NCBI GenBank assembly: GCA_031268145.1
Contig: JAIRXS010000012.1
Span: forward strand, 1 to 40,951
Reading direction: 5' to 3'
DNA from: Candidatus Endomicrobiellum siamense
Lineage (GTDB): Bacteria; Elusimicrobiota; Endomicrobiia; Endomicrobiales; Endomicrobiaceae
Length of the DNA: 40,951 nt
Shown here: positions 1-40,951 of the stretch, piece after piece
Numbering within the stretch: the stretch's first letter is position 1
Layout: each line of letters starts with the position of its first letter
Translations under genes and position numbers: made by a program
Notes under the pieces: model-generated
The model's database searches: none
Seen by the model: only the letters and a program-made list of their open reading frames with translations
What the model was told of the DNA's origin: nothing

Positions 1-132
1 GGTAGAGGACTTATTGAAGCTGGGTTTAACACTTCTTACAAAAACATTGGTATTGACCTTTCTGCAAAATATGCTGATGGTAAGGCTGGCAACTCCATGT
101 CTGGCTTGCTTAAGTTCTCTTTTAAAATTTAA
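1..132 (+). CDS. Autotransporter beta-barrel C-terminus (5' end outside window)
   Basis: Frame 1 reads 43 residues to a TAA at 130-132. They match the last 43 residues of the autotransporter ending at 15161: 37 of 43 residues and 114 of 132 bases are identical by my count. This is the final part of an outer-membrane beta-barrel, with alternating strands and an end in KFSFKI. The family is known for a C-terminal barrel that carries an N-terminal passenger to the surface. What the passenger is, and whether this copy also carries a repeat tract in its signal peptide, cannot be seen here. Confidence 0.85.
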   Translation, partial: GRGLIEAGFNTSYKNIGIDLSAKYADGKAGNSMSGLLKFSFKI

Positions 133-157
133 AAACAAATCCCACTTTTTCTTAAAA

Positions 158-193
158 CCTGACTTGACCATTACTAAAACTGGTCAAGTCAGG
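158..193. terminator. Perfect 13-bp hairpin, probable bidirectional terminator
   Basis: CCTGACTTGACCA at 158-170 pairs exactly with TGGTCAAGTCAGG at 181-193 around a 10-nt loop. It lies 25 bp past the autotransporter stop and 72 bp past the stop of the converging efflux operon. Read on the minus strand the stem is followed by TTTTAAG, read on the plus strand by no clear T run. It therefore fits best as a terminator for the minus-strand operon that may also serve the plus-strand gene. Confidence 0.7.
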
Positions 194-265
194 TACACAA
201 ATATAAAATAAAATATGAAAATGAGATTTTAAAACAAACAACTAAACATAGATAAATTACAGCTT

Positions 266-3200
266 TTATAACTCATCTTGGACGCTTACTACTTTTTCTT
301 CAATAGGAAAAATTCTCTGCGCATTTGTATTATTTCTCATACCTTTTGTAACAAGATAAACATATGGAACAAAAAATAATGCTAAAACTAAAGCAAAAGA
401 AAGTCCACCAACAACAGCTATAGCCATAGGCTGGTTTGTAGAGCCCCCGCTACCTCCAAGCCCAATAGCAAGTGGTATAAGGCCTGTAATTGTAGTAAGG
501 GTCGTCATAGTTATCGGTCTGACGTGATGAACTGTTACATCCACAACATTTTTCTTTAGAATTAGAATATCTGGTTTTTGGCCACCAATTTTTTTTTGCT
601 CTTCATCGTACATTATGTTAAACCTGTCTACCAATAAAATTGAAATATTTATAACGTTTCCCACAAGCATAATAAAACCCAACATAGAAATAGAATTTAT
701 AGATTGCCCTGTAACAAATAAAACAAAAGTTGCACCTACTACTCCAAGAGGAATTGCAGTCATAACTATTATAGGTTGGAATAAAGACTCAAATTCTGAA
801 GCTAAAATCATAAATATAATTATAACTCCTAGACCTAAAGCAAAAGAAACTTGTGTTAAAGCTTCTTTCATGGCAAGCATTTCTCCAGAAATAACACAAT
901 GGACTTTTTCATTATTATACTTAACATCCAATATACTCTGAATTTCTTTAACCGCTTTTGCAAAATCTCCTTTTATATTTGCTGAAAGTAAATAAGTTCT
1001 TTCTCCTTCAATCCTTTTTATAGAAGGTAGCGTTTTTACAAATTGAGGATTCGCAATTTGTTTTAATTGTATAGTCATACCCCAAGGAGAGTATGCTGTC
1101 ATCTCCATCACTTTACTAAGCTTATTTCTATCTTCTAAACGCATTCTAACTCTCACATCCATTTCATCATCTTTTCTTTTAAGTTTAGTGGCAACAAAGC
1201 CTTTTATAGCAGCCAAAGTCATAGCAGAAATATCCTGTGTTGAAAGACCAAACATTGAAGAACGTTCTCTATCTATAGTAAGCCTTAATTCTGGGACTTG
1301 GTCTGGAGGATCCAATTTTATGCCATAAAATTGTGGCATCTTATCCATGATTTCACGTATCTGATCTGCAGAGTCTTTTAAAATATCCAAATCGCTTCCC
1401 CTTATTTCTATTAAGAGTCCAGAAGATGCACCAACACCAGATCCAAAAAGTCCTTGTTGAGTCATAAATTCTGTTTCAAGGCCTTTAATATTCCATTTCC
1501 TTATCTCATTTGAAATATCTGCTACTAAAGTCTCTGTATCCTGCCCTTCAGGATATAGTCTGCCTATAATTCTAGATTGATAAGTGCTTAGAGATTCTAT
1601 TGAAGCCACACCTGAACTATCCCCTGTAGATCCAACACTTACTGAAATATCTTTTACTTCTTGGTATCTAGAGATTAATTTTTCTATTTTTTTTGATACA
1701 GAATTTGTTACTTCTAAAGGAGTATCTGGAGGCAAAATAACATTGCAAACAAAACGACGCTCATCAACTTTAGGCATAAAAGCTTTTGGAATTAACATAA
1801 AACAAACAACACCTAAAGCTGTATAAATTAAAATTATCAAAGTAACCTTACTTAAACTATAATCTAAAACTTTTCTAAAACTTGGCGCAAAATATTTATT
1901 AATTGTATCCATTCCAGCAGTAATAGACTGCTTTGATAAATCCGCAGTAAGACACAAACGAGGCACAAGAAAAAGTGCTGCAAATATAGAGGATATTAAG
2001 GAATATGTAATTGTTAAAGCAAGCTGTTTAAAAAGTTGGCCTATCATACCAGCCACAAAAACAAAAGGAATAAATATTGCAACAGACGTAAGTGTAGAAC
2101 TCATAATAGGAGCTATCAAGCTTTTTGTAGCTTCATAAATGGTTTCTTTCTTTGCAACACCTTTGAGTTTATGAAATGACATCAAAATATTTTCCAAAAC
2201 AACATTAGAATTATCTATAACCATACCTATACCTACAGTAAGCCCTCCAAGTGACATAGTATTAAGCGAAATGTCCCCAAAATACATAAGGCTTGTTGTA
2301 GAACATAAAGCAACTGGTATAGCTATATTAATTATTGTTGATGCCATAAAACTTTTCATAAAAAAGTATAAAAGTATAAAAGAAAGAAGTATGCCCTGTA
2401 TACCATTTGAATATAAATTTGCAAGAGATTCCTTAATAAAGTCAGATTGATCAGATGTAACTTTAATATCTACATCCTCTGGAAATTTTTCTTTTATCTC
2501 TTTGAGTTTTTTATGAACCGCCTCTGACAAATTAATTAAATTTGATCCAGACTGCTGATAAATACCAACTGAAATATTTTCTCTACTATTGTAACGAGAA
2601 TAACCTTTCCTATCTCTTAAAGATTCACTGACATCTGCAATATCTTTTAGAAAAACCACCTTACTACCAGAATCTTGAACTTCATTTTTAATTCTCTTAG
2701 AGCTTCTGACTCTATCGATATTGTTGTCTGTTTTAGAAAAAGACATGTTAGCAATGTCATCTACGCTTTGAAATTCCCCAACAGTTTTCACCAAATATTC
2801 GTGTTTACCTTCTTTGATTGTTCCTGCAGGATAAGTTATATTGGCATTTTCTAACGAGGTAATAACATCATTTATAGAAACTTGATTTGCAAGTAGTCTT
2901 CCTTTGTCTATCTCAACTAAAATTTCTTTTTCTTCTCCCCCTCTAAGCTCAACTTTTGCAACACCTTGGATACGCTCTAATTCATCTTTAATATTTCTCT
3001 TAGTCAGTCTTCGCAATTCTGCCATTTTCATATCTGATATATCGCCATCCTTATAACTTACAGAAAGCATCATAGCTTCAACTTGAGTTGGATTATATTT
3101 TAAAACAACAGGCTCCAAAGCGTCTTTTGGCAAACTTTCTTTTATTAAATCTATCTTTTCGCGCACGTCCATAGCGGCAAAGTCCATATTTACACCCCAT

Positions 3201-3487
3201 TTAAATTCACACGTAACTATGGATACGCCTTCTTTTGAGTTAGAAGAAACTCTCTTTATATCTTTTACCGTACCTGCTGTTTCTTCCACCATCTTGCTAA
3301 TCAATTTTTCTGCCTCTTCAGGACCTGCTCCATCGTACTTTGTTACGATAGTTATTTGAGGATATTCCATAGATGGAAACAATTCCTGAGGAATTCTCGT
3401 ATAAGAAATTAAACCTAAAAGACCAATAGATAGAAACAACATAATCGTTGTAACAGGTCTATCTACAGGCATTCTCATTATACTCAT
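266..3487 (-). CDS. RND efflux transporter, inner-membrane subunit 1
   Basis: A 1073-residue protein with the full-length AcrB/HAE-type architecture: an N-terminal membrane helix at about 11-30, a large periplasmic domain, a block of helices at about 360-560, a second periplasmic domain and a C-terminal helix block. The TM4 proton-relay motif is MVIDNSNVVLENI near residue 425, keeping the first Asp but with Asn in place of the second. In TM10 the motif is NVINISILLVD, and the TM11 region keeps HHVRPITMTTL. The family exchanges protons for drugs or other amphiphiles. It is the last gene of a four-gene operon, 21 bp after subunit 2. The substrate cannot be told. Two different RND subunits in tandem suggest a heterotrimer of the MdtBC kind. 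Confidence 0.92.
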   Translation of the reverse strand: MSIMRMPVDRPVTTIMLFLSIGLLGLISYTRIPQELFPSMEYPQITIVTKYDGAGPEEAEKLISKMVEETAGTVKDIKRVSSNSKEGVSIVTCEFKWGVNMDFAAMDVREKIDLIKESLPKDALEPVVLKYNPTQVEAMMLSVSYKDGDISDMKMAELRRLTKRNIKDELERIQGVAKVELRGGEEKEILVEIDKGRLLANQVSINDVITSLENANITYPAGTIKEGKHEYLVKTVGEFQSVDDIANMSFSKTDNNIDRVRSSKRIKNEVQDSGSKVVFLKDIADVSESLRDRKGYSRYNSRENISVGIYQQSGSNLINLSEAVHKKLKEIKEKFPEDVDIKVTSDQSDFIKESLANLYSNGIQGILLSFILLYFFMKSFMASTIINIAIPVALCSTTSLMYFGDISLNTMSLGGLTVGIGMVIDNSNVVLENILMSFHKLKGVAKKETIYEATKSLIAPIMSSTLTSVAIFIPFVFVAGMIGQLFKQLALTITYSLISSIFAALFLVPRLCLTADLSKQSITAGMDTINKYFAPSFRKVLDYSLSKVTLIILIYTALGVVCFMLIPKAFMPKVDERRFVCNVILPPDTPLEVTNSVSKKIEKLISRYQEVKDISVSVGSTGDSSGVASIESLSTYQSRIIGRLYPEGQDTETLVADISNEIRKWNIKGLETEFMTQQGLFGSGVGASSGLLIEIRGSDLDILKDSADQIREIMDKMPQFYGIKLDPPDQVPELRLTIDRERSSMFGLSTQDISAMTLAAIKGFVATKLKRKDDEMDVRVRMRLEDRNKLSKVMEMTAYSPWGMTIQLKQIANPQFVKTLPSIKRIEGERTYLLSANIKGDFAKAVKEIQSILDVKYNNEKVHCVISGEMLAMKEALTQVSFALGLGVIIIFMILASEFESLFQPIIVMTAIPLGVVGATFVLFVTGQSINSISMLGFIMLVGNVINISILLVDRFNIMYDEEQKKIGGQKPDILILKKNVVDVTVHHVRPITMTTLTTITGLIPLAIGLGGSGGSTNQPMAIAVVGGLSFALVLALFFVPYVYLVTKGMRNNTNAQRIFPIEEKVVSVQDEL

Positions 3488-3508
3488 ATTTTACCTCAAA
3501 TTTATTAT

Positions 3509-6500
3509 TCAAATTTTTAATTTAGGTGTTTTAGGCGTATTAATTTCTCCCCTAACAATACCAGGCAATCTTAATCTTTTAAAAACTTTACTTATCATAG
3601 GCATGACAAATTTTTTTAAAAAACTTAAATTATTTAGCATACCATGAAAACTCTTTTTTGGATTATCCATAAGATAATAAGCAGTTGGAATAATTAAAAG
3701 TGTAAGCATAGTGCCTGTAAGCGTTCCGAAAAGAACTGTTAAAGACATAGATCTCCACATTGAAGCTGCATCGTCTTTGCTTAATACCATAGGCAAAAGA
3801 CCTAGAGTTTTCATTAAAAATGTTATAAGCTCTGGACGTAATCTTTCTCTACAGGATTCAAAAATTACTCTTAATATATTTGTTCTACCAACTCTTCTTT
3901 GATTAATTTTATCTACAATAATGATAGAGCCATAAACAATAGAGCCAAACAAAATCATTATTCCAATATAAACCCCAAGACTTATCGGCTTTTTAAAAAC
4001 CCAAAGAGAAAATGCAACCCCTATTATACTAAGAGGTAAAGCAAACATAATAAGAAATGGCTGTTTATAAGATTCAAAAATAGATGCTAAAACAAAAAAT
4101 ATTAAAATAACAGTTAAAGCAATTGCAAGCATAAATTGACCTTGACTATTAACTGTCTTTTCATAATCACCTGAAAGATTAAAAGAGTATTCTTGAGGGA
4201 AAGTCATATCTTTTAAAGCTTGATTAATACCATTGGCTGCAGTTGTCAAACCTATTTTTTCTCTATTTGCGCTTAATTGTATAAAACGTCTTTTATTTTT
4301 ATGCCAAATTTCTTGAGTAGATTTAAGCTCTTGAGCTGTTGCAACTTGTCCTACACGAACAACTTCTTTTTTTGCATTAATTATAGGCAAAAATAATACA
4401 TCATTTACATTTTTAACAGTACCTGGCTTAAGCCTTGCTATAGCTTCTACTTGTTCTCCGTCTTTTCTATACTGAGTAGCTATTAAACCTCTAAGATTAG
4501 CATGCAATGTGTTCCCAAAACTGTTTACATCTAAACCAAATAAAGCTAATTTGTAATGGTCTACAAAAAGATTAATTTCAGGCTCATCTTCCCTCATTCT
4601 TATCTTAACATCTGTAAGACCTTTGACTTGCTGCAATTTACCAGATGAAGAAAAGGCAAGTTGTTTTAAAGTATCATAATCTTGGCCAAAAAAATCTACA
4701 AAGATTTCCTTATTGCCCGAAGTGTTTGAGTCTTGATAATAAACAAATGCAGGAGAATAATCTCCAAAAAATTTACGAAACTCATTTTTAAAACGCTCTG
4801 TTTCTTGATAAACTGTAACTTCTATAAACGTACTTAATTTTTCTACTTTAGAAGATACTCTTTTAACATCATCTTTAAAAGATAATAACTTTGTTTCCAT
4901 TTTTTTTACTATTTCATTTGAAACTTCTATACGTGTGGCAGGTGGAAACTGGATACCTATTCTAAACATATCTGCGTTTCCAGAATCCATAAATTCAGAG
5001 TCTCTACTTTTAAGAATTTTTACAGAAAACAAAAAACATATAAATACTAACATCCAAACAAAAGTTTGTTTTTTAAAAACAAATTTCAATATTTTGACAT
5101 ACATATGTTGAATTTTCACATACCAAGCTTGAAATTCCAACTCAAAATTATTTTGCCACCTATAAATCTGCGGAGGCACAAATATCATTGTGCTTATTAA
5201 AGACGCTATTAATGCAAAAGTGATTGTTAAGCCAAAAGGCATATAAAGTTGTCTTATTTCTGGATCTAAAAATACCAAAGGTAAGAATACAACTATTGTT
5301 GTAACTGTTGAAGCAAAGATTGGCTGCCAAAGCTCTGCAGTTCCTTTAACAACAAGTTCTTCTTTAGTTTTATAAGTTTTTCTGTGAAAATGAAAAGAAA
5401 TATTTTCTATCACAACAATAGCATTATCCATAACATTTGCCATACCCATAGCAAGCCCGCTTAAGGTCATAACATTGAAAGTCTGATTTGTAAGATACAT
5501 AAGAAGTATGGATATTAAGAGACTTAATGGTAGAGTAGTAGCAACAATTATTACATTTCTAATATTTTTCATAAATAAAAATAAAATTCCAGCAAGAAGT
5601 ATTGCACCAACTATTAAAGCCTCGCAAAGAGAATAGATTGCTTTTCCTATATAATCTGCATCATTTTTTACAACAGTTAAAACAATGTTTGGGTCTATTT
5701 CTCCTCTCAACTTATCAATAACTCTTATAGCATCGTTTGCCGTACTTATAGTATTTGCCGCTGATTCTTTCTGAATATACAAAGACACTACAGCCTGCAT
5801 ATTAAGTCTAGAAAACGACGTCGGCTCATAAAAAGAATCTTTTACTGTACCTATATCTTTGATTTTTATTATTGAACCTGAAGGAGTAATTGCAACACCT
5901 GTATTTGCTATCTCATCAACATTTTTATACTCTCCTGTGGCTCTAATTACGAAACTTTTATTGTCTTGATCTATGGAACCTGCAGATATTGAAATATTTG
6001 AAAGGTTTATTTTTTGTATAACCTCAAGAATAGGGAGGTTATAAGCTATTAGTTTAGAATTATCTACGTTTATTAAAAGTTTTCTTTCTCTGCCTCCACC
6101 AATTTCAATATTTGCAACGCCTGCAACTCTCATTAGTTTTTCTTTTATATTCTTCTCGGCAAGATTTCTAAGTTCTTCAGTAGAAAATTTTTCCGAACTC
6201 ATAGCCAAAATAATTATTGGAGAATCTGATTGTTCAAATTTTGCAATTATTGGTTTTTCAGTTTCTTTAGGAAGAAGATGTTTTACTAAAGCAATTTTTT
6301 CACGTATGTCTATAACAACAAAATCTGTATCTATGCCATGATGAAAAGTCATCATAATATTAGATTCTGATTCTTTTGAAGAAGAAATCATTTCATTTAA
6401 GCCACCAAGCTCAGAAAATACCTCTTCTAAAGGACGCGTTACGTTCTTTTCTACTTCACTAGAAGCAATGCCACCTCTGAGACGTGTAATAACGCTAACC

Positions 6501-6625
6501 ATTCCTGTTTTAGCGCTAGGATTTAGCTCCACAGATATTTTAGTGGCCATAATAGACGAGAACATTATTAACGCAAAAACTATCATTAGGGTAGTTATTG
6601 GTTTTTTTATACCTATATCAATCAT
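3509..6625 (-). CDS. RND efflux transporter, inner-membrane subunit 2
   Basis: A 1038-residue, full-length RND-family membrane protein. The N-terminal helix at about 11-28 is followed by a porter domain, helices at about 330-500, a second porter domain and a final helix block. The TM4 motif NVMDNAIVVIENI near residue 400 keeps the relay Asp. The TM10 stretch is FGSIVYGSIIIVD, where the Asn pair or Lys usual in this position is absent. The TM11 Arg is kept (ERLRPELIT). It lies between the membrane fusion protein and subunit 1, with gaps of 39 and 21 bp. The loss of polar TM10 residues suggests it is not energetically equivalent to subunit 1; this is inference. Confidence 0.92.
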   Translation of the reverse strand: MIDIGIKKPITTLMIVFALIMFSSIMATKISVELNPSAKTGMVSVITRLRGGIASSEVEKNVTRPLEEVFSELGGLNEMISSSKESESNIMMTFHHGIDTDFVVIDIREKIALVKHLLPKETEKPIIAKFEQSDSPIIILAMSSEKFSTEELRNLAEKNIKEKLMRVAGVANIEIGGGRERKLLINVDNSKLIAYNLPILEVIQKINLSNISISAGSIDQDNKSFVIRATGEYKNVDEIANTGVAITPSGSIIKIKDIGTVKDSFYEPTSFSRLNMQAVVSLYIQKESAANTISTANDAIRVIDKLRGEIDPNIVLTVVKNDADYIGKAIYSLCEALIVGAILLAGILFLFMKNIRNVIIVATTLPLSLLISILLMYLTNQTFNVMTLSGLAMGMANVMDNAIVVIENISFHFHRKTYKTKEELVVKGTAELWQPIFASTVTTIVVFLPLVFLDPEIRQLYMPFGLTITFALIASLISTMIFVPPQIYRWQNNFELEFQAWYVKIQHMYVKILKFVFKKQTFVWMLVFICFLFSVKILKSRDSEFMDSGNADMFRIGIQFPPATRIEVSNEIVKKMETKLLSFKDDVKRVSSKVEKLSTFIEVTVYQETERFKNEFRKFFGDYSPAFVYYQDSNTSGNKEIFVDFFGQDYDTLKQLAFSSSGKLQQVKGLTDVKIRMREDEPEINLFVDHYKLALFGLDVNSFGNTLHANLRGLIATQYRKDGEQVEAIARLKPGTVKNVNDVLFLPIINAKKEVVRVGQVATAQELKSTQEIWHKNKRRFIQLSANREKIGLTTAANGINQALKDMTFPQEYSFNLSGDYEKTVNSQGQFMLAIALTVILIFFVLASIFESYKQPFLIMFALPLSIIGVAFSLWVFKKPISLGVYIGIMILFGSIVYGSIIIVDKINQRRVGRTNILRVIFESCRERLRPELITFLMKTLGLLPMVLSKDDAASMWRSMSLTVLFGTLTGTMLTLLIIPTAYYLMDNPKKSFHGMLNNLSFLKKFVMPMISKVFKRLRLPGIVRGEINTPKTPKLKI

Positions 6626-6664
6626 ATATTTTTATATTGTAGTTTTAAAAACAATATTTAAAGA

Positions 6665-7897
6665 TTACTCTTCAGAAATAGGCACATCTTCCTCTTGTTC
6701 AACAATTTGAAATTTAACTTTTATACCATCAGAAAGCTGTCCTTGCGTCTCTACGACAATAAGGTCATCCATATTAAGACCTTGCATTACAACAGTCTTA
6801 TCACCCATTTTATTGCCAATAATACAAGGTCTCATTTGAACTGTCCCTTCAAAAGGGGTAGAATCTGGAACGACTACAGGAATTAAAAATGTTGTATCAT
6901 TTAAAGAAATTATACTATCTGTGGGCACTACTATTACATCTTTCAATTCTTTTATAAAAATAGTGCCTCTTGCAAACATACCAGAACGTAAAAGCTTATC
7001 ATCATTTATTACGTTTATTTTAACGTTTGATGTTCTTGTTCTCTCTTTAACAATAGGAGCTATTTCTGCAATTTGACCATCAAATTCTTTCTCTGCATAT
7101 GCATCACTTATTATTTTAACTTTTTGACCCACTTTCATCTTTTTTACATCTTTTTCTGGTATATCAACTTCAAAATTTGTACCTTGATCGCTTATAAACT
7201 TACATACAACATCCTGCTGAGTAATATACTCGCCAGGTTTTACAATAATTTCTGCTAAAATACCATCACTTGGAGCAAGAAGTATTGTCTTCTTTAAAGT
7301 TAATTCAGCAAGATCCAGTTCAGATTTTGCTGCTTTTGCTCTAAGTTCATTAGATTCTATTTCAAACTTAGCTTCTGAAAGTTTGCTTTCAGAAAGAGCT
7401 TTCATTTTATATAAATCTTCATACACTTTATATTTTTCTCTTGCAGAAAAGTACGCAGACTGGTCGCTCTTATATTTACTTTTAGCATAAGCTACTTTAG
7501 TCATAGCATCTTTAGGGTCTAAAGAACAAATATTTTCGCCTTTTGCTATTTTATCCCCTTCTCTAAAGTTATACACTGCAATCCTACCATCTATTTCAAA
7601 ACGCATGTCATTTTCAACAGCGCCTTTTATTGAACCCATAACAGTATATTTATCAGTAAAATCTTTCTTTACAATATTAATAACCTTAACTTGTATTAAA
7701 CTTTGAGTTTGAATATGAGTCTTATTTTTTCTAAAAAATAATAAATATGTACAAAAAGCTAAAGATAAAACAACTACTGTTATAACAATAATATAAATAT
7801 TTTTTTTAGTTTTAATCGGATATTTAGATAATAATCTCTCAGTAAACAAAACAATATTATCCAAAACAAGATAAAAATAATATTTTAATTTTTCCAA
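6665..7897 (-). CDS. Periplasmic membrane fusion protein of the RND pump (HlyD/AcrA type)
   Basis: The 410-residue protein has a single N-terminal membrane helix at about 32-54 preceded by a Lys-rich stretch, so it is membrane-anchored and not a lipoprotein. It continues with the lipoyl half-motif (EGDKIAKGENICSLD), a coiled-coil hairpin at about 130-205, the second lipoyl half (APSDGILAEIIVKPGEY) and beta-barrel and membrane-proximal domains (IPEKDVKKMKVGQKVKI). Proteins of this family bridge the RND pump and the TolC channel. It is second in the operon, 21 bp after the outer-membrane protein gene. The cytoplasmic N-terminal extension of about 30 residues is longer than in AcrA. Confidence 0.92.
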   Translation of the reverse strand: MEKLKYYFYLVLDNIVLFTERLLSKYPIKTKKNIYIIVITVVVLSLAFCTYLLFFRKNKTHIQTQSLIQVKVINIVKKDFTDKYTVMGSIKGAVENDMRFEIDGRIAVYNFREGDKIAKGENICSLDPKDAMTKVAYAKSKYKSDQSAYFSAREKYKVYEDLYKMKALSESKLSEAKFEIESNELRAKAAKSELDLAELTLKKTILLAPSDGILAEIIVKPGEYITQQDVVCKFISDQGTNFEVDIPEKDVKKMKVGQKVKIISDAYAEKEFDGQIAEIAPIVKERTRTSNVKINVINDDKLLRSGMFARGTIFIKELKDVIVVPTDSIISLNDTTFLIPVVVPDSTPFEGTVQMRPCIIGNKMGDKTVVMQGLNMDDLIVVETQGQLSDGIKVKFQIVEQEEDVPISEE

Positions 7898-7918
7898 TTT
7901 CCCCTCCTCACTATTATA

Positions 7919-9346
7919 TTACCTTAAAGGTGTTAATGTAAGTTTTTCCATTTCTGTTACAGACGAATAATTTTGGTAAGTTGCTTTAGCATAAGAAGCT
8001 ATCGCCTCTGCATACTTCCATGCCTCTTCCATTAAGCTTACAGTTTGTACCTCATAAAGTGCATTTCTCTTTTTCATCAATGCAAGCTTTCTTTCTCTTA
8101 AAATTATTTCTTTCTTTAAAGTTCTTGCAGTATTTAAAGAATTTAAATAATCGTTATATGCTTTTTCTGTATCAAGTCTTTTAGTTTTCAAAGTTTCCAT
8201 ATAATCTGCATTTGTTTGATTAGAACTAACATCACTTTCTTTAGTATCAACAAAATATCCTAAATCATCTAATATAGACAACTTCACATCTTGAGTTTGA
8301 GTATCTATTCTTTTACTTGCATCAACTATAGTTTTTGGATCAGTTTTATCTTGAGTATAACTAGCTTCTAAAGAATTTCCCCATAAACCCCAAGAAAGCT
8401 TCCCAATAACGTTCCAAGAAGTAGTTAATGTAAGAGGTTGTGTTGTAAAAGCTTCCCCACTTCTACCATAAAATCCCTCAAGATAAAATTTAGGAATAAC
8501 TTTGGATCTGTTAATTTTTATTTTCATCTTAGCCATTTCTGCTTGAATCTTTGCCGTCTGGACCTCTAAATTATTAGTTAAAACAAGGCCCATTAAACTA
8601 TCTAAATTAAATGAAATTTCAGGAACATCGTCTGAAAGCATATCTAAAGGTTCAATATTTACATCTTTTATATCTATAATACCCACAAGATTTACAAGTT
8701 TCTTTATTGAAAATTCGTAATTTATCTTGGCTGCTTCATACATGTCAGTTATTCTGTCTTTAAAATTCTCGGCTTCCAATAAATCTAGCTCTGAAATAGC
8801 TTTTGCTTTATACTCTTTTTTTACTTTATTAAATAAATCAACAACTATTTCGTGCGCCTTACCTAAAGTTTGAGATTCCTTCTTTGTTGTTAGATATTCA
8901 TAATAGGCCAGTTTTATTTTTGAAAATAGTTCTTCGCGAGTTTTTGTGTAGTTATATTGAGAAGCTGTAACCATCATGGATTCATACTCATACGAACCCC
9001 TCGTTCTGTATCCTTCATACAAAGCTTGAGAAGCTTTTAGTCCATAAGATTCACTGATATATTCATACCCGCTAATATCTGTAGCTGTTGCAGTTTTTCC
9101 TTTGGAGTTTGTATGCTGCAACATAAATTGTGGAAAAAATGATCTCGCTGCACGGATAGTTCTTGATTTAGAAAGCTGAACTTGCTCATAAGCAACCATT
9201 AACTTAGGATCTCGAGATTCTGCAATTTTCATACATTTAATAAGAAATGCATCTTCAGAATATGCATAATTATAAAACAAAATATTGAGAAGAATTACTG
9301 TAAAAACAAAAATATATTTTTTATAAAATCTTCCTGTTTCCAGCAA
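7919..9346 (-). CDS. TolC-like outer-membrane efflux channel
   Basis: A 475-residue outer-membrane factor with a signal peptide (hydrophobic core about 11-28, ending near YAYS). Two repeats follow, each with a long coiled-coil hairpin and short beta-strand stretches, as in TolC; each helical region is about 80-86 residues. The start is TTG at 9346, six bases after GGAG; no in-frame ATG precedes the signal peptide. It is the first gene of the efflux operon, directly behind the promoter at 9392-9421, so outer-membrane channel, adaptor and both pump subunits are made together. No regulator gene lies next to it. Confidence 0.9.
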   Translation of the reverse strand: MLETGRFYKKYIFVFTVILLNILFYNYAYSEDAFLIKCMKIAESRDPKLMVAYEQVQLSKSRTIRAARSFFPQFMLQHTNSKGKTATATDISGYEYISESYGLKASQALYEGYRTRGSYEYESMMVTASQYNYTKTREELFSKIKLAYYEYLTTKKESQTLGKAHEIVVDLFNKVKKEYKAKAISELDLLEAENFKDRITDMYEAAKINYEFSIKKLVNLVGIIDIKDVNIEPLDMLSDDVPEISFNLDSLMGLVLTNNLEVQTAKIQAEMAKMKIKINRSKVIPKFYLEGFYGRSGEAFTTQPLTLTTSWNVIGKLSWGLWGNSLEASYTQDKTDPKTIVDASKRIDTQTQDVKLSILDDLGYFVDTKESDVSSNQTNADYMETLKTKRLDTEKAYNDYLNSLNTARTLKKEIILRERKLALMKKRNALYEVQTVSLMEEAWKYAEAIASYAKATYQNYSSVTEMEKLTLTPLR

Positions 9347-9391
9347 AATATCTCCATTTTATACAAAAATTAATAAGCAATTAATGATATG

Positions 9392-9421
9392 AGTATACTA
9401 TGTAATTAATATACTTGTCAA
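9392..9421 (-). promoter_or_regulatory. Sigma-70-type promoter of the efflux operon
   Basis: On the minus strand TTGACA (9421-9416) and TATACT (9397-9392) are separated by 18 bp, close to consensus. It lies 45 bp upstream of the TTG start of the TolC-like gene. The stretch just after the -35 begins AGTATA, which is the inverse complement of the TATACT -10 box. The -10 is thus one arm of a 6-bp inverted repeat with a 12-bp spacer, a possible operator. Confidence 0.7.
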
Positions 9422-9477
9422 TAATAGCAGTGAGTTAAGTTTTAAAGAAAAAATAGAATGTTAAATACTTAATAATC

Positions 9478-9506
9478 TTTACATTTTTATTATAGATTTA
9501 TATATT
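9478..9506 (+). promoter_or_regulatory. Probable promoter ahead of the peptidase fragment
   Basis: TTTACA at 9478-9483, a 17-bp spacer and TATATT at 9501-9506 read rightward, back to back with the efflux promoter. It lies about 95 bp before the ATG at 9602, so the decayed peptidase gene may still be transcribed. Confidence 0.45.
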
Positions 9507-9601
9507 AATAATTGGCATTTGCAAAAATTTTAGATTATACATATGCTTATTTAATTATGCTAGCCAAAACAACGAAATTAAGTAAGAGGGAGAAAAAAGA
9601 T

Positions 9602-9766
9602 ATGTTCAATACAAAAAAAGTGAACATAATAGATAATTACTTTAGGATTGAAGTGACTGATCCTTACCGTTGGTTAGAAAATGATACATCTAAGGAAACT
9701 GCGACTTGGGTTCAAACGCAAAATAAAATTACCAGTGATTATTTTTCTAAGATACCTTTCACTTAA
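9602..9766 (+). pseudogene. N-terminal fragment of a prolyl oligopeptidase (family S9A)
   Basis: From ATG 9602, which follows AGAGGGAGAAAAAAG, 54 residues can be read before TAA. They fit the very start of prolyl oligopeptidases: a Lys-Lys-Val opening, then DNYFRIEVTDPYRWLEND and a WVQTQNKITSDYFSKIPF stretch. The family has about 680-720 residues with a beta-propeller and a C-terminal Ser-Asp-His catalytic domain. None of that is present: homology stops at 9766 and no continuation is seen in any frame before the ATPase gene. It is a truncated remnant, with the break near the inverted repeat at 9836-9862. Confidence 0.75.
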
Positions 9767-9835
9767 ATAATCCTATAAATATAAATGGCTTTAAGAAAAG
9801 TTTTATATATGTAGATAATTTTATATTAAATATCC

Positions 9836-9862
9836 AATTTACTAGGCAGTGCCTGGTAAATT
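9836..9862. repeat. Near-perfect palindrome beyond the peptidase fragment
   Basis: AATTTACTAGGCA at 9836-9848 pairs with TGCCTGGTAAATT at 9850-9862, with one G-T wobble and a single central base. No T run follows on the plus strand, so it is not a typical terminator. It lies where peptidase homology has ended and could be a mobile-element end, a MITE-like repeat or an operator. Confidence 0.5.
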
Positions 9863-9894
9863 AAGCTGCAGATATTCTGTTGAGGTTGGTTAAA

Positions 9895-9959
9895 TATTTG
9901 TTGATTTTTGCAAGCATTTCTTGATTTCAACAAATACTTTACTTTTTTGCAAGTATTTG
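9895..9959. promoter_or_regulatory. Overlapping inverted repeats upstream of the ATPase gene
   Basis: TATTTGTTGA (9895-9904) pairs with TCAACAAATA (9927-9936). CAAATACTT (9931-9939), which overlaps the second arm, pairs with AAGTATTTG (9951-9959). TTTTGCAAG also occurs twice as a direct repeat, at 9906-9914 and 9945-9953. The cluster ends 26 bp before the ATPase start. It looks like a multi-site operator or a set of alternative mRNA hairpins. Confidence 0.45.
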
Positions 9960-9985
9960 CTGTAATATTGAAAGAGGTGATTAAA

Positions 9986-11185
9986 GTGAACAAGATAATT
10001 GAACGTACTCTTTATCTAAAACAGTTAGAAATGTGGCTTGAAAAAGATATAATCAAGGTTGTTACCGGCGTTAGACGTTCTGGTAAGTCAACTCTTTTAG
10101 AGTTATTTATTAATTTTTTAAAGAAAAAAGACATAAGTGATGAACAAATAATTTATGTACATTTAGATTACGAGGAAAACAGTCACCTTTTAAATCATAA
10201 AAGTTTACACAATTATATTTCATCAAAGATATTGAAAAATAAACGCATGTATCTTTTTATTGATGAAGTACAAAACTGTACTGATTATGAAAAAGCTATA
10301 TCAAGCATTCACTTAAATAAGATGGTTGATATTTATATAACAGGTTCAAACGCCTATATGCTTTCAGGCGAACTTGCAACAAAGTTAACAGGAAGATACA
10401 TTGAAATTAGTATGTTACCGCTTTCTTTTGTGGAGTATGGCAAGATAGTAAGTATTAGTAACCAGCATTCTTTATTTAATGATTACATGAACTATGGTGC
10501 CTTTCCATTTGCTGCCACATTGGTAGAAAACTCTTTGATGCATTCGCAATATTTGCAAGGTGTTTACACAACTGTTATGGTCAAAGATATTTTAACAAGA
10601 AAAAGAATTACTGATAGCGCACTTTTGGAATCAATAATAAGATTTTTGTGTTCAAATATGGGCAGTCCTGTATCTGCCAAAAAGATTGCCGATACCTTAA
10701 CTTCAAGCGGAAGACCGGTAGGTTCGACAACAGTTGACACTTATCTTGAAGCTATCTGTGATGCATATTTGTTTTATAAAGTGCAACGGTATGATATAAA
10801 AGGAAAAATGAACCTAAAAACAGAGCCAAAGTATTATATTTGCGATACAGGAATTCGCAACGTTGTGCTGTCGATTGAAAATAAAGACATAGGACATATT
10901 CTTGAAAACATAGTATATTTAGAACTTTTACGCCGCGGGTATATCGTTTCCATCGGAAAAGCAGGACGAACAGAAATAGATTTTGTAGTTTCTAAAAACA
11001 AACAGATAGAATATTATCAAGTATCTGCTTCCGTTTTAGACAAAGGTACGCTCGCTCGTGAGATTGAACCTTTTAATCACATAAAAGACAATTACCCTAA
11101 ATTTTTGATAACCATGGATAACGTAACTAGCGACCATAATGGAATTAAACAATTTAATGTGATAAGCTGGCTTCAAAAAGAGTAG
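9986..11185 (+). CDS. AAA-family ATPase with DUF4143 C-terminal domain
   Basis: The 399-residue protein has a Walker A motif (GVRRSGKST, about residues 27-35), a Walker B motif (MYLFIDEVQ, about 87-95) and a sensor-like ITGSNAYML. The C-terminal half has the DUF4143 layout, including a nuclease-like RTEIDFVVS stretch of the kind often seen in this family. The GTG at 9986, six bases after AGAGGTG, is preferred to the TTG at 9908 upstream, which has no ribosome binding site and would run through the repeat cluster. The family is common in host-associated and anaerobic bacteria, often in many copies; its function is not established. A hairpin at 11227-11259 follows. Confidence 0.88.
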   Translation: MNKIIERTLYLKQLEMWLEKDIIKVVTGVRRSGKSTLLELFINFLKKKDISDEQIIYVHLDYEENSHLLNHKSLHNYISSKILKNKRMYLFIDEVQNCTDYEKAISSIHLNKMVDIYITGSNAYMLSGELATKLTGRYIEISMLPLSFVEYGKIVSISNQHSLFNDYMNYGAFPFAATLVENSLMHSQYLQGVYTTVMVKDILTRKRITDSALLESIIRFLCSNMGSPVSAKKIADTLTSSGRPVGSTTVDTYLEAICDAYLFYKVQRYDIKGKMNLKTEPKYYICDTGIRNVVLSIENKDIGHILENIVYLELLRRGYIVSIGKAGRTEIDFVVSKNKQIEYYQVSASVLDKGTLAREIEPFNHIKDNYPKFLITMDNVTSDHNGIKQFNVISWLQKE

Positions 11186-11226
11186 ATCAACAAACTCAAA
11201 TAAATATCTCTTTTTAAAATACCAAA

Positions 11227-11259
11227 AAGCTGATCGCCCGTTTATTAATTGATAAGCTT
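11227..11259. terminator. Hairpin terminator between the ATPase gene and tmRNA
   Basis: AAGCTGATC (11227-11235) pairs with GATAAGCTT (11251-11259) with one mismatch and a 15-nt loop. Read on the minus strand it is followed by TTTTTGG, and on the plus strand by GTTTTAC. It can end tmRNA transcription from the right and ATPase transcription from the left. Confidence 0.6.
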
Positions 11260-11305
11260 GTTTTACAAATATTTTTATACAACAACTGCAAAAAATATAC
11301 TCAAG

Positions 11306-11694
11306 TGGAGGTGGCGGGAATTGAACCCGCGTCCGAAAATGTTTCAGTAAGACCGCTACAGGTTTAGTTCGGAATTTTATCTTATTTATGGCGCTATCTC
11401 CGAACGAAACTACGCTATAAACCAGCACCGTTTAAATTTCACTTTAAATTGACGGTACAAACCATTTAAAGCTAACCTGCTCTTGTCGTTTTATCCTAAT
11501 AGCAGGCGTCAAAGGTAAAACGTAGCTACATTAAGCAGCTATTGGCATTGCGCCAAAACCCATAAAAGGTTTAACGCTTTGCATTGGAACGAATTTATCG
11601 TTGTTTATTTTTCGGTCGATTTTTACGGAGCCATCGACCAACTCCGACCTGCTGTCATTACTTAAGCCACTCCCGTCGAACCCTGTTCACCCCC
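11306..11694 (-). ncRNA. ssrA: tmRNA (trans-translation RNA)
   Basis: The 3' end is a tRNA-like TPsiC arm and acceptor (GACGCGGGTTCAATTCCCGC, then CACCTCC and a discriminator A at 11306). The 5' end GGGGGTGAACAGGGTTCGACGGG supplies the matching acceptor strand, ending at 11694. CCA is not encoded. Pseudoknot PK1 is visible at 11614-11646: CGGAG/CTCCG interlaced with GGTCGAT/ATCGACC. A tag reading frame follows it and stops with TAA at 11531-11533; it ends AMPIAA, a hydrophobic protease-recognition end. tmRNA with SmpB rescues stalled ribosomes. A TATATT at 11707-11712 could be its -10 box, inside the end of tadA. The 5' end lies in a run of 11 G where only five are needed. Confidence 0.95.
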
Positions 11695-11700
11695 CCCCCC
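11690..11700. repeat. Homopolymer of 11 G (minus strand) at the tmRNA 5' end
   Basis: Eleven C on the plus strand at 11690-11700, followed by eight A. On the minus strand the G run starts six bases after a TATATT box and supplies the first five bases of mature tmRNA. It is one of only two such long G/C runs I see in the window; the other is at 39892-39902. Confidence 0.9.
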
Positions 11701-11714
11701 AAAAAAAATATAAT

Positions 11715-12167
11715 TTATTTTTTCCTTCTTTCTTTAAAAAAATTATGCAAAATATTTGCGCATTCTACACTTAGATATTCTTCTTTGCTGCCAACAATTT
11801 CTATTTTGTGGTTAAGCTTTTTATTGCTGGCTATTTTAAAAGCACTTTTACAAGCTCCTGCTTTTTTATCAAAAGAACCAAAAATAACCTTTTTAACTCT
11901 GGCATTTACCAGTGCCCCTGCACACATTACACATGGTTCAATTGTAACATATACATAGCAATCATTCAAACGGTAATTTTTTAACTTTTTTGCAGCTTTT
12001 CTCAAAGCAACAATCTCAGCATGAGCTGTAGGGTCTGACATAGAAATACACTGGTTAAAACCTCTAGATATTATTTTGCCGTTTTTAACTATTATCGCAC
12101 CTACAGGCACCTCATTATTCTTATAAGCTTTGTAAGCTTCTTTTAAAGCTTGTGTCATAAAGTGCAT
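11715..12167 (-). CDS. tadA: tRNA-specific adenosine deaminase
   Basis: This cytidine-deaminase-fold enzyme converts the wobble adenosine of tRNA-Arg(ACG) to inosine. The zinc and catalytic motifs are intact: HAE near residue 49-51 and PCVMCAGA near 78-85. The length (150 residues) is normal. The ATG at 12167 is chosen because it gives the family's usual short N-terminus (MHFMTQALKEA). A TTG six codons upstream, overlapping the thioesterase gene, is the alternative. It follows the thioesterase stop by seven bases, so the two are co-transcribed, and its end adjoins the tmRNA 5' end. Confidence 0.93.
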   Translation of the reverse strand: MHFMTQALKEAYKAYKNNEVPVGAIIVKNGKIISRGFNQCISMSDPTAHAEIVALRKAAKKLKNYRLNDCYVYVTIEPCVMCAGALVNARVKKVIFGSFDKKAGACKSAFKIASNKKLNHKIEIVGSKEEYLSVECANILHNFFKERRKK

Positions 12168-12174
12168 ATCTGTA

Positions 12175-12573
12175 CTACTTTTCAAGATATTTTCCCAATA
12201 CTTGTTTAATATCTTTTGGTATTCTTATAGGTTTTAACTCTTTATTTACAAAAGGATGTTTGGTTTTACCTATAGCCAAAAGTTTGATAGCAATTTTAAC
12301 TTCATAATAACACGTAATACTTGCTGCTGTTATCTCACATATTTTTGTTTCAACAGTTATTATGTCATCATATTTTGCAGGAGAAACATACCTACATTCT
12401 ACATTTAATACTGGCAGATAAAGACCCTTTTCCTCTAATCCGTTATACTCAATGCCCATTTCTCTAAGTAGTTCTGTTCTACCTCTTTCAAAAAACTTTA
12501 AATAATTTGCATAATACACCATCCCCATTTGATCTGTATCTGCATAAGAAACTCTTAAATTTAATTTATTCAT
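12175..12573 (-). CDS. Hotdog-fold acyl-CoA thioesterase (YbgC/4-hydroxybenzoyl-CoA thioesterase family)
   Basis: The 132-residue protein opens with the family signature: VSYADTDQMGMVYYANYLKF, which contains the catalytic Asp, followed by FERGRTELLRE. Members hydrolyse acyl-CoA or acyl-ACP thioesters, and in E. coli YbgC is linked to the Tol-Pal envelope system. No tol genes are present here. The ATG at 12573, four bases after AAGAGG, is preferred to one nine codons upstream. It is the first gene ahead of tadA. Confidence 0.88.
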   Translation of the reverse strand: MNKLNLRVSYADTDQMGMVYYANYLKFFERGRTELLREMGIEYNGLEEKGLYLPVLNVECRYVSPAKYDDIITVETKICEITAASITCYYEVKIAIKLLAIGKTKHPFVNKELKPIRIPKDIKQVLGKYLEK

Positions 12574-12620
12574 AAAACCTCTTGTACTAATTTTTAACAT
12601 TATTATATAATATTATATGA

Positions 12621-12648
12621 TACATTTTAGCACTTGCTACAAAATGTA
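12621..12648. promoter_or_regulatory. Palindrome in the thioesterase/autotransporter divergent region
   Basis: TACATTTT (12621-12628) and AAAATGTA (12641-12648) form an 8-bp inverted repeat with a 12-bp centre, and AGCA/TGCT inside extends the symmetry. It sits between two divergent genes, 48 bp from one start and 90 bp from the other, as an operator would. No strong T run follows on either side. Confidence 0.45.
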
Positions 12649-12738
12649 AAAAATGATATTATATACTTCTATTTGAGTTAAAGAACAAGAGTTAAAATAT
12701 ATATAGCCGACAAAAGAAAAAAGCAAGGGAGGTAGCTA

Positions 12739-15161
12739 ATGTCAAATTATTTTAATCTTTTTAAAGCTTTTAAGGTACACCTTTTTAGTCTTGTCTTGTC
12801 TTGTCTTGTCTTGTCTTGTCTTGTCTTGTCTTGTCTTGTCTTGTCTTGTCTTGTCTTGTCTTAACTCCTAATTCTCTCATTGCTGGTCAAACTATTGATG
12901 TAACTACTACAAACCCTGGGCATCATATTGTAGGAAATGGAGATAGTGCTACCATGGGAAATCTTAATTTAATCTCATGGCCAGATGTATATACCCTTCC
13001 CAGTATAAATATTTCCACTTATAACACTGTAAATATTTCTAATGATGTCAACAATTTTTGGGGAATTTATGGCGCTCTTGCTAACCCTATAGTAGATAAC
13101 GATTCATCTACTTTAAAGTCTACCATTGAAGCTAGTTATAATATCGTAAATATCTCTTCTAACTGTATTTGTGATAATCTTATTGGCGCTTCTGTTCTTG
13201 GCGCTACTCAAAATGATAGTAGTATGTTATTACTTTCTTCAAATATTGACAATAGCACTTCTACCGTAAATCTCTTTAATAATATAGTAAATGTAAATGC
13301 CAATGTAGATACTCCCAATTTATTTGCTGCTCATGTATATTTAGATGCACCAAATAGAGCAACCCTAGGCACAACTTGGAATGTTAACCTAAATAATAAC
13401 TTGCTATCGTTTAATTCTCCCAGTCTTGTTGTTGCAAATAGTATTATTGCTGTTGCTGACTTAACAATAACAGGAGATTCTTACGAATTCTATCCTTTTA
13501 TTTCTTTGTCCAATAATACTCTTGAATTGAACTCTAACTTCACTAATACAAATTATTTACATTTAACTAATATTTCACTCTATAATTCCGACACAGTTCA
13601 CATTGATAGCATAACTGTAACTGGTAATAAACTCCTTGTTAAGGCTCCTGTAAATGTTTCTGATTGCCAAATATATGCTTATGAAATCAGCCAAAATGCC
13701 AAAGATAAAGCTTCTTATCTTAATATCTCCAACAATGTTGTTATAATCGATAATGTTAAAGCTGTAACGCTTGGCGGTATTTATAACTTTGACACCTTCG
13801 CTTTCAGTTTGCCTAATAATATCACTAACAACGATAATGTCCTTAATCTTGCCAACCAAGCTACTGACATTGAAATTGATTATAACAAACTTACTATGGC
13901 TAACTTTAATACTCATACTAGCACTCTTTTTGTTAACCTTGTTCACCTCGCTGGCGACGCCAAACTCTCCATGATCAATAATCCTAGCTATCTTGAAAAC
14001 ACTCAAACTTCTTTTGAACTTGGTCTTAACAATAAGTCTTTAATCTTTACCTTTGACCCATTTATTGTTCATACTTCTGATGATAAACCCGATGTCAATA
14101 ATCCTATTCCTGTTCCCACCCCTGACCCTGACTCCCCTACTCTACTCCAACCTCTTAACCTTTACTCCGAGACTGTCGTTATTCCTCAAGCTGGCGCTGC
14201 TAATGTTTCTTTCATTATCCAAGGTTTAGACCTCATCATGGATGAAGGTCTCTTTTCTGCTAGAAACCAAGCTAAAGCTTCCTCCCACAACAATGAGCCT
14301 TTCTTCTCTTCTAAAGGTCTTTCTCCTTTTGCCGCTTTCTCTACTTCTAAAAACAAATTCTTCACTTCTAATACTAACGACATTGATGTCAACGCTTTCT
14401 CTATCATCGCTGGTCTTGCTAAAGATTCTTCTATCTTTAACCACAATCTCACTCTTGGCTTATTTTTCGAACATGGTCAAGGTAAATATGAAACTTCTAC
14501 CTTCTTCCAAGATTCTCAAGATGATTGGACTGTTCTTGGCAATGGCAACGCTTACTATAATGGCGGCGGTATTCTTGCTAGATTAGACCTTGTCAACAAT
14601 ATCTATTTTGACGCTTCTGCTAGACTTGGGAATGTTTCTTCTGATTACTTCACTTCTGACCTATCTAAAATTTCTAGTTTTGGTTTTGACTACTCCACTA
14701 CTTATTACGGCGCTCATGGCGGACTTGGATATCTTCTTAATCTCAATGACAACTTAGGTTTAGACTTCTCTGGTAAATACTTCTTTACCAATCTTGCTGG
14801 CAAAAACAATGTTGAACTTCCTGGCACTTACCACGCTAACTTTAAAACTGAATCTATTCAAAAAGTTAAACTCGGCGTAAAAATACAACATTTTATTTCT
14901 GATAAACATAACTCCCAAAGCATTTACTTTGGAGGAAGTTTTGAATATGAACCTGCTAACAAGATTAAAGTTGACGCTACCAAAACTGGTTTTCTAGATA
15001 CTCCTATTGACACGCCTGAGCTTGGCGGAGGTAGAGGTCTTGTTGAAGCTGGGTTTAACACTTCTTACAAAAACATCGGCGTTGACCTTTCTGCTAAATA
15101 TTCTGACGGTAAAGCTGGTAACTCTATGGCTGGGATGCTTAAGTTTTCCTATAAGATTTAA
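12739..15161 (+). CDS. Phase-variable autotransporter, OFF as written (frameshift within GTCTT repeats)
   Basis: The ATG at 12739 has an excellent ribosome binding site (GGGAGGT) and starts a signal peptide with a Lys-containing n-region. Fifteen GTCTT pentamers (12788-12862) then encode the hydrophobic core as LVLSC repeats. From this ATG the frame meets TAA at 12862-12864. The remaining open frame (12801-15161) has no other start with a ribosome binding site, and stops in it at 12753, 12762, 12771 and 12786 rule out an upstream one. With 14 copies the product would be 805 residues, with 17 copies 810. After a cleavage region (NSLIAG) comes an Asn-rich beta-helix-like passenger, a Pro-Asp-rich linker (PIPVPTPDPDSP) and a barrel of roughly 280 residues ending KFSYKI. 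The passenger's target is unknown. Confidence 0.85.
12788..12862 (+). repeat. Pentanucleotide microsatellite, 15 perfect copies of GTCTT
   Basis: The 75-base tract has no interruption and lies in the signal-peptide codons of the autotransporter. Because 5 and 3 share no factor, every frame encodes the same five-residue cycle (L-V-L-S-C). Change of one copy shifts the downstream frame by two bases. The copy number here leaves the gene out of frame. Confidence 0.97.
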
Positions 15162-15183
15162 CTAAGCTACATTAAAACAACTA

Positions 15184-15233
15184 AAAGCAAAGGAGAGCTG
15201 CTATGCAGTTGTATACCAGTTCTTCTTTGCTTT
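15184..15233 (+). terminator. Hairpin after the autotransporter
   Basis: AAAGCAAAG (15184-15192) pairs with CTTTGCTTT (15225-15233); CTG/CAG pairs further in. Only a weak T-rich stretch follows, so it is a doubtful intrinsic terminator. The 5' arm overlaps the ribosome binding site of the micro-ORF at 15203. Confidence 0.4.
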
Positions 15234-15304
15234 ATTATCATTTTCACAAACAATATAACTATTACATTACAGCTCGTGTAGATTTTTACGAATTCATGCT
15301 ATAA
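15203..15304 (+). CDS. Candidate 33-residue micro-ORF
   Basis: ATG at 15203 is preceded by AAGGAG seven bases upstream, among the better ribosome binding sites in the window. The reading frame runs 33 codons to TAA at 15302-15304. The peptide is Tyr-rich (LLYYHFHK, QYNYYI) and not clearly a membrane helix. I do not recognise it. It begins 41 bp after the autotransporter stop and lies within a hairpin that would bury part of the binding site. It may be real, a leader, or chance. Confidence 0.3.
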   Translation: MQLYTSSSLLYYHFHKQYNYYITARVDFYEFML

Positions 15305-15330
15305 TATTAAGTAAGTAAAACAGTTATTAA

Positions 15331-15669
15331 TGTTGTAAAGAGGAAGATTCGGAATTTCCGACTTTTGAGAAAACCGGTAGCAGCTTAACTACTATTGTTA
15401 AATTGAAAAAATTTGATGGAAATAAAACCTCAAACGATGAGGGGTTAAATTCTGCTGAGCAAAATATTGTTGATTTAATGCAGAAAAACTCTAACTTATC
15501 TGTAAAAGAAATAGCTTCAAAACTTGGGATGACATTAAAAACTGCAGAATACAAAACTGGGGGTTTAAAAAAGCAAGGTATAATAATCTGTGAAGGCTCA
15601 AAGAAAAAAGGTAAGTGGGTAACGGTTTCCATCCTATTTTCCAATGTACAAATTGTAAAAAAGAAATGA
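15331..15669 (+). pseudogene. Remnant of an AlbA_2/RecG-like winged-helix regulator (C-terminal part)
   Basis: The frame from 15331 reads about 112 residues, including a piece like the end of AlbA_2-type putative regulators (EFPTFEKTGSS) and then a winged helix (LSVKEIASKLGMTLKTAEY, KKQGIIICEGSKKKGKW). These proteins normally carry an N-terminal ATP-binding or AlbA_2 domain of 200-350 residues. A stop at 15328-15330 and no homology further up show that it is missing. The first ATG at 15445 or the codon at 15403 would give only the winged helix. The stop overlaps the folK start. It is probably a decayed fragment. Confidence 0.55.
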
Positions 15670-16163
15670 AAAATATAATTTATTTAGGGTTAGGTTCAAA
15701 TATTGGCAACAGAGCAGAAAACATATTTGCTGCGCTTTCATTTATGCAGAGCAGCTTGTTGATAAAAATTATTAAACTATCTTCTCTATATAAAACATCG
15801 CCGATAGGACCAAAGCAAAAATCTTTCTATAATATTGCAATTAAAGCAAAAACCAAATTAAATCCCTATAATTTACTATTTTTTTTAAAACAATTAGAAC
15901 AAATTTTAGGACGCAAAAAAATTATCCTTTGGGGACCGCGTATAATAGATATAGATATTCTATTTTTTGGAAATAAAGTTCTCAATAATTCTTTACTATC
16001 TATACCGCACAAAGAACTTCAAAATAGGTTGTTTGTCTTAATATCTTTAAATGAAATTGCAAGCAATTTGTTACATCCGGTATTAAATAAAACAATACAC
16101 TCTATTTTAAAAGAAAAATTATTGACTCTTAAACACCAAAAGGTTAAAATCATAAAAATATAG
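15666..16163 (+). CDS. folK: 2-amino-4-hydroxy-6-hydroxymethyldihydropteridine pyrophosphokinase
   Basis: The 165-residue protein transfers pyrophosphate from ATP to the pterin alcohol in folate synthesis. It has the N-terminal [12 protein letters not shown], then [10 protein letters not shown], and the signature [13 protein letters not shown] whose two Asp residues bind magnesium. The length is normal for a stand-alone HPPK. ATG 15666 is chosen because the protein then begins exactly as the family does ([12 protein letters not shown]). An open stretch upstream back to 15615 does not belong. It overlaps the stop of the winged-helix remnant (ATGA). No folP or folB is adjacent. Confidence 0.93.
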
Positions 16164-16197
16164 TTTTAAAAGGTTGCATTTAAAATATGATTATATT

Positions 16198-16910
16198 ATG
16201 GCAAAACTGATTTCCCAAGATGTTGATATGCTGCTTGTTGGAGATTCATTAGGCAATGTAAAACTTGGTTATGAAAACACTATTCCCGTAACAATAGAAG
16301 ACATAATATATCCACCAAGGCTGTAAAAAGGGGTAATAACGAAGCTTTACTTGTTGCTGACATGCCTTTTATGTCATACGAGGCAGATGTATATAGCGCT
16401 GTAATAAATGCAGGTCGAATTATTAAAGAAGGCGGTGCACAAGTTGTTAAAATTGAAGGCGGCAGTGAAATTATAAAACAAATAAAAGCTATTGTGGAAG
16501 CAAAAATACCAGTAATCGGGCATTTAGGCCTTACTCCTCAAGCAATAAACAAGTTTGGAGGATTTAAAGTTCAAGGGAGAAATAAAAAAGATGCCACAAA
16601 GCTTATAAATGATGCAAAAATGTTACAAGAAGCTGGCGTTTGTGCTGTTGTACTTGAAGCAATACCAGAAAATTTAGCAAAAGAAGTTACAGAATCTTTA
16701 ACAATACCAACAATAGGCATAGGCGCAGGACGCTATTGCGATGGGCAAGTTTTAGTTCTCGACGACATGTTAGGAATGTTTGTTGACTTTACTCCAAAAT
16801 TTGCTAAAAAATATACAAACCTTGGGCAAATTATACAAAACGCTGTTAAGAATTATATAGATGAAGTACAAAAAGGAAAGTTTCCAGAGGAAGAAAACAC
16901 ATACAAATGA
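16198..16910 (+). pseudogene. panB: 3-methyl-2-oxobutanoate hydroxymethyltransferase, truncated and frameshifted
   Basis: PanB makes ketopantoate, the first step to pantothenate. Frame 1 from 16198 reads a clear PanB N-terminal part including [13 protein letters not shown], whose Asp binds magnesium. It stops at 16324. Homology continues in another frame from 16314 ([25 protein letters not shown]) to the TGA at 16908-16910. One base is missing at about 16312, in what should be the His codon of a Y-H-T motif. In addition about 30 N-terminal residues (up to the TAYDY region) are absent, and a stop lies just upstream. A fragment starting at ATG 16362 would lack the metal site. Confidence 0.85.
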
Positions 16911-17746
16911 AAGTTATCAAAACAGTATCGGAGCTACAAAAAATAGCATTTAAACATTTAAAAAATGGCGATGAAATAGGACTTGTGCCAACAATGGGAG
17001 CATTACACCAAGGGCATGAATCTTTAATTTTAAAATCTAAGAAAAACGACGATGTTACCATAGTTTCAATTTTTGTAAATCCTGCGCAGTTTGGTCCAAA
17101 TGAAGATTACTTAAAATATCCAAGACCTACAACAAAAGATTTACAACTGTGCAAAAAAAATCATGTTGATTACGTATTTATGCCGACACTAAATGAGATG
17201 TTTCCAAACAATCATAAAACTTTTGTAGAAGTACCTGACTTACAAAATATTATGTGCGGAAAATTTAGACCTACTCACTTTAGAGGCGTTGCAACTGTAG
17301 TAGTAAAACTTTTAAACATATCTTACGCTTGTAACGCTTACTTTGGAATGAAAGATTTTCAACAGTTTAAACTAATAGAAACAATAGTTAAAGATTTAAA
17401 TTTCAAGACAAAAGTCATATCTTGTCCTATTGTAAGAGAAAAAAGCGGACTTGCTATCTCAAGCAGAAATTTATACCTGTCAACTCAAGAAAAAGAGATA
17501 AGTTCTAAAATTTCTAAAATTTTAAAAGAAGCACTTAGAGATTTTAAAAACAAAAATTTAAGCTATTTAAAGAAAACTACTGTAAACAAATTAAACAAAA
17601 TCCCACATATTAAAATAGATTACGTAGATATCGTAAATTTTAAAGATTTATCCTTTGCTGATAAAGATACAAAAAAAGCTGTATTAGCAGTCGCTGTATG
17701 GATAGGAAAAACTAGACTTATAGACAATATAATAATGACAAAATAA
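16907..17746 (+). CDS. panC: Pantothenate synthetase
   Basis: The 279-residue enzyme joins pantoate and beta-alanine using ATP. It shows the nucleotidyltransferase motif [12 protein letters not shown] near residue 27, [14 protein letters not shown], the pantoate-binding YFGMKDFQQ and the KMSKS-like stretch SGLAISSRN. The length is normal. It starts in the ATGA overlap with the panB stop, so it is translationally coupled to that broken gene. No panD or panE is seen in the window. It is intact even though panB is not. Confidence 0.96.
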
Positions 17747-17766
17747 AGTAGAGACAGTAAAGTAAA

Positions 17767-19338
17767 ATGATAAAATCGGATTATTTGATAATAGGCAGTG
17801 GGATAGCTGGCTTAAAACTTGCTTTAAAAGTTGCGCAAACTGCAACTGTTTCGCTTATTACAAAAAAGAAATTATCTGACTCTTGCACTCAAAAAGCTCA
17901 AGGAGGAATAGCTTGTGTTATAGACAAATCAGATACTTTTCAAGAACATATACAAGATACGTTAACTTCTGGAGCAGGACTTTGCAATAAAGATATGGTG
18001 ACCAAAATGGTTAACGAAGCTCCAGACAGATTAAATGAACTTATAAAACTTGGCGTTAACTTTACAAAAAAAGAAAACAATCAAGAAGAATTTGATTTAG
18101 GTTTAGAAGGCGGACATAGTAAAAGACGAATATTACATACTAGAGATCTTACAGGCAAAGAAATAGAAAATTGTTTAATAACCAACATTTTAAAAAATAA
18201 AAATATAACAATTTTTGAAAATCACACAGCTATAGATTTAATCATCAATAAAGATAATATTTGCCTTGGCGCTTATGTCTTTGCAAATAAACAAAATAGT
18301 ATTGAAACTTTCCAAGCAAAAATAACAGCTTTAGCTTGTGGAGGTGCAGGTAAAACTTATCTATATACTTCAAATCCAGATATTTCAACAGGAGATGGAA
18401 TTGCTATGGCATACAGAGTAGGTGCAGACATAGCAAATATGGAGTTTGTACAATTCCACCCTACATGTCTATATAGAGAGAATACAAATTTTTTTTTAAT
18501 CTCAGAAGCAGTACGTGGAGAAGGTGCGATTTTACGTTTAAAAGATGGAAGTCAATTTATGCATAAGTATAGTCAAAAAAAAGAATTAGCTCCAAGAGAT
18601 ATAGTTGCAAGAGCAATAGACAATGAACTTAAAACGAGAAAAGAAAATTATGTTTATTTAGACATTACGTCAAAAAATAAAAACTTTCTTATAAAACGCT
18701 TTCCAAACATTTATACTAAATGCTTGGAATATGGTATAGATATGGAAAAAGATATGATACCTGTAACTCCTGCAGCGCACTTTTTTTGTGGTGGAGTAAA
18801 AATAGATGTAAATGGGAGAACAAATATAAAAAACCTATACGCTTTAGGAGAAACTGCCTGCTCAGGCATACATGGAGCAAATAGACTAGCTTCAAACTCT
18901 TTACTTGAGGCTATTGTATATGCAGATAGAGTTTATAAAGATTCTTTAAAGTTTTTAAATAAAAAACATTATGATCTTCCAAGCTTTTCTTGCCAATATA
19001 AAATTTCTAAAGAATCTTCGTTTATACATATGCAAGAATGTGAAGAAGTAAGACATATTTCTTGGAATTATTTAAATATATCGCGTTCAAATGAAAATTT
19101 AATTAAAGCTAAGAAAAAAATAAATACACTAACAAACAAAGTCAATACACTTTTTGAAAACTCTCCAATAACTATAGAAAATATAGAGTTAAGAAATATA
19201 ACGTGTATTGCAGATCTCATTGTAAATTCAGCAATACAGAGAAAAGAAAGCAGAGGTTTACATTACAATATAAACTATCCTACAATGTTACCTGTCGCAA
19301 AAGATACAATAATTAACATAAAGGATTCTCTTGTATGA
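17767..19338 (+). CDS. nadB: L-aspartate oxidase
   Basis: This flavoenzyme oxidises aspartate to iminoaspartate, the first step of NAD synthesis. The 523-residue protein begins with an FAD-binding [15 protein letters not shown] and contains KAQGGIACV, an EFVQFHPT stretch, [13 protein letters not shown] and the second FAD motif [20 protein letters not shown]. All are typical of the succinate dehydrogenase/NadB flavoprotein family; the Gly-Val-Lys after HFFCGG and the absence of frdB/sdhB neighbours favour NadB. It starts 20 bp after panC and overlaps uvrA by four bases. nadA and nadC are not in the window. Confidence 0.94.
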
Positions 19339-22145
19339 ACATAATAAAAATTCGTGGAGCAAGGCAACACAATTTAAAAAATATAGATGTAGATATACCA
19401 AAAAATAAGTTGGTTGTTATCACTGGACTTTCTGGCTCAGGAAAATCTTCACTCGCTTTTGATACCATTTATGCAGAAGGGCAAAGAAGATATGTTGAGT
19501 CGCTTTCTGCATATGCTAGACAATTCTTAGAACTTATGGACAAACCTGACGTAGACATTATAGAAGGTCTTTCTCCTGCAATTTCAATAGAGCAAAGAAA
19601 CCCTTCTCATAATCCGCGTTCTACAGTTGGTACAGTAACTGAAATTTATGATTACTTAAGGTTACTCTTTGCAAGAATAGGAGTTATACATTGTCCAAAA
19701 TGTGGGAAATTAGTTAAAGCTCAATCTGCACAACAAATTATTAATGAAGTTATGAAACTTCCCATCGAAACTATGATCAATATAATTTCCCCTCTAGTTA
19801 AAGGAAGAGCTGGAACCTATGAAGAACTATTTACAAGATTGCTAAAAAGCGGATATTCTAGGGTAAGAGTTGATGGCACCATTTATATGCTAGATGAAAA
19901 AATAAGTTTAGATAGATATAAAAAGCATACTATAGATATAGTCATAGACAGAATAAAGCTTAAAAACGATTTAAGACAAAGAGTATCAAATTCCATTGAA
20001 ACTGCCTTAAAAGAATCAAAAGGTACAGTGTCAATTGCTGTAATAAAAGATGGTAAGATTCTTGAAGAAACAGTTTATAGCGAACAATACGCTTGTATTA
20101 ACTGCGGTATCAGTCTTTCTGAAGTAGAGCCTAGGCTTTTCTCTTTTAATTCTCCTTTTGGGGCGTGTCCTGAATGTAGCGGACTTGGAGAAAAAATAGA
20201 AATAGACGAGAGTCTAATAATTCCAGATACAAAACGTTCTGTAAAGCAAGGCGCAATAATAGCGTGGTCTGATCCAATAACTACAAGAACAAATAGATGG
20301 AAAAACAGTTGGAGTGGATATTATGGACAATTACTTAAAGATGCTGCCAAAGAAAATAAAATCCCTCTAGATGTGCCTTGGGAAAAATTAACAAAAAAAC
20401 AACAAGACATTTTATTGCATGGCAGTAAAGATTTTGAAGGTGTTATAACAAATATGCAAAGACGATATAACGAAACAGAGTCAGACTTCGTAAAAAATGA
20501 AATCTACAATAAATATATGGCAAAAAAAGTTTGCCCTTTATGTAAAGGTAAAAGATTAAAAAGCGAAGCTTTATCTATTTTAATTGAAGGAAAGTCCATT
20601 GTCGATATTACAAAAATGTCTATAGAGCAATCTTACGATTTTTTTAAAAATATTAAATTTAATGAAAAAGATAAACTAATAAGTAAAACCATATTAAAAG
20701 AAATTTGCGAAAGATTGCTATTCTTAAATAATGTAGGGCTTGGATATCTAAGTTTAGATAGAGAAAGTTCTACCCTCTCTGGTGGAGAAGCGCAAAGAAT
20801 ACATTTAACTAAACAAATTGGTTCTGGTCTTACTGGTGTGCTTTATGTCCTTGATGAGCCTTCCATTGGACTACACCAAAGAGACAACTCTAAGTTGTTA
20901 ACAACTTTGTCAAAACTTAGGGACTTAGGGAATACGCTAATTGTTGTTGAACATGACGAAGATACAATGAGAGCAGCAGATTATATATTAGATTTAGGTC
21001 CTGGAGCTGGCACACACGGCGGCCACATAGTAGCTCAAGGAAATGCCAAAGAAATAATGAAATCACAAAACTCTTTAACTGGTAAATACTTAAAAGGAAC
21101 TTTAGAAATACCTATACCTAAAAAAAGGAAAAAACATTATGATAAATGGTTAACTATAACTGGTGCACAGCAATTTAATTTAAAAAACATAGATATCAAT
21201 ATTCCTTTAGGTCTGTTTGTTTGTATTACAGGTGTATCGGGTAGTGGCAAATCTACTCTTGTTCATGAAATATTATATAAAAATTTAGCAAATAAACTTT
21301 ATGGTTCTAAAGAAAAACCCGGCCAATTTAAAACCATGGAAGGGATTACAAATATAGATAAAGTTATTATAGTTGATCAGACTCCTATAGGTAGGACGCC
21401 TCGCTCAAACCCAGCAACTTATACTGGGGCATTTTCAACTATAAGAGATTTATTTTCTCAAACACAAGAAGCAAAAGCAAGAGGATATTTGTCTGGAAGA
21501 TTTTCTTTTAATGTAAAAGGCGGCAGATGTGAAAATTGTCAAGGCGATGGGACTTTAAAAATTGAAATGCAATTCTTGCCAGATGTATATGTTAAATGCG
21601 ACTCTTGCAATGGCAAGCGTTTCAATGAAGAAACTTTACAAATAAACTATAAAGGCAAAAATATATACGATGTTTTAAGTATGACAGTTCAAGAAAGCGT
21701 TAAATTTTTCGAAAATATTCCAATTTTGAAAAGAGTTTTGTCCACCCTTGAAGATGTGGGACTTGGATATATAAAAATAGGACAGGCCGCAACAACGCTT
21801 TCTGGTGGAGAAGCGCAAAGAATAAAACTCGCAACAGAACTTTCAAAAAGAGGTACTGGCAAAACCTTATACATTCTTGACGAACCTACAACAGGTCTAC
21901 ATTTTGCAGATGTAAGCAAGCTCATAGAAGTTTTGCAAAGACTTACATATACTGAAAACACCGTGCTTGTTATAGAACATAATTTAGACGTCATAAAAAC
22001 TGCAGATTGGATTATAGATTTAGGACCAGAAGGTGGCAAGCGAGGTGGCAGTGTCATAGCAGAAGGAACGCCTGAAGATATAATTAAAAATAAAAAATCT
22101 TTTACAGGACAATATTTAAAAGAACATATCAATCGCAATAAATAA
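19335..22145 (+). CDS. uvrA: Excinuclease ABC subunit A
   Basis: The damage-recognition ATPase of nucleotide excision repair, full length at 936 residues. It has two ABC modules: Walker A motifs GLSGSGKSS near residue 31 and GVSGSGKST near 635, signatures LSGGEAQRI twice, and Walker B stretches [13 protein letters not shown] and [13 protein letters not shown]. Zinc-binding cysteine pairs are present (CPKC, CINC/CPEC, CPLC, CENC/CDSC). The ATG lies in the four-base overlap with the nadB stop (ATGA). It is followed by a small membrane protein gene and an AlkD-like repair gene. Confidence 0.98.
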
Positions 22146-22160
22146 TAAGGAGGAGATATT

Positions 22161-22334
22161 ATGTTTTTTAATTTAATTATTTACTCTATAATTTTTGGAA
22201 TTTTTTACACTTTATTATTTTTAATCTTTTACAAATTAAAAATAGTAAAAATAAAATTTGTTGCATTATTTATGTTTACATCTTTAATATACTTTATTTT
22301 AGCGCTTCTATTTAAACAATATATAAACTTATAA
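22161..22334 (+). CDS. Small two-helix membrane protein, 57 residues
   Basis: ATG 22161 has a near-perfect ribosome binding site (AAGGAGG, seven bases upstream). The 57-residue product consists almost wholly of two hydrophobic segments (about 4-24 and 33-51) joined by a short basic stretch (YKLKIVKIK), predicting a helical hairpin in the inner membrane. It starts 15 bp after uvrA and ends one base before the next ATG, so it is part of the operon. I recognise no family. The spacing and binding site argue strongly that it is translated. Confidence 0.75.
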   Translation: MFFNLIIYSIIFGIFYTLLFLIFYKLKIVKIKFVALFMFTSLIYFILALLFKQYINL

Positions 22335-22335
22335 T

Positions 22336-23049
22336 ATGAAAGCAAACCTTATACAACAAATTTTACAAGATTTAACAAAGCTAAAAAACGTAGATCTTGC
22401 CAATTGGAGCAAAAAACTTCTTAACGTAAAAAAAAGCTCTTATGCTCAAAATGATATTATTTGGGGCATTAAAGTACCGCAAGTACGCAAAATCGCTAAA
22501 CAATATTCTAAAGTAATAAATCTACAAGATACTGAAAACTTACTACAGCATAACGTACATGAAGTAAGATTAGCCTCTTTACTAATTTTAGTTGAAAAAT
22601 ATGAATTAGCAGATCAAAAAGAAAAAACAAAAATATGTCAACTATATTTAAAAAACTCAAAATATATAAACAACTGGGATTTAGTAGATTTAAGCTGCTA
22701 TAAAATAGCAGGACATTATTGGTATAACTATTCTTTAGAAGGTTTTTGGGAATTTGCTAAATCTAAAAACCTCTGGGAAGAAAGAATTGCCATAGTTTCC
22801 ACCTATTATTTTATAAAACAAGGCAAATTTGACGAAACTTTAAAAGTCTCTGAACTATTTTTAAACCATAAACACGATCTTATACATAAAGCCGCTGGCT
22901 GGATGCTTAGAGAAGTTGGTAAACAAAACAAAAAAGCTCTTCTGTCATTTTTAGATAAACACTGTAATCTTATGCCAAGAATAATGTTGAGATATTCTAT
23001 TGAAAAATTTTCTATACAAGAAAAAAAATATTATTTACAGAGGCATTAA
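22336..23049 (+). CDS. DNA alkylation repair protein, AlkD-like HEAT-repeat glycosylase
   Basis: The 237-residue all-helical protein matches the AlkD family, which excises positively charged alkylated bases such as 3- and 7-alkylpurines. Visible family motifs are IWGIKVPQVRKIAK, HEVRLASLLIL, NNWDLVDLS (Trp and Asp of the active cleft), ERIAIVSTYYFIK with its Arg, and GWMLREVGKQN. It follows the small membrane protein gene by one base and is followed without gap by the HD gene. Placed after uvrA, it makes a DNA-repair stretch of the operon. Some family members lack glycosylase activity, so the substrate is not certain. Confidence 0.85.
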   Translation: MKANLIQQILQDLTKLKNVDLANWSKKLLNVKKSSYAQNDIIWGIKVPQVRKIAKQYSKVINLQDTENLLQHNVHEVRLASLLILVEKYELADQKEKTKICQLYLKNSKYINNWDLVDLSCYKIAGHYWYNYSLEGFWEFAKSKNLWEERIAIVSTYYFIKQGKFDETLKVSELFLNHKHDLIHKAAGWMLREVGKQNKKALLSFLDKHCNLMPRIMLRYSIEKFSIQEKKYYLQRH

Positions 23050-24234
23050 ATGGTAACAAAAGATTTAATCCTAAAAATATTTTCTGCTGCAAACATTCTA
23101 AGATGGAACGACCACATACGTCCTCTTGATTTTTTTGAAATTGATAAACAGGCCCATAAAATAATAATAGCCTATATTCTTGCAAAATTTGAAGAAAGTG
23201 ATAAAAAAAACATTGATTGGATAAAACTTATTGAAGGTGGCATCTTTGAATTTTTTCAAAGAATAATGTTAACAGATCTGAAACCTGAAATTTTTAGAGA
23301 AATAATGTCTAAAAAAGAGACAGAATTAAATAAGTGGGTGTTGGTAAATTTAAAAGATAACTTATGTGCTATTGGAAACGATTTTTCTAAAAGATGTGAA
23401 AACTATCTTTTAGACAAAGATTATGCAAAATTTGAAAGAAGGTTTTTAAGCGCTGCACATTGTCTTTCAACAAGATGGGAATTTAATATAATTTATCCAT
23501 GGAACTCAATGCTTTATGGCATAGAAAAAACTAAACAAGAAATAGAAGATACCGTAGCTTCTTTTGAAGATCTACTTGGAATAAGAAAATTATTAATAAA
23601 CAAAAAATATTATGGTTTTTTAGACTTGTGTGGCCAATTAAGGTTTCAACAAAGGTGGGCGCAAGTTTTTAGAATACCTAAAACAACTGTTCTAGGCCAT
23701 ATGCTAACTGTAGCAATCTTTGCATATTTACTTTCTACAGAAATGAATGTTTCTACAGCTAGAAAATATAATAATTTTTATTCTTCGCTTTTCCACGATT
23801 TGCCAGAAATACTAACAAAAGATATAGTTTCCCCTGTAAAAGCTTCAATAGATGGCTTAGACGATATAATAAAACAATACGAAAATAAACAAGTAGACGA
23901 AAAAATACTTCCCCTAATTCCTGAAAGTTGGCATAAAGAAATACAGTATTTTATAAAAGACGAATTTTCAGATAAAATTATCGAAAATGATTTGCCTAAA
24001 AAAGTAAAAAATATCGATAATTTTAATGACGATAAATACAATGCTATAGATGGCTCGTTAATAGAACTTTGTGATAAATTTTGCGCTTATGTAGAAGCAT
24101 CTATTTCAATAAAATACGGTATAAGTTCGCCTATTTTAATAAAAGCAAAGAAAAATCTATACGATAAATATGCTTTAATAAACAATAAAAAATTCAACCT
24201 AAAACAACTTTACAATTATTTTGAAGTATTTTAG
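23050..24234 (+). CDS. HD-domain phosphohydrolase (YfbR-like)
   Basis: The 394-residue protein has metal-binding motifs of the HD superfamily in the C-terminal half: a His in VLGHMLTVAIFAYLL near residue 220, the HD pair in SLFHDLPEILTKDIVSPVK near 250, and a late Asp in IELCDKFCAYVEAS. The HD-L-P/A-E-x-x-x-x-D-I-x-x-P-V-K pattern is that of YfbR-type 5'-nucleotidases and relatives. The N-terminal 200 residues hold a second all-helical segment (DKQAHKIIIAYILAKFEE) and make it twice the length of YfbR. It starts directly after the AlkD-like stop and its end overlaps the converging DedA-like gene by four bases. Substrate unknown. Confidence 0.8.
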   Translation: MVTKDLILKIFSAANILRWNDHIRPLDFFEIDKQAHKIIIAYILAKFEESDKKNIDWIKLIEGGIFEFFQRIMLTDLKPEIFREIMSKKETELNKWVLVNLKDNLCAIGNDFSKRCENYLLDKDYAKFERRFLSAAHCLSTRWEFNIIYPWNSMLYGIEKTKQEIEDTVASFEDLLGIRKLLINKKYYGFLDLCGQLRFQQRWAQVFRIPKTTVLGHMLTVAIFAYLLSTEMNVSTARKYNNFYSSLFHDLPEILTKDIVSPVKASIDGLDDIIKQYENKQVDEKILPLIPESWHKEIQYFIKDEFSDKIIENDLPKKVKNIDNFNDDKYNAIDGSLIELCDKFCAYVEASISIKYGISSPILIKAKKNLYDKYALINNKKFNLKQLYNYFEVF

Positions 24235-24836
24235 TTGGAAGCTAAATATTTAAAAGCTACAAACCCCGCTATAAGTAAAAATAAAAATATTATTGATAAA
24301 ACATTAAAATACTTTTCTATAGTATTTTGTATTTTTTTGCCATACAATCTTAAAGCAAAAGCAACAATAAAAAATCTTCCACCTCTACCAAGTATAGATG
24401 CAAAAGCTAATGTGTATAAAGAAATATCGGACATACCAGCTGTCACAGTAATCGCCTTATAAGGGATTGGGGTAAATGCGCCTGCAAATATGCTTAAAAA
24501 AGCATTTTGAGTAAATTTAATTTTTACAATATTTACAGCATTTTCAAGATTGAAAAAATTTATTAAAACAGTTCCTAATGTATCATATAGAACTTTACCT
24601 ATAAAATAACCCACAAAAGCACCTAAAACAGAACCTACTGTACATATTAACGCTTTTTTCCACCACTTTTTTGGCTCACTTATAACCAATGGTATTAACA
24701 ACACATCAGGAGGCACAGGAAAAATAGAGCTTTCTATAAAAGCTATAAAAAACAAAGCATAATTTGAATGTTTTGATTTTGCAAAATGTAGAGTCCAATC
24801 GTACATACTTCGAATAAACTTAAATATCATTTTCAT
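24231..24836 (-). CDS. DedA/VTT-domain membrane protein (YqaA-like)
   Basis: The 201-residue membrane protein has the VTT-family core: FIAFIESSIFPVPPDVLLIPLV, in which the Glu and the Pro-rich turn are typical, a Gly-rich helix (VLGAFVGYFIGKVLY), and TPIPYKAITVTAG followed by GRGGRFFIVA, a re-entrant-loop motif with conserved Arg. Relatives are proposed lipid scramblases or transporters that keep undecaprenyl phosphate available and the membrane potential intact. The start at 24836 gives the normal length. It is 15 bp downstream of the TPR gene and is the last gene of that minus-strand run. Confidence 0.85.
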   Translation of the reverse strand: MKMIFKFIRSMYDWTLHFAKSKHSNYALFFIAFIESSIFPVPPDVLLIPLVISEPKKWWKKALICTVGSVLGAFVGYFIGKVLYDTLGTVLINFFNLENAVNIVKIKFTQNAFLSIFAGAFTPIPYKAITVTAGMSDISLYTLAFASILGRGGRFFIVAFALRLYGKKIQNTIEKYFNVLSIIFLFLLIAGFVAFKYLASN

Positions 24837-24851
24837 AAATCCACCTATAAC

Positions 24852-25859
24852 TTATTTACTTTGCAAAAAATCCAAACATTTTTGCGCTTGATCTCTTAAA
24901 AAAACAGTTTTTGATTTTTCCAATGCTCGTTTAGCATATTTTTTTGCCTCATCAACACGACCTAACTTATACGCAGCTTGAGCCTGTAAAATATCTACTG
25001 CACTAAAAGGGTTTATCTTATAAGAATGCCCAAGCATATGCCTTGATAAAGATATTTCGCCTAACAAATAATAAACATTAGCAAGATATAAACAATTTTT
25101 AAAATTATATTTATTTTTCTCATACAAATTTAAAAATATTTCTTTCGCTTTTAAATATTCATGACTTTCAACATATAACTTACCTAGAAAAAATAATACC
25201 TCAAAAGATTTATTATCTTTAGTATATTTTTCTAAAATTTCTATACTTTTATCAATTTGATTTAAATTATTGTAACAATTAGATACTTTCACTATTATAT
25301 CTTCGTCAGAATGAAAAAAATCTACTTGTTCATAGTAAAAAATAGCTTTTTGGTAATCATTCTGTAAATAAAACAGCTCCCCTAAACCTTTTTTTGCATT
25401 AACAGATTTTTTATTAACTTTCAATATACTGTCAAAAATTTCTTGTGCAAATTCATACATATTATTTTTTAGATATAGATTTGCAATCTTTATATTTATT
25501 TCCTCATTTTTTTTATATATAGATAAAGCTCTCTGGTACATCTCCATACTAAAAAAATAGTTGTTTTTTAAACAATATATATCTCCTAAAGTCATATAAT
25601 AATTAAAATTTTTTTTATTATTATTTTTAAAAGATAACAATTTACTATACGCACATAGACTTAAATCATATTGATTATCCTTATATGCATTTGATGCAAA
25701 CTTTTCTAATGTTTCTATTTTTTCTTTTTGATTTTTACAAGATTCAATGCTAGCCTCTACTTTGGATTCATCTGAAGAAGTAGTAACAACGTTTTCAAAA
25801 GCAAAAAGCATGTAAAAACACATAAAAAGAAGTAAAAAAGATATTAACAACTTATTCAA
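24852..25859 (-). CDS. Secreted tetratricopeptide-repeat protein
   Basis: The 335-residue protein has a signal peptide (hydrophobic residues about 3-20, ending near LFAF) and then about seven TPR helix pairs, seen as recurring Y-x-x-x-L/A-x-x-x-Y and A-x-x-x-F patterns (YDLSLCAYSKLLSF, FSMEMYQRALSIYKK, YQKAIFYYEQVDF, YLKAKEIFLNLY). TPR arrays hold partner proteins together. Its first eight bases overlap the end of the patatin gene, so the two are translationally coupled and the partner may be that enzyme or the TolC-like protein further up. No enzymatic domain is visible. Confidence 0.85.
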   Translation of the reverse strand: MNKLLISFLLLFMCFYMLFAFENVVTTSSDESKVEASIESCKNQKEKIETLEKFASNAYKDNQYDLSLCAYSKLLSFKNNNKKNFNYYMTLGDIYCLKNNYFFSMEMYQRALSIYKKNEEINIKIANLYLKNNMYEFAQEIFDSILKVNKKSVNAKKGLGELFYLQNDYQKAIFYYEQVDFFHSDEDIIVKVSNCYNNLNQIDKSIEILEKYTKDNKSFEVLFFLGKLYVESHEYLKAKEIFLNLYEKNKYNFKNCLYLANVYYLLGEISLSRHMLGHSYKINPFSAVDILQAQAAYKLGRVDEAKKYAKRALEKSKTVFLRDQAQKCLDFLQSK

Positions 25860-26820
25860 TTAAATACTTCTCCTTAGTTTTACTTATTATTATTTTTTTT
25901 ATATCCTTTATTGTTTTTTCTACAGCTATAAAACCTTTATCTATACATGGAGCTGAATGCTTAAAATCTAATACCGACAAATTGCCAACATCTGGACGTA
26001 TTATTACATCTGCTAAAGCTAAATTATGTTGGTCAAACGTCATTCCTTGGATATATATAACCTGCATTAAGGTTTCAATTGTACTATTAGTGGTATTTTT
26101 AGTAATATCTCGAGCAATAGAAACTGCTATAATTACATCACAATCAAAAATTTTTGCTATGTTTACAGGAACATTTTCGGTTAAGCCACCATCTACTAAG
26201 TAACGCTGCATATATCCTACAGGTTTAAAAATACCTGGTATTGTAGAACTCGCTCTTGCAGCAAAAGCAACACTGCCTTCTCTAAGTAAAACTCGTTCCC
26301 CTGTGTTTAAATCTGTAGCAACACAAACAAGAGGAATTTTTAATTCATCAAATCTCACGTTGCCAATATTTTCATTTATATATTTCTCAAGTTTATCATT
26401 TGAAAAAAGATTATCTGTTAACAACATATCAATCATAGAAATATAATTAATATTTGAAATTGTGCCTATATTTGTTTTATTTGCAAGTTCATACATTTTT
26501 TCAAAAGGAATCTGCACGCAATAAAATGCTCCAACTATAGAACCTACACTCGTACCTACGATTAAATCTATTGGTATACGTTCTTTACAAATCGCTCTTA
26601 ATACTCCTATATGAGCAATACCTCTAGCTCCACCGCCGCCTAAAACCAAAGCTATTTTAGGTCTTTTAGGCAAACTTAATCTCTCTACTTTTTGCCATAA
26701 AGTATCAATTAAAAAACTTTCTTCATCACAATCAATTTCAGAGCAAAAAGAAAATGAAGTTGTAAAAGAAAAGAAATAAATTATAAAAGAAAAAATGATG
26801 AGCTTTTTAATATGAATCAA
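25852..26820 (-). CDS. Exported patatin-like phospholipase
   Basis: The 322-residue enzyme has a signal peptide or anchor (about 5-25) and then a patatin domain from residue 55. The oxyanion motif is GGGGARG (61-67), the nucleophile Ser is in GTSVGS (Ser 91) and the catalytic Asp is in VDGG (Asp 210). The family hydrolyses acyl chains of phospholipids or lysophospholipids. It lacks the POTRA and beta-barrel domains of type Vd patatins. Two Cys near the mature N-terminus could form a disulfide. It overlaps the TolC-like gene by 14 bases and the TPR gene by eight. Confidence 0.88.
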   Translation of the reverse strand: MIHIKKLIIFSFIIYFFSFTTSFSFCSEIDCDEESFLIDTLWQKVERLSLPKRPKIALVLGGGGARGIAHIGVLRAICKERIPIDLIVGTSVGSIVGAFYCVQIPFEKMYELANKTNIGTISNINYISMIDMLLTDNLFSNDKLEKYINENIGNVRFDELKIPLVCVATDLNTGERVLLREGSVAFAARASSTIPGIFKPVGYMQRYLVDGGLTENVPVNIAKIFDCDVIIAVSIARDITKNTTNSTIETLMQVIYIQGMTFDQHNLALADVIIRPDVGNLSVLDFKHSAPCIDKGFIAVEKTIKDIKKIIISKTKEKYLIE

Positions 26821-27958
26821 GCTCTACCCCTACTGCAAGTTCAAGATTAAGATAATTCTTATTTAAATTGTAAATTAACTCTATATCAGCTTCATTGTAT
26901 TTACTATTTTTGTCTAACAGTTTAGAGTTTATTGCTTGCTGTCTAAAAAAATCATATTCTAAGAATGCTTGCATAATTTCAAGTCTAATATCACTTTCTA
27001 GTTTTGCTCTCTTTAAAGTAGATTTTCTATATTTTATTTTTCCTTGTTTGATTCTTGCAAAAATACTTCCACCGTCAAAAATAGGCACATTTAAATTAAG
27101 CGTACAATACGAATTAGTGTCATCTCCAACTATTTGATCCCCTGTCCATTGGTGTGCAACTCCAACAGAAATATTAGGAGCCTTTTGCATGTACAACATA
27201 TTTAACATTAATCCATCTAAAGTTTGTTGCTCTTGAGTAGATTTAAACTCTGATTTATACTGATAAGCAATAAGAAGGCATTTTTCTAAATCAGCTTTCT
27301 TTATTTTAGGTTCTAAATTATCTGATATTGCAACAATAGTATTTAAATCTAAACCTATAGCATTTAACAATTCTAAAACTTCTTGATTATATTTTAAAAT
27401 TTCCATCTCTTTTTTAGTTTTTAAGCTTGGATTGTTTGAAATTTTAAATTTCTCATCATAAAATTTAACCAGAGCTTTATGATATAAACATTCATTAAAT
27501 ATTGTTTTAATATTATTAGTTACTCTTGATTTAATAATATTTTCGTCGCTTTTTACTTTGCTTAAATTTATATGTGCGAGCTTATTAGTAGTTCTTATTA
27601 CGCCACCTGTATACAAACTTTGCCATACAGATAACTGTGTAGACCAATATAAATCTTTTTTCCCAGATGGAAGATATATCAACGTTTGAGAATTTTCTCC
27701 AGAGATCAAACCGGGTTTAGCATTGTTAAATTTTGATATATTTAGGTTAAACCCTACAGTAGGAAAGTATAACGCATGGGCTTCTTTTAGCCTTTCCTTG
27801 GCATATTCTAAATTTTGAACGTACTCTAATACATCTGGATTTATAGCAAGCGCTGTTTGAACGCTAGATTTTTCAGTTAAAACACGTTCATATTCTTTAG
27901 CAAACAAGCCAACTGTAGCAACACAAAGCAAAATAAATAAATAAGTAATTTGTCTCAT
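26807..27958 (-). CDS. TolC-family outer-membrane protein with short helical hairpins
   Basis: The 383-residue protein has a signal peptide ending near GLFA and two OEP repeats, seen as ALAINPDVLEYVQN...ALYFPTVGFNLNIS and MLYMQKAPNISVGVAHQW...NVPIFDGG. It is 60-100 residues shorter than usual. The two coiled-coil hairpins are each about 54 residues, against about 80 in the TolC-like protein at 7919-9346, so both repeats are shortened alike. It overlaps argH by four bases and the patatin gene by 14. No pump or adaptor lies beside it, so a role in type I secretion or efflux is not shown. Confidence 0.82.
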   Translation of the reverse strand: MRQITYLFILLCVATVGLFAKEYERVLTEKSSVQTALAINPDVLEYVQNLEYAKERLKEAHALYFPTVGFNLNISKFNNAKPGLISGENSQTLIYLPSGKKDLYWSTQLSVWQSLYTGGVIRTTNKLAHINLSKVKSDENIIKSRVTNNIKTIFNECLYHKALVKFYDEKFKISNNPSLKTKKEMEILKYNQEVLELLNAIGLDLNTIVAISDNLEPKIKKADLEKCLLIAYQYKSEFKSTQEQQTLDGLMLNMLYMQKAPNISVGVAHQWTGDQIVGDDTNSYCTLNLNVPIFDGGSIFARIKQGKIKYRKSTLKRAKLESDIRLEIMQAFLEYDFFRQQAINSKLLDKNSKYNEADIELIYNLNKNYLNLELAVGVELDSY

Positions 27959-29283
27959 TTTAAAGTTCTTTTAATATTTTTTATTTGTAAAACAATAGAC
28001 TCCTTAGAAGTTCCACCGTAAGAAGTCTTCATATTAGTAATATGTTTTGCGTCTAAATAGTTAAAAATGTCTTGTTTAAACATTGAAGAAAATCTATTGT
28101 ATTCTTCTAAAGAAAGCTCATTTAATGTCTTATTATTTTCTTGACAATAAAAAACTATATCTTTTACTATACCGTGGGCAGTTCTAAACGGAACCCTTTG
28201 CCTTGCAAGATAATCTGCAATTTCAGTTGCAGCTATAAACCCCTTATCTGTACTCTTTAAAGTATTTTCTTTTATAAACTTTAAACTATCTATCATCTCA
28301 ACAAAAACTTCTAAAGACATCTTTATACTGCTAGAAGCATCAAAAACAGGAGGTTTATCTTCTTGCAAGTCTCTATTATACGCTAAAGGGAGAGATTTTA
28401 CAATAGAAAGAAGCGCTATTAAATCACCAAAAATTCTACCTGATTTTCCCCTTATAACTTCTGCACAATCTGGATTTCTTTTTTGTGGCATTATAGATGA
28501 GCCTGACGTAAACTTATCGTCAAGAGTTATATATGCAAATTCAGGATTCATCCACAAAATTATCTCCTCACAAAATCTAGTTAGATGTAGTGCTATCATA
28601 GACACACAAAAAACAAATTCAATCGCAAAATCTCTATCTGAAACAGCATCTAAAGAATTTTCACTAACATTCTCAAAACCAAGGAGTTTTGCTGTAATAT
28701 TTCTATCTATAGGAAAAGATGTGCCAGCTAATGCAGCACTACCTAAAGGCAACACATTTACTCTCTTATAACAATCTAAGAGTCTTTGCTTATCTCTATC
28801 TAACATCCATGCATATGCTAAAAGATAATGAGCAGCCAAAATGGGCTGCGCTGGCTGCAAGTGAGTAAAACCTGGCATTATAACATCTACATTATCCTCT
28901 GCTTTTTTTACTAAGACCTTTTGAAAAGTATTTATTATATTTACTATTTCGCTTATTTCTTTTTTTACATACATTCTCAAATCTGTAACGACTTGATCAT
29001 TCCTGCTTCTTGCGGTATGCATTTTCCCACCAATCTCACCAATCCTACGAATTAATTCTTTCTCAATTGCATAGTGAATATCCTCTTCCTCTGGCAAAAT
29101 CCAGCCAGATTGTAAATCTTTTAAAATAGAATTTAAGCCATCTATTATCTTATACTCATCATCTCTACTGATAATATTTGTCTCTGCCAACATTTTTGTA
29201 TGAGCTATAGAGCCTAAAATATCAACTTCACTTAACTTACTATCAAAAGAAAAAGAACCTATAAACTGTTGAAAATTCCGCAT
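27955..29283 (-). CDS. argH: Argininosuccinate lyase
   Basis: The last enzyme of arginine synthesis, splitting argininosuccinate into arginine and fumarate. The 442-residue protein carries the fumarase-superfamily signature GSSIMPQKRNPD with its catalytic Ser, and MHTARSRNDQVVTD and TFLQPAQP-like substrate motifs (FTHLQPAQP). The length is normal. An ATG at 29283 follows GAGGATAAG, behind a promoter at 29320-29328. It leads the tightly overlapping group of TolC-like, patatin, TPR and DedA-like genes, so an amino-acid gene and envelope genes share one transcript. argG is not in the window. Confidence 0.96.
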   Translation of the reverse strand: MRNFQQFIGSFSFDSKLSEVDILGSIAHTKMLAETNIISRDDEYKIIDGLNSILKDLQSGWILPEEEDIHYAIEKELIRRIGEIGGKMHTARSRNDQVVTDLRMYVKKEISEIVNIINTFQKVLVKKAEDNVDVIMPGFTHLQPAQPILAAHYLLAYAWMLDRDKQRLLDCYKRVNVLPLGSAALAGTSFPIDRNITAKLLGFENVSENSLDAVSDRDFAIEFVFCVSMIALHLTRFCEEIILWMNPEFAYITLDDKFTSGSSIMPQKRNPDCAEVIRGKSGRIFGDLIALLSIVKSLPLAYNRDLQEDKPPVFDASSSIKMSLEVFVEMIDSLKFIKENTLKSTDKGFIAATEIADYLARQRVPFRTAHGIVKDIVFYCQENNKTLNELSLEEYNRFSSMFKQDIFNYLDAKHITNMKTSYGGTSKESIVLQIKNIKRTLK

Positions 29284-29319
29284 CTTATCCTCTTCTTTAT
29301 ATAAATTTAACTATTACAA

Positions 29320-29328
29320 ATTATACCA
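29320..29328 (-). promoter_or_regulatory. Extended -10 promoter of the argH operon
   Basis: The minus strand reads TGGTATAAT at 29328-29320, a perfect extended -10 element, 37 bp upstream of the argH ATG. No good -35 box is visible, which is common with extended -10 promoters. Confidence 0.6.
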
Positions 29329-29346
29329 AACAAAAACAAATAAAAG

Positions 29347-32300
29347 TTACTTTGTTTTTTTAGAAGGTCCGCCAAATCTTATTTGTTGTTGAATCATAAT
29401 TTTTTTATCTGCTTGATAAGAGTCATCTTTACTATCTAAGTCATAATTCCCACTAAAATATAAGTTGTCTGTAAGTTTATAACGCATCTCTAAAGAATGT
29501 TTTAAATTTAATTTTTCATTAAACTCATCGAAAGTTATTGAATAGCCTAAAAGAGTTTGGTTTGTAATATTTTTTTCCAAAGAATATTTTGTACCTGACA
29601 TTAAATCAGCTATTGTTGTTTTAGAATTAGCGTTGTTTAAGTTGGGCGATCTGGCATCTATATATGAAACTTTAAAATTGTCAATTAACCCTGTTTTTCT
29701 AAGCATAGCCTTTGCAAAAGGGGTAGCAAGCGTTTGATTAAGTAAACGAACTGTCTGCTGTCCAAAACTATCTGAAACTTTCAACATTATATCTTGCTGT
29801 TCATCTAAACCCGAAATTTTTTCAAGCACTTTTTGAGCATCCATATTAGGATTATCTTTTGAAGATACTCTGACAACACCCGGTTGAAATAATTCTGAAA
29901 GTTTACTTCTATTTACTGTCAACTTTATTATATCAGGCAATCCGCCTACTTTTGACGACACAGAAGTTTCTCCTGTAAGAGTTAAATATATTTCTTGACT
30001 CATAATTTCTAGTCTTGCATTTGAAACATCAAATATTATACCTAAATAGTTAATCGTCCCATACAAACTGTCAACTATACCGTTAGCTTTAAGATTTTTA
30101 AAATATCCGTATAAATGCACAGATCCATTTATTAAAGCAGAAACATATGAATTTTCAAATCTAGTATTTTTTGCAGTTACAAAATCTAAATCAATATATG
30201 TTCCATCTGGTAACATGGACTCTCTATGGCTTTTAGATGCGCCAGGGTAAGTAAATCTAGTATTTTCCAAAATTATTTTTCCGGAAATTCTTGGATTTAT
30301 AAGATTTCCACCTAGCCTTATATCAAAACTAGGCTCACCAAAAGAATAATCTTGTAAGAACGATTTTGAACCTACAAAACTAGTTAAGGGCAACTGCGGG
30401 ATTCTTATTGGAATACCCTTTTTAGTAGTAACAAGTCTTACGTCAAAAGAATCTATATCAAAATTGTTTAACCTGACATTACCATAAATATTAAGTTTAC
30501 CAGAACTAGATTTTAAACTAAAATTATCAATAGCTAGTAAATTATTAACAAGAGTTAAATCAACATTCATATTTTTAACTTTTTTTAAATACTCTTTTAA
30601 TTCTAAAGAGGCTCCACTTATAGAGAGCTTCGCATTTGAATTAATCTTGTCTAAATTGCCAGTAAAAGTCCCCTTTAAAAACATTTTTCCTGAAAAAGGT
30701 CTAACAAATCCCAAAGACACATATTTTAAAATACTTAATTTATGATCATTTATTTCATAAAAAATATCTATTTGATTCTGTCTGTCAGTTAAATCTTTTT
30801 TTAAATAAAAAGGAAATCCTCCTTTTACAGATACTTGAAGTTCATTCTTTTTCAAAATATTAGCTTTATCTATATTAACTCTATTATTTTCTAGAGTAAG
30901 TACAACATTTAAGCTATCATATGGAACATCCATTAAAAAACCATTTTTTGAATTTACTTGCAACTTACCTTTTGGATTTTTTATATATCCAAGCAAATTT
31001 AAATTTATATCTGATTTACCAAATGCTAAATCTCCACAATTAAAAATATCTGTTAAAATTTTTGATTCTAAATTTACACCTTTAAAATTTAAGTTTATAA
31101 AATCTTGTGAAATATCAGTGCACAAATCAAAAACAGTTTCATCTTTTAAAATATTTAGTTTCCTAATAGATAAAACATCTCCAAATACAGTCATAGCAGA
31201 AACTTTCAAACCATTCTTGTTATCATCTTGTTGGTAAAATTCTAATGTTTTATTTTTTATATGGTAATGTAAAGCTAAAGAATTAATTTTATGTTTGCTT
31301 ATCCAGAAGTTAATCAATTTAGCACTACCTACATATTCATAACTTTCATCAGACTTAACCATACGACCTAAAAGACTAATATTTCCTAAAAAATCAGCAA
31401 AACTTGCCCGCACATTTACCAAAAATAAATCTAATCCATAAGTTTTATCGCTAAGATTAAAAAAACCTTTATCAGCTTTTACCTGACTGTCAGAAATATT
31501 ACAACTCGCTTCTTTTAAATAAATATTTGAATTTTTGACTTCTAGGTTACATTTAACATCGTTTATTTTTAAATTTTTTACATAAGCTACTTTTGAATTC
31601 AAAAATAATTTACAATTTGGATTCTTACCATTTAAAGAAATATTACCTTCACCAAAAAAATTAATTTTTAAAGGGGTTCTGAAACCAACAAAAGCATTGA
31701 TAATTTTCTCATCTAAATTTTTAACTTTCACAAACATACTGCTATTACCTGTATAGTCTCCCTTTAAACTTATATCTGTCCTATTAGACAACAATTTAGC
31801 TTTATCTATCATTAAAACTTTATTTTTCAATTTTATTTCAGTAAATAAAGAAAATGGCAAAGTAAAATATCTGCCATTTGTAACATCTGCAGAAATATCT
31901 ATATTAGGATTAGACAAATTCCCAGATATGTTTACTAGAAGTGTTAAGAATCCAGAAAAATTTTTATAAAAACCATTAATATTTAAATTCTTACACTCTA
32001 AATTAGCACTTAATTGTTTATCTTTTAAATTTATAGTTCCACTAGCTTTTATGTCTTGATCTGATTTTAAATTGTAAAGTTTTATTTCACTATCTGATAT
32101 TTTTATTTCTGCAGAAATATTATCTAAGTCTGCTCCAGAAAGAGTTGTACTAGAGATTTTTAATATACCGTTTATAGCTTTCTTATTATCTGAAATGCCT
32201 TTAAATTCTACATAAGATGTTAAATCTAAAAAACCAATTTTTAAATTTTTTATGCTCGCAACAACAAAAGACTGTAAGTTTTTTTCGCTAAAACCTAAGA

Positions 32301-33942
32301 CACCTTTCATATTAATTAATTCTTTATCAAAATGATTAATCAATACACAATGTTCTATATTAATTTCATCTGAGTTTATGTTCCCTCTCAAATCAAATTT
32401 TTTAAAACTATTCTTATAAAAATAACCATCAAATACTTTTAATTTAAAATCTAAAAATGTATCTTTTTGATACTTAATGCGTCCTGTAGCAATGCCAGAA
32501 AATTTATCTGTATCATACCCTAAAATATTAAATAATTTTAATGTGTCTATTTTTATAAATTTAAAATCTGAAGAAATGATTTTACCTTTTTTAATAACAG
32601 TATTAAGTAATACTCTTTCATTTATATCGCAAAGATTAAGCACAAAAACATCATTATTTTTTGTAACAATACCTATAAGCTTTTTATTATTTGCAAAGTC
32701 GTTTAAAGAAAAATCAATTTGGCCAGAAATTCCGTCAATTTCACCATACAAATTAATTACACCATCTATTTCTCTATTAAAAAAGAATTTTAAAGGTAAG
32801 TCAGACAACTTAACATTCTTTATATCAGTTTTTATTGTTCCTTTTTTAATGTTTCCAACAACTGCCCCGACCTCTTTATTATTTACTATTATCTTTTTTT
32901 CATAACTACCATCTCTAGAAAATTTAACATAAATCTTTTTATTTTTTTCGTAATTACAATGACCACTATATATCCCATTATCAGTTTGTGCCACATCAAA
33001 ATTTAAATTTGCATTTCCTAAATTAAAAATAGATAAATTTTTAACATCTAATTTAATATCTTTACTATTATCTTTTACACTAGCTTTAAGTTTAATGTCT
33101 CCATTTAAATTTTTATTTATTTTCATTAAATATAAACTAGCATCTATATTTACATTATTAGCTAAACATAATAGCTTTAACTTTCCAAAAACCCCTTGCA
33201 TATCTAAACTTATAGAATTTAAATTTTTATAAAAAATGCCTTCAAAACCGCTAAAGTCTAAACCTTTATATTTTAATTCAGTAGCTTTAATATTCTGATA
33301 TAAAGTACAATTAGTATCAAAATTTCCATCTAAAACAATATTTGCAATAAGTTTATCTTGTGAGGTTACAGTTGTTAAGGTATTAAATTCTTTGTTGTTT
33401 TTTCGTTGTATTTTAGAATTAATATCAAAGCTAAAATTATCTATATTTAATGAGGAAATAATATCAATATTTTCATTTTTAAAACCTAAATAAGTTTTAT
33501 AAAAATTTATATTTTTATAATTATTTTTCAATACAATTTTATCTATAAAAATATCAAAATTAAAACTATCTATATTAACATCTAAAGATTTGTTATCAGT
33601 TTTATTTTTTATAGTAGAATTTTTTTTGTCTAATACGACTTCTACATTTGACGCTTTAATTTTAGAAACAGCTTTTATTGGGGACTTAGAATTAATAATA
33701 AACTTCATTGGGTGAAAATCAAAAGAAATTTCTTTAGCAAAAAAAATATCAGCTACTTTTACATTTGTAACGGTCAAGGAAAATGGCGTTATATAAAAAT
33801 TTTCAAAGTCTATTTCTTTTGCTGCTTTAGATGAAAGATACCTCTTTATGCTCGGAGAAAATAAAGACTCTCTTAACATATATACACCAGAAATTATAAT
33901 TAAAGGAATAACTATATATTTTATATATCTAAAAAAAAGCAT
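29347..33942 (-). CDS. TamB/AsmA-like envelope protein (DUF490 C-terminus)
   Basis: The 1531-residue protein has one N-terminal membrane helix (about 8-24) and then a very long run of short amphipathic beta-strands. The C-terminal part carries the TamB (DUF490) features: GTINYLGIIFDVSNARLEI, TGETSVSS, and at the end SDSFGQQTVRLLNQTL, ATPFAKAMLRKTGLID and LYFSGNYDLDSKDD. Such proteins form a periplasmic beta-taco that spans to the outer membrane; they are known for autotransporter assembly with TamA and, more widely, for phospholipid transport. No TamA-like barrel gene is adjacent. AAGGG six bases before the ATG supports the start. Confidence 0.9.
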   Translation of the reverse strand: MLFFRYIKYIVIPLIIISGVYMLRESLFSPSIKRYLSSKAAKEIDFENFYITPFSLTVTNVKVADIFFAKEISFDFHPMKFIINSKSPIKAVSKIKASNVEVVLDKKNSTIKNKTDNKSLDVNIDSFNFDIFIDKIVLKNNYKNINFYKTYLGFKNENIDIISSLNIDNFSFDINSKIQRKNNKEFNTLTTVTSQDKLIANIVLDGNFDTNCTLYQNIKATELKYKGLDFSGFEGIFYKNLNSISLDMQGVFGKLKLLCLANNVNIDASLYLMKINKNLNGDIKLKASVKDNSKDIKLDVKNLSIFNLGNANLNFDVAQTDNGIYSGHCNYEKNKKIYVKFSRDGSYEKKIIVNNKEVGAVVGNIKKGTIKTDIKNVKLSDLPLKFFFNREIDGVINLYGEIDGISGQIDFSLNDFANNKKLIGIVTKNNDVFVLNLCDINERVLLNTVIKKGKIISSDFKFIKIDTLKLFNILGYDTDKFSGIATGRIKYQKDTFLDFKLKVFDGYFYKNSFKKFDLRGNINSDEINIEHCVLINHFDKELINMKGVLGFSEKNLQSFVVASIKNLKIGFLDLTSYVEFKGISDNKKAINGILKISSTTLSGADLDNISAEIKISDSEIKLYNLKSDQDIKASGTINLKDKQLSANLECKNLNINGFYKNFSGFLTLLVNISGNLSNPNIDISADVTNGRYFTLPFSLFTEIKLKNKVLMIDKAKLLSNRTDISLKGDYTGNSSMFVKVKNLDEKIINAFVGFRTPLKINFFGEGNISLNGKNPNCKLFLNSKVAYVKNLKINDVKCNLEVKNSNIYLKEASCNISDSQVKADKGFFNLSDKTYGLDLFLVNVRASFADFLGNISLLGRMVKSDESYEYVGSAKLINFWISKHKINSLALHYHIKNKTLEFYQQDDNKNGLKVSAMTVFGDVLSIRKLNILKDETVFDLCTDISQDFINLNFKGVNLESKILTDIFNCGDLAFGKSDINLNLLGYIKNPKGKLQVNSKNGFLMDVPYDSLNVVLTLENNRVNIDKANILKKNELQVSVKGGFPFYLKKDLTDRQNQIDIFYEINDHKLSILKYVSLGFVRPFSGKMFLKGTFTGNLDKINSNAKLSISGASLELKEYLKKVKNMNVDLTLVNNLLAIDNFSLKSSSGKLNIYGNVRLNNFDIDSFDVRLVTTKKGIPIRIPQLPLTSFVGSKSFLQDYSFGEPSFDIRLGGNLINPRISGKIILENTRFTYPGASKSHRESMLPDGTYIDLDFVTAKNTRFENSYVSALINGSVHLYGYFKNLKANGIVDSLYGTINYLGIIFDVSNARLEIMSQEIYLTLTGETSVSSKVGGLPDIIKLTVNRSKLSELFQPGVVRVSSKDNPNMDAQKVLEKISGLDEQQDIMLKVSDSFGQQTVRLLNQTLATPFAKAMLRKTGLIDNFKVSYIDARSPNLNNANSKTTIADLMSGTKYSLEKNITNQTLLGYSITFDEFNEKLNLKHSLEMRYKLTDNLYFSGNYDLDSKDDSYQADKKIMIQQQIRFGGPSKKTK

Positions 33943-34036
33943 TTTATACCCTTAACATTTTATCCGTACCCATCAACCTTATCTTATTTTTGTATCATCC
34001 TGCACGGAGCGTAGCGGACAATCATAAATAAAAATT

Positions 34037-34912
34037 TTATTTTATAGGTATCCCCGTTAATCTGGTAAGACTTTTAAACTCTTTTATTAGCTTTAATGTT
34101 ACTTCGCCAGGTCTAGCGTCTGCAATTTTCCTTGAATCAACGCATATTACAGGTATAACTTCAGCAGAAGTTCCTGTTAAAAAACATTCATCTGCAGTAT
34201 AAACATCATATAAACTAATACGCTCTTGTTTTACAGGTATTTTCAATTTATTTTTTGCAAGTTCTATAATTGCATCTCTAGTAATTCCCATTAATGCGCC
34301 TTCAGAGCTATGAGGTGTTAACAAAGTACCATTTTTTACAATAAAAATATTGTCAATTGTACACTCAGCTACATAACCTTGAGAATTTAACATCAAAGCT
34401 TCCATAGCTCCACTTTTAGTAGCCTGAATCTTTGCTAAAATATTGTTTAAATAATTTAATGACTTTATATTAGGACTTAAAGAATCCTGCATTACTCTTC
34501 TTGTGGATACTGTGACAATTTCCATTCCTTTTTCATATAGTTCCTTTGGATACAAAGAAATGCTATCTGCTATTATAATTATAGAAGCTGAAGAATTGCA
34601 TTTATTAGGGTCTATCCCCAAATCGCCACAACCTCTTGTAATAATCAGTCTTATATACGCATCAGAAAGTTTGTTCTCTAAAAGAGTTTTAATAACTGCC
34701 TTCTCCATTTCTTTTTGTGTTATAGGAATAGTTAAATTAATGACCTTCGCAGATGACCATAGCCTTTCAAGGTGTTCCTTAAGTCTAAATACTCTATTAT
34801 TATAAGCTCTTATACCTTCAAAAACCCCATCCCCATATAATAAACCATGATCAAAAACTGAAATCTTAGCAGCTTCTTTTTTAACAAGTTCTCCATTAAG
34901 ATAAACTTTCAT
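34037..34912 (-). CDS. ilvE: Branched-chain amino acid aminotransferase (fold-type IV PLP enzyme)
   Basis: The 291-residue enzyme transfers amino groups to and from Leu, Ile and Val. Visible are the N-terminal LNGELVKKEAAKISVFDHGL, GVFEGIRAYN, the PLP-binding Lys near residue 150 (NIKSLNYLNN), EALMLNSQGYVAE and the phosphate-binding GALMGITRDAI. D-amino acid and aminodeoxychorismate enzymes share the fold; the GVFEGIRAY and NYLNN motifs favour the branched-chain type. It follows lolD by 53 bp in the same direction, and 94 bp with a G+C-rich patch separate it from the TamB-like gene. Confidence 0.87.
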   Translation of the reverse strand: MKVYLNGELVKKEAAKISVFDHGLLYGDGVFEGIRAYNNRVFRLKEHLERLWSSAKVINLTIPITQKEMEKAVIKTLLENKLSDAYIRLIITRGCGDLGIDPNKCNSSASIIIIADSISLYPKELYEKGMEIVTVSTRRVMQDSLSPNIKSLNYLNNILAKIQATKSGAMEALMLNSQGYVAECTIDNIFIVKNGTLLTPHSSEGALMGITRDAIIELAKNKLKIPVKQERISLYDVYTADECFLTGTSAEVIPVICVDSRKIADARPGEVTLKLIKEFKSLTRLTGIPIK

Positions 34913-34965
34913 ATCAAAATCTCCTATAATATCAATTTATATTGTTATACTTATTACCTATTTTA

Positions 34966-35628
34966 TTACCTCACCATTTTACCATCTACTATATTTATAA
35001 TTCTATCAGCCCTAAAAGCAAGCTCTTGATTGTGTGTTACTAAAACAAGAGTTGTACCTAAGTTTGTTGAAAGGTCAAAAAGTAAATTCTCTATGTCTAT
35101 GCCTATAGCTCTATCTAAATTGCCAGTAGGTTCATCTGCAAAAATTATTTTTGGGGTATTTATTAAAGTCCTAGCTAAAGCTGCTCTCTGCTGTTGCCCA
35201 CCGGAAAGTTCATTTGGGAAAGAGTTTGTTTTAGAAGATAATCCTACTTGCTCCAAAATTTCTAAAGCATGTTTTTGTTTGGCTACTTTATTTTTCCATA
35301 CAGGAATTAAAATATTTTCTAAAACTGTAAAATCAGGCAAAAGATAATGAAATTGAAAAAGAAAACCTATGTTTTCTTTTCTCATATCACATAAGTACCT
35401 ATTGTTCATCAAAAAACAATCAACTCCATCTATAAATACTTTACCAGATGTTGGAGCATCCATTAATCCCAAAATATGTATTAACGTACTTTTACCAGCT
35501 CCAGACGGTCCTATTAAAGCTACCTTTTGTCCAGGCTGTATTTCTAAATTAATATCTTTTAGTACTTTTAGACTAGGCCCTTTTTTTTGAATGTAATCTT
35601 TGTTCAGATTTTTAGTTTGTATTTTCAT
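34966..35628 (-). CDS. lolD: Lipoprotein-releasing system ATP-binding protein
   Basis: The 220-residue ABC ATPase powers release of lipoproteins from the inner membrane. Walker A is GPSGAGKST, the signature is LSGGQQQRAALART and Walker B is IIFADEPTGNLD, followed by a switch His (LVTHNQ). This is the LolD/MacB/FtsE subfamily; the coupled LolC/E-like permease just upstream identifies it. ATG 35628 is preferred; a TTG five codons upstream overlapping the permease stop is possible. The gene starts seven bases after the permease stop. Confidence 0.9.
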   Translation of the reverse strand: MKIQTKNLNKDYIQKKGPSLKVLKDINLEIQPGQKVALIGPSGAGKSTLIHILGLMDAPTSGKVFIDGVDCFLMNNRYLCDMRKENIGFLFQFHYLLPDFTVLENILIPVWKNKVAKQKHALEILEQVGLSSKTNSFPNELSGGQQQRAALARTLINTPKIIFADEPTGNLDRAIGIDIENLLFDLSTNLGTTLVLVTHNQELAFRADRIINIVDGKMVR

Positions 35629-35635
35629 ATATTTA

Positions 35636-36862
35636 CTATCCAAACCTTATAGCTTCCAAAGGGTCTAATTTAGAAACTTGATATGCAGGATAAATGCCTC
35701 CCAGAACAGTTATTACAAATGCACTTAAAGCAATCAATATAACATCTTGAGCCATTACACAGATAGGCAATTTATCCACATAATAAATACCTTGTGGAAG
35801 TTTAAATATATCTAAATATTTTAAAGAAAAACTTATACTAAGTCCAAAAACAATACCTATAAAAGTACCTATTAAACCTACTATCAAACCTTCATAAAAA
35901 AAAATCTTTGAAATAGAAAACTTAGAAAAACCAACAGCAGACATTATTCCTATCTCTTTAGTTTTTTGTACACTTAAAAGTAAAAGATTAGAAACAATAT
36001 TAAATGCAGCTACTAAAATTATAATACCTAAAATTAAAAACATCATTATCTTTTCTAGCCTTAAAGCGTAAAAAAGGTTTTTGTTCATGTCCATCCATGA
36101 TTTAGCTCTATAAGGATAGACTAAACTTTTCTGTATCAAAGAAGTTACTTGAAAAGTTTCATCTAAACTTTTTATATGAACATCTAAGCCTGTTACAGCC
36201 CCATCTAAACTAAATAAACGCTGAGCTTCATTTAAATCTATAAAACCTAAGGAAGAATCAAAATCATAAATGCCAGACTTAATAATTCCAGCTACTTTAA
36301 ATTTGTACATTTTAGGTAAACTTGTAAAACTTTCAGGAAACATTAAAATAACATTGTCTCCAGAGCTTGCAAAAATACTTTTAGCAAGTTCATAGCCCAA
36401 TATTATTGAATCTTTACCTATTTTAAGAGAATTAAATTCAATGTCTGAAGATACCAATTGTTTTGATAGATTAAGAATACTATCTTCCAGTTTATAATTT
36501 ATGGCTTTTATTATTATGCCAGAAGAAGAAGCGTTATCCCCTCTAATAACACCTTGCTTGTATATAAAAGGTAGTACACTTGTTACAGATTTATTTTCTT
36601 TTATTATATTGCCTATACTTTGATAATCTTTAAAAGTATTGCCATCTACCCTAGTAACAATCACATGAGATTGAATACCTAAAATTTTTTCTCTTATGTC
36701 TCTTTGAAATCCACTCATAACTGCTAACGTTATAACTAAAGCAGCAACCCCAAGAGTAGTACCTCCTATAGCAATTAAAGTGGTAGTGAAAGAAAATAGA
36801 CTTTTTTTTCTTACCTTTAAATATCTTAATGCTATAAAAAGCTCAACAGGCATTATACTCAT
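35636..36862 (-). CDS. Lipoprotein-releasing system permease (LolC/LolE family)
   Basis: The 408-residue protein has one N-terminal membrane helix (about 26-50), a large periplasmic domain and three C-terminal helices (about 272-300, 318-345, 370-395), the LolC/E topology. The family hallmark GFQRDIREKILGIQSHVIV follows the first helix, and KTKEIGIMSAVGFSK precedes the second C-terminal helix. A single permease gene suggests a LolF-like homodimer instead of separate LolC and LolE, if no second gene exists elsewhere. It lies five bases after lysS, as in several other bacterial genomes. Confidence 0.9.
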   Translation of the reverse strand: MSIMPVELFIALRYLKVRKKSLFSFTTTLIAIGGTTLGVAALVITLAVMSGFQRDIREKILGIQSHVIVTRVDGNTFKDYQSIGNIIKENKSVTSVLPFIYKQGVIRGDNASSSGIIIKAINYKLEDSILNLSKQLVSSDIEFNSLKIGKDSIILGYELAKSIFASSGDNVILMFPESFTSLPKMYKFKVAGIIKSGIYDFDSSLGFIDLNEAQRLFSLDGAVTGLDVHIKSLDETFQVTSLIQKSLVYPYRAKSWMDMNKNLFYALRLEKIMMFLILGIIILVAAFNIVSNLLLLSVQKTKEIGIMSAVGFSKFSISKIFFYEGLIVGLIGTFIGIVFGLSISFSLKYLDIFKLPQGIYYVDKLPICVMAQDVILIALSAFVITVLGGIYPAYQVSKLDPLEAIRFG

Positions 36863-36867
36863 AAAAA

Positions 36868-38334
36868 CTATTCAGGCCTCATTGTGGGAAACGTTATAAC
36901 TTCTCTAATTGATTCAACTCCACTTAACACCATAACAAGTCTGTCTATCCCTATTCCAAGTCCACCAGTAGGAGGTAGCCCTTGCTCTAAAGCAAAAATA
37001 AAGTCGTTATCATAAGGCATAATTTCATCGTCACCTTTATTTTTTGCTTCCATTTGTTGAGTAAATCTCACTCTTTGAAGTTCTGGATCATTAAGCTCTG
37101 AATAGGCATTCCCTATCTCCATGCCATTTATGTAAAGCTCAAACCTTTCAGCTATTTCAGGCTGGTCAACTTTAACTTTTGACAGAGGAGAATAAATTGC
37201 AGGGTAATCTGTAACAAAAGTAGGCTCTTTCAAATTAGGAATAACATTTTGATCAAAGACTTCATCTAATATTTTCTTATCTGTGGCGTCTTTAGGCAAG
37301 TCAAGGTTTAAATGCTTCACTTGATCAAACATTTTTCCGCTCTCAACATAAACAAGCAAGCTCAATCCTGTGTATTCTTTTATTAAATCAAACATCTTTG
37401 CTCGTCTAAAATTTAAATTTATTTTGGAATCAACCTTTTCGGCAGCTGTTTTAATTAAAATTTCTGTTAAATCCATCATATCATTATAATCTGCATAAGC
37501 TTGATAAAGCTCCATCATAGTAAATTCCGGATTATGGTTTTTGTCTATTCCCTCGTTTCTAAAATTTCTACCTATCTCAAAAACCTTATCCATCCCCCCA
37601 ACAACCAAACGCTTTAAGAATAACTCAGGAGCAATTCTTAAGAAAAGATCTATATCTAAAGCATTATGGTGGGTTATAAAAGGTCTTGCATTAGCTCCTC
37701 CCGCAAGAGACTGTAAAATAGGTGTTTCAACTTCTATAAAATTTAATTCTTCCAACTTATGTCTTATAGCTGAGATTATCAAACTTCTTTTTACAAAAAT
37801 GTCTTTCACATCGTTTGCAATTAAATCAAGGTATCTTTGTCTATATCTTGTTTCAGTGTCTTGAAGACCATGCCATTTTTCAGGTAGAGGCCTAAACGAT
37901 TTAGTAAGCATTGTCCACTTTTTTACCATTATGCTAAGTTCATTTGTTTTTGTTCTAAAAGGAACACCTTCAACTGCAATAAAATCAGATAAATCTACCA
38001 TCTCTTTAAATAATTTATATTCTTCCTGCCCTACTTGGTCTGCTCTAACATATATCTGAATTTTAGCATATCCATCTTTAATATCTAAAAAAGCCGCCTT
38101 GCCCATATTTCTATAATTCATCACTCTCCCAGCAGCTTTAACATTAACATCTGAAATTTGTCCTGTTTCTAAAGAAGAGAATTTTCTTTGTAAATCTTTA
38201 TTAGTCTTATCTAAAATATATTTAGCAGGATAAGGATTTATTCCAACTTTAGCAAGATCTTTTGCTTTTTGTTTTCTTTGTTCTATTATCTGTTCAATAG
38301 GGGTTGACTGTTGCGTTTCTTGTTTATTTTCCAT
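36868..38334 (-). CDS. lysS: Lysyl-tRNA synthetase, class II
   Basis: The 488-residue enzyme has an N-terminal OB-fold (anticodon-binding, about 60-165; [18 protein letters not shown]) and a class II catalytic core. Motif 1 lies near [16 protein letters not shown], motif 2 is [20 protein letters not shown] and motif 3 is [28 protein letters not shown] and [13 protein letters not shown] are typical of LysS. GGAG lies upstream of the ATG. It heads a run with the Lol permease, lolD and ilvE, behind a strong promoter at 38377-38405. Confidence 0.98.
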
Positions 38335-38376
38335 TTGTTACTATCTCCATTTCCAAGCAATAAATAACCATTTTTG

Positions 38377-38405
38377 ATTTTATCATTTTTTATAAATGTG
38401 GTCAA
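38377..38405 (-). promoter_or_regulatory. Sigma-70-type promoter of the lysS-lol-ilvE run
   Basis: The minus strand reads TTGACC (38405-38400), a 17-bp spacer and TAAAAT (38382-38377). TGA directly before the -10 makes it an extended -10 as well. It lies 43 bp upstream of the lysS ATG. Confidence 0.7.
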
Positions 38406-38425
38406 AATTTATATTTATTTCTCAT

Positions 38426-38725
38426 TTAAAAATCAATGTTTTTAATATTTTCAATGTTTAATATATTTGATGGAACTTCAAGAATTGAAAATGAATTTTT
38501 GATTGGTAGCACAATTCTAAAAGGTTTGACATTTTTTACTACTTTGATAATCTTATTTTCTTTATCTAAAAAAACAATATCTATGTTAAATCGCATAAAA
38601 AATGTATGTACAGACCTACAGTTTTTCAACAATATTGCATACTTTACATTTTTTTTAAACATAAAACCTAAAAGTCTACTTAAAAAAGTTTTTGCTATTT
38701 TGATTTCAATATTAATTGTTTTCAT
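38426..38725 (-). CDS. DUF192 family protein
   Basis: The 99-residue protein matches DUF192 (COG1430): an N-terminal EIKIAKTFLSRLLGFMFKK, then CRSVHTFFMRFNIDIVFLDK, IIKVVKNVKPFRIVLP and a short end with ILEVPSN. The His and the F-M-R-F-x-I-D core are the conserved part. Many members are exported; this one has no signal peptide. The function of the family is unknown. The gene ends 20 bp before the lysS promoter and starts only 22 bp from the divergent sensor-like gene, with no clear ribosome binding site. Confidence 0.82.
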   Translation of the reverse strand: MKTINIEIKIAKTFLSRLLGFMFKKNVKYAILLKNCRSVHTFFMRFNIDIVFLDKENKIIKVVKNVKPFRIVLPIKNSFSILEVPSNILNIENIKNIDF

Positions 38726-38735
38726 ATTTTTATGA

Positions 38736-38741
38736 TATAAT
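38736..38741 (+). promoter_or_regulatory. -10 box within a 22-bp divergent spacer
   Basis: TATAAT at 38736-38741 ends six bases before the ATG at 38748, so transcription would begin at about the start codon. TTAATT lies 18 bp upstream as a possible -35. The minus strand of the same spacer (reading TTATATCAT) could hold the -10 of the DUF192 gene. Confidence 0.4.
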
Positions 38742-38747
38742 TATCTG

Positions 38748-39767
38748 ATGAAGAAAAATATTATATTTTTATCATTTTTCTTGTTTATAATTTTATGTGT
38801 GGTTTTTTATCCTCTAACTATTACAATCTCAAAAAATAAAGCAAAAGAACTTCAATTTCTAGAAACAGAAAAAATTAAAGCTCAAATAAATGCTCTACTG
38901 CCTTACTTCAACAAAGCTATCGAGAATCAAGACGATATTAATCTTATTATAAACATTGAAAACCTTTTAAAACTAGAAAATATTATATCTTGTTTTATAT
39001 TAGATTCAAAAAATAAAGTTCTCATGCATAATAACACAAGCCAGTGGGATAAAGAAAAAAATTCTCAAATTTATAATACAGCAATAACTAAAAAAGCATA
39101 TACTGTTCAAAAAACAGACAATATTGAAATTTTATTAATATCGCAACCGTTAATTTCAGATTATACATTATGTTGCATTGTTTCTATAAAAAAAGCATTA
39201 GAAAATGCAAAATACTGGCAAATAAGATATTTTACCATATCAATAAGCAGCACTATACTAATACTTATATTATTTTATTTTCTTGCAAAGTTAATAATAC
39301 TTTTTCCATTTAACAGAATAAAAAAATCTTTAGAAGACCAATACTTAAAAGACTATACCGATAATAACTACAATGAAATTACAGATATTTTTATAAAACA
39401 AAAAGATAAAGAATTCAAAAAAATGCAAATACTTTTACAAGAAAATAAAAGTTTAAATGAAATTATTAAATATATTCAAAATGAACAGAAAGAAAATAAT
39501 TTAGCCTTAATAATTTTAAATTCGTTTAAACAAATTGTATATGCTTATGATGATACTAAAATTTTTTTAAAAGAAAACTTTAAAATAAATAATCATATTT
39601 TTGAAAGTTCAACTAATACAGTACTTATAAAAATTGTTTCTTTTTTAAATCAAAATTTAAATGATAAAGTTATAGAACATTTTCAAAACTTTACAATAAA
39701 AGCTCAAACTATTAAGAATAACAATATACTTTTTGGAATTATCATAAAAATTACAAATACATTATAG
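38748..39767 (+). CDS. Membrane sensor-like protein without output domain
   Basis: The 339-residue protein has a membrane helix at about 4-26, a periplasmic domain of about 130 residues (to YWQIRY), a second helix at about 163-190 and a cytoplasmic part of about 150 residues. This is the topology of sensor kinases and chemoreceptors. The cytoplasmic part begins with a helical linker (FPFNRIKKSLEDQ) and ends in a PAS-like fold (ALIILNSFKQIVYAYDD). No His-kinase, GGDEF or methyl-accepting motif is seen, and no such domain follows. It may pass a signal by protein contact or be a shortened kinase. No ribosome binding site is visible. Confidence 0.6.
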   Translation: MKKNIIFLSFFLFIILCVVFYPLTITISKNKAKELQFLETEKIKAQINALLPYFNKAIENQDDINLIINIENLLKLENIISCFILDSKNKVLMHNNTSQWDKEKNSQIYNTAITKKAYTVQKTDNIEILLISQPLISDYTLCCIVSIKKALENAKYWQIRYFTISISSTILILILFYFLAKLIILFPFNRIKKSLEDQYLKDYTDNNYNEITDIFIKQKDKEFKKMQILLQENKSLNEIIKYIQNEQKENNLALIILNSFKQIVYAYDDTKIFLKENFKINNHIFESSTNTVLIKIVSFLNQNLNDKVIEHFQNFTIKAQTIKNNNILFGIIIKITNTL

Positions 39768-39830
39768 AAAAGGCAAAAGAGATAAAGATTATAGATAAGA
39801 TAGGATTTAAGGAATTAATAGGGTAACAAG

Positions 39831-40951
39831 ATGCTGATTTATAAAGATATTATTAGGTGTATTAAACGTTATAAAATAAAAGCATATTTATGGGGGGGGG
39901 GGTAGTAGTTTAGCTTTTATAGTAGTCTTTAGTACATTTTTTAGTTCTGTTATTTTTGGTAGTCAAATTACGGATTTAACTAATGTAACAAAGTATCATG
40001 CTGCAGGTTATAAAGGCAAAGGTATTAAATGTGCCATTTTGGATAATGCTTGGGAAGGATGGAAATCTTTAGATTTTGTTAAACCTGAGCATGCCCTAGT
40101 TTTTGACTTTTCTGGAACACATACGCTGATGCCTGAAAATCCTACTCCTGGTAGTGGTGGTCATGGAACTGGTATGGCACAAGCTTTTCATGAGATGGCA
40201 CCAGAAGCTGAGGTTTATTTGATATATGATTTGTCGGGGTTTAGTTGGTCTACTGCTAGTAGTCATGCAATGATAGGCTATTTTGGAAGTGAAAGTATTT
40301 CGCTTGTTAGTGCCTCAAACAACATGGTAAATACTAATTTAGGGGTTTCCTTATCAGGTAGTGATCCATTAAGTTTGTTTTTAGATGAATGTATAAATAG
40401 TTCAATAACAGTTTGTGTAATAGCTGGAAACTATGCCAATAATACATCATCTTTCCGTTTAGAAAAAGAATCCGGCACCAATAATATGTTATTTCCCAAC
40501 GGAACAAGAGACTTAAATATTGAAGTGTCAGGTGCTTCACCATTTAATATAATAATTACAAGATCAGGCTTTCAGAGACTTCATGCAAATTATACCTATC
40601 AACTCACTAACCAAAGAACAAACATCAGTGTCTTTAAGTTAAATGCAAGTCCTTTTGTGTCTTTTAATAGTCCCTCTGACTTTCTTGCTAATGTTGGAGA
40701 TACTTTAACGTTAAATATTATGAGACTTTCTGACACAGTTGATTATTTAGATATAATAATAGGAGATTTTGGTATAGGGAAGTTTAGACTACAAAATCCT
40801 GGAGAAATGAATAAAGCATCAAGTATTGCACTACCAGGAGCATCAAAGAAAGCGATAACAACAGGGGCAGTATTAATTAGTAATTATAATGTGAAAGATG
40901 AGATATCATCTATGAGCGGCTGGGGACCTATACCGCAAGATGTTGATGAGT
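39831..40951 (+). CDS. Phase-variable secreted subtilisin-like protease, OFF as written; 3' end outside window
   Basis: From ATG 39831 the frame has a basic n-region (CIKRYKIKAYLW), enters 11 G (39892-39902) and stops at TAG 39903-39905. One frame over, reading on from 39901, comes a signal-peptide core (SSLAFIVVFSTFFSSVIFG) and a peptidase S8 domain to the right edge. That frame has a TAA at 39877 and no start codon between it and the tract. With 10 or 13 G the two halves join into one signal peptide and enzyme. The catalytic Asp is in CAILDNA and the His in GGHGTGMAQAFHEMAPEAEVY. The Ser motif would lie beyond the edge, after the SGWGPIPQ stretch. AGGG lies nine bases before the ATG. The substrate is unknown. 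Confidence 0.82.
39892..39902 (+). repeat. Homopolymer of 11 G in the subtilase signal-peptide codons
   Basis: The run lies between the n-region and the hydrophobic core of the signal peptide. Its length of 11 leaves the protease domain one base out of frame with the only plausible start; 10 or 13 would be in frame. Runs of this length are known hot spots of slipped-strand change. Confidence 0.93.

Follow-up and report, generated by a model that had tools for sequence, protein, structure and literature searches.

How can a predicted autotransporter be made from a gene whose start codon lies in one reading frame and whose long coding frame lies in another, with a run of identical five-base units between the two? 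The locus that raises this question belongs to a draft genome of Candidatus Endomicrobiellum siamense (1,259,240 bases, 47 contigs, 94.9% complete). The window, as we call the whole stretch of DNA that was analysed, is contig C16 of this genome (40,951 bases, 30.0% GC). Repeat-driven phase variation of surface proteins is mostly discussed for pathogens and commensals of animals, as a form of immune escape. An earlier note on the window had described the run as an Opa-like switch in the signal peptide of an autotransporter, caught in the OFF state. Our answer keeps much of this reading and places it in a larger setting: the GTCTT array very probably acts as a switch for phase variation at the level of translation, placed in the signal peptide encoded by one gene of a multigene autotransporter family.

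The array stands out clearly from its surroundings (table 1). Tandem Repeats Finder, run on the window, gives its 15.0 perfect copies a score of 150 (the runner-up row reaches 68), and it is the window's sole perfect array with at least four copies of a 4–9 base unit. In 200 base shuffles of the window, pentamer arrays reach at most 3.6 copies. The array follows an ATG with a strong ribosome binding site and lies in the signal-peptide region, as had been reported. The ATG frame translates as MSNYFNLFKAFKVHLFS(LVLSC)n (its start is given as MSNYFNLFKAFKVHLFSLVLSCL...), enters the array at codon 17 and ends in the TAA that the earlier note had named, which both sequence and translation bear out. 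Downstream, a long frame out of phase with the ATG stays open for 765 codons, or for 786 residues when counted from a TTG inside the array. The note's autotransporter in another frame is borne out by position and by homology, but its length of 780 residues has to be corrected to 765 after the array. Because a TAG closes the long frame directly before the array, this frame offers no start ahead of the passenger other than the TTG codons of the array, and no binding site for them was seen in or before it; the claim that this frame has no upstream start with a binding site is thus upheld. With a leader of 49 bases and a unit of five, the arithmetic agrees that 14 or 17 copies would join the two frames. 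As the unit has five bases and no frame of the array contains a stop, every frame gives a hydrophobic stretch, and the copy number could vary with the signal peptide left intact. Elsewhere in the window lies a tmRNA (11303–11694, minus strand; Rfam RF00023, 169 bits), which ARAGORN did not report; a tRNA scan of the window found no tRNA.

Table 1. Features of the switch locus and of the adjoining family member in the window.
Feature	Position	Strand	Basis and remarks
Ribosome binding site GGGAGG	12727–12732	+	Six bases separate the site from ATG 12739; sequence
Leader: start codon and signal-peptide n-region MSNYFNLFKAFKVHLFS	12739–12787	+	49 bases up to the array
TAG closing the autotransporter frame, directly 5′ of the array	12786–12788	+	Sequence; the frame is open over 790 codons
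(GTCTT)15, proposed slippage switch	12788–12862	+	Hydrophobic repeat (VLSCL)n in all three frames
TAA terminating the ATG frame at 15 copies	12862–12864	+	Sequence, translation
End of signal peptide (TPNSLIAG) and passenger domain	12864–14150	+	Out of phase with the ATG; barrel boundary approximate
Predicted autotransporter β-barrel domain	14151–15158	+	PF03797 in 10 of 28 aligned barrels; best tblastn E 2e-11; stop 15159–15161
3′ end of another family member	1–129	+	Contig begins inside the gene; 43 aa align to the window protein at 86% identity

What the long frame encodes is best seen through its homologs. Searched by itself, the window protein has no Pfam match at 0.001 (up to E 10 there is only one, unrelated, at 0.16) and no NCBIfam match, and a PDB profile search returned four weak matches (best E 0.47). 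When barrels are aligned, 10 of the 28 match PF03797 (Autotransporter, best 1.3e-15), four match OMP_b-brl and five TIGR01414. A tblastn search of plasmids with the window protein hits annotated autotransporters in six of the seven records listed, with the best match in Selenomonas ruminantium at 27.8% identity. The C-terminal autotransporter beta-domain of the classical type (Va) is therefore recognized through the PF03797 matches of the homologs and through tblastn, and the window product is predicted, by homology, to be an autotransporter. Hydrophobic leaders, read by eye, are found in the window gene and its homologs, and about 430 residues separate leader and barrel. There is no Opa family among the Pfam matches; by these comparisons the product is not an Opa protein.

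The 41 genomes compared come from one genus, which is presumably the Endomicrobiellum of Mies et al. 2024 (PMC11257099). There, E. trichonymphae is placed in the same genus, and Endomicrobiellum is described as termite-gut flagellate endosymbionts with reduced genomes averaging 1.13 Mb and 32.3% GC. One genome of the genus (G040) contains a 5,752-base contig that matches plasmid NZ_AP017461.1, which belongs to Candidatus Endomicrobium trichonymphae from Trichonympha agilis, at 100% identity from end to end; neither the GTCTT and CTCTT patterns nor the window protein find a match in G040. UvrA is 89% identical to that of our genome in five genomes of the genus (G011, G006, G016, G001 and G005) and 65–81% identical in 27 further ones, while eight of the 41 give no match at the threshold used. 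The LysS encoded in the window shares 84% identity with its counterpart in Endomicrobium sp. Gx485_bin123 (G041; residues 120–487), compared with 33–51% for 12 other genomes reached through loci. For Gx485_bin123, G041 gives the same places as G064, which belongs to the same family as the window species. No 16S gene was found in our genome. By its relatives, the window species probably lives inside a flagellate. Endomicrobium phylogenies are reported to follow those of their hosts, and horizontal acquisition between protists is reported for surface-bound bacteria (PMC7228121).

Within its own genome the window gene is one of several. GTCTT arrays of at least four copies occur at eight places (C3, C11, C16 in the window, C22 start, C22 end, C27, C32 and C34), and a near-identical leader ending in FKAFKVHLFS precedes seven of them; the array at the start of C22 has no upstream part, since the contig begins there. 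A 71-base leader query also finds eight places, namely the seven with arrays and C28, which is cut by the contig end before any array, at 92–100% identity over 39–71 aligned bases. The GGAGG site is kept in seven aligned leaders of this genome, as well as in two members (C30 and C17) from the related genome G006. Further pieces of the family end or begin contigs: C1 and C28 finish with 3′ ends, C18, C17, C16, C11, C34 and C40 start with them, and C4 and C24 start with passenger pieces.

Leaders so similar could also be read as a site of recombination, where leader and array together would mainly serve to swap passengers between members, with frame switching secondary. The identity of the leaders suits such a site, as do seven 3′ ends that are 85–92% identical to the window's at the protein level (C28, C18, C17, C16 start, C11, C34 and C40), a C22 passenger start, the only one of this genome that can be aligned, at just 22% identity to the window's, and the existence of leaderless fragments. 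We nevertheless consider it unlikely as the main role, because a site of this kind has no need of a frame-shifting unit. Moreover, recombination and switching are not mutually exclusive; Opa diversity, too, is reported to stem largely from recombination (PMC3960869).

The switch reading also draws support from sister species. Barrel homologs are present in 21 of the 41 genomes of the genus and a profile of the passenger N-terminus matches seven (our own included). The other 20 genomes, that of E. trichonymphae among them, have no barrel match, and the family is therefore not general in the genus. Five genes of G011 carry (CTCTT)n at the homologous place, with 22 (C2), 15 (C21), 13 (C24), 17 (C35) and 16 copies (C39), and the array encodes the hydrophobic repeat LLFSS. 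The earlier note had asked for copy numbers in related genomes, and these are not constant. C24 and C2 are in frame and the other three are out: C24 has 33 codons of leader and array followed by 520 in frame to the contig edge, and C2 is visible only to seven codons past its array. Three leader-bearing members were found in G006: C30 with (CTCTT)4, in frame; C27, whose six copies leave it out of frame and whose ribosome binding site is poor; and C17, whose leader (MSNCF...KAFK...LTP) is free of any array. At the inspected homologs of G001, G005 and G016, which cover a subset of the 5′ ends, no arrays were found. Among full-length relatives of the window protein in the genus, the closest (G001:C24, 40% identical) has a plain signal peptide. 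Taken together, the array-free and four-copy leaders of G006 and the plain signal peptide of G001 indicate that the array occupies the hydrophobic core of the signal peptide. The units of the two species, GTCTT and CTCTT, differ by one base in homologous genes.

Several side results of this comparison deserve mention. In G006, seven pieces of passenger (L195, L200, L206, L209, L211, L214 and L215) are leaderless, short or broken; they may be either pseudogenes or silent copies for recombination. The same genome has 10 copies of a seven-base unit, TGGTCTC (C7; L156, 3553–3622), roughly 400 bases before the start of an autotransporter homolog of 931 codons (353–3145, minus strand). A count of GTCTT in two of the 41 genomes of the genus had at first pointed to an oddity of a single genome, an idea that was rejected; the second genome, G035, has GTCTT and CTCTT arrays whose flanks are different and has no match to the passenger profile. 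A five-copy CTCTT match at G001:C21 was also set aside, as its flanks look like the antisense of a barrel. A degenerate leader pattern has no match in viral contigs, and tblastn found no match in phages at 1e-5. Finally, both wrong frames stop within two codons after the window array, as they do at 2.7% of the positions of its own coding frame, and within four codons after the array in G011, as at 12.6% of positions. These early stops were dropped as evidence for a switch, since the loci in question are homologs of each other and a value of 12.6% is nothing unusual.

Copy number can be turned into frame only where both flanks are present. The fully flanked arrays of our genome, with a leader and at least 19 bases downstream, have 15 (window), 19 (C3), 15 (C32) and 15 (C34) copies, and all four are out of frame, an outcome with a chance of about 0.2 if one third were in frame. 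Across our genome, G011 and G006, three of 11 arrays (at least four copies, both flanks) are in frame. Excluded from these counts were C11, C22 end and C27 of our genome, which break off within the array at a contig end, C22 start, which lacks a leader, C28, in which no array was seen, the window species' C4, C24 and C43, and leaderless or broken N-terminal matches in G001, G005, G006, G010, G011:C47 and G016. The frame at the start of C22 ends 76 codons after the array, and at least one family member is therefore truncated.

These numbers bear on a quite improbable account, that of a neutral microsatellite in decaying genes, in which genome erosion let repeats grow in genes no longer needed. 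The four out-of-frame arrays, the truncated member at C22, the broken fragments of G006 and the reduced genomes of the genus (PMC11257099) would all agree with decay. Yet the window frame is intact over 765 codons, the arrays are perfect, in-frame members exist in G011 and G006, and all eight GTCTT arrays of the genome sit at one place of one family (C22 start by its downstream side only). In addition, the 3′ end of the window gene gives dN/dS values of 0.07–0.35 against seven paralog pieces of the same genome, over short stretches of 38–125 codons. Among other pieces of this genome the ratio rises to 0.64 (C1–C24, where C24 looks damaged). These values would fit a maintained gene, for stretches that are short and mostly barrel.

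A very improbable account is that the copy numbers, and hence the OFF state, are a product of short-read assembly of near-identical paralogs. At least 18 of the 94 contig ends fall in the autotransporter family, with array or leader ends at C3, C11, both ends of C22, C27, C32, C34 and the start of C28. This is as expected if near-identical copies break short-read assembly, and it means that exact copy numbers carry assembly uncertainty. The assembly breaks within arrays at C11, C22 (both ends) and C27, and the recurrence of exactly 15 copies in three of the four fully flanked arrays may be an assembly effect. On the other side, both flanks of the window array lie in one contig, an error in the exact number would leave the array, its position and its approximate length untouched, and the same design recurs in a second genome (G011). 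The OFF state described in the earlier note is therefore retained in one sense, as the array is out of frame at 15 copies, but it describes no more than a draft-assembly consensus. More improbable still is that the protein is made at any copy number, by an internal start or by ribosomal frameshifting within the repeat: TTG codons recur in the array and an ATG of the long frame, at 12954, is preceded by GGAGA at a distance of 10 bases, but the long frame is closed by the TAG before the array, shows no binding site in or before it, and from ATG 12954 would yield a product without a signal peptide.

None of these accounts (recombination site, decay, assembly artefact or internal start) fits the comparative data as well as a switch. 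The earlier proposal of slipped-strand switching in the signal peptide gains support from the copy-number differences among paralogs and between sister species, and a 5′ repeat whose unit is not a multiple of three, with homologs in and out of frame, would make the locus a simple-sequence contingency locus. The proposed mechanism runs as follows. Slippage during replication would add or remove five-base units. In one copy-number class out of three, the ribosome would pass from the leader into passenger and barrel, and the protein would presumably be exported and displayed; in the other two it would meet a stop a few codons past the array and no protein would result. As the array is hydrophobic in every frame, changes of its length would be tolerated by the signal peptide. 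With several members switching independently, a clonal population would carry a shifting mix of surface proteins. Slippage within populations, expression and surface exposure are thus expected features of this model, and contact with the protist host or escape from phages is its possible role. Weighing against a switch are the four out of four fully flanked arrays out of frame, the truncation at C22 and the many broken pieces of G006.

If the GTCTT array is such a switch, what would a multigene repertoire bring to a genus of termite-flagellate symbionts whose host is a single cell? Among the candidate gains are the ability to recognize new host cells, to be tolerated within the cell and to escape phages. 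A wider picture can be drawn, which we hold tentatively and with slightly less than even confidence. A lineage of protist endosymbionts with reduced genomes may run an Opa-style repertoire of independently switching surface proteins, directed at the variation of unicellular hosts or at phages rather than at animal immunity; the unit would have changed between sister species (GTCTT versus CTCTT), so that the switch either evolved twice or was rewritten with its function kept. The family also offers a natural experiment on the origin of a switch, with related genes that have no array, four copies or 13–22 copies, and two units.

Arrays were noticed elsewhere as well. In Endomicrobium Gx485_bin123, GTCTT/AAGAC arrays with similar flanks lie at L064 (5621–5680), L066 (1162–1206), L152 (2607–2646) and L153 (1–85). 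Those of L064, L066 and L152 are located about 195–255 bases upstream of small lipoprotein-like genes, no frame of more than 90 codons crosses them, and they are possibly promoter-type switches. In another genus of the family (G057), a 16-copy array (L150, 2715–2794) lies about 90 bases upstream of an 874-codon gene (3–2624, minus strand) that seems to begin with a signal peptide. Further afield, a Desulfomonile MAG (L058, L065, L069, L075 and L079) and other deltaproteobacterial MAGs (L071, L077 and L078) have, at several places, arrays of 5–11 GTCTT copies whose flanks are similar; most of the Desulfomonile arrays adjoin a GGAGG-like site on the other strand, and these arrays possibly mark another switched family. 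A Synergistaceae MAG (Gx485_bin65) has (GTCTT)6 in a signal peptide (L063, reverse complement 2281–2310), in a gene whose frame stays open with the array over 510 codons, up to where the stretch ends, and whose translation reads like an OppA-type binding protein. By the Gx485 series name that it shares with an Endomicrobium MAG, it probably comes from a termite gut. The likeness to our array lies in the unit and in its place in a signal peptide, while copy number (six), frame (in), gene and phylum are different.

The earlier note knew of no description of such a switch in this lineage, and our literature searches agree: they turned up no work on phase variation or on autotransporters in Endomicrobia, with subscription journals largely outside their scope, and none on slipped-strand phase variation in obligate endosymbionts. 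In the available part of a paper that mentions phase variation (PMC3711429), Elusimicrobia appear only in a table of genome counts. The mechanism is already known in kind, both from opa and from the AAGC switch of AutB. As far as searched, the novelty lies in this family of genes, in the lineage and in a unit that has changed between sister species.

The nearest precedent found for an autotransporter is AutB of N. meningitidis, where AAGC repeats lie in the signal-sequence DNA and are out of frame in most isolates (PMC5118866). The autB/autA genes share with our family both the autotransporter product and the place of the repeats inside the signal-sequence DNA, but their unit is a tetranucleotide, in contrast to the pentanucleotide found here, and our genome alone holds at least eight leader copies. 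The opa genes of Neisseria have pentameric CTCTT repeats in the leader, and slipped-strand mispairing shifts their frame at about 1e-3 per cell per generation (PMC3960869). In both systems a pentanucleotide array sits in the signal-peptide region just after the start, the genes form a multigene outer-membrane family in which the number of copies decides whether a member is in frame, and the unit of G011, which also occurs in G006, is CTCTT itself. The label ‘Opa-like’ thus holds for the mode of working and for the unit of the sister species, but not for the product, which is predicted to be an autotransporter, nor for the window unit, which is GTCTT. The phylum (Elusimicrobiota) is different as well, and switching is here proposed from sequence. 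With these differences, the frame-switch trick of Neisseria Opa appears to recur in an unrelated phylum, in a relative of the endosymbionts of termite-gut protists.
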